Shown here in pieces: positions 1 to 64,000 of a stretch of DNA of 64,000 bases (its first letter is position 1; each line of letters opens with the position of its first letter). The stretch comes from Actinomycetes bacterium (GTDB lineage: Bacteria > Actinomycetota > Acidimicrobiia > Spongiisociales > JAHEDJ01), in NCBI GenBank assembly GCA_024641245.1, contig JAHEDK010000009.1, positions 1-64,000 of the forward strand, read 5' to 3'. The notes under the pieces were generated by a model. The model searched no databases and was not told the DNA's origin. It worked only from the letters and a program-made list of their open reading frames with translations. A program made the translations under genes and the position numbers.

Positions 1-69
1 ACTAGGGATCGGGAACGACGCAGCGCGCCGTCGCCCGGCACCCCCACCTCAGACCTCAACGCCGACAGT

Positions 70-840
70 TCAGTCGGCAACCCGAACGGCCGCCGCGCCC
101 TCTTGACATCCATCGAGCACAGGGCAGAACCGGCACCACGGACCACCACGCCGCTCCATCCCCATGCCGGTTTCCCACGCCTCGCGCAATGCGTTGATCA
201 TGGCCGCGGCCTGCTCGGCCGTTTTCTGCACATCGCGCAACGCCGGTACCTCGGAGTACCGCTCTCCCGTCGCCACCGAGACGGCCTCGAGGCGGCCCGG
301 CAGCTCCCCCCGATCCATCGCCCACAACATCGCATAGAAGCCGAGCTGCACCACGACCTCGCCTAGGGCGCCCGTCTTCCAATCGACCAACCTTGGGCCC
401 GTATCATCACCGAACACCGCATCGACTCTCCCCACCAGGTTCACCCCCTGGGTGGGTTCGATGTCGAACGAAACCTCGGCGGCTTCGAAACCTTCACCGG
501 GGAGTCGTTTGAATCTCTCGTACAGCAGACCGACCTCTTCGATAACCCTGCCCAGCGAACTCGGCTTCAAACCGACCGACGCCAGCTTGTAGTTGAGATT
601 CGAGGATCCGATCTCTTCGCGACACACCTGCTCGAATCGAGCGGGTTGGATCTCCCCCTGCTGGAGATGCCGGGCGAAGAGCCGGTGCGCGAGTCCTCCG
701 CTGAACGAGGCTTTGCTGTCCGGCCCGTATACGCCCCGAAAGTGGGCAGCGGCGCGTTCCGGACACTCGTTGTACGCAACGAACGACGTTGCGCTCACAC
801 GAATGTCGTCACCGGACCGGACGTCGGGGAATCTGATCAC
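70..840 (-). CDS. PD-(D/E)XK nuclease family protein with Fe-S cysteines (RecB/Cas4-like)
   Basis: Predicted 256-aa single-domain nuclease of the RecB/Cas4/AddB-type PD-(D/E)XK superfamily. A core acidic motif (GRVDAV) is followed by VDWKTG, giving the D...DxK catalytic pattern at about residues 138-156. Cys26 (ECPERA) together with Cys236, Cys239 and Cys245 (CRFC...GC) forms the one-plus-three cysteine arrangement that holds a 4Fe-4S cluster in Cas4 and AddB. No CRISPR array or cas gene lies nearby, so a DNA repair or general DNA-end processing role is more likely than adaptation. It is divergent from the VanW gene across a 74-bp gap. The family call is solid; the biological role is inferred. 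Confidence 0.8.
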   Translation of the reverse strand: MIRFPDVRSGDDIRVSATSFVAYNECPERAAAHFRGVYGPDSKASFSGGLAHRLFARHLQQGEIQPARFEQVCREEIGSSNLNYKLASVGLKPSSLGRVIEEVGLLYERFKRLPGEGFEAAEVSFDIEPTQGVNLVGRVDAVFGDDTGPRLVDWKTGALGEVVVQLGFYAMLWAMDRGELPGRLEAVSVATGERYSEVPALRDVQKTAEQAAAMINALREAWETGMGMERRGGPWCRFCPVLDGCQEGAAAVRVAD

Positions 841-882
841 AGGGGTGATGGTATCTACGGCAGAGGACGAATTCGATACAAC

Positions 883-888
883 TACAAT
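883..888 (+). promoter_or_regulatory. Candidate -10 box (TACAAT) for the VanW-family gene
   Basis: TACAAT lies 26 bp before the ATG at 915, within the 74-bp divergent intergenic region. No convincing -35 was seen. The same hexamer precedes two other genes here (16864 and 50922). Confidence 0.3.
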
Positions 889-914
889 GAACTGCTCCTG
901 AGGGAATTCCTGTC

Positions 915-2777
915 ATGTCCAAATATCGTCGCATCCTGATTGTCGCCGCCCTCGTCGCGGCCGGGTTACTGCTGCTCGTAGCGGCAGCCTTCGGGCTCGA
1001 TCGATTTGTTCATTCCGGAGAGGTCCTCCGCAACGTTGAAGTGGCCGGGATCGATCTGTCCGGGCTCAACGAAGAAGCGGCCATCGCCGCCCTGCTGACT
1101 TTCGAAGACAGCCTGGCTGAGACTCCCGCACCATTCACCGTTGCCGGAGTTGCGATCGACCTCGACCCCATGTCTGTTGGATTCAACCTGGATGAAACAT
1201 CCGCGCTCGACAGTGCCTTCCAAACCGGTCGCCAAGGCTCGATCGCCGGCCAGTTCGGCTGGTGGACCAGTCATTTGCTCTCGGCTGAAAGCTTGCCGAT
1301 CGACGCCACTTTGGACGAAGACGCCCTCGACCAGGTACTTGCCGAATGGGACAACGACCTGATCACCGATCATCCGTCCCCGGGTGACGTGATCCTGGTC
1401 GATGGAACACCGGTCGCCAGCTATCCCACTCCCGGAATCGAGATCGATAGGGAAGCGTCCGCCGGAGTGGTAATGGATTCGCTGCTATCTACCGCGCGTA
1501 TCCCACAAGCGCTCCCGACCAGATCCGTCGCCCCTCCTCTCACCGACACCCACATCGATGCCGCCGTCGCCTCCGCCACCCGTATGCTGGCCGGACCCGT
1601 CACGTTGTCCAGGGATGATCCGGTCGCTCAGGTCGTCTTTGCGACTGCCGACCTGATAGAGGCGTTCGAAACGGAATTGGTGCTCGAGCCGCAGCCCGTG
1701 CTCCTGCTCGGGTTTTCGAGCGAAGTGGTTTCGTCCGTTCTCGAACCTCTCCGGGCCGAGCTCGAAGTTCCCCCGGTTGATGCGAGGTTCGAGTTCGGCG
1801 ACGACGACAGCGTCTCCATTGTTCCTGGCCGGCCGGGCACGGTCATCGACTCCGACCTCGCCGCAGCAGCATTGGAAACGGCGGCGCTCACGGTCAGCCG
1901 CGCCGGTGAACTCCCGTTCGAGGATGGGGCCGACCCGGAAGTCACTACCGAAGCGCTCGAGGCGATGGGTGTGACGGGCCTCGTCTCCGAAGCGACCACC
2001 AGCCACCCCTGCTGCCAGCCACGCGTCGCCAACATCCACCTGTTCGCCGACATCGTGTTCGGAACCATCGTTCTCCCCGGCGAGTCGCTCTCGCTCAACG
2101 AACTAGTCGGCGAGCGCACCTCGGAGCTGGGTTTCGAGCCCGCCCCGACCATAATTCGCGGAAAGATCGTCGACACGGTGGGCGGTGGAGTAAGCCAGTT
2201 CGCAACGACGTTCTACAACGCGGTCTTTTGGGGCGGATACGAGGATGTAACGCACACCCCCCACAGCTATTACTTCTCGCGTTACCCCGAAGGTATCGAG
2301 GCCACCATCTCGTGGCCGCTTCCCAATCTGGAGTTCCGCAACGACACCGAAGCCGCTGTGCTGATCAAGACCGAGTACGACGACACCAGCATCACGGTGA
2401 AGTTCTTCGGGGACAACGGCGGCCGCTCCGTCGAAGGCGAGGTCTCCGACCGCTACAACTTCACCGAACCCACGACCGACTACATCGCCAACGACGCACT
2501 GGAACCCGGCAAGCAGAAGGTCAACGTTGAGGGACGGTCCGGTTGGTCGGTCACCGTGACCCGGACCATCACCGAACGCGACGGAACGGTCCGGGAGGAA
2601 AACTGGGTCGTGCGGTACAAAGCCCAACCGTGGGAGATTCAGGTGCATTCGTGCATGATCCCGCCCGGTGACCCCGGCCACACCGGCGAGGACTGTCCGG
2701 TGCCGGAGACGACGACCACACTTGCACCCCCGACTACCACGACCATGCCGACGACCAGCACGACGGTGGGTGGGTAG
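915..2777 (+). CDS. VanW family exported protein with G5-like C-terminal domain
   Basis: A 620-aa exported or membrane-anchored protein. An N-terminal hydrophobic helix (about residues 7-28) is followed by repeated peptidoglycan-binding-like segments containing AGIDLSGL and GTPVASYPTPGIEID. The VanW domain spans about residues 360-500 (FADIVFGTIVLPGESLSLNE, GGGVSQFATTFYNAVFWGG). A G5-like segment (about 505-580) and a Thr/Pro-rich tail ending TTTTMPTTSTT follow. VanW proteins occur in glycopeptide resistance clusters and widely in Gram-positive and actinobacterial envelopes; the molecular function is not settled. There are no van genes nearby, so a cell-wall role unrelated to vancomycin is inferred. 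Confidence 0.85.
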   Translation: MSKYRRILIVAALVAAGLLLLVAAAFGLDRFVHSGEVLRNVEVAGIDLSGLNEEAAIAALLTFEDSLAETPAPFTVAGVAIDLDPMSVGFNLDETSALDSAFQTGRQGSIAGQFGWWTSHLLSAESLPIDATLDEDALDQVLAEWDNDLITDHPSPGDVILVDGTPVASYPTPGIEIDREASAGVVMDSLLSTARIPQALPTRSVAPPLTDTHIDAAVASATRMLAGPVTLSRDDPVAQVVFATADLIEAFETELVLEPQPVLLLGFSSEVVSSVLEPLRAELEVPPVDARFEFGDDDSVSIVPGRPGTVIDSDLAAAALETAALTVSRAGELPFEDGADPEVTTEALEAMGVTGLVSEATTSHPCCQPRVANIHLFADIVFGTIVLPGESLSLNELVGERTSELGFEPAPTIIRGKIVDTVGGGVSQFATTFYNAVFWGGYEDVTHTPHSYYFSRYPEGIEATISWPLPNLEFRNDTEAAVLIKTEYDDTSITVKFFGDNGGRSVEGEVSDRYNFTEPTTDYIANDALEPGKQKVNVEGRSGWSVTVTRTITERDGTVREENWVVRYKAQPWEIQVHSCMIPPGDPGHTGEDCPVPETTTTLAPPTTTTMPTTSTTVGG

Positions 2778-2778
2778 C

Positions 2779-2800
2779 GGACCGGGTAACTCGCCGGTCC
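2779..2800. terminator. Candidate bidirectional hairpin between convergent genes
   Basis: GGACCGG and CCGGTCC form a perfect 7-bp stem with an 8-nt loop in the 40-bp gap between the convergent VanW and Nfu-like genes. There is no clear T tract. Confidence 0.35.
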
Positions 2801-2817
2801 CGGACCCACCGGGCCTC

Positions 2818-3111
2818 TCAGTAAAAGAGGAAGAGGTTGCTGATCAGCGCCCCGGCCTGCTCGAGGGTTGCGTCATCCCAGCCGCCGTCTCGCTCGATGG
2901 TCACGATGTTCGACGTCACGTACACGCTCCGCACGGCTTCATCGGCAGAGAACAAGCGACGAGCGAGGCCGGCCGGAACTGTTGAGCGAGTTTCGGCTTC
3001 CACGTCGGAGCGGTAGCGCTCCCCGTCCTGGCCGCTCAGGCTGCGATCCGTGTCGAACACGGCGACGTCGCCGATGGTCACGGAACTCGCGATCTCGATC
3101 TTCTGGCCCAA
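2818..3111 (-). CDS. Nfu/NifU N-terminal-like domain protein, TTG start
   Basis: A 97-aa protein resembling the N-terminal domain of Nfu/NifU iron-sulfur scaffold proteins: the segment LARRLFSADEAVRSVYVTSN followed by VTIERDGGWDD matches the family pattern (ARxLF, VxSVYVxxxxVTV, W). The C-terminal CxxC cluster-binding domain of full Nfu is absent, so this is a stand-alone N-domain. The start is placed at TTG 3111 because GAGGAGG lies 5 nt upstream; the longer reading from 3180 would overlap the end of pyk. It is co-directional with and immediately downstream of pyk. Its function in cluster delivery is uncertain. Confidence 0.65.
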   Translation of the reverse strand: MGQKIEIASSVTIGDVAVFDTDRSLSGQDGERYRSDVEAETRSTVPAGLARRLFSADEAVRSVYVTSNIVTIERDGGWDDATLEQAGALISNLFLFY

Positions 3112-3145
3112 CGAACCCTCCTCGGTCGGTGGGACTCTAGCGCTC

Positions 3146-4612
3146 CTACCGACGGCGCCTTCGTCGGTCACCCACGACATGCAACTTCATGAGGTTCGTC
3201 GACGCCTGTTGATTCGGAGGGATGCCGGCAACAACGACAACGCCCTCCCCTTCTTCGCACACTCCCGATCGCTCCAGGTACTTCTCGGCCAGAGCGATCA
3301 TGAGATCCGTGGAATCCCTGCGTTCGGCGGCGATCGGGGTCACGCCCCACATCAAGGCCATTCGCCGGCGGGTCACCTCTTCAGGCGAGAAGGCGATGAT
3401 CCTTCCATGCGGACGGTATTTGCTGAGCAGCAGCGCAGTGTTGCCGGACTCCGTGAAGGCGGCGATCGTCTTCAGTTTGAGGTTGGCCGCGGTATCGACC
3501 GCTGCCTTGGCAGTTGCACTGGCGAAATTCGGCCTGCTCTCCAAGAAGGCGATGTCAATCACGCCCTCCGATTCCCGCAGCCCGGATTCGACCTCCCGGC
3601 AGATCGCATCCATCATCTCGACGGCGCGCACCGGATAGCGACCAACGGCTGTCTCCGCCGACAGCATCACTGCGTCCGTTCCACCGATGATCGCTGAGGC
3701 GACGTCGGTGACTTCCGCCCTCGTCGGTCGAGGCGACTCGGTCATCGACTCGAGCATCTCAGTCGCCGTTATCGAAATGATTCCGGACCTGTTGGCGCGA
3801 CGCAATATGTCCTGTTGGATAAGAGGGACTCGCTGCAACGGGAGTTGGACTCCGAGATCGCCTCGTGCCACGAGTGCTCCCTGTGCTGCGACCAGGATCT
3901 CATCGAGATTGGCGAGAGCCGCGGCCAGTTCGATTTTGGCGATAACCGGAGTCCCGGGTTCGATGAGTTCGACGACCCGGCCGATGTCGTCGGCAGACCG
4001 AACAAACGAAGCTGCCACGTAGTCGACCCCGAGTTCGCGTCCGAACGCCAGATCGGTCCGATCTTTATCCGTCACCGCCGGGACCTGAAGGCTGGTGTCC
4101 GGAAAGGCCACCCCTTTGTGATCGCCCAGAACGCCGCCCTCGATCACCCGCGACAGCAGACCATCCGGCAATCGTTTGAGCACCTCGAGCCTGATGAGGC
4201 CATCTGCGAGCAGGACCGGTTCCCCTGGTTCAACGTCGTCGAGGAGATACGGGTAGTCGATAGCGATCGTGCCGGGGGCAGCGCGACCGTCGCCCAGCAC
4301 CAGCAGAACCTCGGCTCCGGTCGGCAGCTCGACCGCACCCCCCGGGAATCGCCCAACCCGCAGTTTCGGACCCTGAATGTCCTGGAGTATCGCCACCGGG
4401 CGGCCATGCTCCAGCGCTGCCGCTCGCACCCAGTCCGCAAAACGTCGGTGGCCGTCATGATCACCGTGGGAGAAATTGAGTCGCGCCACATCCATGCCGG
4501 CCCCAACCAGCGCAGACACGGCGGCGGCCGATTCAACAGCCGGCCCGAGTGTGGCGATGATCTTGGTTTGACGGCCTGAAGGAATCCCCACCGGGTCCCC
4601 GTTCGTGGTCAT
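3146..4612 (-). CDS. pyk: Pyruvate kinase
   Basis: Converts phosphoenolpyruvate and ADP to pyruvate and ATP, the last step of glycolysis. The 488-aa length is normal. Visible signatures are the N-terminal TKIIATLGPA, MDVARLNFSHGD, LQDIQGPKLRVG, the active-site lysine/acidic motif VIAKIE, VARGDLGV and ITATEMLESM, followed by a C-terminal allosteric domain ending in a short basic tail (DRRRRR). The start is set at ATG 4612 (MTTNGD), with AAGGAG 5 nt upstream; the reading frame continues open for 68 more codons upstream without similarity to the family. The Nfu-like gene follows 34 bp downstream. Confidence 0.95.
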   Translation of the reverse strand: MTTNGDPVGIPSGRQTKIIATLGPAVESAAAVSALVGAGMDVARLNFSHGDHDGHRRFADWVRAAALEHGRPVAILQDIQGPKLRVGRFPGGAVELPTGAEVLLVLGDGRAAPGTIAIDYPYLLDDVEPGEPVLLADGLIRLEVLKRLPDGLLSRVIEGGVLGDHKGVAFPDTSLQVPAVTDKDRTDLAFGRELGVDYVAASFVRSADDIGRVVELIEPGTPVIAKIELAAALANLDEILVAAQGALVARGDLGVQLPLQRVPLIQQDILRRANRSGIISITATEMLESMTESPRPTRAEVTDVASAIIGGTDAVMLSAETAVGRYPVRAVEMMDAICREVESGLRESEGVIDIAFLESRPNFASATAKAAVDTAANLKLKTIAAFTESGNTALLLSKYRPHGRIIAFSPEEVTRRRMALMWGVTPIAAERRDSTDLMIALAEKYLERSGVCEEGEGVVVVAGIPPNQQASTNLMKLHVVGDRRRRRR

Positions 4613-4731
4613 GGCACTCCTTGGTTGCGTCCAAGCGTAGGTCCGACCAACCCCCAGAAAAAACTCGACCGAGGCAACCGGTGGGGGACTCGAGGATGAA
4701 GCGCGTCGAGGAATTGATCGCCGCCGGACGA

Positions 4732-5016
4732 TCAGCCCTCGATCTGGATGCCTTTCCAGAACGCCACATACCGGCTGATTTGGGCGGCGGCCGATTTCGG
4801 ATCCGGGTAGTACCAAGCTGCTCCATGATTGATGTCGTCACCCACGACAACGTCGTAGTAGCTCGCTTTGCCCTTCCACGGACATGTCGTATGTTGGTTC
4901 GAGTCGCGGAGGTACTCCGTGTTGACGGCCGCAGGAGGGAAATAGCGATTTCCTTCAACCACGATCGTTTCATCGCTCTCGGCCAGGGTTACCCCACCCC
5001 ACACAGCGCGCGCCAC
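4732..5016 (-). CDS. DUF427 domain protein
   Basis: A 94-aa small soluble protein with the DUF427 pattern: an N-terminal ARAVWGGVTLAESDET, the central YFPPAAV and the conserved TTCPWKGKASYYDV, then AAWYYPDP. The family is common in actinobacteria and has no firmly assigned biochemistry. The start is at GTG 5016, preceded by GAGGAG with a 4-nt gap; the open frame upstream (to 5157) lacks family similarity. It is divergent from cofC. Confidence 0.85.
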   Translation of the reverse strand: MARAVWGGVTLAESDETIVVEGNRYFPPAAVNTEYLRDSNQHTTCPWKGKASYYDVVVGDDINHGAAWYYPDPKSAAAQISRYVAFWKGIQIEG

Positions 5017-5173
5017 AGTTCTCCTCTCGTTGATTCGACTTTCTCTAACACCGGAAGTAGCCGTGAAAGTCCCTCGGCAGATGTGACCCGACGGCGGAAC
5101 ACACTCCCGACCCACGGCTGAAGCGAGGGCCGCGCCGGGTTTGACGGCCCTACCCATCTAGCCTTCAGCCACG

Positions 5174-5776
5174 ATGGACATCATCGCCGTTCCTGTCAAA
5201 CCGTTCGGACTCGCCAAAGCGCGCCTGGCCTCATCCTTTAACGGTGCGCAGCGAGCTGCGCTCGGGCTGGCTACCGCTACCCGCACCGTTACCGCCATCC
5301 TCGATGCACTCGGGAAAGCATCCGTCGTAACCGCCGATGAGGAGGTGATGGAGTGGGCGGGCCGACTCGGAGCATCCGTCATTGCGGAACCGATCGGCAG
5401 GCGGTCCGGCCTCGACGGAGCAGCCCGGGAGGTTGTCTCGACCGCACGAGCTGGGACGTGGATGATCATTCATGCGGATCTTCCTCTCGTGACGGTCTCA
5501 GATATCCGCATTGCCTGGACTGCCGCGCTTGACGGCGATTTCGTGCTGGCGCCTTCACATAACGGTGGCACGAGTGTGATCGGTGGGATCGAAAGCGACT
5601 TCGCGTTCTCATACGGACCGGGATCGTTCCACCGCCATCTCGCCGCCACCAGACATCTCCCCGTCCGGATTTTGACTCGACTCGGGTTCCTTCTCGACCT
5701 CGACGATCCAACGGATCATCAGGCAGCGATCCGGCACCCACTCGGTTCATGGCTTGCGGGAATGCACAGCCGGTAG
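5174..5776 (+). CDS. cofC: 2-phospho-L-lactate guanylyltransferase (CofC/FbiD family)
   Basis: A 200-aa nucleotidyltransferase that makes the activated phospholactyl (or phosphoenolpyruvyl) guanosine donor for coenzyme F420. The family pattern is visible: the N-terminal VPVKPFGLAKARLA binds the nucleotide and HADLPLV binds metal, with APSHNGGTSV downstream. In actinobacteria the FbiD homologue uses phosphoenolpyruvate; the substrate cannot be told from sequence here. The PIG-L gene follows 11 nt downstream. Presence of this gene implies F420 chemistry in the organism. Confidence 0.88.
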   Translation: MDIIAVPVKPFGLAKARLASSFNGAQRAALGLATATRTVTAILDALGKASVVTADEEVMEWAGRLGASVIAEPIGRRSGLDGAAREVVSTARAGTWMIIHADLPLVTVSDIRIAWTAALDGDFVLAPSHNGGTSVIGGIESDFAFSYGPGSFHRHLAATRHLPVRILTRLGFLLDLDDPTDHQAAIRHPLGSWLAGMHSR

Positions 5777-5787
5777 TCTGGCGGGCT

Positions 5788-6546
5788 ATGCAAGACGGCA
5801 TCTACTCAGAAGCGCGGGACAAAGACCATCCCACCGGTGTCCCGAGGCGGGCCCTTACGATCGGAGCCCACCCCGACGATGCTGAGTTCGGTGCAGGCGG
5901 GACACTCGCAGGATGGGCAAAGGCCGGATGTGAGATCAGCATGTTGGTCGTTACCGATGGCTCAAAGGGAGCATGGGACCCGGAGATAGGCCGGCAGGCT
6001 CTGATCGCCCAGAGACGAGCCGAGCAACAGGCGGCGGCTGCCATCCTGGGGGCGGGGGCTCCGATCATGCTTGGCCATATCGACGGTGAGCTCGAGTACT
6101 CGCAGGCACTACGCGAGGAGATCTGTCTTTGGATCAGAATGGTTCGACCCGACGTGGTTCTCACCCACGACCCCTGGCAGCGGTATCAGCTGCACCCCGA
6201 CCATCGCGTCACGGGCCTGGCCGCCGTCGACGGTGTGGTCGCAGCCCGCGACCACCTCTTCTTCCCTCGCCAGTTGGTCGGAGGGCTCGAAAAGCATCGA
6301 CCATCGTGGATCTATCTCTGGAGTGCAGACGAAGCCGACCACTGGGTCGACATATCCGACACGTTCAGCATCAAGATCGATGCGCTCATGGCGCATTCAT
6401 CCCAGGGGACAACGACGATGGGCGGCGCTCACGACGATGCAGACAGACGAGAGGGATTCACCAAGCGCATTGCCGCCTGGGCGCACACCCAGGGCGAACC
6501 GGTGGGACTCGCCGCGGCCGAATCCTTCAAGGTGCTGTCGCCGTAG
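5788..6546 (+). CDS. PIG-L family LmbE-like N-acetylglucosaminyl deacetylase
   Basis: A 252-aa zinc deacetylase of the PIG-L/LmbE/MshB superfamily. The zinc motif AHPDDAEFG is near residue 32 and the second motif HPDHR near residue 135. Relatives remove acetyl groups from GlcNAc-containing substrates, including mycothiol (MshB) and its conjugates (Mca). Because mycothiol-dependent chemistry is suggested elsewhere in the window, an MshB/Mca-like role is possible, but the substrate cannot be assigned. The start ATG 5788 is chosen over an upstream ATG (5749) that would overlap cofC. It is convergent with the UgpC-type ATPase, with only 3 bp between. Confidence 0.85.
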   Translation: MQDGIYSEARDKDHPTGVPRRALTIGAHPDDAEFGAGGTLAGWAKAGCEISMLVVTDGSKGAWDPEIGRQALIAQRRAEQQAAAAILGAGAPIMLGHIDGELEYSQALREEICLWIRMVRPDVVLTHDPWQRYQLHPDHRVTGLAAVDGVVAARDHLFFPRQLVGGLEKHRPSWIYLWSADEADHWVDISDTFSIKIDALMAHSSQGTTTMGGAHDDADRREGFTKRIAAWAHTQGEPVGLAAAESFKVLSP

Positions 6547-6549
6547 CCG

Positions 6550-7758
6550 TCACCAAATGGCGGCGCCGGTGTCCTTGTCAAAGAAGTGGAGCTTGGACGT
6601 CTCAACAACGAGGTCGACCTGGTCACCCGCCTTCGGGGCGAAGTCGGGGTTGACCCGGGCTGTGAAGCTGGTGGAGTTCCCGAGCACGGAAGCATCCGAA
6701 CCCTGATCCGCCAACAATTCCTGGATGTCAGGTGTGATCACCGGGGGGATCTCTTGCACGAAGTGAAGATACGCCTCCGATCCCAACTGCTCAACCAGAT
6801 CCACATGGATCTGCATCACCCGCTGATCATCAAAACCGCTGGTGAGCGCTTCCTTCACCTCGAATGCCTCCGGGCGCAAACCAACCACGATTTCCTTGCC
6901 GGCATAGTCGGCCAAACCGGGCCGACTCTTCAAGGTTGTTGGGTCGACCCGCAGCCGGACATCGGCCCACGTTACATAGGTCGAGTCACCTTCGGGGGCC
7001 ACCGTCCCGGAAACGAAATTCATCGCAGGCGAGCCGATGAAACCCGCCACAAACAGGTTGTCCGGGTGGTCATATAGGTTGCGAGGGGTATCAACCTGCA
7101 TCAGATTCGGTATCTCTTTGCCCGAAATCGCTTTGAGTACCGCGACCCGGTCCCCCATCGTCATCGCCTCGACCTGATCATGGGTCACATACAACGTCGT
7201 CGTCTTCAACCGGGAGTGGAGAATCCCCAGCTCTGAACGCATCTGCACGCGCAGTTTCGCGTCGAGATTGGAGAGAGGCTCATCCATCAGAAAGGCGGCC
7301 GGCTCGCGCACAATGGCCCGACCCATCGCCACCCGTTGCCGCTGACCACCAGACAGCGCCTTCGGCTTGCGGTCCAAGAATTCGGTGATCTCCAACACCC
7401 GGGCCGCCTCTCCCACCCGGCGATCGATCTCATCCTTGGGCATCTTGCGCAGCTTGAGGCCAAATGCCATGTTGTCGAACACACTCATGTGCGGATACAA
7501 GGCGTAGTTCTGGAACACCATCGCAATATTGCGATCCTTCGGTGGCACATCATTTACAACCTGATCACCAATCGTGATCACGCCCTCGGTTATTTCCTCG
7601 AGGCCGGCCACCATCCGCAACAGCGTTGACTTCCCACAACCTGAGGGACCCACCAGTACAACGAACTCGCCGTCGCCGATCTCCAGATCGACATCGTGAA
7701 TAGCCCGCATCCCGCCCGGATAGACCTTCCCAACCGACTCCATCTTGATAGCGGCCAC
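6550..7758 (-). CDS. ugpC: ABC transporter ATP-binding protein, UgpC/MsmK sugar type
   Basis: A 402-aa ATPase of the CUT1 carbohydrate importer type. The Walker A is GPSGCGKST, the Q-loop region VFQNYALYPHM, the signature LSGGQRQRVA, the Walker B FLMDEPLSNLD and the switch VTHDQ, followed by C-terminal TOBE/regulatory repeats (GLRPEAFEV). No permease or binding protein lies beside it, so it is an orphan ATPase that may serve several sugar importers, as MsmK/UgpC-type proteins do in other Gram-positive bacteria. A GGAGGAAAC ribosome site precedes ATG 7758. The symbol reflects the family, not a proven substrate. Confidence 0.88.
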   Translation of the reverse strand: MAAIKMESVGKVYPGGMRAIHDVDLEIGDGEFVVLVGPSGCGKSTLLRMVAGLEEITEGVITIGDQVVNDVPPKDRNIAMVFQNYALYPHMSVFDNMAFGLKLRKMPKDEIDRRVGEAARVLEITEFLDRKPKALSGGQRQRVAMGRAIVREPAAFLMDEPLSNLDAKLRVQMRSELGILHSRLKTTTLYVTHDQVEAMTMGDRVAVLKAISGKEIPNLMQVDTPRNLYDHPDNLFVAGFIGSPAMNFVSGTVAPEGDSTYVTWADVRLRVDPTTLKSRPGLADYAGKEIVVGLRPEAFEVKEALTSGFDDQRVMQIHVDLVEQLGSEAYLHFVQEIPPVITPDIQELLADQGSDASVLGNSTSFTARVNPDFAPKAGDQVDLVVETSKLHFFDKDTGAAIW

Positions 7759-7833
7759 GTTTCCTCCTGAACACGGTGATGACCCATTGGAATGTAGCAG
7801 GGACCGCCTAAGCTTGCCGGGAAGGAGGTTCTG

Positions 7834-8544
7834 ATGTCAGATCAGCGCGTAGCTGTGCTCACGGGGGGAACCGGGAGCCTGGGGACTGCTCTCGCCAAGC
7901 GCCTGGCGGCGACGGGTCACCGACTCGCCGTCACCTACGTCCGCCCGGAGGAGTCGGCCACGTTTGAGATGAACCTAGACCTCGACGAAGCCCAACTGCT
8001 GTTGCGACGCGTCGACGCGTCGAATCCCGAAGAAATGGCGGCGTTTCTCGAAGAAATCGAGGAGCGATTCGGTGTGATCGACATCGTGTGCTGCCTGGTC
8101 GGTGGCTGGGCGGGCGGACGTGACATCGAAGAGACATCTGATGTGCGTTGGGAGCGGATGCTCGACCTCAATCTCAGCTCTGCGTTCATCACCTTGCGGG
8201 CTGCCATCCCCCACCTCCGCAAGTCCCAGGCGGGGCGCATCGTGTTCATCGGGAGCAGAGCCGCCCAGGACACACCCGCAGGCCAGGCTGCATTCAACGT
8301 GGCCAAGGCCGGCGTAGTGGCGCTGGCACGTTCGGCGGCCGGCGAACTGGACGACACCGACATCACCGTGAATGCCGTAATGCCCTCGGTGATTGACACG
8401 CCGACGACGCGGGAGATGCTGCCGTTCGCCGACTACGTCGATTGGCCGACCCCCGACGAGATCGCAGCCGTGATCGAATTCCTTGTTTCGCCTGCTTCCG
8501 AGGTCATATCCGGCGCCATGATCCCCGTATACGGGAAGACGTAG
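7834..8544 (+). CDS. SDR family protein with Phe in place of the catalytic Tyr
   Basis: A 236-aa Rossmann-fold short-chain dehydrogenase/reductase. The cofactor motif TGGTGSLG is at residues 10-17, the structural DLNLSSAF at about 111 and the active-site region IGSRAA with Ser141. The usual YxxxK is F154-NVA-K158, so the catalytic tyrosine is missing while Ser and Lys remain. The C-terminal PEI-like region PTPDEIAAVIEFLVS and substrate loop PSVIDTPT are intact. Either the enzyme works differently or it binds nucleotide without classical SDR catalysis. AAGGAGG lies upstream of ATG 7834. It is divergent from the UgpC-type gene. Confidence 0.82.
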   Translation: MSDQRVAVLTGGTGSLGTALAKRLAATGHRLAVTYVRPEESATFEMNLDLDEAQLLLRRVDASNPEEMAAFLEEIEERFGVIDIVCCLVGGWAGGRDIEETSDVRWERMLDLNLSSAFITLRAAIPHLRKSQAGRIVFIGSRAAQDTPAGQAAFNVAKAGVVALARSAAGELDDTDITVNAVMPSVIDTPTTREMLPFADYVDWPTPDEIAAVIEFLVSPASEVISGAMIPVYGKT

Positions 8545-8750
8545 GGACGGACGGCTCAACCCTCACCCGTCCCAGGCAATATGCGCGGGCCGATACGTCT
8601 GGAATCCGGTCGCCTGAGCAACTGGTCTTCGGCACCGACCGTTGACACAAACCATCAGTTGTCACCTGTTGGAGAACTTCCAGACACGCACCACATAGAA
8701 CGTCAGTGCCATAACACGAACGACCGCAATCCACGAGGAGAGAACCCCAG

Positions 8751-8837
8751 ATGAATGGCGATTGGCCCGGCTGGACGCCGGCGATTGCCCGAACCGTGGC
8801 TCCTCGTATTGACCCCAAGTACGCTGGTAGGCCATGA
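8751..8837 (+). CDS. Possible 28-aa leader peptide coupled to the antiporter start
   Basis: A 28-codon reading frame begins MNGDWPGWTPAIARTVAPRI and ends with a TGA that overlaps the antiporter ATG (CCATGA at 8834-8837). GAGGAG lies 10 nt upstream of its ATG. The overlap would allow translational coupling. No homologue is recognised, and a chance frame cannot be excluded. Confidence 0.35.
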   Translation: MNGDWPGWTPAIARTVAPRIDPKYAGRP

Positions 8838-9511
8838 ACCAGCCTCCGCTTGTCGCCGCCCAAGAGGCCGGGCTCCTCAACTCGGAGGTCAGCATCGTAC
8901 TTCTGCTGGCCGTTGCCGCCGTGGTTGCCGTTGCCGTTCGGCGAATCCGCCTCCCTTACACCGTTGCACTGGTAGTGGTCGGACTGGGTCTGGCGTTCCT
9001 ACCGTCCGACATCATTCAGATTGATGTGAGCGCCGATCTGATCCTGGCCGTTCTGGTACCGCCGCTGTTGTTCGAAGCGACCCTCCACATCTCGTGGGCT
9101 CGACTGCGGCGTGACCTGGCGCCCGTCCTCGTGTTCGCCCTCATCGGCACGTTGCTCGGGGCGTTCGTGGTGGGGGGATTGATCGCGAGTTTCGTGGATG
9201 GCGTGCCCTGGGCGGCGGCCGTGGCATTCGGGGCACTGATCTCGGCGACGGACCCGGTGGCCGTGATCGCTTTCTTCCGTTCAATCGGGGTCTCGAAGCG
9301 ACTGACGATTCTCGTCGAGGGAGAGAGCCTATTCAACGACGGAGTCGCCTTCGTGGTGTTCATCCTCGCCCTGGCGGCGGCCGGACCCGGCGCCAGCTTC
9401 TCGCTCGGCTCGGCGATCGGACAGTTCGTCATCGACGCGTTCGGCGGTTTGGGCATCGGCCTCATCCTCGGGTACGTCGTTTCGTCGCTGTATGCCATCG
9501 CCGCAGCCGGC
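8834..9511 (+). pseudogene. Truncated CPA1 (NhaP-type) Na+/H+ antiporter
   Basis: The N-terminal half of a monovalent cation/proton antiporter. Transmembrane helices with PPLLFEATLHISW, the ion-site motif ISATDPVAVIAFFRS and LVEGESLFNDGVAFVVF are all typical of NhaP/CPA1 proteins. Homology stops near residue 226 (SLYAIAAAG, about position 9511), where a complete protein would need at least 150 further residues. The frame stays open to 10543, but the rest has no membrane character and runs antisense to a real gene, so it is read-through rather than protein. This marks a rearrangement breakpoint at the left edge of the island-like region. Confidence 0.75.
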
Positions 9512-9795
9512 CTTCGGAGCGCCGCCGGCCTGCCTCAGGGCAAGCAGTTCACAGCAACGTGGAGCGCACTGCGTATCTATCGCATTCGCTCATCGCTGAG
9601 GCGTCCGATTCGCCGGGTGACGGACGTTGGTTTTGCACCGAGCCACGCGTTATCGCTCAGACCTGGTGATCTCAGTGAATGTTGGTTAGCGGACCTGAGG
9701 CCACATGGACCGTTGGCCGGTTCCGCATTGGCCGTTCCTTCGTGGTTTACCCGAGAGCGGTACGCCAGTCACTCCGAACGACCGGCACTCATGAG
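9512..9795. other. Junction region without a recognisable gene
   Basis: 284 bp between the antiporter breakpoint and the zinc-ribbon gene. No coding similarity, tRNA fragment, terminal inverted repeat or copy of the tRNA-Glu duplication was seen. Likely recombination debris. Confidence 0.5.
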
Positions 9796-9990
9796 TCACC
9801 GGGCGGGGAAGGGGTACCACTGCACGCCGGCGCCCAGCACCTTACGACACGAGGGGCAGAAGAACAGGTATCCCTGTCCGATCCCGAATGGTCCCCTGGG
9901 CTTCTTGACGAAGATCTCGGTGAGTTCGGCCTCGCAGTGCGGGCAGACGGCGGCCAGATCCTCGCGGCGGGTGGACTCGATGCGGCTCAC
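9796..9990 (-). CDS. Small zinc-ribbon protein
   Basis: A 64-aa protein with two cysteine pairs, CPHC (about residues 16-19) and CPSC (about 45-48), separated by a basic/aromatic stretch (FVKKPRGPFGIGQGYLFF). This is a compact zinc-ribbon layout. Family and function were not recognised. It lies on the same strand as the cyclase-like gene, 88 bp downstream of it, and could be its last operon member. The reading frame on the opposite strand (antiporter read-through) is not coding. Confidence 0.6.
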   Translation of the reverse strand: MSRIESTRREDLAAVCPHCEAELTEIFVKKPRGPFGIGQGYLFFCPSCRKVLGAGVQWYPFPAR

Positions 9991-10078
9991 AACTCATCCA
10001 TCATCACCTCCGGCGCTTGCGCCAACCAGAGGAAAAGGACCCGATTGCCACTCCACTCGGAGCTACCACTCGAATTCG

Positions 10079-11053
10079 CTAATGTTGGCGGCCGGCGGCT
10101 CGGAGCACACGAAGGGCGCGGATCGTAACCCAGGGGTTTGTGCGGGTCTTCCCACCAGGCCCCCATTGGGCGAAGGTGCAATTGCTGCAGATCTCGGTTG
10201 CGGTCCGGGCCCGTCTCACCTCCATCGGGAACCCACCGTCCGCAGTGCGCTTGGAAAGGAGCAGGTCGAGGGCGCGATTGCAGCGCGGGTCGTCGGGGCA
10301 GCCCATGTCGGCCATAAGCTCCAGGACAAGAAGAACGTCGAAGAAACGGATGGGGAATCCAATCTTGTCGGGTCGGGGTCCCCAAGTGGGCACGATTGGG
10401 GCGCCACTGCGGTGGAAGAGCAGGTGGTGTTCCAACAGAAGCTCGACACCGCGTTCGAGCGTCTGGGCGGCGGTCTTGTCGCCTGTCGCCTGCACCCAAG
10501 CCGCCAGCCCCCGCAGGCCCAGCACGGTCTCGACGAAGGATGAGTGGCGCGCTCGAGGACGCACATCACAATTCCAACCTCCATCGGGCCACTGCAGTCT
10601 GGCGAGCCGATCCGCCAGAGCCTGCAGTCGCTCGTCGATCAGGCCCAGTTGGAAACTGGCCCAGAGAACGTTGCCCTCCATCGAGGCACAGCGTCTCACC
10701 CGCTCGGGCTGCCCCTCGATATGCCTGGTCCAGTTCGGTTTCAGAAATGCCGGCGAGAGGATCCATGCGAACACGACCTCCTGGACCTGTTCGAGGCGGA
10801 GGTCTCCACCGGGATGCCCCCGTTCGGCCAGTTGCACGAGAGCCCAGTGAGCGCCTTGCCATTTCCGATAGGCATGGCGGGGGTCAACGAAACTGCCGTC
10901 GATTACGGCAGTGCAGTCTGGACTGGTGCGCACTTCTTCGGCCAGGGTGCGCATGTCGACAGCGTCCGGGTCGGCCCCGTCCAACACGAGCCGAGCCTGA
11001 TACCGGACCGCCGGATCGTCCCACGTGCGGAGTCGGTCGACCACTGTCTCCAT
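10079..11053 (-). CDS. Squalene-cyclase/prenyltransferase-fold alpha-alpha barrel protein
   Basis: A 324-aa protein built of helical repeats with QW-like motifs: LARLQWPDGGWNCDV near residue 160 and LLLSKRTADGGFPMEV near residue 275. These are typical of the terpenoid cyclase/prenyltransferase toroid. The DxDD motif of squalene-hopene cyclases is not visible and the length is about half that of a full cyclase, so this is a single-barrel relative of unknown substrate. The start is set at ATG 11053 (METVVDRL); the frame is open further upstream inside the hydrolase gene but shows no similarity there. The hydrolase gene ends 49 bp upstream, suggesting one transcript. Confidence 0.65.
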   Translation of the reverse strand: METVVDRLRTWDDPAVRYQARLVLDGADPDAVDMRTLAEEVRTSPDCTAVIDGSFVDPRHAYRKWQGAHWALVQLAERGHPGGDLRLEQVQEVVFAWILSPAFLKPNWTRHIEGQPERVRRCASMEGNVLWASFQLGLIDERLQALADRLARLQWPDGGWNCDVRPRARHSSFVETVLGLRGLAAWVQATGDKTAAQTLERGVELLLEHHLLFHRSGAPIVPTWGPRPDKIGFPIRFFDVLLVLELMADMGCPDDPRCNRALDLLLSKRTADGGFPMEVRRARTATEICSNCTFAQWGPGGKTRTNPWVTIRALRVLRAAGRQH

Positions 11054-11102
11054 GTGCCGAGCACGGAACGAAGGGGTGGTGTGGCTGTTAGGGGGCTTGG
11101 TG

Positions 11103-11939
11103 TCAGGTGGCGACGGCAGGCTTTCTCTTGATGAAGTCGAGGACATCGGGGGCGAGTCGGCGGCTCCGGATGGCCCCGACATGGCTTTCCCCCTCGTAGA
11201 TCTTGAGTGTGCAGTCGGGGATGAGACGGGCAGTCTCGTCGTAGAGCGCGACCGGGATGTAGAAGTCCTTGTCACCACCGATGAGCAGCACCGGCACCCG
11301 GATTCGGGGCAGGACGGGGCGGGAGTCGAGCGCCATCTCGGCGTCCGCCTCGACCATGACATCGGATGCGAACTGGTCGTGGTCCGGGCGGAAGATCATC
11401 CCCATGAGGGTGCCGAGGGCGGGGGCGGTCCACCGCAGCCACGAGTCCGACAGCATTGCCCCTGCCATCAGTCGTCCCGCCTTGATCCTGTGCCCTTGGC
11501 TGAGGGCGGTGGCGTAGTCGTAGTCAAGGTGGAGGCCCCGCTCGTCGGCGGTGTAGGCCATGCCGACCAGAACGATGTGGTCGAACCGGTCGGGATGGTT
11601 GGCAGCAAGGTATACACCGACGGCTGCGCCGTAGGAGAGGCCGACGTAGAGGTTCACCTTGCCGCCGAACTCGGTGGCGATCAGGTCGGCGTAGTCGGCG
11701 GCCATGTCCTCAATCGTGTGACCCTGGGGCATGCCTCGGCGGCGGGCGACCATCCACAGGCTGTAGCCGTTTTCGACCAGGGGCCGGAGCGACCGGCCCA
11801 TCATCCTGACCCTTCTCCCGGTAGGTGGGTCGTTGCCGGGTCCACCCGGGACGACCAGCAGGGTCTTGGGGCCATCACCCCACCGGGCGTAGGCCATCCT
11901 GTTGGGGAAAACCCCTTCGATCGGCTTCGGGAGTCTCAT
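11103..11939 (-). CDS. Alpha/beta hydrolase
   Basis: A 278-aa alpha/beta-hydrolase-fold enzyme. The oxyanion region is VVPGGPGND, the nucleophile elbow GLSYGA (Ser102), the likely acid GGDKDFYIP and the catalytic His in GESHVG near residue 258. The substrate is unknown. ATG 11939 is preceded by GGAGG with an 8-nt spacer; a GTG five codons upstream (11954) is an alternative. It is upstream of the cyclase-like gene on the same strand, so a two-enzyme pathway on a lipid or terpenoid substrate is possible but only inferred. Confidence 0.82.
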   Translation of the reverse strand: MRLPKPIEGVFPNRMAYARWGDGPKTLLVVPGGPGNDPPTGRRVRMMGRSLRPLVENGYSLWMVARRRGMPQGHTIEDMAADYADLIATEFGGKVNLYVGLSYGAAVGVYLAANHPDRFDHIVLVGMAYTADERGLHLDYDYATALSQGHRIKAGRLMAGAMLSDSWLRWTAPALGTLMGMIFRPDHDQFASDVMVEADAEMALDSRPVLPRIRVPVLLIGGDKDFYIPVALYDETARLIPDCTLKIYEGESHVGAIRSRRLAPDVLDFIKRKPAVAT

Positions 11940-12330
11940 CACAGCCACCTCCACGCGGGTCCACTTGATTCTCGTCCCAGATCCGTTGACCTGGATGCTT
12001 GCCTGATTGGCGGGTCAAAGTCCGTGAACCGTCGCTCTGGATCTGTGGTGGCAGTGTCGAGTTCGTTTCCCTGTCGGACCTCATCCCCGGCGAAGTGGCC
12101 GCCAGGTCAGCTCGACACGGCCCAGTCAATCTGAGACTCGGGAACACCTGCCGTGACAACACAGGCTCCTCCGACGCATCCCCCGCCGAAGATCGACGGG
12201 GGAATCCGGCGCAATCAGGCCGGCGTGCCTGATCGGCCTGTGCGTCACCGATGGTTGCCCGGCATCGAGTCAGACGATTAACGGCGCACACCCACCGGCA
12301 GTCCGCGTGGTCTCGGCCGCCATCGTTTCG
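11940..12330. other. Intergenic region, no gene recognised
   Basis: 391 bp between the SRPBCC gene and the hydrolase gene. No convincing coding frame was seen. An imperfect inverted repeat (TCCCCCG ... CGGGGGA, about 12179-12203) could be a hairpin downstream of the SRPBCC gene, but it lacks a T tract. A promoter for the hydrolase operon is expected here but was not identified. Confidence 0.5.
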
Positions 12331-12786
12331 TCATACAGTCGCAGTGACCTCGGCCTCCACCCTGGACTTCACGGTAGCCAGCAGGCTCTCGAGTCCCTCC
12401 TCGTGCCCCTTGACCATCATCCCTTCGAGGCGCTTGCCCACGGCGGGAACCTTCACGTGCCACTCGCCCTCGGCAGTCATCTTCGTGCCGCCGTCGGTGG
12501 GTTCGAACGTGAACACCCACGTGGGGCTCTCCCCGACGAAGTGGGTCTTGGCAACTATGCGCTCATTGGGGACGAACTCGGTATATTCCATCGTCCCTTC
12601 CATGTGGATGGCGAGGAAGTGTGTGAACAACCGAGCAGAGGTGCCGACGCCGTCAGGCTTCAGCTCGACGTCCCTCACTGCGATCTCTTCAGGCCACGAG
12701 GTCCAGAACTTCCCGATATCCGTGGCGAAGTCGAATACCTTCTCCACCGGGGCTTCGATCTCGATGCATCGCGACAGCTTCGCCAT
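12331..12786 (-). CDS. SRPBCC (START/Bet v1-like) family protein
   Basis: A 151-aa hydrophobic-ligand-binding fold protein: the N-terminal SRCIEIEAPVEKVFDFATDI, a central beta region (TWVFTFEPTDGGTKMTAEGE) and a long C-terminal helix (LEGMMVKGHEEGLESLLATV) match the polyketide cyclase/dehydrase-like SRPBCC group. The ligand is unknown. ATG 12786 is preceded by GGAGG with 8 nt spacing; a GTG three codons earlier is less likely. It sits in the island-like region next to the hydrolase and cyclase-fold genes on the same strand. Confidence 0.82.
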   Translation of the reverse strand: MAKLSRCIEIEAPVEKVFDFATDIGKFWTSWPEEIAVRDVELKPDGVGTSARLFTHFLAIHMEGTMEYTEFVPNERIVAKTHFVGESPTWVFTFEPTDGGTKMTAEGEWHVKVPAVGKRLEGMMVKGHEEGLESLLATVKSRVEAEVTATV

Positions 12787-12917
12787 TGAACTCACCTCCC
12801 ATATATCAATCGATGAACACTGACTTCACTACTCAGGGCTCGCTGCGGCGACCACCCCCTTGTTCCCCTCTCGACTCCACAATCGCGCCGGGGAAGCAGG
12901 CTGAACAGGGCCTGAGG

Positions 12918-13160
12918 TCACAAAACCGGCTCTTTCGAGACCAGCGAGAAGAACACTTTCAAGTCATGGCCCGTCGCCAAAATCGTGTTCGGTCGAGCTC
13001 TTGCCGCAACGAACTCCAGATACCGATCTAGCTGCTCAACACCGGTGGCTCCTCGGCGACGAGTCGCCGAGATCTCGTTTGATCCTTTCCAGGTAGCAAA
13101 CGGCAACCGGCACCTCCTGGACGGCCTCGACAGCCAAACCGCCGACCGTCTCGACGCCAT
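12918..13160 (-). pseudogene. Tyrosine recombinase (integrase) N-terminal remnant
   Basis: The reading frame encodes VEQLDRYLEFVAARARPNTI followed by LATGHDLKVFFSLVSKEP, the N-terminal SAM-like core-binding domain of XerC/phage-type tyrosine integrases. The frame ends there; no catalytic R-H-R-Y domain is found downstream, so it is a fragment. The preceding 35-40 codons have no similarity and may not be translated. It lies immediately beside the tRNA-Glu 3'-end duplication at 13208-13302, exactly where the integrase of a tRNA-targeting element would sit. Confidence 0.55.
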
Positions 13161-13207
13161 CGCCCAAACCGTTCATGGCCTAGGCGTGGCCCAAGCCACC
13201 CCACCAA

Positions 13208-13302
13208 CCGACCTCCAGACGCGCGGAAACCCCCACTGAGCAGGGGTTTCGCGTGGTAGCCCCGACCAGATTCAAGCTGGCGTTACCGGCTTGAGCGGCC
13301 GG
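13208..13302. repeat. attL-like duplication of the 3' end of tRNA-Glu(CTC) plus its terminator
   Basis: This 95-bp segment matches 15931-16025 with about six substitutions. It includes the tRNA-Glu 3' half from the anticodon loop to the discriminator base (46 bp) and the downstream terminator hairpin (13226-13250). The similarity stops abruptly inside the anticodon arm. Duplication of a tRNA 3' end is the classic footprint of integrase-mediated insertion. Confidence 0.75.
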
Positions 13303-13328
13303 TTCATTGGGGCCGGGGCCTAGGACGC

Positions 13329-13380
13329 TGACCTGGCCATACGTCCGGAAACCAGCTGTGACCTGGCAATTCGTGCGAAT
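13329..13380. repeat. Two 22-bp direct repeats beside the att-like site
   Basis: TGACCTGGC-x-AT-x-CGT-x-CG occurs at 13329-13350 and 13359-13380 (17 of 22 identical, 30-bp period), 27 bp inside the att-like duplication. Spacing and position fit arm-type recombinase sites, but this is inference. Confidence 0.3.
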
Positions 13381-13466
13381 CTTGTCTTTCGTCGTTTTGC
13401 TCGTTCTTCGTCTGTTGTGGCCCACGTGTGTCCCAGGCGTCGCCCAAGATGAACATCGGCGGGTGG

Positions 13467-14117
13467 TCAGGGTCGAGGTATCTCGAGGAGGAGCTCGGGT
13501 AGTGCCTGGCAGAGCCAGTCGACCAGATGATTGTGACTCCAGCCGTAGTTTTCGGTCATGAGCTGGTAGGTGGTGTCGCCGAAGATGGTCATGAGCACGT
13601 CGGTGGCGGTGTCGATGGTGAGTCCGCTCCGGAGCGGCTCCTTAGCGGCCAATGTCTCCACCACCTGACGGAAACCGGAGCGCCGGAGATTCTCATGGAA
13701 CACGTAGGTGCGATGCACCTCGTCATCTGTCCTGGCGGCAGCCCGGAGGATCTCGGAGATGGCACTAGCACGAGCGAACAGCGGCGCCGCGCCACGAATG
13801 AAGATCTTCAACGATTGCGCAGCGTCGGGCTCTTTCTCCATGGCCTTCCACCACTCGGTCTCCTGGGGAATGGCCGCCTCCTCGCCCATGACTGCCGTGT
13901 CGATGACCGCGCTCATCAGTTCGGCCTTGGTGTGGAACACGAAATAGACGGTCTGAGCGGCTACGCCGGCCTTCGCGGCGATCGAGGCGATGGTCGACCC
14001 GCTGAATCCATTCTCGATGAACTCATCGTGAGCGGCGCCGATGATCTTACGACGCGTCGCCTGGGCTTTGTCACGTCTGGATCCGCCCTTGACTTTTGTC
14101 ATGTCGGGGTCCAACAT
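13467..14117 (-). CDS. TetR/AcrR family transcriptional regulator
   Basis: A 216-aa TetR-type repressor. The N-terminal helix-turn-helix (TRRKIIGAAHDEFIENGFSG, then TIASIAAKAGVAAQTVYFVF) is followed by a helical ligand-binding domain. It is divergent from a two-gene membrane-protein operon; a 25-bp palindrome (14129-14153) in the shared intergenic region is the likely operator, so it probably represses both itself and the membrane genes. The inducer is unknown. ATG 14102 is an alternative start. It lies between the two tRNA-Glu 3'-end copies, so it is probably mobile-element cargo. Confidence 0.9.
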   Translation of the reverse strand: MLDPDMTKVKGGSRRDKAQATRRKIIGAAHDEFIENGFSGSTIASIAAKAGVAAQTVYFVFHTKAELMSAVIDTAVMGEEAAIPQETEWWKAMEKEPDAAQSLKIFIRGAAPLFARASAISEILRAAARTDDEVHRTYVFHENLRRSGFRQVVETLAAKEPLRSGLTIDTATDVLMTIFGDTTYQLMTENYGWSHNHLVDWLCQALPELLLEIPRP

Positions 14118-14128
14118 ACATCACACAC

Positions 14129-14153
14129 GACACTAAAGTTTTACTCTAGTGTC
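14129..14153. promoter_or_regulatory. Predicted TetR operator palindrome
   Basis: GACACTAAAGT and ACTCTAGTGTC form two 11-bp arms (one mismatch) around TTT, placed between the TetR gene and the divergent membrane-protein operon. Size and position fit a TetR-family operator. Confidence 0.65.
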
Positions 14154-14175
14154 TTACTAAGAAAGCGTGGACTCG

Positions 14176-14844
14176 ATGACTGACCAACAAGCGACCGAAA
14201 CTGGCAGCACGATGTCCGTTGAACTCGAAGCCCGGCGCTACCCGCAGGGCGTCTTACCCTGGGCCGGCAGGTTGTGTATGTGGGCCGGGCTACTCGGCGC
14301 TGTCAGCGGCATATACCTGGCATTCGTAACACCCGCCGTGGGCCCCGAACAGTTCAGCTACCCCCTGGACGGCTCCCAGTTTGCGCTCATCCAAACCTGG
14401 TTTGTCGTGCAGCATGTCGGCCTGATCCTGGGCCTACTCGGGCTCTGGGTCACAGGTACAGCCGGGCCGAGCAGATTCGCCCGCCTCGGTCACATCGCTG
14501 CCGTGGCAGGCATCACTCTGCTAACCCTGACCGAGTTGGCAGCAATCCTGGCAGCCGACACGTCGGCCCCGTCAACGCTGATTACGCTTCTCGAGGTCGG
14601 ATACGGGATCTCCAGCGCGCTGGTGGGCGTCGGTCTGGTGACGGTCGGGATCTCAGTGCTCCGCCACAAGAATTGGTCCGGCTGGCGACGGTTCCTGCCG
14701 CTCGCTCTCGGCGTCTACGTCTTTGTCCCGATGACCCCCGCCCTATCCGGCCCGTTCGTCGCCGCCCGGCTCGCCATCACCGGCTGGATGCTGCTGTTCG
14801 CGCTGCTCGGATGGGTGCTCTACCACAGCGAAGGGCGACCATGA
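14176..14844 (+). CDS. Multi-pass membrane protein, TetR-regulated
   Basis: A 222-aa integral membrane protein with about six hydrophobic helices (for example LCMWAGLLGAVSGIYLAFVT, VVQHVGLILGLLGLWVTG, LITLLEVGYGISSALVGVGL, WMLLFALLGWVLYH). No family was recognised. ATG 14176 is used; a GTG three codons upstream (14167) is possible. Its stop overlaps the next gene by 4 nt (ATGA), so the two are translationally coupled. Divergent from TetR across the palindromic operator, which suggests inducible expression, perhaps in response to a membrane-active compound. Confidence 0.7.
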   Translation: MTDQQATETGSTMSVELEARRYPQGVLPWAGRLCMWAGLLGAVSGIYLAFVTPAVGPEQFSYPLDGSQFALIQTWFVVQHVGLILGLLGLWVTGTAGPSRFARLGHIAAVAGITLLTLTELAAILAADTSAPSTLITLLEVGYGISSALVGVGLVTVGISVLRHKNWSGWRRFLPLALGVYVFVPMTPALSGPFVAARLAITGWMLLFALLGWVLYHSEGRP

Positions 14845-15554
14845 CCCTCGGCGACACCCATGTCCGGCGACCATCTGCTGATGCCGGGTGGCGCCGGCTC
14901 AGTCGAGCCACTGGCATCGCCGGGCTGGCCACCATGGTCCTCATCTTCGTCCCGGGGATTGCCCGTTCGGGTCTAGAACCGGGCTTCGATGCCCCCAGCG
15001 CCGACATCACGCGCTTCTTCCAATCGATCCACTCGCCACAGGCAGATTTCGGCTCCTTCTTCATGACCGCCGGACTGATCGCCTTCCTGTGGTTCATCAT
15101 GGGATTGTCTGTCCTGCTGCGAGCCGCCGAGGGTGAGCCACCCTGGCGATCCGCCATCGCCGCAGCCTCCGGGCTGCTGCTCGTTGCTCTGGCTCTGGCG
15201 GCCAACTGGGAGGCGGCCTCCTTCCGGGTCGACGACCTCGACCCGCAGATCGCCCGATACGCCTTCGACCAGGGGAACCTGTCATTCGCCAACGGCTGGG
15301 TGGCCCTTGGCAGCTTCGCCGTCTGCGCCGGATGGGTAATCGCCTCCACGAGCATCGTGCCCCGATGGCTGGGATGGTGGGCGATCTTCAGCGGCTTGGG
15401 ACTGGCATTGAGCCGGGCCGCGTGGACCAGCGAGATCTGGCTGCTGCCCTACGCCTTGTTCTGGCTCTGGGTCGCAACCGTGTCCACTGTGCTCCTCCGA
15501 CGAAGCCGGGGGTCCCAGACCGGGCCGCCGGGAGTGGTGCAACCTGAGAGATGA
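14841..15554 (+). CDS. Multi-pass membrane protein, second gene of the TetR-regulated pair
   Basis: A 237-aa membrane protein with about six helices (IAGLATMVLIFVPGIARSG, FFMTAGLIAFLWFIMGLSVL, AIAAASGLLLVALALAANW, WVALGSFAVCAGWVIAST, WLGWWAIFSGLGLALS, LLPYALFWLWVATVSTVLL). The start ATG 14841 overlaps the previous stop. No known family was recognised; the general layout resembles uncharacterised DUF-type actinobacterial membrane proteins. The two products probably act together, but there is no motif that reveals transport or catalysis. Confidence 0.7.
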   Translation: MTLGDTHVRRPSADAGWRRLSRATGIAGLATMVLIFVPGIARSGLEPGFDAPSADITRFFQSIHSPQADFGSFFMTAGLIAFLWFIMGLSVLLRAAEGEPPWRSAIAAASGLLLVALALAANWEAASFRVDDLDPQIARYAFDQGNLSFANGWVALGSFAVCAGWVIASTSIVPRWLGWWAIFSGLGLALSRAAWTSEIWLLPYALFWLWVATVSTVLLRRSRGSQTGPPGVVQPER

Positions 15555-15674
15555 CGTCTCGCAAGAGAAACCGATAGCGACCCAGGTTGTTCAGATGGAC
15601 CTGGCACCGGGTTTCGACGAGCGGTCGGTCCCCCTGTCGAATCGATGCCCTGCGCCGCACCTTCTCCTCACGGG

Positions 15675-15884
15675 TCACTGGGCGAGGCGTTCCAACAGTT
15701 CTCGGTCGCGTTCGAGGAGTCGCTTGGCGCGGCTGGTGAAATCGTCGTCTTGGCGGACCCGTTCAATCTCAGCTCTGAGGGCGTCGACGATCAGGGCGTT
15801 GACGCTGGTGCCTTTGACCCGGGCCACGGCTTCGGCATCGTCGGCGAGGTCTTCGGGAAGTCGGACGGTGGTCTGCTTAGTCAT
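15675..15884 (-). CDS. Ribbon-helix-helix (CopG-like) DNA-binding protein, orphan antitoxin-like
   Basis: A 69-aa protein. The N-terminal TKQTTVRLPEDLADDAEAVA is the beta strand and helix of an RHH domain, then VKGTSVNALIVDALRAEIER completes it; the C-terminal tail is charged (RAKRLLERDRELLERL). This is the architecture of VapB/CopG-type antitoxins. No toxin gene follows: the next 120 bp downstream hold no plausible partner. A perfect 16-bp palindrome lies 6 bp upstream of the ATG, so it probably autoregulates. It is island cargo beside the attR-like site. Confidence 0.75.
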   Translation of the reverse strand: MTKQTTVRLPEDLADDAEAVARVKGTSVNALIVDALRAEIERVRQDDDFTSRAKRLLERDRELLERLAQ

Positions 15885-15890
15885 GCCTCA

Positions 15891-15906
15891 TGATATCGCG
15901 ATATCA
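15891..15906. promoter_or_regulatory. Perfect 16-bp palindrome, predicted RHH operator
   Basis: TGATATCGCGATATCA is perfectly self-complementary and ends 7 bp before the start codon of the ribbon-helix-helix gene, in the right place to block its promoter. Confidence 0.55.
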
Positions 15907-15930
15907 CGACAACGCAAGCGACCCAGCCGA

Positions 15931-16025
15931 CCGACCTTCAGACGCGCAGAAACCCCCGCTGAGCAGGGGTTTCGCGTGGTAGCCCCGACCAGATTCGAAC
16001 TGGCGTTACCGGCTTGAGAGGCCGG
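15931..16025. repeat. attR-like copy, overlapping tRNA-Glu(CTC) 3' end and terminator
   Basis: The 95-bp partner of 13208-13302. It contains the functional 3' half of tRNA-Glu(CTC) and the downstream terminator. The two copies bracket 2.6 kb holding the TetR gene, two membrane proteins and the RHH gene. Confidence 0.75.
15949..15973 (-). terminator. Terminator hairpin downstream of tRNA-Glu(CTC)
   Basis: GAAACCCC and GGGGTTTC pair (8 bp, 9-nt loop), 7 nt past the tRNA 3' end; read on the minus strand the hairpin ends in GGGGTTTC. The hairpin is also preserved in the duplicate at 13226-13250. Confidence 0.6.
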
Positions 16026-16052
16026 CGTCCTAGGCCTCTAGACGACGGGGCC
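15980..16052 (-). tRNA. tRNA-Glu (anticodon CTC)
   Basis: A 73-nt cloverleaf: acceptor GGCCCCG/CGGGGCT, D arm GTCTAGAGGCCTAGGAC, anticodon loop CTCTCAA with CTC, T loop TTCGAAT, discriminator A. The CCA is not encoded. The 3' half is duplicated at 13257-13302, marking it as an integration target. Confidence 0.95.
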
Positions 16053-16075
16053 GTTGTCGCCCTTCACAGGGCTCG

Positions 16076-16147
16076 CTCGGGGGGAAGGACTCGAACCCTC
16101 AATGACAGGACCAGAACCTGCTGTGTTACCGATTACACCACCCCCGA
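16076..16147 (-). tRNA. tRNA-Gln (anticodon CTG)
   Basis: A 72-nt cloverleaf: acceptor TCGGGGG/CCCCCGA, anticodon loop TTCTGGT with CTG, T arm GAGGG-TTCGAGT-CCTTC, discriminator G. It lies 23 bp upstream of tRNA-Glu on the same strand and is probably co-transcribed with it. Confidence 0.93.
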
Positions 16148-16214
16148 ATGGGCGCGTTTGCCCGACGGGCGGACGGCATCATACCGCACCACAGCGGGAT
16201 TCCCACAGTTGGGT

Positions 16215-16835
16215 TCAGCGACCGGCAGCGAGCGCGACGAGTTGCTCGAATTCCTCGTTCGACTTCACCCCGGACGATCGCAGTATCACCGTGTTGTCCG
16301 CCCCGACAACGACCCAGGCGGGAACGCTGGGGATCCCGAGCGCCTGATCGATCGAGCCTGTTCTGTCATCCAGAATGACCGGCGCCGACCACCCTTCCCG
16401 TGCGAACCAGGCCGCCGGCGGGTAGTTCTCCCGTGACGCTTCCACACGGGTCGAGATGGCGTAGATGTCCACGTCCGCTGGAAGGCCGTTGGCATCGAAG
16501 TACTCCTGAAGGCCCGAGACCTCGGACCGGCAGAACTGTCACCAATGCGCCAGGTTGAGCAGGAGCTTGGGTCGGCCATCGTTGGTGATGACGACCGGAT
16601 CACCTTCGAAGTCAACTCCCTCGATCTCGGGCAAAGCGAGCCCGACCGCCCCATCGACGACAGTTGCGTCGAAAGTCGGAAGTCCGGCGCCGCGGACGGT
16701 GACATCCCCGTACACCGTGCCCTCGTCGGTGCTCAGCAGAGTGGCCACCACGGCCAGCACCACAATCGCCCCGCCAACTCCCCAAAACAGCGGCGCCATG
16801 CTTTGCTTTCGCTTCCGGGACTTGTACTTCGCCAT
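16215..16835 (-). CDS. TlpA/thioredoxin-like selenoprotein (in-frame TGA = Sec99)
   Basis: A predicted 206-aa membrane-anchored thioredoxin-fold oxidoreductase. The N terminus is basic (AKYKSRKRKQ) with one membrane helix at about 13-34, placing the domain outside the cytoplasm. The active site reads LAHW-U99-Q-F-C102: the TGA at 16541-16539 replaces the first cysteine of the CxxC motif. Thioredoxin features resume after it (SEVSGLQEYF, DVDIYAIS, PVILDD, cis-Pro172 in PSVPAW, VVVGADNTV). A SECIS-like hairpin starts 10 nt after the TGA. The start ATG 16835 has GAGGAAG 2 nt upstream. It is divergent from a paralogous selenoprotein. Naive translation gives two fragments, 16539-16883 and 16215-16472. 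Confidence 0.88.
16511..16528 (-). promoter_or_regulatory. Bacterial SECIS-like hairpin (selenoprotein 1)
   Basis: On the minus strand, 10 nt after the TGA: GGUCCG-AGGUCU-CGGGCC, a 6-bp stem (one U-G wobble) and 6-nt loop. The GGUCU in the loop and the 16-nt TGA-to-loop distance closely match the E. coli fdhF SECIS (17 nt), which binds SelB. Confidence 0.8.
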
Positions 16836-16863
16836 CGCTTCCTCGTTTCGCGGAGATCGACCG

Positions 16864-16869
16864 TACAAT
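16864..16869 (+). promoter_or_regulatory. Candidate -10 box (TACAAT) for selenoprotein 2
   Basis: TACAAT lies 23 bp before ATG 16893 in the 57-bp gap shared by the two divergent selenoprotein genes. No clear -35. The gap is short enough for coordinated control of both genes. Confidence 0.4.
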
Positions 16870-16892
16870 CGTCCGCAACACATTAGGGGAAC

Positions 16893-17558
16893 ATGACAGA
16901 CCAGAACACCTCCAAGACACGCACCGTCCTGATCTTCGGCGTAGCGGCCGCGCTAGTAATACTCGCCGGGGTGACCGCCATCTTCATTTCCGGCGGCAAC
17001 GACCCGGATCCTGTGGCCGGCACACCAACCGCAGACGGAAGCGCTGGGGTTGCCATCAGCGAGACCCGCCCGGTAACCATCACCGGCAACCCATTGCCTG
17101 CGATGCCGGAGCAAGGAACGGACGTCGCACTCGGATCCCCGATGCCCGAACTGAGCGGCCAGTCGTTCGATGGAACACCGGTCGAGATCAAGAACGATGG
17201 CCGGCCCAAGATCATCCTGTTCCTGAGCCATTGGTGACCGCACTGCCAGTCCGAGGTCTCGGACTTGACCACCTACTGGTCCGCCAATGAACTTCCGACC
17301 GATGTCGACATCGTCAGCATCTCCGGGAGCGCACGACCGGGAGAATCCGAATACCCACCGAGCGCCTGGCTCGCCGATTGGCCCATACCGGTGCTCGTCG
17401 ACGACGAGTCGGGCTCGGCCATGCGGAGTTACGGGCTCACCTACTTCCCGTTCTCGGTGCTCGTGGACGGATCGGGCACCGTTGTCACCCGCCACGTCGG
17501 ATCGCTGACCGGCCCCGACATCGAGACCGCCATCCTGGCCCTGCGAGAGCAAGGGTGA
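16893..17558 (+). CDS. TlpA/thioredoxin-like selenoprotein (in-frame TGA = Sec115)
   Basis: A predicted 221-aa membrane-anchored thioredoxin-fold protein paralogous to its divergent neighbour. One membrane helix at about 11-33 is followed by a low-complexity linker. The active site is LSHW-U115-P-H-C118, with the TGA at 17235-17237 in place of the first redox cysteine. The domain continues in frame with SEVSDLTTYW, DVDIVSIS, YPPSAWLADW, PVLVDDESGS, cis-Pro186 in TYFPFSVLVD and a C-terminal helix. The gene terminates at a separate TGA (17556-17558), so TGA is both sense and stop here. A SECIS-like hairpin begins 10 nt after the Sec codon. AGGGGA precedes ATG 16893 by 2 nt. DsbB lies convergently downstream. 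Confidence 0.9.
17248..17265 (+). promoter_or_regulatory. Bacterial SECIS-like hairpin (selenoprotein 2)
   Basis: 10 nt after the TGA: AGUCCG-AGGUCU-CGGACU, a perfect 6-bp stem with the loop AGGUCU. The core GTCCGAGGTCTCGG is identical to the partner gene, while the outer stem pairs differ in ways that keep pairing (A-U here, G-C there). Confidence 0.85.
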
Positions 17559-17564
17559 AAACAA

Positions 17565-17655
17565 GAGGTCCTAGGTTTAGGTCGTAGGTTCTGAGTTCCC
17601 GACAGATCAGATTCCTCGACGGTAAAACCCAGAACCTATTACCTAGAACTTCTGG
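17565..17655. repeat. Convergent-junction repeat (AGGTTCT family), both orientations
   Basis: Between selenoprotein 2 and dsbB. The left half reads AGGTTTAGGTCGTAGGTTCT on the plus strand; the right half (AACCCAGAACCT then ACCTAGAACTT) is the same motif on the minus strand. Each half therefore forms the 3' tail of its adjacent gene. Confidence 0.65.
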
Positions 17656-17660
17656 CTTAC

Positions 17661-18236
17661 CTAAGACTCCTGGTCCCCGCTGCTTCCTCGATTTCTGTTC
17701 GCCCATCCGGCCATGTAGAGCAGCGTGAAGATCATCGCGAATCCGACGAGCGACATGAACGGAAACGAGATGAAACCGAACTGCCAGATGTAACGCTCGG
17801 TACACGAGGCATCGACCCCGCAGAAGCCTGATTCGAGGCTCGGATTCAGCTGAAGCACGTACTGGTAGGCGGCCAGCGCGGCACCGATCACGACGAGTGG
17901 ATAGGAATACAACCGGATTCCCAAGTCCTTGCGATATGCGGCGATGGCGAGGATGATCGCCAGCGGGTACATCGCGATCCGCTGATACCAGCAGAGATCA
18001 CATGCGGCGAACTCCGCCACTTCGGAGTAGTAGAGGCTCCCCACCATGGAAACCGCCGCAATGAACGACCCAAGCCACAAGGCAGTGGGAGCTACCAGGT
18101 CGACCGCTGCGTCCCTGAACCGGGCGATGGCGGGCGACCACCTCGCCGCCGCCATGACGGCCACGACGCCGACGACGCCCGCCAGCGCAGCCAGTGTCAG
18201 CAACGCGAAGAAGATTGAGACCGTTTCAACACTCAT
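17661..18236 (-). CDS. dsbB: DsbB-like disulfide bond formation protein
   Basis: A 191-aa four- to five-helix membrane protein of the DsbB/BdbC family, which oxidises an extracytoplasmic thioredoxin-like partner and passes electrons to quinone. The first redox pair is Cys79-Cys82 in CDLCWYQR and the second is Cys139/Cys145 (FCGVDASC), both placed in loops as in the family. An extra N-terminal helix makes it longer than BdbC. ATG 18236 is used; an ATG three codons upstream (18245) is possible. It is convergent with selenoprotein 2, so a functional partnership with the selenoprotein pair is a strong contextual inference. Confidence 0.88.
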   Translation of the reverse strand: MSVETVSIFFALLTLAALAGVVGVVAVMAAARWSPAIARFRDAAVDLVAPTALWLGSFIAAVSMVGSLYYSEVAEFAACDLCWYQRIAMYPLAIILAIAAYRKDLGIRLYSYPLVVIGAALAAYQYVLQLNPSLESGFCGVDASCTERYIWQFGFISFPFMSLVGFAMIFTLLYMAGWANRNRGSSGDQES

Positions 18237-18305
18237 GAACGGCATTCTTCCACAGTCGGCACCACGCGACGGCATCGAGCCTCTGCCGGTCAGTTAGCCT
18301 GAGAA

Positions 18306-19367
18306 ATGATGCGAGCCGTCGTCAAGACATCATCCAGCCCCGGACTCGAAATGATCGACGTACCGGTGCCCGCGGTGGGTCCCGATGAGATACTTCTCCA
18401 AGTCAAGGCCACCTCGATCTGCGGCACCGACCTCCACATCCGGAACTGGGATCCATGGGCACAGTCGCACGTCACTCCCCCGCTCGTGGTCGGTCACGAG
18501 ATGTGCGGTGTGGTAGTCGACAAAGGTCCAAGAGCCGACGGACCGGAGGTGGGGCAACTGGTCTCCGTTGAGTCGCACATCGTATGCAACCGGTGTGCCT
18601 TCTGCCGGACCGGCAAAGGCCACCTCTGCGAGAACACCAGGATCCTCGGCGTCGGCCAGGACGGCGTCTATGCCGAATACGTCGCGGTCCCTGCCATGAA
18701 TGCCTGGCCGGATCCGCCCGACATGCCATATTCGATCGCATCCCTGCAGGAGAATTTCGGCAACGCGGTGCATACGGCCTCCGTCCCTCTCGTCTCGGGC
18801 CGCAAGGTCCTCGTCACCGGATGCGGGCCGGTCGGGGTCATGGCTATCGCGGTGGCGCGAGCGCTAGGGGCACGCCTCATCATCGCCAGCGATGTGAGCC
18901 AGTTTCGGCTCGACATGGCCAAGCAGATGGGCGCCGACATCACCGTCAATCCGATCTCAGACGATGTGGTCGGAACCATCATGGACGTCACTGAGGGAGA
19001 GGGGATCGACGTTCTACTCGAGATGTCCGGTGCACCGTCGGCGATCGACCAGGGGTTCTCCACTCTCAAACCCGGCGGCGAGGCCGCCCTCCTCGGCCTG
19101 ACCTCGGGAGCCCTGGACTTCAACCTCGACGACCACATCATCTTCAAGGGTGCCAGCGTGCACGGGATCGTTGGCCGCCGGCTCTGGGTCGATTGGTACC
19201 AGATGCGAGGATTGCTTCGCTCCGGCGCCGTCGACCTCACGCCGGTCGTCACCCACCGCTACGCCCTCGATGACTTCGAGCGAGCATTCGAGACCATGGC
19301 CTCAGGCGAGTGTGGAAAGGTCATCATGTTCCCCGATCCGGCAGACGCCGACGGACAGCTGGAGTGA
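18306..19367 (+). CDS. tdh: L-threonine 3-dehydrogenase
   Basis: A 353-aa zinc-dependent medium-chain dehydrogenase oxidising L-threonine to 2-amino-3-ketobutyrate. The catalytic zinc region is SICGTDLHIRNWD and GHEMCGVV; the structural zinc cysteines are CNRCAFCRTGKGHLC; the NAD-binding motif is VTGCGPVGVMAIAVA. Full length. The assignment is supported by kbl starting 2 bp downstream, the usual threonine-to-glycine operon. The start is ATG 18306 or the adjacent ATG 18309. Confidence 0.93.
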   Translation: MMRAVVKTSSSPGLEMIDVPVPAVGPDEILLQVKATSICGTDLHIRNWDPWAQSHVTPPLVVGHEMCGVVVDKGPRADGPEVGQLVSVESHIVCNRCAFCRTGKGHLCENTRILGVGQDGVYAEYVAVPAMNAWPDPPDMPYSIASLQENFGNAVHTASVPLVSGRKVLVTGCGPVGVMAIAVARALGARLIIASDVSQFRLDMAKQMGADITVNPISDDVVGTIMDVTEGEGIDVLLEMSGAPSAIDQGFSTLKPGGEAALLGLTSGALDFNLDDHIIFKGASVHGIVGRRLWVDWYQMRGLLRSGAVDLTPVVTHRYALDDFERAFETMASGECGKVIMFPDPADADGQLE

Positions 19368-19369
19368 CG

Positions 19370-20563
19370 ATGGACAAAGTCGAGTACCTGCGCGAACAGT
19401 TGGCGGAGTTGGCCACGTCCGGCCTCGAAAACCAGATTCGCCACGTCGATGGACCCCAGGGGGCCCGGATAACCGTCGACGGGCGCAACGTTCTGAACTT
19501 CTGCTCGAACAACTACCTGGGCCTGGCCAATGACCCTCGCCTCATCTCAGCCGCCAAGACTGCTCTCGATCGTTACGGCATCGGCCCCGGAGCGGTTCGA
19601 ACGATCGCCGGAACGATGACGATCCACGACGAACTCGAACGGAAGTTGGCCGAGTTCAAGGGAGTCGAGTCGGCGATCTCCTTCCAGTCGGGCTTCGTCG
19701 CCAACGCCGGTGCAATCCCGGCCCTCGTCGGCGGCGGTGACGTCATTGTGACCGACGAGTTCAACCACGCATCCATTATCGATGGCGTCCGCCTGGCGAA
19801 AGCCGATCGCAAGATCTACCGGCATGCAGACGTGGAACACCTCGATGCGCAACTCGCCGAAGCGCGCCGCCAAGGGGCAGGGCACATCCTCATCATCACC
19901 GATGGAGTCTTTTCGATGGACGGTGACATCGCCCCTCTCGACGCCATCGTCGAGACTGCCGATCGTTACCAGGCCATGGTCATGGTCGACGACGCGCACG
20001 GCGAAGGCGTACTCGGACGTGGAGGGCGCGGGATCGTCGACCACTTCGGATTGCACGGCCGCGTGGAAGTCGAAGTCGGCACGATGTCGAAGGCGTTCGG
20101 GGTAGTTGGCGGCTACGTCGCCGGACCGGAACCGGTCGTCAAATGGCTCCGGCAGCGTGCCCGTCCGTTCCTGTTTTCGTCTGCCGCGACCCCGCCGGAT
20201 GTTGCGGCATGCATCGCCTCCATCGACATTCTCGGCGAGTCGACCGCTCTGGTCGACCGGCTGTGGGCGAACGCCGGGCGATTCCGGCAGGCCATGAACG
20301 GCCTCGGGTTCGACACCGGGTCGACCGCCACGCCGATCACGCCCGTGATGCTCGGCGAAGAAGAAACGGCGCGCGAGTTCTCCAGGCGTCTCTTCGACGA
20401 CCACGAGGTGTTTGCTCAGGCGATCGCCTATCCGACCGTCCCGATGGGTGAGGCCCGGATCCGGGTGATGATCTCGGCCGCCCATAGCCCTGAAGATCTC
20501 GACCTCGGTCTGGCGGCGTTCGCGGCCGTCGGCGGAACGATGGGGGTTATCGACGACAAGTAA
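19370..20563 (+). CDS. kbl: Glycine C-acetyltransferase (2-amino-3-ketobutyrate CoA ligase)
   Basis: A 397-aa PLP-dependent alpha-oxoamine synthase that cleaves 2-amino-3-ketobutyrate with CoA to glycine and acetyl-CoA. Visible are NFCSNNYLGLANDPRL, the substrate region GTMTIHDELERKLAEF, the PLP aspartate in VMVDDAHGEGVLG and the lysine in VGTMSKAFGVVGGYV. The start ATG 19370 follows the tdh stop by 2 nt; the frame extends upstream inside tdh without homology. Together with tdh it forms a threonine catabolic operon. Confidence 0.94.
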   Translation: MDKVEYLREQLAELATSGLENQIRHVDGPQGARITVDGRNVLNFCSNNYLGLANDPRLISAAKTALDRYGIGPGAVRTIAGTMTIHDELERKLAEFKGVESAISFQSGFVANAGAIPALVGGGDVIVTDEFNHASIIDGVRLAKADRKIYRHADVEHLDAQLAEARRQGAGHILIITDGVFSMDGDIAPLDAIVETADRYQAMVMVDDAHGEGVLGRGGRGIVDHFGLHGRVEVEVGTMSKAFGVVGGYVAGPEPVVKWLRQRARPFLFSSAATPPDVAACIASIDILGESTALVDRLWANAGRFRQAMNGLGFDTGSTATPITPVMLGEEETAREFSRRLFDDHEVFAQAIAYPTVPMGEARIRVMISAAHSPEDLDLGLAAFAAVGGTMGVIDDK

Positions 20564-20614
20564 CGCGCCACAGAGGCGGGGAATCAAAGTCCAGCGAAAT
20601 GAGGAAAGAGGATC

Positions 20615-22921
<2,307 letters not shown>

Positions 22922-22958
22922 GCTTCCCTCCGCGCATCGCCCGGGCAGCCGGCACTCG

Positions 22959-22992
22959 CGTTGAGACCCCCACCTCGGTGGGGGTCTCAACG
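22959..22992. terminator. Strong bidirectional hairpin between maeB and tRNA-Glu
   Basis: A perfect 16-bp inverted repeat (CGTTGAGACCCCCACC and its complement) with a 2-nt centre, lying between the maeB stop and the tRNA 3' end. Likely terminates both convergent units. Confidence 0.75.
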
Positions 22993-22995
22993 TGG

Positions 22996-23068
22996 CAGCC
23001 CCGACGGGATTCGAACCCGCGTTACCGGCTTGAAAGGCCAGCGTCCTAGACCGCTGGACGACAGGGCC
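22996..23068 (-). tRNA. tRNA-Glu (anticodon TTC)
   Basis: A 73-nt cloverleaf: acceptor GGCCCTG/CGGGGCT (with G-U pairs), anticodon loop CTTTCAA with TTC, T loop TTCGAAT, discriminator G. The second glutamate isoacceptor in the window; unlike tRNA-Glu(CTC), no duplicated 3' end was found. Confidence 0.95.
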
Positions 23069-23186
23069 GGGTGTATGCGGCTAGATCTTAGGCGAAGCGA
23101 GGACGCTCCAAAACGTGCTGGTTGTGGCAAGCGGGAGGACGGTGCTCGAAGAACACGGGCCGGCCGGTTTGGCTAGGTTGACGTGA

Positions 23187-23957
23187 ATGGATTGGTCGAC
23201 CTATCTGATGCACCTCGAATCCGACGGCACACTGCTCGAAGCAGTCGCGCAGACGGGCCTCGATGCAGACGTTCCCTGCTGCCCCGGTTGGTCGGTTCGT
23301 GATGTAGTCGAACACACCGGGAGCGTTCATCGCCACAAAACGAGAATCGTGCGTGGCCGACTCCTCGAGAATCCCGATCCGGCCGGTGCGCCGACTTCGG
23401 ACATCGTATCCTGGTACCGGAACGGGTTGGATGAACTTCTCGAGACCTTGCGCGAGACAAACCCGACCGAGCGAGTGTTCACCTGGTATCCACCCGACCA
23501 GTCCGTCGGGTTCTGGTACCGGAGAATGGCCCACGAAACGCTGATCCACCGAGTAGATGCGGAGCAAGGACTCGGAGCCGTCTCACCGATTGACGCTGAA
23601 CTGGCTGCAGACGGAATCGACGAAGTGCTCACCGTCTACGTGGGCGGATACCCGCCCTGGGGGGCCTTCCATCCCAGCGCCGACGTTGCCAGGATCGAGT
23701 GTGCCGACCGACCTGAGGCATGGAACGTTCGGTTCGGCCGGTTCAGCGGCACCTCCCCCGTCACCGGAAACTCCTACGATCTCGACTCGTTCGTCACAAT
23801 CGCCGCCGAGCTTGCCCCAAATGCCGTGATTCGGGGTGGTGCCGCCGACCTCGATCTCTGGTTGTGGGGGCGCGGCCCGCTCGACCGGACCAGCCTGTCG
23901 GGAGACGACTCGCTGGCCGTCCGGCTGCGCGCTATCTGCGAAGAAGACATGGGCTGA
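23187..23957 (+). CDS. Maleylpyruvate isomerase/DinB-fold mycothiol-dependent enzyme family protein
   Basis: A 256-aa protein of the MDMPI family. The N-terminal four-helix metal-binding domain includes VPCCPGWSVRDVVEHTGSVH and RRMAHETLIHRVDAE, supplying the histidine/glutamate ligands typical of DinB/MDMPI folds. The C-terminal domain (about 150-255) ends GGAADLDLWLWGRGPLDRTS, which fits the family. Members use mycothiol for isomerisation or thiol transfer; the substrate here is unknown. It supports an actinobacterial origin. It is divergent from tRNA-Glu(TTC) and convergent with gltX. Confidence 0.8.
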   Translation: MDWSTYLMHLESDGTLLEAVAQTGLDADVPCCPGWSVRDVVEHTGSVHRHKTRIVRGRLLENPDPAGAPTSDIVSWYRNGLDELLETLRETNPTERVFTWYPPDQSVGFWYRRMAHETLIHRVDAEQGLGAVSPIDAELAADGIDEVLTVYVGGYPPWGAFHPSADVARIECADRPEAWNVRFGRFSGTSPVTGNSYDLDSFVTIAAELAPNAVIRGGAADLDLWLWGRGPLDRTSLSGDDSLAVRLRAICEEDMG

Positions 23958-24014
23958 GGAAGCCGAGCGAGGTCGGGGTAGCCGCGCCTCGGCGTGCACC
24001 GCCAGAATCCCCCA

Positions 24015-24045
24015 GCTAGAGCCTAGAACTCAGAACCTAGAACCC
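24015..24045 (-). repeat. Convergent-junction repeat (AGGTTCT family), gltX side only
   Basis: On the minus strand the segment reads GGGTTCTAGGTTCTGAGTTC and then TAGGCTC, a 3' tail downstream of gltX. No plus-strand half is present. Confidence 0.55.
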
Positions 24046-24077
24046 TCCACCAGCGGGCGGCATCGGAATCGGCGTCG

Positions 24078-25502
24078 TTACTCGCGCTCGAGACGCTTCA
24101 GAGCGCGCTGAAGCCGGGCGATCGTCTTCGCTCTTCCAATCGCCGCCATCGACTCGAAGAGCGGCGGTGAGACTTGCGACCCGGTGACGGCCACCCGGAG
24201 CGGCTGCCATCCTTTTCTCGGATTGAGTTCCGTATCGTCGAGAACCAGGCGCAACCCTGCTTCGATCGACGCAGGCGTCCAGTCACCAACCTCCGATAGG
24301 CGCCGGAGGGCGGCTGCTAGAGCCACCTTCGCATCACCCTTCATCACTTTCGACCACGACGGTTCGTCAAAGCTCACCTCATCGACGAACAAGAACCGGC
24401 TCATCTCCCCGACCTCGCTCATGAGCTTCACCCGCTCTTGAATCAGCGTGGAAACCGAGACGAAGGTGTCCCACTCATCATCGGTCGGGGGGCGTCCCAG
24501 CTCTGCCTCGATCAACGGCCTGGCCCGCCCGGTGAAATCGGCCGCCTCAATGGCCCGCACGTACTCACCGTTCATCCACTGCAGCTTGTCGACGTCGAAC
24601 ACCGCAGGGTTCTTCGAAACTCCGGCCAGATCGAACCGTTCGATAGCCTGCTCTACGGAGAAGATGGTGGTTTCCGAGTCGTACGACCAGCCGAGCAAGC
24701 TCAAGTAGTTGAACATCGCTTCCGGGAGATAGCCGCCCCGGCGATACGCCTTCAACGACGTGTCCCCGTGGCGCTTGGACAGCTTCTTGCCATCCGGACC
24801 GAAGAGCAGAGGGAGATGTGCGTAGACGGCCGGCTCTGCCTCCATCGCCCTGGTCAGGAGGATGTGTTTCGGCGTCGAAGGCAAGAGATCTTCTCCGCGT
24901 ATCACATGGGTGATCTCGTAATCGACGTCATCAACGGTCGAGGCAAGGTGATAGGTCGGGACGCCGTTCGAACGGAGAATCACGAAATCGTCGATCACCT
25001 CCTGTCCGAAGCGCATCTCGTCTCGAACGAGATCGACGAACTCCACCGCCGCGTCCTGCGGCACCGAGAACCGCACCACGCCCGAGGTCGCATCGGCGGC
25101 CGGCCGACGGATGTAGACATTCGGATGCTTGCCTTCTCGCTGGGCCCGGGCGCGAAGTTCGTCGAGTTCTTCGGGCGTCCGTTCGTCGTAGTAGGCGTGC
25201 CCGCCGGCCACCAACTGCTCGGCCACCTGGCGGTATCGGTTGAATCTGTCCGACTGCCGGTAGGTCCCGTGCGGGCCGCCTGCATCCACCCCCTCGTCCC
25301 AGTTGAGCCCCAGCCATGCCAGCCCCGTCTTGATGTCGTCCTCGTACTTAGCCTCGCTTCGCTCGATGTCGGTGTCATCGATGCGCAGCACGAAGGTCCC
25401 CCCGTGATGGCGCGCAAACAGCCAGTTGAACAGGGCAGAACGAACATTGCCGACGTGCAGTAGCCCCGTCGGCGACGGAGCAATGCGAACCCGGACCGTC
25501 AC
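24078..25502 (-). CDS. gltX: Glutamyl-tRNA synthetase
   Basis: A 474-aa class I aminoacyl-tRNA synthetase. The N-terminal HIGH-type motif is in RIAPSPTGLLHVGNVRSALF, followed by RIDDTD, and the KMSKS-type motif is KKLSKRHGDTS near residue 240. The C-terminal anticodon-binding helical domain is complete. GatCAB is present in the same window, so this enzyme may be non-discriminating and also charge tRNA-Gln in the absence of GlnRS; that is inference from family knowledge. The start ATG 25502 overlaps the stop of the FAH-family gene by 4 nt. Confidence 0.95.
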   Translation of the reverse strand: MTVRVRIAPSPTGLLHVGNVRSALFNWLFARHHGGTFVLRIDDTDIERSEAKYEDDIKTGLAWLGLNWDEGVDAGGPHGTYRQSDRFNRYRQVAEQLVAGGHAYYDERTPEELDELRARAQREGKHPNVYIRRPAADATSGVVRFSVPQDAAVEFVDLVRDEMRFGQEVIDDFVILRSNGVPTYHLASTVDDVDYEITHVIRGEDLLPSTPKHILLTRAMEAEPAVYAHLPLLFGPDGKKLSKRHGDTSLKAYRRGGYLPEAMFNYLSLLGWSYDSETTIFSVEQAIERFDLAGVSKNPAVFDVDKLQWMNGEYVRAIEAADFTGRARPLIEAELGRPPTDDEWDTFVSVSTLIQERVKLMSEVGEMSRFLFVDEVSFDEPSWSKVMKGDAKVALAAALRRLSEVGDWTPASIEAGLRLVLDDTELNPRKGWQPLRVAVTGSQVSPPLFESMAAIGRAKTIARLQRALKRLERE

Positions 25503-26260
25503 GGTTTCACCACCGGATTGGAGAGCACACCGATCGACTGAACCTCGACGTCAACGATATCGCCATCGACGATGGGCCCCACGCCCGACGGAGTCCCGGT
25601 GAGGATCACGTCTCCGGGCAGCATCGTCATGACCCGGGTGACATACTCGATCAGTTCTGCCACACCGAACACCAGGTCGGTGGTCTTCCCGGCCTGGCGG
25701 ACTTCATCGTTCACGCGGCACAAGACATCAAGGCCCTCGAGAGGATCGAATTCGGTCTCGATGGCCGGACCGAGCGGGCAGAACGTGTCGAAACCTTTTC
25801 CCCTGGTCCACTGACCGTCGGCGCGTTGAAGATCGCGAGCAGTGACATCGTTGGCTGCCGTGTAACCGAGCACGATCGACGAGGCATCCTCGGCGCGCAC
25901 ATTGCGGGCGACGCTGCCGATCACAACCGCAAACTCCGCTTCGTGGTGGACGTTCGTCGAATCGGGTGGAATGACGATCGGTGCTCCGGGGCCGATGACG
26001 GAGGTAGACGGCTTCAGGAAGATGACCGGCGCATCGGGAACATCCGATCCCATCTCAGCCGCATGGTCGGCGTAGTTCCTGCCGATAGCCACGATCTTGG
26101 TGGGAAAGACCGGAGAAAGGAGTTGAACGGAGTCAAACGGGGCGACCACCTCGGTCGACTCCCACTCGAACAACGGAGAACCTTTGTAGAGGCGGATACC
26201 CTCCGGCTCAACGGCACCGTAGACGATGCCCTCGGGGTTGCGTACACGGACAATCTTCAT
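25499..26260 (-). CDS. Fumarylacetoacetate hydrolase family protein
   Basis: A 253-aa FAH-fold enzyme. AIGRNYADHAAEMG, the metal-binding acidic residues in HHEAEFAVVIG, GYTAANDVTARDLQ and the C-terminal DVILTGTPSGVGPI are family signatures. Relatives include fumarylpyruvate hydrolase, 2-hydroxyhepta-2,4-diene-dioate isomerase and oxaloacetate decarboxylase; the exact reaction cannot be chosen. It overlaps gltX downstream and the thioesterase upstream by 4 nt each, showing tight translational coupling. Confidence 0.88.
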   Translation of the reverse strand: MKIVRVRNPEGIVYGAVEPEGIRLYKGSPLFEWESTEVVAPFDSVQLLSPVFPTKIVAIGRNYADHAAEMGSDVPDAPVIFLKPSTSVIGPGAPIVIPPDSTNVHHEAEFAVVIGSVARNVRAEDASSIVLGYTAANDVTARDLQRADGQWTRGKGFDTFCPLGPAIETEFDPLEGLDVLCRVNDEVRQAGKTTDLVFGVAELIEYVTRVMTMLPGDVILTGTPSGVGPIVDGDIVDVEVQSIGVLSNPVVKP

Positions 26261-26802
26261 GGGTAGTACCCGTCTCTCTCATACCTGGACAATCTGGCAG
26301 CCTGCTCCGGATCCATATGCCGCATAGTCTTGGCGAAGTGTTCGGCCATGACGGGCAGGAACAGCGCCGTGGCCTCGATGTACCGGTAGCCGTGATCGTC
26401 TTCGCCTACCGCCTCCGCCCACAGCTTCCGACCCTCCTGAGCGCACAACCAGGCGGCTCCATGCAGGGTCATCCCGAGTGGGATCGGCCGGAGGAAGTTC
26501 GTCTCGAGTTTGGCGGTCACTCCGGGACGCTGATGGGCCATCATGACGAACCCCATCAGATCGTCGAAAAAGGCGGAGATGGCCCCACCATGGACAAGAC
26601 CGGGCCCGCCCTGGAAGCGAGGGGCAAACCGGATTTCGGCCTCAACCCGGTCACCGACGAAATGCGGTCGTAAACCGAGCCCTTCCGCGTTCTCGGGACC
26701 GCACCCGAAGCACCAAGGAAGGTGCATCGTCGGAACCCGGGCAAGAGCACCGTGATCGGATACGGGGATCACCGTCCCCGTCAAGTACCGATACGAATCC
26801 AT
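26257..26802 (-). CDS. PaaI-type hotdog thioesterase
   Basis: A 181-aa single-hotdog protein. The motif FQGGPGLVHGGAISAFFDDL carries the HGG segment and Asp/Glu helix of the PaaI/4HBT thioesterase family; an N-terminal CFGCGPENAEGLGL matches the conserved CxGCG found in this subgroup. Likely hydrolyses a fatty or aromatic acyl-CoA. Its start overlaps the upstream gene's stop by 1 nt (TGATG) and its stop overlaps the FAH gene. Confidence 0.85.
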   Translation of the reverse strand: MDSYRYLTGTVIPVSDHGALARVPTMHLPWCFGCGPENAEGLGLRPHFVGDRVEAEIRFAPRFQGGPGLVHGGAISAFFDDLMGFVMMAHQRPGVTAKLETNFLRPIPLGMTLHGAAWLCAQEGRKLWAEAVGEDDHGYRYIEATALFLPVMAEHFAKTMRHMDPEQAARLSRYERDGYYP

Positions 26803-27299
26803 CAGCGAAGTTGGTCGGTGATACCAGCCCGAATCTCATCGAGCGTCTGGTGCAGAAAGTCCCGGTCGATGTCGTCGAGTACCGAACGACCCGGCACCGT
26901 TTCGTGCGCGGAGTTACGTAGCCACAGAGAACGGCGCCGGTTAAGGTCTGCCCGGGTCGCCTCCGGAAGCCCATCGACGCGCAAACCCAGGATGATCAGT
27001 GCCGCTTCGACATCATCCGGCACCGGGCCCCTTCCAAACACCGAGGCCCGAGCAGAGGCGACGGTCGCCACGACGGAGTCAACTGCATTCGAGTCGCGTT
27101 CGAATTCGGCCTGCCTGACGAGCTTCACGACCCATCCGGCATCCGGACTTGGACTGCCGAACACGCCGCCGGCATGCATCTCTGCCGGGGAGTTGATCTC
27201 GCCGGGTCGGCGCGGCTTCCACACGCCGGGAGCGCCGGGTTCGGTGGTAGGACGAGGTAGATCGTCGACTTCGAGTTCGATGTTGGGCTGTTGACCCAT
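26802..27299 (-). CDS. Conserved hypothetical protein
   Basis: A 165-aa soluble, acidic N-terminal and basic C-terminal protein with no recognised domain. An N-terminal Pro-rich stretch (DLPRPTTEPGAPGVWKPRRP) precedes a helical region (AEFERDSNAVDSVVATVASA, VPDDVEAALIILGLR). Coding status is supported by its tight fit between ilvE (10 bp upstream) and the thioesterase (1-nt overlap), and by consistent third-position GC. No transmembrane segment or signal peptide. Function unknown. Confidence 0.65.
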   Translation of the reverse strand: MGQQPNIELEVDDLPRPTTEPGAPGVWKPRRPGEINSPAEMHAGGVFGSPSPDAGWVVKLVRQAEFERDSNAVDSVVATVASARASVFGRGPVPDDVEAALIILGLRVDGLPEATRADLNRRRSLWLRNSAHETVPGRSVLDDIDRDFLHQTLDEIRAGITDQLR

Positions 27300-27309
27300 T
27301 GGTTGTCTC

Positions 27310-28224
27310 CTAGACGGGCTCGAGCCAGTTCAGATACGCGTCGAGTTTGCCCGTAACCGCTTCATGGAACAAGTCCTGAGCACGCTGTGTGATGGGTCCG
27401 GGTCGACCGTTGCCGACTGGGCGGTGATCGACTTCCCGGATCGGTGTCACCTCGGCTGCCGTACCCGTGAAGAACAGTTCGTCTGCGTAGTAAAGATCAC
27501 TTCGTACCAGGGGTGCTTCGCCTACCTCAATGCCGTCATCTTGGAGGAGTTGTATCACCGAAGCCCTGGTGATCCCGTCGAGGATCCCCGCTGAGACCGC
27601 AGGTGTCATCACCACACCATCACGAACGAGGAAGAGGTTCTCTCCGCTCCCCTCCGCCACGAGACCGGCAGTGTTCAGCATGATCGCTTCGTCGAATCCT
27701 GCCTGCAACGCCTCCCGCTTCGCCAGGACCGAGTTCAGGTACCCGCCCGTTCCTTTGGCATTCGGGATGAGGGTTGACTCGGCAAATCGCCTCCACGAGG
27801 AAACGCCGACGGATATCCCGTTCCGCACTCCGTCCTCGCCCAGGTAAGCACCCCAGGTCCACGCAGCGATGACCGTGACGGGCGCACATGCTCCGGGATC
27901 GAGGCTGAGCGAGCCTGCCCCATAGGTGATGAGGGGCCGGATGTAAGCCGAGGGAAGAGAGTTGACCTTGACCACTTCGCGGGCGGCTTCAACCAGATGC
28001 TCGACCGACCATGCGACGGGGATTTCGTAGGCCACCGCCGATCTGTGCAGGCGTTGGATGTGTTCGGTCAGGCGAAATACGGCAGGCCCGGTAGCCGTCG
28101 CATAGGCCCGGATACCCTCGAAGACCCCGGTTCCGTAATGCAAACCGTGACTGAGCGCATGGACCTGTGCGTCGGCCCACGGCACCATTACTCCGTCCAT
28201 CCAGATGAATTGCGCTTTATCCAT
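27310..28224 (-). CDS. ilvE: Branched-chain amino acid aminotransferase
   Basis: A 304-aa fold-type IV PLP aminotransferase for the final step of Leu/Ile/Val synthesis. The N-terminal IWMDGVMVPWADAQVHALSH and YGTGVFEGIRAY, the PLP lysine in TLIPNAKGTGGYLNSVLAK, the GLVAEGSGENLFLV motif and the EVTPIREVDHRPVGNG segment are all present. The start ATG 28224 has a purine-rich site (ACCTCC complement, GGAGG) upstream. It lies 18 bp downstream of the S9 peptidase on the same strand. Confidence 0.93.
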   Translation of the reverse strand: MDKAQFIWMDGVMVPWADAQVHALSHGLHYGTGVFEGIRAYATATGPAVFRLTEHIQRLHRSAVAYEIPVAWSVEHLVEAAREVVKVNSLPSAYIRPLITYGAGSLSLDPGACAPVTVIAAWTWGAYLGEDGVRNGISVGVSSWRRFAESTLIPNAKGTGGYLNSVLAKREALQAGFDEAIMLNTAGLVAEGSGENLFLVRDGVVMTPAVSAGILDGITRASVIQLLQDDGIEVGEAPLVRSDLYYADELFFTGTAAEVTPIREVDHRPVGNGRPGPITQRAQDLFHEAVTGKLDAYLNWLEPV

Positions 28225-28242
28225 GGAGGTATCTTCGCAGGT

Positions 28243-30162
28243 CTATCCGTTGGTGGTCAGTTGCCGGGCATGCCAGTCGAGGATGGCATCGAACCGTTCC
28301 TGCCGGTGTTTCGGCTTTCCGGATCGGGACAGTTCGTGGCCCTCGCCGGGGAAGCGGAGGAATTCTGCTTCCACCTCCTGCCGTTTCAAGATCATGAACA
28401 GTTGCTCGGCTTGCTCGATCGGGCACCGGAAGTCGTTCTCAGAGTGGAGGATCAGGGTCGGCGTCTGGATCAAATGTGCGGTCCCCAGAGGACTCTTCTC
28501 CCACAGGACGTTCGGATCATCGACGAGGTCGACGCCCGCATAGATCTTCGGGAACGTCGACCCGATGTCCGACGTCCCGGCAAATGATGTGAACGAGAGC
28601 AGCGCCCGCTCCACGACTGCCGATCGGTACCGGTGATCCCTGGCAATCAGCCAGGCGGTGAGAAATCCACCGTACGAACCACCCATGACTCCGATCCGCT
28701 CGGGATCCAGGCGCGGATAGCGGCGCAGGGCCTCCTCGATCGTGTTCGTGACGTCCTCGACATCGACGACGCCCCACCCGTCGCCGACGACGCCCCGCAC
28801 GTGCTCCAGTCCTCGCCCGGTCGAGCCTCGCGGGTTGCAGGCAATCACGGCGTAGCCGGCACCGGCAAAAATCTGGAACTCATCGAAGAACCCCCAGCCG
28901 TACTGACTGGCCGGGCCACCGTGAATGTTGAGAAGCACCGGTAGGCGATCCTCACCCGGCGGGACCAGGGCCCAGGCGTCGACTTCGATGCCGCCGGACA
29001 CCACCTGAAAGTGCTCCGGTTCGCACATCGGCACCCCGGCACGGAACGCCGCGTTCAGGTCTGTCAGACACCGCTCCTCACCATCCTCCCAGAGGTAAAC
29101 CTCGCCCGGATCGGTCGGGCTGCTGATGATCATCGCCAGGCGGGATCCGGACGCATCCACCGTCAACCCTTTCACGACACGATCCCCATCGACGAGGTGA
29201 TCGACGGCGCCGTCCTCGTGAACTCGGATCACGCCGACGCGACCGGAGTCTTCGAGGACCGAGAAGAACGTCTGCCCATGCCATTGGGGACCACGAGGGG
29301 CAACGCCCAGAGTCATGGAGAACACGTTCCGGTCGAGGTGACCTGTTAGATCGACGGGTTCCTCTCCAATCCTCCATACCGAGGTGAGACTCGGCCAACT
29401 CCCCGGAACGGGGTCACCGATCGCATGCAAGATCCCGTCCGGCCGAAAGGACGGAAATGCCCACGATCCGCGCTCGATGATGCGCCGCTGCTCGCCCTTC
29501 TCGATGTCGACTTCGAAGAGGTCCATGCCATCTTCAAAGGCTTTTCGGGGCGATCGATCACTTGCGAAAGCGACGGCCATCCCGTCCGGCCGCCAGGCGA
29601 TGAATCGCTCGTCGTACCGGCCTTCCGTCAGACAGCGTGGGTCTGCGCCACCCTCCGGGTCGACAAGCCAGACATGCCGCTTGCGATCGTGGGTCCAGCC
29701 GAGGTTATCGAACCGAAAGGGCACATCGGTGACCCGGCGGGGGCGGCGCCCGCGTTCGGCATCATCGAGATCCGCCCATTCATCGGTATAGGTGAGCCCG
29801 ACGGCCGCAATTCCGGTCCCATCCGGCGACCATTCCAACTCCTCACAACCCAGGGGAATGTCCGTGAGGATCCGGGCTTCTCCGCCGCCGGCCGGCATCA
29901 CCGCCACCTGCGGGCGCAGTTCCGTGGTCTCTCCTCCACGGAGGAAGGCAAGGGATCTCCCGTCCGGTGACCAGCGAGGATTGACGTCGGCCGGCCCGTG
30001 GGTGAAAGCCCGGGCGGACTCGCCGTCCCAGACCCAGATCGTGCGGTAATAACGATCGTCATCGAGATCCGGACGGGTGACCACGAACGCTACCCGTGTG
30101 CCGTCCGGGCTTATCTGGGGATCAGAAGGAAGGTTGAGGCGAGCGAGATCCGAAGACTTCAT
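28243..30162 (-). CDS. S9 family (prolyl oligopeptidase/acylaminoacyl-peptidase type) serine peptidase
   Basis: A 639-aa two-domain peptidase: an N-terminal WD40-like beta-propeller (SPDGTRVAFV, RWSPDGRSLAFL, WRPDGMAVAFASD) followed by an alpha/beta-hydrolase domain from about residue 380. The catalytic Ser is in GVMGGSYGGFL (about residue 495), with the acid near SENDF (about 577) and His in GEGHEL (about 608). Cytosolic by appearance (no signal peptide), so probably trims short peptides. It heads the minus-strand run to gltX. Confidence 0.92.
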   Translation of the reverse strand: MKSSDLARLNLPSDPQISPDGTRVAFVVTRPDLDDDRYYRTIWVWDGESARAFTHGPADVNPRWSPDGRSLAFLRGGETTELRPQVAVMPAGGGEARILTDIPLGCEELEWSPDGTGIAAVGLTYTDEWADLDDAERGRRPRRVTDVPFRFDNLGWTHDRKRHVWLVDPEGGADPRCLTEGRYDERFIAWRPDGMAVAFASDRSPRKAFEDGMDLFEVDIEKGEQRRIIERGSWAFPSFRPDGILHAIGDPVPGSWPSLTSVWRIGEEPVDLTGHLDRNVFSMTLGVAPRGPQWHGQTFFSVLEDSGRVGVIRVHEDGAVDHLVDGDRVVKGLTVDASGSRLAMIISSPTDPGEVYLWEDGEERCLTDLNAAFRAGVPMCEPEHFQVVSGGIEVDAWALVPPGEDRLPVLLNIHGGPASQYGWGFFDEFQIFAGAGYAVIACNPRGSTGRGLEHVRGVVGDGWGVVDVEDVTNTIEEALRRYPRLDPERIGVMGGSYGGFLTAWLIARDHRYRSAVVERALLSFTSFAGTSDIGSTFPKIYAGVDLVDDPNVLWEKSPLGTAHLIQTPTLILHSENDFRCPIEQAEQLFMILKRQEVEAEFLRFPGEGHELSRSGKPKHRQERFDAILDWHARQLTTNG

Positions 30163-30239
30163 GGCGTCCTTTCATGAGACCGAACAAGAGGAATCTAGTG
30201 GCACCCGATTAGCGTGAATCTCTCAGCCGACGGCAACCG

Positions 30240-30803
30240 ATGATCGAACCACCCACCCGCCCACCGACCAAACCCTCACCGCAGGCCGCAGGCATAGCCG
30301 CGGCGGGCGGTGCTGCACTCATGCTCACCAGTCCCGGGTTCGAGAGCGATGTCCTGACTTTCTTGATGGCGGCTGCCGGCGCTCCTCTCCTGGGCTGGGC
30401 CCTGCGCGGTCTCCTGTCCATCCACAGAGACGGGCGAGGCCCGGCATTATCGGCCGGCTTCTGGATTGCAGAGTTCGGCGTGCTCGCACTCACCGTCGGT
30501 TACCTGAGGGCGGCCATCGAAGCGGGAACTCGCACCGACATTGAGGCCGAGTCGCCCTCCATAGCCGGCCTCGTGCCGGCCACTCTGATCTTCCTTGCTT
30601 TCTTCGTCTTGCTCCCGGTTGGACTGGGTCTCTTCGGGGTGGCGGCCTGGCGGACCGGTGCGCTAGGCCCGTGGAAACGCCTCCTTCCTTCGCTGACGGC
30701 GGCGATGGGAGTGCTGGCCCCACAACTGCTGCTACTCGGCTTCGTAGCCTTGGGGGCAGGTATGTGGGACCACGGTCGCAGGCTCGCCTCGGTGGCCGGT
30801 TAG
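30240..30803 (+). CDS. Hypothetical membrane protein
   Basis: A 187-aa protein with a Pro-rich N terminus and about five hydrophobic helices (AAGIAAAGGAALMLTSPG, VLTFLMAAAGAPLLGWALRG, ALSAGFWIAEFGVLALTVGY, LVPATLIFLAFFVLLPVGLG, LTAAMGVLAPQLLLLGFVAL). No recognised family. It is upstream of and on the same strand as pgpA, 9 bp away, so a link to envelope lipid metabolism is possible but unproven. Divergent from the S9 peptidase. Confidence 0.65.
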   Translation: MIEPPTRPPTKPSPQAAGIAAAGGAALMLTSPGFESDVLTFLMAAAGAPLLGWALRGLLSIHRDGRGPALSAGFWIAEFGVLALTVGYLRAAIEAGTRTDIEAESPSIAGLVPATLIFLAFFVLLPVGLGLFGVAAWRTGALGPWKRLLPSLTAAMGVLAPQLLLLGFVALGAGMWDHGRRLASVAG

Positions 30804-30812
30804 CCTCCCTTG

Positions 30813-31259
30813 GTGCATCGACTCATCGCCTCGTGGTTTGGATCCGGCCTGCTCCTCGGCGCCGTACGCGGGTCGGACCGCGGTTCTGGAACAGTCGGAG
30901 CGGCGTTGGCGCTCGTCTTCTCGCTCGCGTTCGGGGCAATCGGATGGTGGGTGCAGGCGCTGGCAGCCGTCATCGTGGCTGTGGTCGCCGTATGGTCCGC
31001 CGGACACTTCGCAGAAGACGGTGACCCCGGCTGGGTCGTTGTTGATGAGGCAGCCGGGATGTTCGTGGCCACGATCGGTCTCTTCGGCTGGTCGGCGCTC
31101 GTTGCCTTCTTCGTGTTTCGCATCGCCGACATCTTCAAACAGACGCCGGGTGTCAGCGCGGCCGAATCATTGCCCGGAGGTTGGGGAATAACCGCAGATG
31201 ATCTCGTGGCGGGCCTCTACGGCCTGGCGGCAGGCTGGGCGTTCCAACTCATAACCTAA
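30813..31259 (+). CDS. pgpA: Phosphatidylglycerophosphatase A
   Basis: A 148-aa membrane phosphatase that converts phosphatidylglycerophosphate to phosphatidylglycerol. LIASWFGSGLLLGAVRGSDR at the N terminus, DPGWVVVDEAAGMFVATIGL and FRIADIFKQTPGVSAAESLP are the PgpA signatures (conserved FGxG, DExxG and RxxDxxKP-like regions). The start is GTG 30813, with TTG 30810 equally possible; no clear ribosome site is visible. The gene is followed by the large tandem-repeat junction. Confidence 0.9.
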   Translation: MHRLIASWFGSGLLLGAVRGSDRGSGTVGAALALVFSLAFGAIGWWVQALAAVIVAVVAVWSAGHFAEDGDPGWVVVDEAAGMFVATIGLFGWSALVAFFVFRIADIFKQTPGVSAAESLPGGWGITADDLVAGLYGLAAGWAFQLIT

Positions 31260-31261
31260 AG

Positions 31262-31426
31262 AGGTTCTGGGTTGTAGGTTCTGGGTTGTAGGTTCTGGGT
31301 TGTAGGTTCTGGGTTTTAGGTTCTGGGTTTTAGGTTCTGGGTTTTAGGTTCTGGGTTTTAGGTTCTGGGTTCTAGGTTCTGGGTTCTAGGTTCTGGGTTG
31401 TAGGTTCTGGGTTGTAGGTTCTGGGT
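31262..31426 (+). repeat. Tandem array of a 14-bp repeat, 11 full units plus a partial unit
   Basis: The unit is AGGTTCTGGGTTNT, repeated 11 times without interruption plus an 11-nt partial copy. The variable dinucleotide runs GT,GT,GT,TT,TT,TT,TT,CT,CT,GT,GT, showing block-wise expansion. It starts 3 bp after the pgpA stop and is the expanded form of the motif found at four other convergent junctions. Alternating GG and GGG runs could allow G-quadruplexes in the RNA or DNA. Confidence 0.95.
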
Positions 31427-31428
31427 CC

Positions 31429-31449
31429 TCGCCGGAACAACTCCGGCGA
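31429..31449. terminator. Hairpin between tandem arrays
   Basis: TCGCCGGA and TCCGGCGA form a perfect 8-bp stem with loop ACAAC, followed by AAAA on the plus strand. Located between the two arrays that tail pgpA and serA. Confidence 0.45.
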
Positions 31450-31462
31450 AAACGTAGAACCC

Positions 31463-31502
31463 ATAACCTATAACCTATAACCTATAACCTATAACCTATA
31501 AC
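31463..31502 (-). repeat. Tandem array of a 7-bp repeat (ATAACCT)
   Basis: ATAACCT repeats five times plus a partial copy. On the minus strand it reads AGGTTAT, a variant of the AGGTTCT motif oriented as a 3' tail of serA. Confidence 0.9.
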
Positions 31503-31505
31503 GCC

Positions 31506-31601
31506 GGACGAAGTCCGCCCTGATTCCGCGGACGAAGTCCGCCCTGATTCCGCGGACGAAGTCCGCCCTGATTCCGCGGACGAAGTCCGCCCTGATTCCG
31601 C
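31506..31601 (-). repeat. Four tandem 24-bp repeats, each with a hairpin
   Basis: Four exact head-to-tail 24-bp units abut the serA stop (31605). Each contains GGAC-GAA-GTCC, and with the flanking unit GCGGAC/GTCCGC, so it can fold a 6-bp hairpin; the remainder is CCTGATTCC. No spacers, so it is not CRISPR. Confidence 0.95.
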
Positions 31602-31604
31602 GAC

Positions 31605-33191
31605 TTAGAGCGGCAGCTCTACCTGCTGTGCTTCCTCCACACCGTCGAGGGACCGGAACTGCCCCATTTGAATCTCATCGAGGGCGCGGTCGAGGCTGAG
31701 ACCCATCATGGCGGCGTTGCCGGTCTCCGGGGATTGACCTACCGCCATATTGGCGATGTTGATACCGATCTGACCCAGGTAGGTGCCCACCCGTCCGATG
31801 ACGCCGGGAACATCGGCATTCCGGACCAGCAACATGTGGCGCGACATGAGCAGTTCGACGTCATGCCCGAAGATCGACACGAGATGCGCGCCTTTTCGCC
31901 CGATGGTGCCGGCGATGGACACCGTCCGCCCACCGACCTCCCCCGATAGACGGAGCAGAGAGACGAACTCGTCAGACTCCTGCGAGGCTTCCTCTTCGAT
32001 CACGAGACCGCTCTGATCGGCGAGAGCCTCGACGTTGACGAACGAGACCGGAGCCGAGCTCACCACATTGAACGCGCCTTTGAGAGCCGACAGGCGCAGT
32101 GGCCTGATTGGAGAGGCCGCGATCCGGCCCTCTGCCCGCACAACGAGGCGATCCGGAAGGCCCTGTGCGACACGACAGAAGATTGCTCCGAGATACTCGG
32201 CCACTCCAAGGAATTCACGCGTCTCATCGCCGACATCCCGACCGAGGTCCACATTGACCGCAGAGAGCACCAACTCTCCTCGAAGGGCAGCACCAACCGC
32301 CTCGGCGACATCCAGCCCTGCCTTGTCCTGTGCCTCGATCGTCGAGGCACCCAAGTGGGGTGTGAGAACTACCTCCGGAAGGTCGAGTAGGGGGCTGTCG
32401 CGCAACGGTTCCATGTCGTACACGTCGAGGCCCGCCCCGGCTACCTTGCCGGATCGAACGGCCTCGACCAGCGCTTGTTCGTCGACGATCCCACCGCGGG
32501 AGGCGTTGACGATACGCACCCCGTCTTTCATCTTGGCGATGTTGTCCCGGCCGATGAGACCAACCGTTTCTTTGGTTCGGGGAAGGTGCACTGTGATGAA
32601 ATCCGAGCGTGCCAGCAGATCGTCGAGGTTATCTGCCACCTCGACGCCGAGCCGCCGCGCCCGCTCTGATGAGACGTAGGGGTCGAATGCGACGAGTCGC
32701 ATACCGAACGAGAGCGCCCTTTGCGCGACGAGGGAGCCAATCCGGCCGAGCCCGATTACACCGAGCGTCTTTCCGTGGAGTTCTATGCCCTGATACTTTG
32801 TCCGGTCCCACCGGCCGGCCCGCAGGCTGGCATCAGCCGGGGCAACGTTGCGTGCCTGGGCTAGTAGCAGAGCCATGGTGTGTTCGGCGGCACTTATGAC
32901 GTTGGCCTGTGGGGCATTGACGACCAGAACGCCGGCAGCAGTGGCGGCAGGGAGATCGATGTTGTCAACGCCTACGCCGGCTCTACCCACGACAAGAAGT
33001 TCGGGGGCCGATTCGATGAGCTCTGCGTCGACCTTCGTGGCTGATCGGACGATCAGGCCGTTGGCGTCGCTCATGCGTTTCAGCAGTTCATCTCGCTCGA
33101 GACCCGTCACGATGTCGACATCACAGTGCTCGGCAAGGACATCGATCCCCGCCTGGGAAATCGTCTCGGCAATCACCACTTTCGGCCGCAT
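31605..33191 (-). CDS. serA: D-3-phosphoglycerate dehydrogenase
   Basis: A 528-aa long-form enzyme for the first step of serine synthesis. The N-terminal substrate/NAD domains show LIVRSATKVDAELI, GRAGVGVDNIDLPAAT, the NAD motif GKTLGVIGLGRIGSLVAQRA, NASRGGIVDEQAL and the catalytic HLGAST. The C-terminal part (from about residue 320) holds the intervening ASB domain and an ACT domain (LVRNADVPGVIGRVGTYLGQ) for serine feedback, as in mycobacteria. The start ATG 33191 has GGAGGTAG 5 nt upstream. Divergent from the Usp gene. Confidence 0.95.
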   Translation of the reverse strand: MRPKVVIAETISQAGIDVLAEHCDVDIVTGLERDELLKRMSDANGLIVRSATKVDAELIESAPELLVVGRAGVGVDNIDLPAATAAGVLVVNAPQANVISAAEHTMALLLAQARNVAPADASLRAGRWDRTKYQGIELHGKTLGVIGLGRIGSLVAQRALSFGMRLVAFDPYVSSERARRLGVEVADNLDDLLARSDFITVHLPRTKETVGLIGRDNIAKMKDGVRIVNASRGGIVDEQALVEAVRSGKVAGAGLDVYDMEPLRDSPLLDLPEVVLTPHLGASTIEAQDKAGLDVAEAVGAALRGELVLSAVNVDLGRDVGDETREFLGVAEYLGAIFCRVAQGLPDRLVVRAEGRIAASPIRPLRLSALKGAFNVVSSAPVSFVNVEALADQSGLVIEEEASQESDEFVSLLRLSGEVGGRTVSIAGTIGRKGAHLVSIFGHDVELLMSRHMLLVRNADVPGVIGRVGTYLGQIGINIANMAVGQSPETGNAAMMGLSLDRALDEIQMGQFRSLDGVEEAQQVELPL

Positions 33192-33304
33192 CGGCACTAC
33201 CTCCTCCATTGCGCAATCTTGCCCGACTCGAGGGGCTTCACCAAACCCGCCCGTTCGATATCGGCTCCACCTAGAGTGAGAAACAGGAAGTCAGGAGGTT
33301 GGAG

Positions 33305-33745
33305 ATGACCTGGGAACCGAATGTCATCGTGGCGGCCGTCGACGGCTCGGACCGCAGCATCAAAGCCACCCGGCTGGCGGCGGAAATGGCGAGGCGCAAC
33401 GGGTCGAAGTTGCACATCCTCACCGTCGTTCGGCCGCCCGAGGGCTGGTGGGGCATCGGTGGAGCACCGCCACCCGCCAGGGCCCTTTCGGAATCACTGA
33501 TGGAGGCCCAGAAAGAGGTCCTGGATCGAACCGTCGCCGAGGTGGACCTCGAAGGCATCGACTACCAGGTCGGCGAAGAGCTCGGCGATCCGGCCAGTGC
33601 CATTGTTCATTATTGCGAGGACGTTGAAGCCGACTTGCTCGTCATCGGGCGCCGCGGTGCCGGGTTGATGGAGCGGTTCGTGATGGGTTCCGTTGCCGAT
33701 CGCCTCGTGCACTACTCCCCTTGTCCCGTGGTGGTCGTGCCGTAG
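33305..33745 (+). CDS. Universal stress protein (UspA family)
   Basis: A 146-aa cytosolic ATP-binding Usp: the N-terminal VIVAAVDGSDRSIKATRLAA and the C-terminal nucleotide motif VIGRRGAGLMERFVMGSVAD, then SPCPVVVVP. ATG 33305 is preceded by AGGAGG with 6 nt spacing; a TTG two codons upstream is less likely. The thioesterase gene starts 3 bp after its stop, suggesting an operon. Confidence 0.9.
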   Translation: MTWEPNVIVAAVDGSDRSIKATRLAAEMARRNGSKLHILTVVRPPEGWWGIGGAPPPARALSESLMEAQKEVLDRTVAEVDLEGIDYQVGEELGDPASAIVHYCEDVEADLLVIGRRGAGLMERFVMGSVADRLVHYSPCPVVVVP

Positions 33746-33748
33746 ATC

Positions 33749-34543
33749 ATGTACGAATTCGATCGAGACACGGCGGTTTCGCCGTTGGGTGAGGGCGTCT
33801 GGTCTGTCGTGGTCTCGCCGGGCTGGAACATCGGAACGATTCCCAACGGTGGATATCTCATGGCTATCGCTCTGTCCGCCGTAGGCCGGGAGTTATCTCA
33901 CCCGGATCCCCTGACGGCCACGAGTCACTTCCTCGGTCGGATAACTTCAGGCGAACCGGCAACCATCGAGGTTGAGGTGCTGAGGAAGGGACGAACCCTC
34001 TCAACGGCCTGCGCCCGACTACTCCAGGATGGACGCGAACGCCTGCGAATGCTGGCCACTTACGGCGACCTCGATGCTTCCAAAGGACCAACTCTGGTCA
34101 CCGCCACCCCTCCCCCGATGCCGCCGCCCGACGACTGCGTCGGCTACGACATGGATGCGGCGACGATGGAGATCCAGAAACGCTTCGACCTCCGGCTCGA
34201 GCCGGGCGTTGCAGGCGGTGCGATGGGGACGCCGGTCGGCAGACCGGAAGTCGGCGGATGGATCCGGTTCGCCGATGGTCGGGAGCCCGATCTGAAATCG
34301 CTGGCGCTGTTCGCGGATGCGCTCCCGCCAACGGTCCTGAACATCGAACGATTCGGATGGGTACCAACCATCGAACTAACAATCCACTTCCGTGCCAAGC
34401 CGGCACCCGGGTTTTTGCGAACCTGGTTCGCCTCCAGATTCCTGATGAAGAGCCACGTCGAGGAAGACGGCGAGATTTGGGACTCGCAGGGCAACCTCGT
34501 TGCTCTGAGCCGTCAACTCTCAAGAATCCTGCCCAGGAGCTGA
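33749..34543 (+). CDS. Double-hotdog acyl-CoA thioesterase (TesB-like)
   Basis: A 264-aa thioesterase of the TesB/4HBT_3 type with two hotdog repeats: N-terminal GTIPNGGYLMAIALSAVG and ATSHFLGRITSGEPATIEVE, C-terminal TIELTIHFRAKPAPGFLRTW and VEEDGEIWDSQGNLVALSRQ. Members hydrolyse medium- or long-chain acyl-CoAs. Directly follows the Usp gene (3 bp), and is 73 bp upstream of the FMN reductase on the same strand. Confidence 0.85.
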   Translation: MYEFDRDTAVSPLGEGVWSVVVSPGWNIGTIPNGGYLMAIALSAVGRELSHPDPLTATSHFLGRITSGEPATIEVEVLRKGRTLSTACARLLQDGRERLRMLATYGDLDASKGPTLVTATPPPMPPPDDCVGYDMDAATMEIQKRFDLRLEPGVAGGAMGTPVGRPEVGGWIRFADGREPDLKSLALFADALPPTVLNIERFGWVPTIELTIHFRAKPAPGFLRTWFASRFLMKSHVEEDGEIWDSQGNLVALSRQLSRILPRS

Positions 34544-34616
34544 GCCACGGGCGGGTGGTCCGCCCTCACAAACAGGCCGCCGCGAGGTAGCCATCCCCGC
34601 CCGCTAGGGTCGCAAC

Positions 34617-35225
34617 GTGGCACAGGAAATCATCATCGCGGGCCTCGTCGGCAGCCTCCGCCACGAGAGCCATACCCGTCGGGCCGTCCGGATCGCGCTC
34701 GAAGGGGCCGCCGAGTCGGGAGCAGTCACCCGTCTGGTCGACCTGCGCGACTACGAACTCCCTTTCTGCAACGGAGACAGGACAGCGAGCCTGCCCGAGG
34801 TGGTCCGGCTGAGACACGACGTCGGTTCCGGGAACGGCCTCATCCTTGGCACCCCCGAGTATCACGGTGGCTACAGCGGAGTGCTCAAGAATGCCATCGA
34901 TCTCATGGGATTCGACGAGTTCGAAGGCAAGATCCTCGGCCTGGTCGGTGTTTCCGGTGGATCGATGGGCGCCCTACAGGCTCTCCAGGGTTTGCGAGTG
35001 ATTGGGAGGGCCCTGCACGCCTGGGTGATTCCGCAGCAAGCATCTATCCCGATGGCCTATCAAGAACTGGCGCAGGACTCGCCGGCCAGGGAAGCGTATG
35101 AGCAGCGCCTCAGGGAGGTCGGTCGACAGGTCGCCCGTTTCGCCGCGCTCCACTCCTCCCCGGAAGCGATCGAGTTTCTCCGCGCCTGGGAGGAAGCCCC
35201 GAGCAACCCCGGCGGCGAAGACTGA
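34617..35225 (+). CDS. NADPH-dependent FMN reductase
   Basis: A 202-aa flavodoxin-like fold protein. The FMN phosphate motif is GLVGSLRHESHTRRAV, the isoalloxazine segment is LGTPEYHGGYSGVLKNAID, and VGVSGGSMGALQALQGLR is also typical of the SsuE/ArsH/chromate-reductase family. The C-terminal extension (after about 170) is unassigned. The start is GTG 34617. Physiological electron acceptor unknown. It ends at a convergent junction with the tungstate transporter operon. Confidence 0.88.
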   Translation: MAQEIIIAGLVGSLRHESHTRRAVRIALEGAAESGAVTRLVDLRDYELPFCNGDRTASLPEVVRLRHDVGSGNGLILGTPEYHGGYSGVLKNAIDLMGFDEFEGKILGLVGVSGGSMGALQALQGLRVIGRALHAWVIPQQASIPMAYQELAQDSPAREAYEQRLREVGRQVARFAALHSSPEAIEFLRAWEEAPSNPGGED

Positions 35226-35228
35226 CCA

Positions 35229-35279
35229 AGAGGTCCTGAGTTCGAGGTCCTGAGTTCTAGGTTCTGGGTTCTGGGTTTT
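35229..35279 (+). repeat. Convergent-junction repeat (AGGTTCT family), plus orientation
   Basis: AGGTCCTGAGTT, AGGTCCTGAGTT and AGGTTCTGGGTTCTGGGTTT occur in series between the FMN reductase stop and the TupA stop, oriented as a 3' tail of the plus-strand gene. A T5 run follows. Confidence 0.65.
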
Positions 35280-36056
35280 TCAGCCGGCCGGTTCGTAGAC
35301 GATGCGGCCGAATAGATTCCGATTCAGGCGTGTGACGGCCTCCGTACCATCCGGCGCCAACAGCCAATCGAGGAACTCCTCGCCCGCCCTCCGCTCAGGA
35401 GAAGCCGCAACCACGATGAGATGGTACGGATTGACGGGTATGCCGGTCACGTCCAGGGGTTGGAGAGTGAGCACATCCGAAGCAGCCAGGAACGCTCCGA
35501 GCTCGCTCAGGGTATAGGCACCTCGCTGATCGGCCACCTGCAAGGTCAATCCCATCCCCTGGCCCGTCTCGATGTACCAGGACTCCACACCCGGTTCGAT
35601 TCCGGCCGCCTCCCACAAATCGACTTCCATCTCATAGGTTCCGCTCCCATCTGCCCGGCTCACGAACGGACCGCCCTGCCCGGCAATTGCACGCAGCACC
35701 TCCGTGGCGGTGCCGGCCGGCACGCCATCCGGTGGACCGACGATCACGAAGGAGCTCGTCAGAACGAGCTCGTAGCGGGCGGCCAATTGCTCTGCAACGA
35801 AGGCCGCCTCCAGAGCCGGAGCGTGGGTGATCAGCACGTCGGCCCCGCCACGCCGCCCGAGCTCCAGCACCTGAGCCGTCGCCTCCCCGACAACACTCAG
35901 CGAGATGTCTGGATGGCCTGCCTCGAAGGTCGCCGCCAGTTCGTCGAGCAATCCGCTGTCAACGAGGGTCGTCCCGGCGGCAACGATCACTCGTGTTTGC
36001 GCAACTCCCGAACACGCCGCCAGAACCATCAGCAGCACCGCAGCGGCCCGTTTCAC
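35280..36056 (-). CDS. tupA: Tungstate-type ABC transporter substrate-binding protein (TupA-like)
   Basis: A 258-aa exported binding protein. The N-terminal signal ends in a lipobox-like VLAACSG, so it is probably a lipoprotein. The TupA/PBP motif AAGTTLVDSGLLDELAATFE, then SRADGSGTYEMEVDLWEAAG and YTLSELGAF, match tungstate-binding members. TupA proteins prefer tungstate over molybdate; the oxyanion is inferred from the family. It overlaps the ATPase gene by 4 nt. Tungsten or molybdenum enzymes are not in the window. Confidence 0.82.
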   Translation of the reverse strand: MKRAAAVLLMVLAACSGVAQTRVIVAAGTTLVDSGLLDELAATFEAGHPDISLSVVGEATAQVLELGRRGGADVLITHAPALEAAFVAEQLAARYELVLTSSFVIVGPPDGVPAGTATEVLRAIAGQGGPFVSRADGSGTYEMEVDLWEAAGIEPGVESWYIETGQGMGLTLQVADQRGAYTLSELGAFLAASDVLTLQPLDVTGIPVNPYHLIVVAASPERRAGEEFLDWLLAPDGTEAVTRLNRNLFGRIVYEPAG

Positions 36057-37051
36057 GTCGGATTCACTCGAACGGCCGCCGCCTTGACCGTCGCCGTGAC
36101 TCCTGCCCCCGGCTGCAACTGCAGCACCTCCTGCGAACCCGGCGTGACCAGCGCCACCACCCGGACGCCGGCGTCTATCACTATCTCGACGAGCCGGCCG
36201 AGTTGCCGTACCTCAGTCACCTGCCCCACCCATCGATTCCGAGCACTACCTGCAGCCCCATCACTACCACGGAACAACGTCACCGACTCGGCGCCGAACA
36301 CAGCTCGGCCCGGATTGCCGGCGGGCACATCCCCCAATCCCCAGATCGTGAGACCTCCCGCTCGCAGCGAGTTCAGCGGGCCTTCACCTTCAATGACTAC
36401 TCCGTCGATCACGTTGCCAATCCCAACCGCGGCGGCCACTTCATCGGAGAGCGGCAACGAGAAGACTTCGGCCACCGGGCCCTCTTGGAGCAAGTGACCG
36501 TTCACGACTACCGCCATTCGATCACCGAGGACGGCTGCTTCCTCGCGATCGTGGGTGACGATCACCGCGCCCCGCCCGCCGAGTCCATCGATGAGCACCG
36601 AAGCCACCTTCATTCGATCACGGGCATCCTGAGCCGACAGCGGCTCGTCCAATAGCACCCACGGCTCCGGCCGCGCCAGCGTTCGGGCAAGCGCCACCCG
36701 CTGCGCTTCTCCCCCGCTGAGCGAGGATGCTGCGTATATGAGCAGCTCTCCGACGCCGAGCCGGTCGGCGAGCTGTCGGGATCTGACTGCCTCTTCGGCC
36801 GAGAGACCGAGCCCCATATTGAAACCGGCGCTGCCGCGGAACAGATAGGGTCGCTGGGGCAGGTAGGCGGCCTCAAGCGCAGGACCCCCGGCGAGAGTCC
36901 CTGCCAGCAGTCGGAGCAATGTCGATTTTCCGGCGCCGTTCGGGCCGAAAACCACCAACCGCTCACCCGACCGCAGCTCGAGTCCATCGATGGACAACAC
37001 CGATCCGTCCGCAGGAAAGCGGAGATCCAGTCTTTCATTCATGGCGGCCAC
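36053..37051 (-). CDS. tupC: Tungstate/molybdate ABC transporter ATP-binding protein
   Basis: A 332-aa ATPase. Walker A is GPNGAGKST, the signature SSLSGGEAQRVALART, Walker B WVLLDEPLSAQDARDR and the switch VTHDREEA. The C-terminal MopB/TOBE-type oxyanion-sensing segment (about residues 240-330, VTEVRQLGRLVEIVIDAGVR) is usual in molybdate/tungstate importers. Start ambiguous between 37051 and ATG 37042 (MNERLDLR); it overlaps the permease by up to 17 nt. Confidence 0.85.
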   Translation of the reverse strand: MAAMNERLDLRFPADGSVLSIDGLELRSGERLVVFGPNGAGKSTLLRLLAGTLAGGPALEAAYLPQRPYLFRGSAGFNMGLGLSAEEAVRSRQLADRLGVGELLIYAASSLSGGEAQRVALARTLARPEPWVLLDEPLSAQDARDRMKVASVLIDGLGGRGAVIVTHDREEAAVLGDRMAVVVNGHLLQEGPVAEVFSLPLSDEVAAAVGIGNVIDGVVIEGEGPLNSLRAGGLTIWGLGDVPAGNPGRAVFGAESVTLFRGSDGAAGSARNRWVGQVTEVRQLGRLVEIVIDAGVRVVALVTPGSQEVLQLQPGAGVTATVKAAAVRVNPT

Positions 37052-37736
37052 TTCTCAGTTGCATCCAGGTGAGAAAACCGTTGACGGCCGCCGCCAGAAT
37101 GATCAGCAGCAGTCCGAGTGCCAGCGCATCACCGAAGTTCGCCTGGCGCGTTTCCTGCACAATGGCGGTCGTGAGCACCCGGGTTTCTCCGACGATGTTG
37201 CCGCCGACCACCAGCACCGCTCCCACCTCAGAGACCACTCTCCCGAAGGCGGCCGCCACCGCCGCGACGACTCCCGGCCAGACCTCGACCAGCATGACCC
37301 TGCCGCGCTCCCACCCGGAAAGTGCCAGTGCAGCCAACTGCTCTGAGGCCGCCGGAGGCAGCCCCTTGATTGCGCCGGCGGTGACGCCGGCCGCGATCGG
37401 GATGGCCAACATCGTCTGGGCGGCCACCATGGCGGCCGGGGTGAACAGTAATCCCAGTCCGCCGAGTGGCCCGGTGTCCCACAATACGAGGAGCAGCGCC
37501 AGACCGGCCAGCACCGGCGGGACTCCCATACCGATATTGACGGCCACGAGCCAGGCTGTTCGCACTCTCGTACGACGCAGCGCGACCCAGGTACCGAGGG
37601 GCACCCCGACTACAACGCCGAAGACCGTCGCCAGCAGCGAGACGACCAGTGTGAGGCCCAGAACCTGCCGGAGCTCACTCCCGAACCCGAACAGTGCTTC
37701 CAGCGCGTCGCCGAGGACCTCAACGAGGAAGTCCAT
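37035..37736 (-). CDS. tupB: Tungstate ABC transporter permease (TupB-like)
   Basis: A 233-aa membrane protein with about five helices and the binding-protein-dependent transport EAA-like loop (QLAALALSGWERGRVMLVEV). Features such as LGTWVALRRTRVRTAWLVAV, GLLFTPAAMVAAQTMLAIP, VVSEVGAVLVVGGNIVGETR match TupB/WtpB permeases. First of three overlapping genes (permease, ATPase, binding protein) on the minus strand; a 45-aa membrane peptide gene lies 9 bp upstream. Confidence 0.85.
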   Translation of the reverse strand: MDFLVEVLGDALEALFGFGSELRQVLGLTLVVSLLATVFGVVVGVPLGTWVALRRTRVRTAWLVAVNIGMGVPPVLAGLALLLVLWDTGPLGGLGLLFTPAAMVAAQTMLAIPIAAGVTAGAIKGLPPAASEQLAALALSGWERGRVMLVEVWPGVVAAVAAAFGRVVSEVGAVLVVGGNIVGETRVLTTAIVQETRQANFGDALALGLLLIILAAAVNGFLTWMQLRSGRHE

Positions 37737-37745
37737 GAGACCCGA

Positions 37746-37883
37746 TCAGGACTGGAAGTAGTAGAACCAGGCGGCGACTCCGATGATCCCGGCGTAGATC
37801 GCCAGCTTGAACAGCTTCTTGAAGATCCACCACCCGACCAGGGCGGCGGCGGCGATACCGATGTACAGGGAGAGGTTTTCCAT
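37746..37883 (-). CDS. 45-aa membrane peptide upstream of tupB
   Basis: A 45-aa reading frame beginning MENLSLYIGIAAAALVGWWI and ending with aromatic residues WFYYFQS. It contains one long or two short hydrophobic segments separated by FKKLFK. No clear ribosome site is visible. It ends 9 bp before tupB and starts 35 bp from a palindrome, so it may be the first gene of the transporter operon and a transporter accessory subunit. The encoded amino-acid pattern is strongly membrane-like, which supports it being real. Confidence 0.5.
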   Translation of the reverse strand: MENLSLYIGIAAAALVGWWIFKKLFKLAIYAGIIGVAAWFYYFQS

Positions 37884-37917
37884 GCCGGGGAGGATAGTCA
37901 AGCGCGCAGTCAGCAGG

Positions 37918-37942
37918 TGCAATGAGCGAAACGCTCATTGCA
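37918..37942. promoter_or_regulatory. Palindrome upstream of the tup operon
   Basis: TGCAATGAGCG and CGCTCATTGCA form 11-bp perfect arms around AAA. It is 35 bp upstream of the 45-aa gene and 67 bp downstream of the HAD gene's stop, so it could be an operator or a terminator without a T tract. Confidence 0.45.
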
Positions 37943-38009
37943 TGTTCAATGTTCTGTCCCGGTTTCCGGCCCGTCCGCCACCACCTATCTTGATGCCGAT
38001 TGCGGCCGG

Positions 38010-38639
38010 TTACGCCAGCACGGCCGGGGTCAGGCGGGGGACGATGACGTCCGCCTGAGCCAGTTGTTCCGGCGAGTAGGAACCGCGCAGCACCGCCACC
38101 ACGCGCATCCCTGCGGCTTTGCCCGCCGCCACTCCCGCCGGGGCGTCCTCGACGGCCACGCACTCGGCCGGATCGACGCCCAGCCCCTCGGCGGCGGCCA
38201 GATAGATGTCGGGCGCCGGCTTGCCGTTGGCCACTTCATCGCCGGCGACCACTACGTCAAAGAAGCGTCTGAGACCGGTCGATCCCAATGACAAGTCGAG
38301 GCGCTCCCGCGGGCTACTGGAAGCAACTGCCATGGCTCGCCCCCGCTCGTGCAGCACCTCGAGCGTATCCGCGGAGTCCTCAAAGGCCTCGAGGTACTGC
38401 TCAAAGAGCGCACGCACCCGATCTGCGAGCAGCGGCCAGAATTCTTCATATGGCGGTAGCTCGGCACGATCGGCGAAATGGTCAAAAGCGTCCCTCTCGG
38501 TGCGCCCCGAGAGATCGGCCACCTCCTGGTCGGAGATCTCAACGCCGTGCGGTCGGAGCGCCTCTCTCCACGCAGACCAGGCCAGATCCTCGGAGTCGAC
38601 CAGAACGCCGTCGCAGTCGAAGATGACGGGACGGCTCAT
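38010..38639 (-). CDS. HAD-superfamily phosphatase/phosphoglucomutase-like
   Basis: A 209-aa HAD hydrolase of the beta-phosphoglucomutase/GPH type. Motif I is VIFDCDGVLVDSE with the Asp nucleophile and acid/base Asp, a helical cap follows, motif II is AVASSSPR, motif III lysine in ANGKPAPDIY and motif IV VAVEDAPAGV. Substrate unknown. The start ATG 38639 overlaps the gatB stop by 4 nt, so it is the fourth gene of the gat string. Confidence 0.88.
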   Translation of the reverse strand: MSRPVIFDCDGVLVDSEDLAWSAWREALRPHGVEISDQEVADLSGRTERDAFDHFADRAELPPYEEFWPLLADRVRALFEQYLEAFEDSADTLEVLHERGRAMAVASSSPRERLDLSLGSTGLRRFFDVVVAGDEVANGKPAPDIYLAAAEGLGVDPAECVAVEDAPAGVAAGKAAGMRVVAVLRGSYSPEQLAQADVIVPRLTPAVLA

Positions 38640-40084
38640 TGCGACGCTCTGTCGCGCAGGATCTCATTGACGACCTTTGGATCCGCTTTCCCGGAGGTAG
38701 CGCGCATCACCTGCCCGACCAGGTAGCCGAAGGGCTTCATATCGCCGGAGCGCAAGGTCTCGAGGGCTTCGGGGTTGGAGGCCAGCACGGCATCCACGGC
38801 AGTTTCGATGGCGCTCGTATCCGAAATCTGGATGAGATCCCGGGCGGCCGCGACTTCGCCTGGTGAGCCCTCATGATCGATAACGCCCGTCAGCACCTCT
38901 TTGGCAGCCGTGGCCGAAAGCTTCCCGTCGGCCAGCATGCCGGTCATCTCGGCGAGATAGGCGGCGGTCAACCCCGTCTGGTCGATCGAGGTGTTATTCC
39001 GGCGCAGATAGGCGGTGGTCTCGCCGCTGAGCCAGTTGGCGGTCTGCTTGGGATCGGCTCCCAGTCCGACCGCTTCCTCGAACAGAACGGCCACGTCTGC
39101 TTCGCCGGCCACCAGCACGGACGCTGCGTGGGCTTCAAGCCCGAGCTCGATGTATCGCCAACGGCGCTGGTGGGGAAGCTCAGGCAACATCGAGCGGATC
39201 TGTTCGCGCCACTCGTCTGAGACCACGATCGGCACCAGATCGGGCTCGGGGAAGTAGCGGTAGTCCGACGAGCCTTCCTTCGACCGCATTGCCCGCGTGA
39301 CACCGGCTTCTTCGTCCCAGTGCCGCGTCTCTTGCTCGATGCGCTGCCCGGCTTCGATGGCCTCCGTCTGCCTGATGATCTCGAAATCCAGGGCTCGTTC
39401 CAGCGAACGGAACGAGTTCATGTTCTTGACCTCGACCTTGGCACCAAGTTTGGTGTCACCTTCCGGCCGTATCGACACATTGGCGTCGAAACGCATCGAT
39501 CCCTCTTCGAGTCTGGCGTCCGAAACTCCAAGGCTCAGCACCACATCTCGCAACTGCTGGGCATATGCGCGTGCGTGAGCAGGGCTGAAGATGTCCGGTT
39601 CACTGACGATTTCAATGAGCGGCACACCGGCTCGATTGAAATCGAGGAGCGTTGCCTCAGCCGAATGGATCCGGCCGCCTCCGCCCATGTGGATGCTCTT
39701 ACCGGTGTCTTCTTCCTGATGAACCCGGTTTATCGCCACTCTGACGGTCTCGCCATCGATTTCGACGTCAAGATGCCCACCAGAGCAAACCGGGATGTCG
39801 TATTGCGAGATCTGGTAGTTCTTCGGAAGATCGGCGTAGAAGTAGTTCTTGCGATGAAAAATGCTCTCCCGGGTGATGGTGCAGTTCAACGCGAGCCCGA
39901 TTTGCACGATCCACTCGATCGCCTGTTCGTTGGGAACGGGTAGCGCTCCCGGCAACGCCAGGCAGACCGGGCAAATGTTGGTGTTCGGAGCTGCTCCGAA
40001 ATCGACGCGACACCCGCAGAACATCTTCGAATCGGTCAGCAATTCGACGTGCACCTCGATGCCGATCACCGGTTCCCAACTCAT
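38636..40084 (-). CDS. gatB: Aspartyl/glutamyl-tRNA amidotransferase subunit B
   Basis: A 482-aa tRNA-binding and kinase subunit of GatCAB, which amidates Glu-tRNA-Gln or Asp-tRNA-Asn. N-terminal WEPVIGIEVHVELLTDSKMF, zinc-site cysteines (FCGCRVDF ... CPVCLALPG), NRAGVPLIEIVSEPD and RFDANVSIRP are present, with the YqeY-like C-terminal domain (about 330-480). ATG 40084 overlaps the gatA stop (ATGA). Confidence 0.95.
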   Translation of the reverse strand: MSWEPVIGIEVHVELLTDSKMFCGCRVDFGAAPNTNICPVCLALPGALPVPNEQAIEWIVQIGLALNCTITRESIFHRKNYFYADLPKNYQISQYDIPVCSGGHLDVEIDGETVRVAINRVHQEEDTGKSIHMGGGGRIHSAEATLLDFNRAGVPLIEIVSEPDIFSPAHARAYAQQLRDVVLSLGVSDARLEEGSMRFDANVSIRPEGDTKLGAKVEVKNMNSFRSLERALDFEIIRQTEAIEAGQRIEQETRHWDEEAGVTRAMRSKEGSSDYRYFPEPDLVPIVVSDEWREQIRSMLPELPHQRRWRYIELGLEAHAASVLVAGEADVAVLFEEAVGLGADPKQTANWLSGETTAYLRRNNTSIDQTGLTAAYLAEMTGMLADGKLSATAAKEVLTGVIDHEGSPGEVAAARDLIQISDTSAIETAVDAVLASNPEALETLRSGDMKPFGYLVGQVMRATSGKADPKVVNEILRDRASQ

Positions 40085-41544
40085 GACCACTCCTCCAGCA
40101 GCGGAGGCCGCGCTTCGAACGCCACCGCCTGCTCGACGGCCCTGGCCACCCGGAACAGGACGGCCTCTCCCAGCGCCGGGGCCATGATCTGGAACCCGAC
40201 CGGGAGACTATGGCGATCGAGCCCGACCGGGACCGAAATCGCCGGGTGCCCGGTGAGGTTGGACGGGATCGTGCAGATATCCGACAGGTACATGGAGAGG
40301 GGATCTTGAGTCTTGGATCCGATCTCGAAGGCGGTAGTAGGGGCGGTGGCTGAGACCAGCACATCGACCTGACGGTAGGCCTCCTCGAATTCCCGGATGA
40401 CCACGGTCCTCACCTTCTGAGCCTGACCGTAGAAGGCGTCGTAATAGCCGGCGGACAGGGCATAGGTGCCCAGCAGGATCCGGCGGGTCACCTCGGGACC
40501 AAACCCATCTGCACGCGTCGCCGTCATCATCTCCTCGACCGTTTCCCCATCGCGTCGCAACCCGTAGCGAACGCCGTCGAATCTGGCGAGATTGGCCGAG
40601 CACTCGGCCGGAGCGATCAGGTAGTAGGCGCTGAGCGACACATCCACCGATGGAATCGAGACCTCTACCACCTCTGCACCGGCGTCGCTGAGCAGATCGA
40701 CCGTGCGACGGACCGCCGCCTCCACGTCGGGTTCGAAACCTTCGCCGGTCAGTTCGCGTACGACGCCGATCTTGAGACCTCGAACGCCGGACTCGAACCC
40801 ATCACGAAAGCCGGGACGGTCGCCCCGATAGGAGGTGGCGTCTAGCGGATCGTGGCCCGCCACTGCTTCGAGTGCGGTAACTGAATCTTCAACCGTGCGG
40901 GTAATCGGCCCGATCTGGTCGAGCGACGAAGCGAACGCAATCAGCCCGTAGCGACTCACCAATCCGTATGTGGGCTTCATCCCCACCACCCCGCACAGTG
41001 CGGCCGGCTGCCGTATGGAACCACCAGTATCGGAGCCGAACCCGACCACAGCGGACCCGGCGGCCACGGCTATGGCAGAACCACCGGAAGAACCGCCGGG
41101 AACCCGATCGGTGTTCCACGGGTTGCGACTCGGCCCGAATGCCGAGTTCTCGGTAGAAGAACCCATCGCAAACTCGTCCAAATTGGTCTTGCCGACAATC
41201 ACCACTCCCTGATCTTTGAGGCGGGCAACAGCAGTCCCGTCGTAGGGCGGCACCCACCCGGCCAAGATCTGGGAAGCGGCCGTCGTAGCGATGCCTTGGG
41301 TGACCAGATTGTCCTTGAGCGCCACCGGAATGCCCTGGAATGCACCGGCGTCGCGGCCGGAGGCAAAAGCTGTGTCGGCGGCCTCGGCGGAGGAGCGGGC
41401 GCCGTCGTGGGCCAGGGTGAGGAAGGCGTGCAGTTCGGCTTCGGATTTTGCAGCCCGATCGAGCGCGGCGTCGGTCAACTCACGAGAAGACACGGATCCG
41501 TCGCGAAGGGCGGTCGCCGCCTCTGAGAGTGTGTAGTCGCTCAC
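40081..41544 (-). CDS. gatA: Aspartyl/glutamyl-tRNA amidotransferase subunit A
   Basis: A 487-aa amidase-signature enzyme that releases ammonia from glutamine. The catalytic Lys is in PVALKDNLVT, the Gly/Ser-rich motif VPGGSSGGSAIAVA, cis-Ser and nucleophile in GFGSDTGGSIRQPAALCG. It overlaps gatC by 4 nt and gatB by 4 nt. Confidence 0.95.
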   Translation of the reverse strand: MSDYTLSEAATALRDGSVSSRELTDAALDRAAKSEAELHAFLTLAHDGARSSAEAADTAFASGRDAGAFQGIPVALKDNLVTQGIATTAASQILAGWVPPYDGTAVARLKDQGVVIVGKTNLDEFAMGSSTENSAFGPSRNPWNTDRVPGGSSGGSAIAVAAGSAVVGFGSDTGGSIRQPAALCGVVGMKPTYGLVSRYGLIAFASSLDQIGPITRTVEDSVTALEAVAGHDPLDATSYRGDRPGFRDGFESGVRGLKIGVVRELTGEGFEPDVEAAVRRTVDLLSDAGAEVVEVSIPSVDVSLSAYYLIAPAECSANLARFDGVRYGLRRDGETVEEMMTATRADGFGPEVTRRILLGTYALSAGYYDAFYGQAQKVRTVVIREFEEAYRQVDVLVSATAPTTAFEIGSKTQDPLSMYLSDICTIPSNLTGHPAISVPVGLDRHSLPVGFQIMAPALGEAVLFRVARAVEQAVAFEARPPLLEEWS

Positions 41545-41831
41545 GGCGACTCCAGATGAGGCGGAACCCGGAAGTAGCCATCCTCATGTTCGGGAGCTTG
41601 TGCCAGCACTTCGTCCCGATCGAGCGGCGGACGGATCTCGTCGGGCCGGAAGGCGTTCACCATTGGAAGTGGGTGAGCGGTGGGTTCGACACCGTCGGTG
41701 TCGAACTGCTGAACGCGAGCAGCATGATCGAGGATCACACCTAGCTGCGTCGCATAGTGGGAGAGCTCCTCGTCGCTCAGCCCCAGCCGGGCGAGCCGCG
41801 CAACATGGGCAATATCAATGTCGATGGGCAT
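41541..41831 (-). CDS. gatC: Aspartyl/glutamyl-tRNA amidotransferase subunit C
   Basis: A 96-aa linker subunit wrapping GatA and GatB: IDIAHVARLARLGLSDEELS at the N terminus and PLPMVNAFRPDEIRPPLDRD at the C terminus match GatC. The start is set at ATG 41831 (MPIDIDIA); the frame remains open upstream without homology. First gene of gatC-gatA-gatB-HAD, divergent from the GH57 gene. Confidence 0.93.
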   Translation of the reverse strand: MPIDIDIAHVARLARLGLSDEELSHYATQLGVILDHAARVQQFDTDGVEPTAHPLPMVNAFRPDEIRPPLDRDEVLAQAPEHEDGYFRVPPHLESP

Positions 41832-41957
41832 CCCGGTGAGTTTAGGGGTTGTGACGCGACACCTCTCTCCGCCCTCCGTCCGCGCCTCGAGTCCTGCCGG
41901 CAGGTCGTACCCCCGCCATTGCCCGGCTAGCGTGAATAGCGAAGGAGGAGCGACGAC

Positions 41958-43829
41958 GTGCAGCTGATATTCGCCGTGCATTGCCACCAGCCGTTCGGGC
42001 AACTCGAGACGGTCCTGGATCAGGCCGTCCAGCGCGCCTACCTACCGTTTCTATCTGTTCTCGAACGCCATCCGGAAGTGGCGGTGAACGTCCACTATTC
42101 AGGACCGCTCCTGGAGCAGCTCGACGACCGGAACCCGCGGCTCCTCGAAGCGCTGGCCGGGTTTGGCCGCCAGATCGAATGGATGGGCGGGGCCATGTAC
42201 GAACCCATCCTGCCGGCGATCCATCCGCGCGACCGGATCGAGCACTTGAAGCGGATGCGGGCGACCATCAACGAGCGCTTCGCCCAGGACCCGGTCACCG
42301 CCTGGATCCCTGAGCGCGTGTGGGAACCCTCGCTCGTCGATTCCCTCGTTGAAGCGGGATACACGGCCGTCCCACTCGACGACGTCCATTTCGAGCGAGC
42401 GGGCCTCGAACATCTCGATCGCCCATATCTCGTCCACCACCTCGATCAGCTCATCACGGCGTATCCCATCTCCGTGGACCTCCGTTACGCAGCGCCGCGG
42501 GAAGACCCGGTCGTGTTGATCGAGAGCCTCCGCCACCTCCACGAGCACGATCCAACGGCGATCGCCGTGCTGGCCGATGACGGCGAGAAGTACGGCCTGT
42601 GGCCCGGAACTCACTCGCAGGTTTACGGCACCGACGGGTGGCTCGACCGGTTCTTCGCCGCCGCCGAGGCGGCAGATTGGGTGGAGCTGACGACCTTCGA
42701 GCAACACCTGTCCGATCACCCTGCCTCCGAGCGGACTTCACTTCCGCCGGGCTCGTATCAGGAAATGACCGAGTGGTCGGATGGGAGGTGGGAGCACTTC
42801 CTCGATCGCTATCCGGAAGCCGATGCCCTCTACCGCAAGATGCTCAACGCGTCGAATCGGGCCGCCGAAAGCAAGGCTCCGGCCGCCGCCCTCACCGAGG
42901 TGCTGCGGGGACAGGGCAACGATGCCTACTGGCACGGGGCGTTCGGTGGGCTGTACCTGCCGCACCTCCGCGCCGAAACCCACCGGCGACTACTTGCCGC
43001 CAGGATGGCGGTGGACGAAGCCGGGCGATCTGGGCGCTCCTGGGTGAAGGTCCACCGATTCGACTGGGATGCAGACGGGCGCGACGAAATCCACGTTGAG
43101 CTCCCCGACCAATCCTGGGTCCTCGACCTCGATGACGGCGCCTTCGCCTACTTCGACGACAAGCCCTCACAGTGGATGGTGCCGGACGTGGTCGCCGCCC
43201 ACGTGGAGGACTATCACACGGACGAGACACCGTCACGGGTTCATCGCTGGTTGGCGACGCGCACACTCCCGATCGCCTCGACTCCCGGGTCGCTGGAAGC
43301 GATCGGGCCCGACGTCGTTACTGCGGGTCCGTTCGAAGTTGATGAGGTGGATGCCGGGCGAGGATCGGTGACGTTGACATCGACGTCTCACGGGGGACGG
43401 GTGCGACGTGTACTACACGCCGAGAACCGCACGTTTGAAATCAGCTATGAGATCGATGATCTCCCAGATTGCCGCTTCGGACCCGAGTTCCCGGTCGGCG
43501 TATGGCGGGGCGCCAGTTCGTTGCGGGTTGACGGCGGGCCATGGCAAGCCGTCGATATGCCGCTGGCCCTGACCGGACACCGCTTCAGATTTCGCCACGA
43601 GGGCAGGAGGAAAGAGATCTTGATCGCACTGCGACAGCCCGGCGAACTATATGTGTTGCCGCTGACGACCCCCAACCGCAACGAGTCGGGCCGGGAGGAG
43701 ATCCAGCAGGGCATACTTCTCTGGCCCCACTGGGTGCGTCCAACCGGCGGAACCCACCGCCTGACCGTGGAGGTGCTCGACGTGGCAGACGAGCCGGCCC
43801 CGGCCGAGGCAGAGGTGGATTCACAGTGA
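41958..43829 (+). CDS. Glycoside hydrolase family 57 protein (4-alpha-glucanotransferase/amylase type)
   Basis: A 623-aa GH57 enzyme. The N-terminal motif LIFAVHCHQPFGQL contains the family HxHQP signature; EWMGGAMYEPILPAI and TAWIPERVWEPSLV follow (catalytic Glu likely in the ERVWEP region), with VLADDGEKYGLWPG (Asp motif). The C-terminal half (about 320-620) has the DUF1925/1926 beta-rich modules common in glucanotransferases. Acts on alpha-glucan; exact activity unclear. GTG 41958 start has GGAGGAG 8 nt upstream. The glgA start overlaps its stop. Confidence 0.88.
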   Translation: MQLIFAVHCHQPFGQLETVLDQAVQRAYLPFLSVLERHPEVAVNVHYSGPLLEQLDDRNPRLLEALAGFGRQIEWMGGAMYEPILPAIHPRDRIEHLKRMRATINERFAQDPVTAWIPERVWEPSLVDSLVEAGYTAVPLDDVHFERAGLEHLDRPYLVHHLDQLITAYPISVDLRYAAPREDPVVLIESLRHLHEHDPTAIAVLADDGEKYGLWPGTHSQVYGTDGWLDRFFAAAEAADWVELTTFEQHLSDHPASERTSLPPGSYQEMTEWSDGRWEHFLDRYPEADALYRKMLNASNRAAESKAPAAALTEVLRGQGNDAYWHGAFGGLYLPHLRAETHRRLLAARMAVDEAGRSGRSWVKVHRFDWDADGRDEIHVELPDQSWVLDLDDGAFAYFDDKPSQWMVPDVVAAHVEDYHTDETPSRVHRWLATRTLPIASTPGSLEAIGPDVVTAGPFEVDEVDAGRGSVTLTSTSHGGRVRRVLHAENRTFEISYEIDDLPDCRFGPEFPVGVWRGASSLRVDGGPWQAVDMPLALTGHRFRFRHEGRRKEILIALRQPGELYVLPLTTPNRNESGREEIQQGILLWPHWVRPTGGTHRLTVEVLDVADEPAPAEAEVDSQ

Positions 43830-45214
43830 AGGTCCTCTTGGCCGCTTCTGAGTTCTCTCCTCTCGCCAGGACCGGTGGTCTGGGCGAGGCGGTGGCCGGC
43901 ATCGCACGGGCGCTGGTGGCGGCCGGTCACGACATTTCGGTTGCACTCCCCCGCTATCGACATCTCACCGCGCTCGGAACGGCCGGCGAATCGGTCGGCC
44001 CGGCGCAGGCAACGTACCGACACGGGGTCGGAGGAGTAGAGGTGATCCTGGTCGACGATCCGCCTGCGTTCGATCGAGCCGGGATATACGGCGATGGACA
44101 CGGTGAGGGCTACGAAGATCAATGGTGGCGGTTCGCCAGGTTCTCTGCGGCCGTCCGAGCACTTGCGCATGACTTCGACCTGGTCCATCTTCACGATGCG
44201 CACACCGGTTTGGCCGCTCTGGATAGCGTCGCTCCTACCGTCTTCACCATCCACAACTCCGCCTACGGGATCTTCGGTCCGCTGGAAGAGACGGCGGCCA
44301 TCATTGGCGCCGATCCTCGCCATATCCAACCTGAAGGTGCACTGGAATGGTGGGGCCAGGCGAGCTTCCTGAAGGCAGGGATCGCCGGATCAGACCGCGT
44401 CACGACGGTGAGTCCCACGTTCGCCAGACAACTGACGGAAGATGGATCGATTTCCGGTGGCCTCGATGGTGTCCTGCGGGCGCTCCCCCACCCGGTGGCC
44501 GGCATCGTCAACGGCCTCAACCCGGACGAGTGGAACCCGCGCACCGATCCGGCCGTCACGGCCCCATTCACTCCCAACCGACCATACGGCCGGCGAGCCA
44601 CTAGGGAGTCGCTCCTGGCCGAATCGGGGCTCTCCGACGGCATCGTGTTCGGCAACGTCGGCCGCATGACCGAGCAAAAGGGCCTCCACTTGCTCGACCC
44701 GTCGATCGACCTGCTGATCTCCGAGGGCCTCCGGTTGGTACTCGTTGGCGATGGCGAACTGAACCACATGGTCGACGATTGGGCGGAACGGTACCCGCAT
44801 GCCGTGTGGCATGCCCCTTATGAAGAGCGCCTCGCCAGAGTCGTGTCGGCCGGAACTGATTTCTACCTGATGCCTTCGCGTTTCGAACCGTGCGGGATTG
44901 GACAGATGTACGCCATGCGCTACGGCTCGCCACCGGTTGTGCGCTTCACCGGAGGGCTGAACGATACGGTGATCGACCTCGACGAGAGCCCCGCCGATGG
45001 CACCGGGTTCGGTTTCCGGGACTTCAGAACTGAGGAACTCGTCAAGACGGTGCGCAGGGCTATGCGGATCTTCCGGCAGTCGCGAGCCGAGTACCGGAGG
45101 CTGCAGCGCAACGGCATGCTCAGCGACTTCTCGTGGGGGGCGGCCGCTCAGCACTATCTCGTCGCCTACGAGCAGGCAACGACCTATCGTCGGGAACGAT
45201 TGGCCCTCCGGTGA
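43826..45214 (+). CDS. glgA: Glycogen synthase (GT5 family)
   Basis: A 462-aa GT5 glucosyltransferase adding glucose from ADP-glucose to alpha-1,4-glucan. N-terminal VLLAASEFSPLARTGGLGEA has Arg in the usual KTGGL position; then HDISVALPRY, HLHDAHTGLAALDS, GIVNGLNPDEWNP, RMTEQKGLHLLDPS and the C-terminal PSRFEPCGIGQMYAMRYGS (E-x7-E type). GTG 43826 overlaps the GH57 stop by 4 nt (GTGA), so the two are coupled in glycogen metabolism. Confidence 0.92.
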   Translation: MKVLLAASEFSPLARTGGLGEAVAGIARALVAAGHDISVALPRYRHLTALGTAGESVGPAQATYRHGVGGVEVILVDDPPAFDRAGIYGDGHGEGYEDQWWRFARFSAAVRALAHDFDLVHLHDAHTGLAALDSVAPTVFTIHNSAYGIFGPLEETAAIIGADPRHIQPEGALEWWGQASFLKAGIAGSDRVTTVSPTFARQLTEDGSISGGLDGVLRALPHPVAGIVNGLNPDEWNPRTDPAVTAPFTPNRPYGRRATRESLLAESGLSDGIVFGNVGRMTEQKGLHLLDPSIDLLISEGLRLVLVGDGELNHMVDDWAERYPHAVWHAPYEERLARVVSAGTDFYLMPSRFEPCGIGQMYAMRYGSPPVVRFTGGLNDTVIDLDESPADGTGFGFRDFRTEELVKTVRRAMRIFRQSRAEYRRLQRNGMLSDFSWGAAAQHYLVAYEQATTYRRERLALR

Positions 45215-45221
45215 CGTCGTT

Positions 45222-46721
45222 ATGAGGATGAGAAAGATCATCCTGTTGGTGGCTCTGGGCATCATCGCCACTGCGTGCGCGGCCGATCGCTCGGCGACGA
45301 CAACGGCACCATCGTCGATCCAAACGACAACAACGATCGGGACTGCGGACACGACCTCCCCTTCGGTCTCGACAACCCAGCCGGCACCACCGGACGTTTC
45401 GCTGATCGTGTCCCGCGCCGGAGGTATCGATCTGATTGCGGACGGAACCGACATCGCACTCGAAGGCGACGCCGACTACCCGGTGGTGGCAGCCTTCGAT
45501 GACCTGGCAGGCGGTCTGGTATATCAGTATGAGTTCACGCCTGAGCAATTCCCAGCCGACAGCATCCTCTGGATTCCTGCTGGCGGCTCGACGCCGACGG
45601 TCGTTCTGTCTGCCGATCCGGGTCGAACGATCCGACTGCTCGACGTCGAAGTACTGGATGGTCGGACGAACGCGCTCTTCCTCGAAGGTGATCCCGGATC
45701 AGGCCCGGATTCGCTCTTCATCGCCGACTTGGCCGGTGGAGCGCCAACCCGCGTGGCCGGCGTTGAACCGGGCGTCGAGGCGGGCCCGGCCGGCGTCACG
45801 CCGACCGCCATTCTGGGCGGATCCCTGTCGGAAACCGGTGTTGCCGTCGTGTGGTGGTACGGAGATATCGAAGCAGCCTGCAGTTATGTGGAGGTGATCG
45901 ACTTCGATGGTGTGGTCACGTTCGGACCTATCCCCGATCTTTGTGGGGAGCAGAACCTCAGCCAGGTAGCCCTCTCCGCGGACGGATCCCGAGTCGCTTA
46001 TGCAGGTGGTAACACCGCAATTGTTGCCGACGCCGAATCGGGGGAAGTGCTCGGCGAGTGGGTCACCGACGAGGTGAAGGGCCTCGACTTCGACGGATCG
46101 ACGGTCGTCGTGACGACCGTCAGCGGTTTCACCACACTGTCGCTCACCGGCAGGGCGACGGTCACCTATCCGTTACCACCGGCTACCAGGCTGATCGTCG
46201 CCGCCAGAGGACCGGTCGACCTGGCGGCCGGGACATTCCTAGGCGGGGTGCGACCGTTGTCGGCGAATTGTTCGGCAACCGGCCTGCCGTCGACACCCGA
46301 AGCGCAGGGCGGGCTACCGGAAGCCGTCTCCATGACCAGGGTGGACATCGTGGCGGCGGCCACCGGTTGCGACATAGATTCGCTGGCCGCTCTGGCGGGT
46401 GATTCGTTCATCTACGGCATCGATCCGGCCGCAGACCCCGGCCGAACCTGGCGTCAGATCGAGCAACGGGGTGGTGGCGTGCTGGCCCGAATCGCCGACG
46501 TCCTGAGCTTGCCGTACGTTGTACTGGACGTCGATGGTTCCCGGGTCTACACCTGGCCGTCGGCGTTCCAGGCGCAGCCCACCGAAGCAGACTGGGAGGC
46601 ACTCTCTGCGGTGTACAACGAAGAAGACATCGACAACTTCAAGGCCCTGGGCGGCTACGCCGGTATGCGCGTCGGCATCGCCGAAGACGGAACCTGGACC
46701 TTCGCCATCGAGGGTGACTAA
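45222..46721 (+). CDS. Predicted lipoprotein with beta-propeller-like repeats
   Basis: A 499-aa secreted protein. The N-terminal signal KIILLVALGIIATACAADRS has a lipobox (ATAC), so it is probably lipid-anchored; a Thr/Ser-rich linker (TTTTIGTADTTSPSVSTTQP) follows. The rest is beta-rich with repeated propeller-like segments (RAGGIDLIADGTDIALEG, VALSADGSRVAYAGGNTAIV). The C-terminal 130 residues (VDIVAAATGCDIDSLAALAG ... AIEGD) resemble a separate alpha/beta module. No enzymatic motif recognised. It follows glgA by 7 bp, but the functional link is unclear. ATG 45228 is an alternative start. Confidence 0.75.
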   Translation: MRMRKIILLVALGIIATACAADRSATTTAPSSIQTTTTIGTADTTSPSVSTTQPAPPDVSLIVSRAGGIDLIADGTDIALEGDADYPVVAAFDDLAGGLVYQYEFTPEQFPADSILWIPAGGSTPTVVLSADPGRTIRLLDVEVLDGRTNALFLEGDPGSGPDSLFIADLAGGAPTRVAGVEPGVEAGPAGVTPTAILGGSLSETGVAVVWWYGDIEAACSYVEVIDFDGVVTFGPIPDLCGEQNLSQVALSADGSRVAYAGGNTAIVADAESGEVLGEWVTDEVKGLDFDGSTVVVTTVSGFTTLSLTGRATVTYPLPPATRLIVAARGPVDLAAGTFLGGVRPLSANCSATGLPSTPEAQGGLPEAVSMTRVDIVAAATGCDIDSLAALAGDSFIYGIDPAADPGRTWRQIEQRGGGVLARIADVLSLPYVVLDVDGSRVYTWPSAFQAQPTEADWEALSAVYNEEDIDNFKALGGYAGMRVGIAEDGTWTFAIEGD

Positions 46722-46724
46722 ACC

Positions 46725-46811
46725 AGAGGTTCTCGGTTATAGGTTCTAGTTGTCGGCCCTCCGACCCGAGACCTCGGCGGCGATAGAACCTGGAACTCAA
46801 GACCTCGAACC
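46725..46811. repeat. Convergent-junction repeat (AGGTTCT family), both orientations
   Basis: AGGTTCTCGGTTATAGGTTC on the plus strand after the lipoprotein gene, and on the minus strand the complement of TAGAACCTGGAACTC plus GACCTCGAACC after dapE. The right half overlaps the last codons of dapE. A CCGAGACCTCGG palindrome lies between. Confidence 0.6.
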
Positions 46812-47864
46812 GCTTGGTGTCGTCAGAAAGGCTTTCATGCCCTCGAAGGCCGGTTCCAGATTGGCGATCGGAACGTGCTCGTGCACCTGATGGGCTTGTG
46901 CAACGATGCCCGGTCCGTAGTTGACGGCCGGCACCCCGTAGACGGCGAGGCGGGCGACGTCGGTCCATCCTTGTTTGGCTGCCCGGTCGGCCTTCGTGAC
47001 CGCGGCGAGACGATCCAGGTGCGGATTACCTTCCGGGACCGGGGCCGCCGGGGCACGGTCGGCGATCTCGACGTCGTCGGCAGCCAGGGTCAGCAACCGC
47101 AGGCGCCCAACTGCCTCTTCGATGCTGAACAACGGGGGGAACCGGTAGTTGAGGTTGACTTCGAATGTCGGGGGCAGGATGTTGTTGGCGATGCCGCCCG
47201 CCGCCTTCGTAACTGAGTAGACCTCGCGGTACTCGAGGCCGTCGATCTCGAACAACACCGGTTCACGCTGATGGAGTTCGGCCAGCCACGCTCCCGCCTT
47301 GGTGATGGCATTCTCACCCAACCACGGGCGGGCACTATGGGCGGACTTCCCGGTGAATCGCACCGTGGCGTTGATGGCGCCGTTGCATCCGATTTCCAGC
47401 CGGAGGTCTGTTGGTTCCATGACGACGGCGAACTCTGCACCCCGCAGCCACTCGACCTCCTGGAGCACTCGCTCGAGGTTGTTCCCGGCGGCCGGGCCCT
47501 CTTCTCCGTCGTAGAAGACTCCCACCACGTCGTAGGGTCCGTCGCGTACGTCGGCGTCTTCGAGAAGATGCACCATGACGGCGACGCCCGACTTCATATC
47601 GGAGGTGCCGAGGCCGTACAGCAGTCCGTCTTGCTCAAAAGCAGGCGCCTGGCCCTGCGAAGGCACCGTGTCGATGTGACCCACGATGAGCATCAACGGC
47701 TTGCCGGTCGGGTGGCCGATCACCACGCTGTCCCCGACTCGAACAATCGACTCCGGGTCGTAGTTCCCTGCGAATCGGTCGATCAGCGCCGAACAAAGCC
47801 GGCCCTCTTCGCCGAGTTCGGATGGCGTGTCGACCAGCCACACCAGAGTCTCGAGCAGGGTCAT
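46797..47864 (-). CDS. dapE: Succinyl-diaminopimelate desuccinylase
   Basis: A 355-aa M20 metallo-hydrolase that removes succinate to give LL-diaminopimelate. The metal-binding motif is LIVGHIDTVPSQG, the catalytic acidic motif FYDGEEGPAAGNN, and the dimerisation domain is in the middle (TGKSAHSARPWLGENA). The start ATG 47864 overlaps the dapD stop by 4 nt; the open frame upstream is not coding. Last gene of dapC-dapD-dapE. Confidence 0.92.
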   Translation of the reverse strand: MTLLETLVWLVDTPSELGEEGRLCSALIDRFAGNYDPESIVRVGDSVVIGHPTGKPLMLIVGHIDTVPSQGQAPAFEQDGLLYGLGTSDMKSGVAVMVHLLEDADVRDGPYDVVGVFYDGEEGPAAGNNLERVLQEVEWLRGAEFAVVMEPTDLRLEIGCNGAINATVRFTGKSAHSARPWLGENAITKAGAWLAELHQREPVLFEIDGLEYREVYSVTKAAGGIANNILPPTFEVNLNYRFPPLFSIEEAVGRLRLLTLAADDVEIADRAPAAPVPEGNPHLDRLAAVTKADRAAKQGWTDVARLAVYGVPAVNYGPGIVAQAHQVHEHVPIANLEPAFEGMKAFLTTPSGSRS

Positions 47865-48667
47865 ACCGTCAACCCGAACGTACGGAGCGCATCGTTGAGC
47901 GACGTACGATCGTCGGTCGCTTCGGAGCGATGTCCGATGATGTAGGCACACTGCAGATCGACGGTGCCCGCCGGAAACTCCTTGGGCCTGGTACCCGGCA
48001 CCACGACCGACCGGGCGGGGACCCGTCCCTTGAAGGTCACGGGCGCTTCGCCGGTTACATCGATGATCGGAATCGTGGCCGTGATCGTGGTGTTAGCGCC
48101 CAGGACCGCCCCCTCTTCGATGATGGCTCCCTCCGTGACGATGCAGCGACTCCCGATGAAGGCGCCGTCCTCAACGATGACGGGGCGGGCATTGGGTGGC
48201 TCCAGCACTCCGCCGATCCCGACACCACCTGACAGATGCACGTTCTTGCCGATCTGTGCACAGGATCCCACGGTGGCCCACGTGTCGACCATCGTCCCCG
48301 AGCCGACCCTGGCGCCGATGTTCACATACCCGGGCATCACCACGACGCCGGGCTCACAGAAGGCGCCGTAGCGAACGGTGCCGGGCGGGACGACACGGAC
48401 CCCGAAATCGGCCAGGTTCGACTTCGTAGGGATCTTGTCGTGATACTCGAAGGGACCCGCCTTCATCGTGGTTAGTTCCTGCATCCGGAAGTAGAGGAGG
48501 ATCGCCTCCTTGACCCACTCGTGGACGATCCATTCGCCGTCGATCTTTTCGGCGACCCGCAACTCGCCGCGATCGAGCAGGGCGATCGTCCGCTCTACGG
48601 CCGGTCGTGCCTCGGCGAGACGGTCTAGATCCGCATATACCGCTTCGATCAATTCCCGGTCAGACAC
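47861..48667 (-). CDS. dapD: Tetrahydrodipicolinate N-succinyltransferase
   Basis: A 268-aa left-handed beta-helix transferase transferring succinyl from succinyl-CoA. Hexapeptide-type repeats are visible (GYVNIGARVGSGTMVDTWAT, GKNVHLSGGVGIGGVLEPPN, ENGAFIGSRC-like VEDGAFIGSRCIVTEGAIIE). Middle gene of the dap string; start overlaps the dapC stop by 19 nt. Confidence 0.93.
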   Translation of the reverse strand: MSDRELIEAVYADLDRLAEARPAVERTIALLDRGELRVAEKIDGEWIVHEWVKEAILLYFRMQELTTMKAGPFEYHDKIPTKSNLADFGVRVVPPGTVRYGAFCEPGVVVMPGYVNIGARVGSGTMVDTWATVGSCAQIGKNVHLSGGVGIGGVLEPPNARPVIVEDGAFIGSRCIVTEGAIIEEGAVLGANTTITATIPIIDVTGEAPVTFKGRVPARSVVVPGTRPKEFPAGTVDLQCAYIIGHRSEATDDRTSLNDALRTFGLTV

Positions 48668-49794
48668 GTCGTCAGCACCTCCACCGCGTGTTCGGACTCT
48701 TCCAGCGTCGGAACCAGGGCGAGCCGGATGTAGCCCTCACCGCCCGGCCCGAAGGCACGACCGGGCGAGACCAATACGCCTCCCCGGAGCAGGCGGGCCG
48801 CAATTGCGACATCGTCGTCGACCTTCACCCACAGATACAGGCCGGCTCGAGACGCCACCACCGGGTATCCGAGGTCCTCAAAGGCTGCTCTCAACAGAGC
48901 TCGCTTGGCCCCGAATATTCGCCGGCGCTCTGCAACGTGACCGTCGTCCGCCCAGGCGGCCACCGCGGCCGATTGCACAAATTCGGGGGAGGCGGTCCCG
49001 GTTGACGTACGCAGCGAGCGCAAGGCGGTAATCGCCCTTGCATCACCAACGATGGCCGCCGCCCGGTAGCCGGTCATTCCAGAACGTTTGGAGAGGCTCA
49101 GAAACGAAAGCGCACCTTCGATTCCATCGTCTGCAACTTCGAGGATCGAGGGCGGCTTCTCATCCTCGTAGAGGTCGACGTAGCACTCGTCGCCCATCAG
49201 CCATGTCTCCGTTTGCCGCGCCTTGCGATACATGGCTTCGACGTCGTCGCGGCGGGCTAGGGCGCCCGTCGGATTGTGCGGATAGTTGGTCCAGACGAGG
49301 CTGGCCCGATCCCACACGGGGTCCGGAATCTGATCAGGCCGCAGCACGAAGTCGCCGGTCAGTGTCACCGAATGGCCCACCGCGCCGGCCAGCAGGGCAC
49401 CACGTTCGTAGATCGGATAACCCGGTGTCGCCCAGACGACCACATCGCCCGCCGATCGATCGACGAACGCAAGCGGCGTCGAGAAGATGGCTTCCTTCGA
49501 TCCGGCCGTCGGAAGGACGTTGCGATCAGGATCGATCCGAACGCCGAACCTCCTTTGCACATAATCGGCGATTGCCCTGCGGAGCTCTGGAAGTCCGGTG
49601 GTGGTCGGGTACTGGGAAACGACCGGGACTGAAGCGCGGAGGGTGTCGGGGATGAACGCCGGGGTTGGTTCACGAGGATCGCCGACCGAGAAGTCGAGCA
49701 ACGGGCGACCCTCGGCGCGCATTGTACGAGCCTGCTCCTGGAGTTCCGCAATGGGGTATGAGCCGAGACGGTCAAGCACGGGATTCGTATGCAT
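48649..49794 (-). CDS. dapC: Succinyldiaminopimelate transaminase
   Basis: A 381-aa fold-type I PLP aminotransferase. LLDFSVGDPREPTPAFIPD, TAGSKEAIFSTPLAFV, WTNYPHNPTGALARRD, MGDECYVDLYEDE and the PLP lysine in FLSLSKRSGMTGYRAA are present. Assigned as DapC because dapD and dapE follow directly, giving the complete succinylase branch from tetrahydrodipicolinate to LL-diaminopimelate. Divergent from the DRG-like GTPase. Confidence 0.9.
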   Translation of the reverse strand: MHTNPVLDRLGSYPIAELQEQARTMRAEGRPLLDFSVGDPREPTPAFIPDTLRASVPVVSQYPTTTGLPELRRAIADYVQRRFGVRIDPDRNVLPTAGSKEAIFSTPLAFVDRSAGDVVVWATPGYPIYERGALLAGAVGHSVTLTGDFVLRPDQIPDPVWDRASLVWTNYPHNPTGALARRDDVEAMYRKARQTETWLMGDECYVDLYEDEKPPSILEVADDGIEGALSFLSLSKRSGMTGYRAAAIVGDARAITALRSLRTSTGTASPEFVQSAAVAAWADDGHVAERRRIFGAKRALLRAAFEDLGYPVVASRAGLYLWVKVDDDVAIAARLLRGGVLVSPGRAFGPGGEGYIRLALVPTLEESEHAVEVLTTCLTGN

Positions 49795-49886
49795 GTCCGA
49801 AACGGTAGTCGTCGCGGGGGCGGTCGTAGGTAGGCTCAGAGGCGCAGCAAGGAGCGCAGGATGGTGGCTCGACTGAGGAGACGACG

Positions 49887-50900
49887 GTGCCGGCGAACCT
49901 GACCCCTGCCTACAAATCCGCCGAGGCCGCCTACAAGAAGGCAGGCGATCCAGGGGAACGTCTGGAATTGCTGCGAGAGATGTTGCGCCAGATTCCCAAA
50001 CACAAGGGAACCGACCATCTCCAGGCTGATATCAAGTCCAAGATCAAGGAACTGACGGAGGCGCTCACAGGACCAAAGAAGGGAGGGGCCAGGGGCGGCC
50101 CGCCTACGTCGTTCCGGCCAGAAGGAGCGGGACAGATCGCGCTGATCGGCCCACCCAATACCGGGAAATCGACGCTGCACACCCGGCTCACCGGGTCGCA
50201 CTCCGAGACCGGGCCGTATCCGTTCACGACCCAGTACCCCCAACCGGGAATGATGCCGTACCTCGATATCGCGTTCCAGCTGATCGACCTGCCGCCGATT
50301 TCGGAGCTGCATCCGATCCCCTGGATTAGCAATACGCTGCAATCGGCAGATGGATGCCTGCTGGTCGTAGACCTGGGCCACCCCGAGTGCGTCGAGGAAA
50401 CCCTTGCCGTCCTCGAACTCCTCGCAGGACGCAAGATCCGGCTGACGGAACGGTGGCCGTCGGACGGCGGCACCATCGGGGATCCGGCCGACCCGTTCAC
50501 GCAATACCTGCCGACGATACTCGTAGCCACCAAGAGCGACCGTAGCCGCGACCCCGACGCCGACCTCGTCGTCTTCGAGGACTTGACCGGGCTGCGATAT
50601 CCGTACCTGGCGGTCTCGATCGAGGAGGGACAGGGCCTCGAGGAGATGGGTGCGATGCTGTTCGAGCGGCTCCAAGTGGTACGGGTCTACACGAAGGCGC
50701 CGGGCAAACCGCCCGACCTCGATCGGCCGTACGCGATGCGGAAACGGCAGACCGTTGACGACCTGGCCGAGTTGGTGCACCGGGACTTCGCAGCCGGCCT
50801 TCAGTTTGCCCGCGTCTGGGGCAACGACAACTTCGACGGGCGCCACGTGGGGCGTGATTACGAACTCACGGACGGGGACGTAATCGAACTGCACATGTGA
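49887..50900 (+). CDS. DRG/Obg-type GTPase with C-terminal TGS domain
   Basis: A 337-aa GTPase. N-terminal helical region (1-80), then P-loop IALIGPPNTGKSTLHTRLTG, switch I region YPFTTQYPQPG, G3 position QLIDLPPISELH, G4 position VATKSDRSRD, and a TGS domain (about 270-337, FARVWGNDNFDGRHVGRDYE). DRG proteins bind ribosomes/RNA. The G3 DxxG is DLPP and the G4 NKxD is TKSD, so nucleotide binding may be altered. The start 49887 reads GTG. Confidence 0.85.
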   Translation: MPANLTPAYKSAEAAYKKAGDPGERLELLREMLRQIPKHKGTDHLQADIKSKIKELTEALTGPKKGGARGGPPTSFRPEGAGQIALIGPPNTGKSTLHTRLTGSHSETGPYPFTTQYPQPGMMPYLDIAFQLIDLPPISELHPIPWISNTLQSADGCLLVVDLGHPECVEETLAVLELLAGRKIRLTERWPSDGGTIGDPADPFTQYLPTILVATKSDRSRDPDADLVVFEDLTGLRYPYLAVSIEEGQGLEEMGAMLFERLQVVRVYTKAPGKPPDLDRPYAMRKRQTVDDLAELVHRDFAAGLQFARVWGNDNFDGRHVGRDYELTDGDVIELHM

Positions 50901-50921
50901 ACGGTTTGCCCGGCAAGCCCG

Positions 50922-50927
50922 TACAAT
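50922..50927 (+). promoter_or_regulatory. Candidate -10 box for a leaderless transcript
   Basis: TACAAT ends 8 nt before GTG 50936, a spacing that would start transcription at the start codon. No -35 box is evident. Confidence 0.35.
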
Positions 50928-50935
50928 CGCTCGCC

Positions 50936-51361
50936 GTGAGAGCTACTCGATCGGTTCAGGCGCTGCTGGCGGTCGCGGTCCTCGCCGTCGTGGCGTTGGC
51001 CGTCTCATACGGCAACGTGGACTCCTCGCCGGCGGATGAGGCGAGGCCGCCGATTGTCGAAAACGTCGAACCGGCGCCGGGCGACCTCGTACCGCGCCAG
51101 TCGGTGATCGAAGTCGACCTGCGAACAGGCTACCGCGCCGAATTGTGGGTACTGGCCAACCCGTCGGCAGGTACCTGGCAGCGGATCCCGGACTCCGAGC
51201 TGACCTTCATCGAAGGAACCGGCGTCCACACCTGGGGGCCGGGGCCGGGCCGGACCGTCGAGGAGTGGCCGGCCGGTGAGCACACGTTGCGGGTCGTCTG
51301 GGACACCATCACTGGACTGCCCGACGTCGGTGAGTACGAGTGGTCGTTCCGCTCCTACTGA
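50936..51361 (+). CDS. Small exported protein
   Basis: A 141-aa secreted or membrane-anchored protein: basic N terminus plus hydrophobic helix (SVQALLAVAVLAVVALAVSY), then a beta-rich domain with Trp/Gly motifs (ELWVLANPSAGTWQRIPDSE, HTWGPGPGRTVEEWPAGEHT, YEWSFRSY), resembling an immunoglobulin-like fold. No family recognised. GTG 50936 is preferred because it begins a signal peptide and follows a -10 box; a GTG at 50897 overlapping the GTPase stop (GTGA) is the alternative. Confidence 0.6.
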   Translation: MRATRSVQALLAVAVLAVVALAVSYGNVDSSPADEARPPIVENVEPAPGDLVPRQSVIEVDLRTGYRAELWVLANPSAGTWQRIPDSELTFIEGTGVHTWGPGPGRTVEEWPAGEHTLRVVWDTITGLPDVGEYEWSFRSY

Positions 51362-51479
51362 TTCGCGTTTTCTCCGCAATGCAGTGACCGCTTTTCAAGT
51401 CATTCCATTGCGCAAAAACTGATTCGCGTATTCTCCGCAATGCAGTGACCGCTTTTCGAGTCATTGCATTGCGGAGAAT
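51358..51479. repeat. Two tandem 61-bp units with long inverted repeats
   Basis: 51358-51418 and 51419-51479 are near-identical (about 85%). The second contains ATTCTCCGCAATGCA at 51430-51444 and its perfect complement at 51465-51479 (15 bp, 20-nt loop). The first unit has the same left arm but a degenerate right arm. Confidence 0.85.
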
Positions 51480-51497
51480 CCAGATAGCCTCGGGATC

Positions 51498-52583
51498 ATG
51501 CGTGCACCCGACTACTCAGGCGGCGGACTCGTCAACCTGGCGGCCGAAGTCGAATTCCGCCTGCGCGGCGAGCACCTCTCGCCGCGGCTCTATCCCGATC
51601 TCGCAGCAACCATTCCCGACGCATCCACCTACGTGCTGGCCCTCTTTGACGGACTAGGCGATCTCCAGCTCGCCCATCCAGCCGCCGCCCCGCTGCGGAG
51701 ACACCGCAAAGCTGCTCTCGATGCCGCCTTCTCCACCCAGACAACCGTCAACCTGGCCACGCTGGCCACCGCCACGCCCCCCTCGGTGCACGGACTCGTC
51801 GCCTACCTGTTGCGATTCCCCGACCGGGTCGTCAACACGATCTGGTGGTTCGACCTCGTGGGCCTACCGGTCGAAACCGACTACGCCGCGTTCCTGCCGG
51901 CGCCCAACCTTCCCGAGCGATTGGCTGCAGCCGGAATCGAAACTGTCGTCATTCAGCCCACCGGATACGAGGGCAGTCCACTCTCGGAGGTCCTCTTCCG
52001 CACCGGAGCGGCCATCGCCTACTCAGACGACACCGACGCGGTCCCACTGGCGCTGGAGGCGGCCGCCAAGCCCGGACACTTCGTGTTTCTATATTTCCCG
52101 CACGTCGACGCGGCTGCCCATGCCGAGGGCCAGGGTTCGGACTCCTACGCCGGGATGATGGATACCGTCGCCCGATACTGGGCAGAACTGGCCGCCGGGC
52201 TTCCCGAGAATGCCGTGGCGGTGGGAACCGCCGATCACGGTCACGTCGATGTTCCGCCTGAAGGAAGGCTCCACATCGATCCGCCGGACGGGGTGATTCT
52301 TCATGGTGACTCTCGTTGTGTCTGGGTGGCCGGCGACCGCGCCGCGGCCCGTCGGATGGCGGCCGACCTACCGGTCCGCTGGGTGGATCGCTCCCAGATG
52401 CTCGGTTGGTGGGGTCCTGAGCCGGTCTCGTCGACAACCGCAGGGCGATTGCCGGATGGGGCGCTCATCGCCGAGGAGTCGATTGCGCTGCACTACCCAG
52501 GCAACGACACCGAACTGGTTGGGTACCACGGCGGTCTGAGCCCTCAGGAGTTGCGGGTCCCGTTGCTGGTCGCTCACACCTGA
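51498..52583 (+). CDS. Alkaline phosphatase superfamily phosphodiesterase/pyrophosphatase
   Basis: A 361-aa cytosolic metal-dependent phosphohydrolase of the nucleotide pyrophosphatase type. LALFDGLGDLQLAHP supplies the first metal ligand, FSTQTTVNLATLAT the Thr nucleophile region, YFPHVDAAAHAEG and TADHGHVDVP the later metal ligands (Asp/His). Substrate unknown. It is convergent with the site-2 protease gene and overlaps it by 10 bp. Confidence 0.85.
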   Translation: MRAPDYSGGGLVNLAAEVEFRLRGEHLSPRLYPDLAATIPDASTYVLALFDGLGDLQLAHPAAAPLRRHRKAALDAAFSTQTTVNLATLATATPPSVHGLVAYLLRFPDRVVNTIWWFDLVGLPVETDYAAFLPAPNLPERLAAAGIETVVIQPTGYEGSPLSEVLFRTGAAIAYSDDTDAVPLALEAAAKPGHFVFLYFPHVDAAAHAEGQGSDSYAGMMDTVARYWAELAAGLPENAVAVGTADHGHVDVPPEGRLHIDPPDGVILHGDSRCVWVAGDRAAARRMAADLPVRWVDRSQMLGWWGPEPVSSTTAGRLPDGALIAEESIALHYPGNDTELVGYHGGLSPQELRVPLLVAHT

Positions 52584-53269
52584 GTGCGGGCTGCCGAGAA
52601 CTCCTGAATCGCAAACAGCACGAAGATGATCGGGGCAAAGGTGTAACCGCGCGAATAGAACCACCATGCGGCACCGACGGCGACGATCAGACCGATGACC
52701 GCAGCATGGAATCGTCCCCGACCGGGCATGCCCTTCTCGAGCAACACCGCCAGCATGTGCGATCCATCCAGCCCCCCGATTGGCAGCCAATTGAGCAGGC
52801 CCCACACAACGCTGATCCAGATGAACGTCCCTAGGAAGAACTCGATCCAGAGCTGATCCTGGAGGATGTTCCCAAGGTAGATGGTGAATGGAGACTCTAT
52901 GAAGAGCTCCGCCTCGAAGCCGAACACGCCGGCTCGCACGAGACCGAAGACGCCTATCGCTAAGGCGACCTCGAGCCCCGACCCGGCGGCCGCCACGAGG
53001 AATCGCTTGCCGAGCGACTGGTTCATCCACGGCGCACTCCAGAACGTCGTCCCTCCGATGCCGTGAATCGTCACTCGATCGACCGATCCCCCCAGTGCGC
53101 GAGCGGTGAACGCATGACCGAGTTCGTGGATGAGAACGGATAGGAACGCGGCCGCCATCCACAGGGCGACACCGATGGCCCCGTAGCCGGCGTCGAGCAC
53201 GAAGACGGCCAGAATCAGGAAGGTGGCGTGCAGGTGCAACGAAAACCCGAACAGGCGTAGCTTGAGCAT
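52574..53269 (-). CDS. Site-2 protease family (M50) metalloprotease
   Basis: A 231-aa intramembrane zinc protease. The zinc motif HELGH lies in AFLSVLIHELGHAFTARALG (residues about 48-52), and the third ligand in LNWLPIGGLDGSHMLAVLLE, which is a variant of the NPxxDG motif. About six membrane helices, no PDZ or CBS domain. Such proteins cut membrane-bound regulators. It is the last gene of the iscS-mnmA-MetE-like-ligA string, 20 bp downstream of ligA. Confidence 0.88.
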   Translation of the reverse strand: MLKLRLFGFSLHLHATFLILAVFVLDAGYGAIGVALWMAAAFLSVLIHELGHAFTARALGGSVDRVTIHGIGGTTFWSAPWMNQSLGKRFLVAAAGSGLEVALAIGVFGLVRAGVFGFEAELFIESPFTIYLGNILQDQLWIEFFLGTFIWISVVWGLLNWLPIGGLDGSHMLAVLLEKGMPGRGRFHAAVIGLIVAVGAAWWFYSRGYTFAPIIFVLFAIQEFSAARTQV

Positions 53270-53289
53270 GAGGACGGCAGCCTAGAGGG

Positions 53290-56230
<2,941 letters not shown>

Positions 56231-56234
<4 letters not shown>

Positions 56235-57289
56235 GGTGTCACTATCGTGCCGCCACCGACGACTTCGTCGCCGGCGTAGAAAACGGCAGCCTGTCCGGGG
56301 GCAATGGCCCCTTGCGGTTCGTTGAACTCGACTGCCGCTCCCCCGGAGGAGGGAGTGACCGAGCCGGGTGCGGCCGCCGTCTTGTAGCGGACCTTGACAT
56401 CGAAAATCCCCGGGAGTGGGGGCTCGCCGGCCACCCAGACGGCCGCATCGACGCGGAAGGCCGTCGTCGCCAGATCTTCCTTGCGGCCCAGAGTGATCGT
56501 GGCCGTCGACGGCTGGATATCGATCACGTACCGGGGCTCGCCGAGCGCTATGCCCAGGCCCTTTCGCTGCCCGATGGTGAAATCGATCACCCCATTGTGG
56601 GTGCCCAGCTGCAGACCGTCCGAATCCACGATCGGCCCCGGTTGCGCGACCTCGGCAGCCTGGTCCCGGAGAAAGTCGCGGTAGTTCCCGTCACCGACGA
56701 AGCAGATGTCCTGGCTGTCCGGCTTGGCTGCCGTTCGCAGACCCAGTTGCTCCGCATAGAGCCGGGTCTGAGCCTTCGATTGTTCCCCGACCGGGAACCG
56801 GACTCGTTCAAGTTCAGTCTGCCCCAGCATGTACAACACGTAGGACTGGTCCTTTTCAGGGTCGAAGCCCTTGAGCAGGTGCCAACCCGTCTCATCACGC
56901 TCGGTGCGGGCATAGTGACCGGTGACGAGCACGTCGCAGCCGAAATCGGCCGCCTGGTCGAGGAGGCGGGAGAACTTCACGGTGCGGTTGCATTCGACGC
57001 ACGGGTTTGGTGTGCGGCCGCTGAAGTAATCGCCGATGAAGCGATCGACCACACCCGACATGAAGTCATCGGTGTAGTCGAGGACGTAATACGGGATGTC
57101 GAGTTGGGCGGCCACCCGGCGGGCATCCTCACTGTCGGACACTGTGCAACATCCGGCCGTAGGTGCCTCGCCGTTCGGCCCTTGCCAGAGCTTGAGGGTT
57201 GCCCCGATCACCTCGTGACCTTCCTCGACCATCATCGCCGCCGCCACGGACGAGTCGACGCCCCCGCTCATGGCCACCATCACCCTCAT
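56231..57289 (-). CDS. mnmA: tRNA-specific 2-thiouridylase
   Basis: A 352-aa enzyme making 2-thiouridine at the wobble position of tRNA-Lys, -Glu and -Gln. PP-loop VMVAMSGGVDSSVAAAMMVE, catalytic cysteines in TPNPCVECNRTVKFSRLL and SQDICFVGDGNYRDFL, and the C-terminal barrel are present. The start is ATG 57289 with GAGAGGG upstream. Its sulfur donor IscS is encoded just upstream, and its substrate tRNA-Glu(TTC) lies in this window. Confidence 0.95.
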
Positions 57290-57305
57290 CTGACCCTCTC
57301 CCAAC

Positions 57306-57357
57306 CGTTTTCGCGCGGGAATCGCCCCTCATACGGTGGGAATCCCGCGCGAAAACG
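57306..57357. repeat. 15-bp perfect inverted repeat between iscS and mnmA
   Basis: CGTTTTCGCGCGGGA and TCCCGCGCGAAAACG pair over 15 bp with a 22-nt loop, in the only gap of this otherwise overlapping gene string. No T tract follows, so it may be a regulatory or mRNA-processing structure. Confidence 0.7.
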
Positions 57358-57371
57358 AAGCTGAAGGGGGT

Positions 57372-58505
57372 TCAACGGAGGCCCTGTACTGCTTCGGCGA
57401 CAATGGCTGCCGCGTCGTCGCCATCTTGGGGAGTGGTCGTCCAACCGAAGCTCACACGGAGACACTGACGGGCGCGTTCGTCGTCGAATCCCATCGCCGC
57501 CAGAACGTGCGACACGGTGGCCGCTCCCGACTGGCACGACGAACCCGCCGAGGCGGCCAGACCCCGCTGATCGAGACGGACGAGCAGGGTCTCATTGCGA
57601 ACTCCGGGAATCCGCACGTGTGAATGCTGGACGAGCCGCCCATCGAGCGGGGCATTGACTTCGAGGTCCGGAATGGCGACACGGAGGCCTTCTTCGAAGC
57701 GACGGCGAGCCTCCCCGACGTTGACGACGAACCGTTTCCGATCGGAGGCGGCTAGCTCCATAGCCTGCACCATTCCGACGGCCCCCATGACGTTGTGCGT
57801 ACCGGACCGACGGCCCAGTTCCTGGCCGCCGCCGTGCAAGATCGGCTCGAGACCGACGCCCGTTCGCACATACAACAGACCCACGCCCTTCGGGCCGCCG
57901 AACTTGTGGGCGGCCAGCGAAACCATGTCCGCACCCAGGTCGTCGACGTTGAGATCCGTCGAGATGAACGACTGCGCCGCATCGGTATGGACCGCCACCC
58001 CCGGGTTGGCCGCTTTGACGGCCTCCGAGACCTTCCGGACCGGCTGGACGACTCCGGTTTCGTTGTTGGCCGCCATGATCGAGACCACCGCCGTGTCCCC
58101 TCCTACCGCTCCGGCCACTTCGTCTGGATCAACACGGCCCATCCGGTCTACTCCGACCAGATCGACCCGGCAGCCCAGGCCCGTCAGGAACGCAGCCGTC
58201 TCGAGGACTGCCTCGTGCTCGATGGCCGTCGTCACCACCGCGCCGCGCAGCCCTCCCGCCAGAGCGGCTCCCTGGAGAGCCAGATTGTCCGACTCGGTAC
58301 CGCCGCCCGTGAAGACGATCTCCAGCGGTCGGGCGCCGAGCAGTCCGGCGGCTCGTTCACGGGCCTCTTCGAGTGCGTTCTTCGCCTGCCGCGCAGCTCC
58401 GTGGCTCCCAGAGGCGTTGCCGTAGACCTCGCCGGCGTACGGAGCCATCGCCTCCCAGACTTCGGGATGCATCGGCGTGGTGGCGGCGTGATCGAGGTAG
58501 AGCAT
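57372..58505 (-). CDS. iscS: Cysteine desulfurase
   Basis: A 377-aa PLP enzyme that provides sulfur for Fe-S clusters and tRNA thiolation. LYLDHAATTPMHPEVWEAM at the N terminus, GGGTESDNLALQGA, HTDAAQSFI, PLP lysine in MVSLAAHKFGGPKGVG and the catalytic Cys in SAGSSCQSGAATVSHVL. ATG 58505; the frame continues open to 59129, antisense to the SRPBCC gene, with no homology. Related enzymes can also deliver selenium. Confidence 0.94.
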   Translation of the reverse strand: MLYLDHAATTPMHPEVWEAMAPYAGEVYGNASGSHGAARQAKNALEEARERAAGLLGARPLEIVFTGGGTESDNLALQGAALAGGLRGAVVTTAIEHEAVLETAAFLTGLGCRVDLVGVDRMGRVDPDEVAGAVGGDTAVVSIMAANNETGVVQPVRKVSEAVKAANPGVAVHTDAAQSFISTDLNVDDLGADMVSLAAHKFGGPKGVGLLYVRTGVGLEPILHGGGQELGRRSGTHNVMGAVGMVQAMELAASDRKRFVVNVGEARRRFEEGLRVAIPDLEVNAPLDGRLVQHSHVRIPGVRNETLLVRLDQRGLAASAGSSCQSGAATVSHVLAAMGFDDERARQCLRVSFGWTTTPQDGDDAAAIVAEAVQGLR

Positions 58506-58604
58506 GTGCGCCACGATTGTGCCACGGTCGAGCAGCTTGAACGACCGCGCCCTGCCCACCGAACCGACATCGCAGCCGAACAGAACCTCCCCTATCGTTC
58601 TCTC

Positions 58605-59054
58605 ATGGCTCGCATTACCGTATCGATCGAGATCGAAGCTCCCCTGGAGCGGGTGTGGGGCGAAGCAGCCGACCTCGCCGCACATGTCGAATGGATGGCA
58701 GACGCCCGGTCCATCGAATTCCTGACCGATCAGCGGTCCGGAGTCGGAACCAGGATGCTCGTGGAAACCAAAGTCGGACCCCTGAAGACCAACGATGTCA
58801 TGGAAGTCACCGGGTGGGATGAGCGGCGCTCCATTGGTGTCAGACACCAGGGGATCATCACCGGCGAAGGGTCGTTCAGACTCGAAGCGAACCCATCGGG
58901 CACACGCTTCACCTGGACGGAACAACTTGGCTTCCCCTGGTACCTCGGCGGCCCCGTGACCGCGCTGGCCGCCCGACCGATCTTGCGCTGGATCTGGCGG
59001 CGCAACCTCGAAGGTCTCCGCCGCCGGATAGAGGCGCCTACAGATCCGAGCTGA
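58605..59054 (+). CDS. SRPBCC family protein
   Basis: A 149-aa Bet v1-like protein: TVSIEIEAPLERVWGEAADL at the N terminus, central beta segments (VGTRMLVETKVGPLKTNDVM) and a C-terminal helix (ILRWIWRRNLEGLRRRIEAP). Ligand unknown. Its 3' end overlaps the convergent zinc metallopeptidase gene by 17 bp. Divergent from iscS. Confidence 0.82.
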   Translation: MARITVSIEIEAPLERVWGEAADLAAHVEWMADARSIEFLTDQRSGVGTRMLVETKVGPLKTNDVMEVTGWDERRSIGVRHQGIITGEGSFRLEANPSGTRFTWTEQLGFPWYLGGPVTALAARPILRWIWRRNLEGLRRRIEAPTDPS

Positions 59055-59910
59055 ACGTATCGCAGAGGTTTGGATCACCGGACTCATACCCGGCGGTGAA
59101 CCACTGCATCCGCTGCTCGGAGGAACCATGGGTCCAGGATTCGGGAGTCACCCGACCTTGAATCGCCTCCTGGATGCGGTCGTCGCCAACCGAGGCAGCC
59201 GCATCGAGACTCTCCTGGATATCGCCGGGTTGGAGCACATCGCCCCGCTGGTAAATCGAGTTCGCCCATACCCCGGCCAGGCAGTCGGCCTGCAGCTCGA
59301 TCCGTACTGATAGGTCGTTGGCGTCATCCGGGTACTGCTGCTGCATCTGCCGGACGTCGTCGCTGATGCCGAGGAGCTGCTGAACGTGGTGAGCAACCTC
59401 GTGGGCGATCACATACGCCTCGGCGAAGTCGCCCCCCTGTGCACCGAATCTCGCCTGTAGCTCACCGAAGAAGTCGAGATCGATGTAGATCGTCTGATCC
59501 AGCGGGCAGTAGTGCGGTCCAACCTGGGAGTTGGCTCCACCGCAGCCTGAGTTGGTGGAACCAGTGAAGAGCACCAGCGCGGCAGGTTGGTAGGTGACGC
59601 CGGAACCGGTGAACATGTCCACCCACAGAGTCTCAGTTGAACCGAGTACGGCCTCGACGAACTCGCGCTCTTCAACGCTCTCTGCGTCGGACGGCGGAGT
59701 GCCAACCTCTTGTGGTACCGCCGCCGGCGCCTGCAATCCCTCGAGCATCGGTGCAAGTTGACCGAGGTCTGCTCCCCCGCCGCACATCCCCAGAACGATG
59801 GCGAGGACCGCCACGATCCCCACCCCTCCACCTCCGATGGCGGCTCCGCGTGAGGGCATCCCCCGGCGATCCTGCACATTTGCACTTTTCTCGAGCTTGC
59901 GCCAACGCAT
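59038..59910 (-). CDS. Neutral zinc metallopeptidase (YpfJ family)
   Basis: A 290-aa membrane-anchored protease: helix GGGGVGIVAVLAIVLGMCGG, then conserved SGCGGANSQVGPHYCPLDQT, zinc motif in AYVIAHEVAHHVQQLLGI, and ELQADCLAGVWANS providing the third ligand, as in PF04228 proteins. The physiological substrate is unknown. Divergent from the DHA2 exporter. Confidence 0.9.
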   Translation of the reverse strand: MRWRKLEKSANVQDRRGMPSRGAAIGGGGVGIVAVLAIVLGMCGGGADLGQLAPMLEGLQAPAAVPQEVGTPPSDAESVEEREFVEAVLGSTETLWVDMFTGSGVTYQPAALVLFTGSTNSGCGGANSQVGPHYCPLDQTIYIDLDFFGELQARFGAQGGDFAEAYVIAHEVAHHVQQLLGISDDVRQMQQQYPDDANDLSVRIELQADCLAGVWANSIYQRGDVLQPGDIQESLDAAASVGDDRIQEAIQGRVTPESWTHGSSEQRMQWFTAGYESGDPNLCDTFSSDL

Positions 59911-60043
59911 CGCCCCAACCCTTCCCGGCTTGTGAACTCAGGAATCATAACTGCCGTCCTACGTCCGGTTTTCCGCCCTCCGGCGCCAGCTACAATCCTC
60001 CGGCTAGTTCTCGACAACGCGTCGATATCCGGAAAAGGGATCA

Positions 60044-61702
60044 ATGTCTACCGACCGAAAACGCTGGCTGGGACTCGCAGTGCTGAGCCTCGGAGTCGCC
60101 ATCATCATCATGGACGCGACCATCGTCAACGTCGCCATCCCATCGATCATCCGCGACCTCGAGATCCAACTCGTCGATGCAGAGTGGATCACCACGATCT
60201 ACTCGCTCGTGTTCGCAGCGCTGTTGATCACCCTGGGACGGATCGGGGACCAGTTCGGTCGCAAGCACATTTTCCACGGCGGTCTGGTGCTGTTCATGCT
60301 GGCATCACTGCTGGCAGGCCGGGCGCCCAGCGGTCCGGCCCTCGTCGGTGCCCGCTCCCTCCAGGGAGTCGGAGCCGCCATGATCCTTCCTTCCACCCTC
60401 TCGATCGTCAATGCCACGTTCCGAGGGCGCGACCGGGCGATCGCCTTCGGTGTGTGGGGTTCGGTCATCGGAGGGATGGCTGCGATTGGACCCTTGGTCG
60501 GGGGATGGCTCACCACGGACTACTCCTGGAGATGGGCGTTCTACATCAATATTCCCATCGGCATCGCCGTCATCGCCGGGTCGCTGCTCTGGGTCTTGGA
60601 CAGCCGAGACGAGAACGTTCAACGGGGCGTCGACCCGGCGGGAATCGCCACGATCTCGCTCGGCCTGCTCGGGCTCATCTTCTCCCTGATCGAGGGATCT
60701 CGCTACGGGTGGTGGACACCGACCAACCCATTCGCCATCGGGTCGTGGAACTGGCCGCTGGAGAGCGTCTCTCCGGTAGTTCCGGCGCTGGCAGTTGCCG
60801 TGACCGGGATCACATTGTTCGTCTTGACCGAGCGACGTAGATCGGCAGCCGGCAAGCCGGTGCTGTTCAAACTCGAACTCTTCCGCCTCACCAGTTTCCG
60901 GAACGGGAACATCACCGCCGCCATCCTCAGCCTGGGCGAACTCGGTTTGATTTTCATCTTGCCGCTCTTCCTGCAGGCGGTCCTCGGATACACGGCCCTG
61001 CGAACGGGAGTCCTGTTCGCGGCGCTGGCCGCCGGGGCCTTTGTCGGAGGACCGTCGGCCGCCGCGCTGGCTCATCGGTTCGGCCCCCGGTGGGTCGTAA
61101 CGACCGGCATGGGAATCGAGGCAATCTCAATCGGCCTGATCGCCCTCACCATCTCCCCGGAGGTCGGAGGTTGGACTCTGGCACCGGTACTGTTCCTCTA
61201 CGGAATCGGGGTAGGCCTTGCCACTGCCCAGCTCACCAGCGTGATTCTCGGCGACGTCCCTCCCGGTGATTCGGGCCAGGCGTCCGGGATGCAGAGCACC
61301 TTTCGTCAGGTCGGCTCGGCGCTTGGTATCGCACTCATCGGCACGCTCCTGGCCGTCAATCTGAGCACGTTCACGGAGGAGGAACTGGCCGATGTCGCCT
61401 TTCTCCCCGACATCGCCCGTTCGGGTCTGGCCAGGGCAGTGAGCGCATCGGCGGGGCAACTGCTACCGGCCCTGCGCGAGGGCGACCTCCCCCAGATAGG
61501 CGAAATGCCCGCCATGCAGTTGGACGCCCAAACCCTCGCCCCCATCGTCGAGGGAATCGAGAAAGCCTTTGCAGATGCGGCTGCGAGGTCGGCGATGATG
61601 GCCGCCTTGTTCGTCACGTTTGGATTCGTGTTGAGTTTTCGGATTCCGAACCCGGACTTCGATGCCGCCGATGGGTCACAACCGGAAGACGTTCCCGGCT
61701 GA
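60044..61702 (+). CDS. MFS transporter, DHA2 (EmrB/QacA) drug:H+ antiporter
   Basis: A 552-aa, about 14-helix transporter. The N-terminal motif VAIIIMDATIVNVAIPSIIR, motif A in GRIGDQFGRKHIFHGGLVL and motif C-like GSVIGGMAAIGPLVGGWLTT are DHA2 signatures. Likely exports lipophilic compounds. No accessory or regulatory gene beside it. It is convergent with the enoyl-CoA hydratase gene (6 bp apart). Confidence 0.9.
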   Translation: MSTDRKRWLGLAVLSLGVAIIIMDATIVNVAIPSIIRDLEIQLVDAEWITTIYSLVFAALLITLGRIGDQFGRKHIFHGGLVLFMLASLLAGRAPSGPALVGARSLQGVGAAMILPSTLSIVNATFRGRDRAIAFGVWGSVIGGMAAIGPLVGGWLTTDYSWRWAFYINIPIGIAVIAGSLLWVLDSRDENVQRGVDPAGIATISLGLLGLIFSLIEGSRYGWWTPTNPFAIGSWNWPLESVSPVVPALAVAVTGITLFVLTERRRSAAGKPVLFKLELFRLTSFRNGNITAAILSLGELGLIFILPLFLQAVLGYTALRTGVLFAALAAGAFVGGPSAAALAHRFGPRWVVTTGMGIEAISIGLIALTISPEVGGWTLAPVLFLYGIGVGLATAQLTSVILGDVPPGDSGQASGMQSTFRQVGSALGIALIGTLLAVNLSTFTEEELADVAFLPDIARSGLARAVSASAGQLLPALREGDLPQIGEMPAMQLDAQTLAPIVEGIEKAFADAAARSAMMAALFVTFGFVLSFRIPNPDFDAADGSQPEDVPG

Positions 61703-61708
61703 GGTATG

Positions 61709-62479
61709 TCAGCGACCGCGAAACTCGGCCTTGCGCTTCTCGATGAAGGCGGCCACACCCTCTTTGGCGTCGTCGGTCCAGAAGCAATCGTCAAACGCCT
61801 GCGCCTCGACGGCCATTGCCTCGTCGATCGGCTTGCCCCACCCTTCGTTCATGGCCATACGCGCCGCGCCGAGTGCAACCGTCGGCCCCTCCGCGTACTG
61901 CTCCGCTTCGGCGATCGTGGCGGGGAGCAGGTGATCGACCGGGAACACCTTGTCGGCCAGGCCGATGGCGAGCGCTTCCACCGCACCGATGTGGCGGCCG
62001 GAGTAATTGAGTTCCTTCGCCTTCTGAAAACCGACGATGCGTGGGAGCCGCTGCGTGCCGCCTGCGCCGGGGATGATGCCCAGCTTGATCTCCGGCTGTC
62101 CCACCGAGGCGTCATCCGACATGTACCGGAAGTCGGCACCCATCGCCAGTTCCAGACCGCCCCCGAGTGCATAACCGTGGACGGCTGCGAATGTTGGTTT
62201 GGCGAGTTTCTCGAGCGCACGGACCGTTCCGGCCAGAACGCCGGCAAGGCCGCCGCCCTTATTGGCTCCGTCGTACGCCTTCTGGAATCCTTTGATGTCT
62301 GCTCCGGCCGCAAAATGGGGCTGGCCGGTGACGACGACCGCCCGCACGGCCGGATCGGCGGCCATCGTGAAAGCCTCGAGCAAGTCATGTGAAAGCTGGG
62401 CGGAGAGGGCGTTCACCGGCGGACGATTGAGTCGAATCAGCGCGACGGCGTTCTCTACGGAATACTCGACCAACTCCAC
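61709..62479 (-). CDS. Enoyl-CoA hydratase/isomerase family protein
   Basis: A 256-aa crotonase-fold enzyme: HFAAGADIKGFQKA forms the oxyanion hole, GYALGGGLELAMGADFRYMS the second, GQPEIKLGIIPGAGGTQRLP carries a catalytic Glu, and PPVNALSAQLSHDLLEAF is N-terminal. Hydrates trans-2-enoyl-CoA in beta-oxidation. The start is GTG 62479; the frame remains open upstream across the next gene. Confidence 0.9.
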   Translation of the reverse strand: MELVEYSVENAVALIRLNRPPVNALSAQLSHDLLEAFTMAADPAVRAVVVTGQPHFAAGADIKGFQKAYDGANKGGGLAGVLAGTVRALEKLAKPTFAAVHGYALGGGLELAMGADFRYMSDDASVGQPEIKLGIIPGAGGTQRLPRIVGFQKAKELNYSGRHIGAVEALAIGLADKVFPVDHLLPATIAEAEQYAEGPTVALGAARMAMNEGWGKPIDEAMAVEAQAFDDCFWTDDAKEGVAAFIEKRKAEFRGR

Positions 62480-62540
62480 GGTGTGACTCCTCGTTCGACG
62501 GTCAGGCAAGGCTAACGCCCGAACGAGGCCCTGCGTCCGT

Positions 62541-63017
62541 TCAGGCGCCGGCCAGCCACTCACGGGCGACGTCGCCCGTTTCCTGCCGTTCGTCTTCTTC
62601 GAGCTCAGACGAGGCAACCAGGAATTGCCGAACAAATCCCTGGACCCCCGCTGCCATACGCACGGCCGTGTCGGCGAGCTTCCCGAGAAAGCTCTGCTGC
62701 TCGACGGCAGATAGCCCCACATCCCAGTCGGCCGACCAATCGGCGCCGGCCGCTCCAGAACGCCACAGGCTGACCACTGGACCCTCTTCTGCATAGATGC
62801 CCAGCGGAGAGCCGGCGGGCGGCACCTCGAGGGTGATGGTCGCGTCGATCTGGACCCACAACCCATCGCGCTCGTCCCATTCCAGGTTGCCGATGATCCC
62901 CTCTTCGATCAAGTCGTCGGGGGCCTGCTCGTACGGGCGGTGGTAGTAATGCCGGCGCAGTTGCAGTGCCAGCTCCCCCAGCGCTACTGCTGCACGGGTT
63001 TCCTCAGACATTTCCAT
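62541..63017 (-). CDS. Conserved hypothetical protein next to meaB
   Basis: A 158-aa acidic soluble protein. The N-terminal helix (SEETRAAVALGELALQLRRH, then YYHRPYEQAPDDLIEEGIIG) is followed by beta segments (GLWVQIDATITLEVPPAGSP) and a long C-terminal helix rich in Glu (FLVASSELEEDERQETGDVA). No family recognised. ATG 63017 overlaps the meaB stop by 14 nt and has GGAGGAG upstream, so it is translationally coupled to meaB. Confidence 0.65.
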   Translation of the reverse strand: MEMSEETRAAVALGELALQLRRHYYHRPYEQAPDDLIEEGIIGNLEWDERDGLWVQIDATITLEVPPAGSPLGIYAEEGPVVSLWRSGAAGADWSADWDVGLSAVEQQSFLGKLADTAVRMAAGVQGFVRQFLVASSELEEDERQETGDVAREWLAGA

Positions 63018-63975
63018 GGTTGTTCTCCTCCGCCAGTTCCGTGACAATTCGCCGGGCCGCCGTCCAGGGGTCGATCTGTCGTGAGCCGAGTTCGGCGAGT
63101 AGCGCGGTGAGGGCCTGTCGGCCCGCAACCGCCTCGGCCTGGGCCGTCAGTTCCTCGATCATCGCCCGCCGGAACTCGAGTTCGAGCTTCTTGCTACGTA
63201 GCACGGCCAACTCGCCGGTGGATTCCAGGTGGTTCCTGTGATCGACGATCGCCCGCCATACCCCGTCGATACCTTCGCCCGTGGTACCCACGGTCGGCAG
63301 CATCGGCGGCTCCCACGTCCGCCCGTTGCCGAGTTCCAGCATCTGGCGCAGATCTCGCACCGTATCGTTGACGCCCGGTCGGTCGGCCTTGTTGATTACG
63401 AAGATGTCCCCGATCTCCAGCAATCCGGCCTTGTTCGCCTGCACGCTATCGCCCCACCCCGGGTTAACGACGACGATGGTGGTATCGGCACTCTCGACTA
63501 TCTCGACTTCCGCCTGCCCGACGCCGACCGTCTCAACGATGATGTAGGGGAACCCGGCGCCGTCGAGGATGCTCACAATCCTTGGAGTGGCAGCCGCGAT
63601 TCCCCCAAGATGGCCGCGACTGCCCATCGACCGGATGTAGACACCTGCATCGCCGGCGTGGTCCTGCATGCGGATCCGATCACCGAGGATGGCACCACCG
63701 GTGAACGGGCTCGAAGGATCGACGGCCAGAACCGCGACCTCGTCCCCGGAGGCGCGGATTTTGGTGATCAGCTGATCCGTGATGGTGCTCTTGCCTGCCC
63801 CGGGGGCTCCGGTGAGTCCGATCACATAGGCGTGACCACCCCGGGGGTAGAGACCCGCCAGCAGTTCGGGAGCAATGTGGTGACCTTCTTCGACACGGCT
63901 GATGATGCGAGCCAGGGCGCGCCGGTCGCCACCCAGTGTTGCATCGATCAGTTCGCTCGGGTTCGTCAAGGCCAT
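63004..63975 (-). CDS. meaB: Methylmalonyl-CoA mutase-associated GTPase MeaB
   Basis: A 323-aa G3E-type GTPase chaperone that loads and protects adenosylcobalamin-dependent mutases. P-loop GLTGAPGAGKSTITDQLITK, DPSSPFTGGAILGDRIRM, the ETVGVGQAEVEI switch and NKADRPGV (G4) are present. The gene is complete; the mutase subunits would be expected nearby, beyond the window's right edge. Confidence 0.94.
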   Translation of the reverse strand: MALTNPSELIDATLGGDRRALARIISRVEEGHHIAPELLAGLYPRGGHAYVIGLTGAPGAGKSTITDQLITKIRASGDEVAVLAVDPSSPFTGGAILGDRIRMQDHAGDAGVYIRSMGSRGHLGGIAAATPRIVSILDGAGFPYIIVETVGVGQAEVEIVESADTTIVVVNPGWGDSVQANKAGLLEIGDIFVINKADRPGVNDTVRDLRQMLELGNGRTWEPPMLPTVGTTGEGIDGVWRAIVDHRNHLESTGELAVLRSKKLELEFRRAMIEELTAQAEAVAGRQALTALLAELGSRQIDPWTAARRIVTELAEENNHGNV

Positions 63976-64000
63976 GTGGGGGCAGATTAGCTAGTGGTTT

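Follow-up and report, generated by a model that had tools for sequence, protein, structure and literature searches.

The locus described here belongs to an uncultured actinobacterium and was analysed as part of a stretch of 64,000 nucleotides, to which we refer as the window. It is organized around two genes placed back to back in divergent orientation, both of which, as judged from their sequence, encode membrane-anchored thioredoxin-like enzymes containing an in-frame UGA codon. Gene 1 (16215-16835, minus strand) extends from an ATG at 16835, a start (MAKYKSRKRKQS) that is kept across the genus, to a TGA at 16217-16215 and codes for a predicted thioredoxin-fold selenoprotein of 206 residues with the motif HWUQFC, in which selenocysteine (Sec) would occupy position 99. 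Gene 2 (16893-17558, plus strand) extends from an ATG at 16893 to a TGA at 17556-17558 and codes for a protein of the same predicted kind with 221 residues, where the equivalent motif HWUPHC contains the putative Sec115. Each protein carries a single N-terminal hydrophobic helix of membrane-spanning length, which is predicted to comprise residues 16-34 in the product of gene 1 (LFWGVGGAIVVLAVVATLL, 16734-16790, minus strand) and residues 12-30 in the product of gene 2 (VLIFGVAAALVILAGVTAI, 16926-16982, plus strand), with the latter helix encompassing residues 10-32 in a structure model. The two genes are paralogues sharing about 40% identity over the whole alignment and 42% over the domain. 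Their starts are separated by 57 bp (16836-16892), a region that is recognisable by sequence comparison in four of four species of the genus and that presumably serves as common upstream or promoter region of the pair, and the sequences GAGGAAG and AGGGGAA, one in front of each ATG, are similar to ribosome-binding sites. Immediately downstream of gene 1, the minus strand contains two tRNA genes (15980-16147). On its other side, the pair is followed by a dsbB gene of the BdbC type (17661-18275, minus strand), which is convergent with gene 2, matches the Pfam DsbB family and encodes intact cysteine pairs in its CDLC and CGVDASC motifs. The segment between gene 2 and dsbB (17560-17660) contains a repeat with arms resembling CCTAGGTTTAGGTCGTAGGTTCTGAGTTC and AACCCAGAACCTATTACCTAGAACTTC, which is possibly a shared terminator, and a similar motif seems to be present near 24060.

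The assignment of both proteins to the TlpA type in the preliminary description holds for the fold. In an AlphaFold model of the product of gene 2 with a pLDDT of 87.6, the Sec is placed immediately N-terminal to the first long helix in the soluble domain, and structural matches of this model are of the ResA/TlpA/CcmG/DsbF type, including ResA with a TM-score of about 0.8 on the target and a ResA variant engineered to contain a CPHC motif (3c71). At the level of families, the relationship is more distant. Gene 2 matches Redoxin (PF08534) above the cut-off (E=1.4e-9), whereas its scores fall short of the curated NCBIfam cut-offs for StoA (43.9 bits, cut-off 210), DsbE (31.5, 123), ResA (27.5, 170) and TlpA (23, 230). 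Gene 1 shows weak matches to AhpC-TSA and DsbE-like families, located just below the cut-off in case of AhpC-TSA. DsbA-type Pfam domains (PF01323, PF13462) were not matched at E<=0.001 and a search of plasmids retrieved distant TlpA relatives only. The dipeptide enclosed by the active site residues differs between both copies, being QF or PV in one and PH or PQ in the other. Among 118 homologues containing cysteine in place of Sec, CPHC is the commonest motif (89/118), which contains the dipeptide of DsbA.

The in-frame TGA in the redox motif, as initially noticed, was found in both genes, at 16541-16539 in gene 1 (HW-TGA-QFC, codon 99, minus strand) and at 17235-17237 in gene 2 (HW-TGA-PHC, codon 115, plus strand), and the reading frames remain open for a further 107 and 106 codons, respectively, in line with the more than 100 codons claimed. 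UGA also acts as terminator, although the dual use had been ascribed to only one of the genes; since both end in TGA, the codon is used in two ways in each of them. All 118 Cys-type homologues, which originate from Actinomycetota, Chloroflexota and other groups, carry Cys at the Sec position (encoded by TGC in 92 and TGT in 26 cases), as had been proposed as a check, with the ratio of 118/118 reflecting that these homologues were selected for having W-C-x-x-C at this place and thus a standard to which exceptions may still exist. Three further species of the genus, whose proteins are 93, 71 and 72% identical to gene 2, retain the pair in divergent orientation together with both UGAs. The ratio of dN/dS ranges from 0.07-0.20 after the UGA, with 0.20 as maximum in all comparisons, versus 0.07-0.41 before it, and is similar or lower downstream of the codon in most comparisons. 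Beyond the UGA, both genes thus remain under purifying selection, with substitutions strongly favouring synonymous sites. A sequencing error, which the preliminary description had considered as potential refutation, is ruled out because independent genomes share the UGA, and the recurrence of the codons in three further species, the universal Cys in the selected homologues and the low dN/dS beyond the UGA together exclude chance or error as cause.

The components required for Sec incorporation, for which a search had been suggested, are all encoded in the genome. We found one SelA (E=1.4e-110), a SelB of 600 residues that overlaps the 3' end of selA and was identified from its sequence and its position after selA rather than by a profile search, a tRNA-Sec with the anticodon UCA and SelD (E=8.8e-120). 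The selD gene (L159, G000:C70:172097-173026) is a selenoprotein gene itself, with an in-frame UGA at the catalytic position (HGSGUACK). Of 59 sampled relatives, 52 encode a SelA that exceeds the cut-off; Sec decoding is therefore common in the order whereas the Sec form described here is rare.

Both UGA codons are followed by a hairpin with the features of a bacterial SECIS element (bSECIS), which reads GGUCCGA-GGUC-UCGGGCC in gene 1 (16511-16528, minus strand) and AGUCCGA-GGUC-UCGGACU in gene 2 (17248-17265, plus strand), the two being related by a compensatory change from A-U to G-C. Its seven base pairs, the loop GGUC and the distance of 17 nt between UGA and loop are the same in every Sec-type gene, and the loop of four nucleotides, the spacing and an energy of -9.2 kcal/mol for the core in gene 2 agree with a published model, which describes a loop starting with G, a spacing of 16-37 nt and an energy of <= -7.5 kcal/mol (PMC13188914). 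The core CCGAGGTCTCGG is present in 11 of 11 Sec-type and in none of the 118 Cys-type genes. When searched in 395 genomes of the class, the pattern UGA-N13-core occurs in 14 places, which include the 11 Sec genes and three others, compared to two for a reversed-pattern control, and in the organism's own genome the combination of UGA and SECIS is confined to exactly two places, both corresponding to the UGAs of genes 1 and 2. A looser pattern (UGA-N17-GGTC) had proven too unspecific, with 325 matches in the same genome versus 183 in the control, and was abandoned in favour of the exact core. A mechanical scan of the window detected 12 further frames combining a UGA with a hairpin, which lack a redox context and were judged to be due to chance. 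In the alignment of the hairpins, 77 of 77 pair cells are formed and one pair shows the two-sided change from A-U to G-C. The covariation score was reached by 30 of 500 shuffles, which makes this a weak test with modest covariation because the hairpin is nearly invariant (five of seven pairs do not vary at all); comparing Sec and Cys genes for the presence or absence of the element is more telling. A proline located five residues behind the second Cys occurs in 100 of 118 Cys forms and is replaced by serine in 11 of 11 Sec forms. The idea that the SECIS would have forced the loss of this conserved residue was dropped as unproven, since the proline is likewise missing from 18 Cys forms, among them the most similar ones (family f4). 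The prediction of selenoproteins has thus withstood the examinations that were accessible to computation, of the Sec machinery, the Cys homologues and the UGA in independent genomes, and we are close to certain that both genes encode real selenoproteins.

A phylogenetic tree of 129 proteins unites all Sec forms and a single Cys form in one group with a support of 96/75. The distribution of the Sec label on this tree requires two changes, compared to 10.7 after shuffling, for which one gain of Sec from Cys and one reversion to Cys in the gene L015 of genome G018 provides the simplest reading. In the reverted gene, the 3' arm of the hairpin is lost whereas TCCGAGGT, which covers the larger part of the 5' arm and the beginning of the loop, is retained. 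Genes 1 and 2 are found in two subclades. As judged from the tree, the pair arose by duplication of one Sec-type ancestor, and since both subclades hold members of other families this event is probably older than the genus. The divergent arrangement of the redoxins is found only inside the genus. In other genomes, dsbB usually comes first and a single redoxin gene or two of them lie behind it on the same strand.

What the preliminary description had missed is the link to DsbB. When considering homologous loci whose upstream flank measures 1.2 kb or more and defining linkage by the presence of dsbB within 300 bp on the same strand, a co-directional dsbB is located directly upstream in 58 of 66 loci, at a distance of <=291 bp with a median of 102 bp, and these loci span Actinomycetota and Chloroflexota; dsbB beside gene 2 is therefore not incidental. 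The order dsbB-redoxin or dsbB-redoxin-redoxin is shared by most Cys genomes and by the Sec genomes G047 and G255, where the Sec-type gene directly follows dsbB. The genome, which is 87.6% complete, contains one DsbB, the protein encoded at this locus, and no VKOR was found in it. In two relatives of the order (G005 and G006), dsbB resides beside a Cys-type homologue and a DsbA-like protein of the Thioredoxin_4 type was not found, leaving the redoxin family as best candidate for a DsbB partner in these organisms. The genus itself has kept an open frame of about 490 residues with two DsbA-like Thioredoxin_4 domains (G000:C63:53426-54565), which is absent in the two tested relatives of the order and could be an alternative partner of DsbB.

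The linkage to DsbB favours an oxidative function over a reductive one as in TlpA. We consider a pair of membrane-anchored extracytoplasmic selenoproteins, each acting as a DsbB-coupled thiol oxidase similar to DsbA, as the likely explanation of the locus, and the coupling, provided that the proteins contain Sec, is likely as well in view of gene neighbourhood, motif and fold. It is strongly supported that SelB and tRNA-Sec read the UGA as selenocysteine, directed by the bSECIS directly after the codon, and in such a system the inserted Sec would serve as the attacking residue. The resulting Sec-Cys selenenylsulfide would oxidise thiols of substrates before being itself re-oxidised by the neighbouring DsbB, which would pass electrons to quinone. 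Sec would presumably accelerate the exchange of thiols in an active site that consists of CPHC in most relatives, and two copies might be kept to divide labour, for example as oxidase and isomerase. A more comprehensive reading, towards which we lean only slightly, describes a quinone-linked DsbB system in which the role of DsbA is filled by two selenocysteine enzymes, constituting a selenium-based oxidative folding outside the cytoplasm that originated once from CPHC-type enzymes, was lost once and left a remnant of the SECIS. Several points count against these proposals. Compared to two cysteines, the combination of Sec and Cys is usually more reducing, which argues for an isomerase or reductase activity or a purely kinetic benefit. 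The closest folds in the structural comparison include the reductants ResA, CcmG and TlpA. Within the genus of the window, dsbB runs convergent to gene 2 and does not form an operon with the redoxins, and DsbB could instead be served by the two-domain Thioredoxin_4 protein of the genus.

Alternatively, the proteins could be real selenoproteins that function as reductants or isomerases akin to TlpA, ResA, CcmG or DsbC. Supplied with electrons by, for example, a CcdA-type protein, they would reduce or rearrange disulfides, cytochrome c apoproteins or the cysteines of CuA sites, while the neighbouring DsbB would serve another thiol protein or oppose the pair. This possibility, which we rate as unlikely, is favoured by the good match of the fold, the weak hits to DsbE, ResA and TlpA models, the generally lower redox potential conferred by Sec and the other DsbA-like candidate in the genus, but it is at odds with dsbB as conserved immediate neighbour across two phyla, with the curated TlpA, ResA and DsbE cut-offs that are not reached and with CPHC as commonest motif. 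Considerably less probable is a UxxC site mainly devoted to the reduction of peroxides, as in Prx-like thiol:disulfide oxidoreductases, for a defence of the envelope against oxidants. The matches to the AhpC-TSA and Redoxin families are compatible with this role and Prx-like UxxC selenoproteins form a catalogued family (PMC13188914), but a WU..C motif where the first long helix begins corresponds to the arrangement in thioredoxin and TlpA instead of the TxxC/TxxU of Prx, and the linkage to dsbB would be left unexplained. Pseudogenes, assembly errors, a UGA decoded as a different amino acid or plain read-through, for which it could be said that UGA terminates many ordinary genes here and that gene callers would split both reading frames, were rejected as exceedingly improbable, being contradicted by the conservation of both UGAs in each of four species, the purifying selection after it, the complete Sec machinery, the exclusive SECIS hairpin and the termination of both genes at UGA.

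Our preferred reading of DsbB-coupled selenoproteins resembles known systems in parts. It would probably work like DsbA-DsbB and BdbD-BdbC, where a quinone-linked oxidase of the DsbB type is likewise accompanied by a thioredoxin-fold protein, here from a family in which CPHC is the usual motif, yet the pair lacks a DsbA-family Pfam domain, is ResA-like and contains Sec in place of Cys. With TlpA, ResA and CcmG (DsbE) it shares the fold, the N-terminal anchor and the location of the WCxxC site, but it is distinguished by Sec at the attacking position, CPHC in its relatives, the neighbouring dsbB and scores far below the family cut-offs. MPT53/DsbF of M. tuberculosis and SdbA of S. gordonii are extracytoplasmic TlpA-type folds of Gram-positive bacteria that are linked to disulfide formation; both are among the structural matches but contain Cys only, and their similarity does not indicate the same partner. 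To our knowledge, selenium-based chemistry is not generally described for partners of DsbB, and a search of the open-access literature for co-occurring terms retrieved no description of a selenocysteine-containing one. Similarly, a coupling to DsbB, a divergent pair of paralogues, a clade of single origin and a SECIS remnant were not found in the open-access literature, which was screened mostly by co-occurrence of terms. The kind of protein is already known, since UxxC selenoproteins of the 'Redoxin family (PF08534)' and a 'thiol-disulfide isomerase-like (cd02966)' type are catalogued in a 2026 review (PMC13188914). As described there, these proteins equally contain UxxC with Sec at the first Cys position in a redoxin or TlpA-type domain and were predicted from Cys/Sec pairs, while the passages that list them mention neither a linkage to DsbB nor a paired arrangement. 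The review also describes selenoprotein operons such as grdA-grdB, SAO and Tso, where several adjacent selenoprotein genes belong to one pathway (PMC13188914), whereas here the neighbours are divergent paralogues.

A very oxidising Cys pair is the defining feature of DsbA-like oxidases, whereas Sec normally increases both the reducing character and the speed of such a site. If an enzyme with Sec is coupled to DsbB, it would thus test whether the formation of disulfides is limited by rate and not by potential. The clade as a whole offers a compact natural experiment, in which Sec was gained once from Cys, a SECIS embedded in the reading frame stayed nearly invariant, a gene was duplicated and one reversion preserved half of the element.

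A second family of thioredoxin-like selenoproteins is encoded in 12 genomes of the order (L120-L131, for example L126:3718-4092, minus strand), although none was seen among the matches in the present genome. Its members carry an EWU(P/S)xC motif and their own conserved hairpin ACGGG-AGUUG-CCCGU after the UGA. Elsewhere in the window, an open reading frame at 8834-10543 starts like a cation/proton antiporter and continues with apparently out-of-frame sequence that is antisense to the next gene, possibly as a consequence of a truncation, a frameshift or an assembly join.
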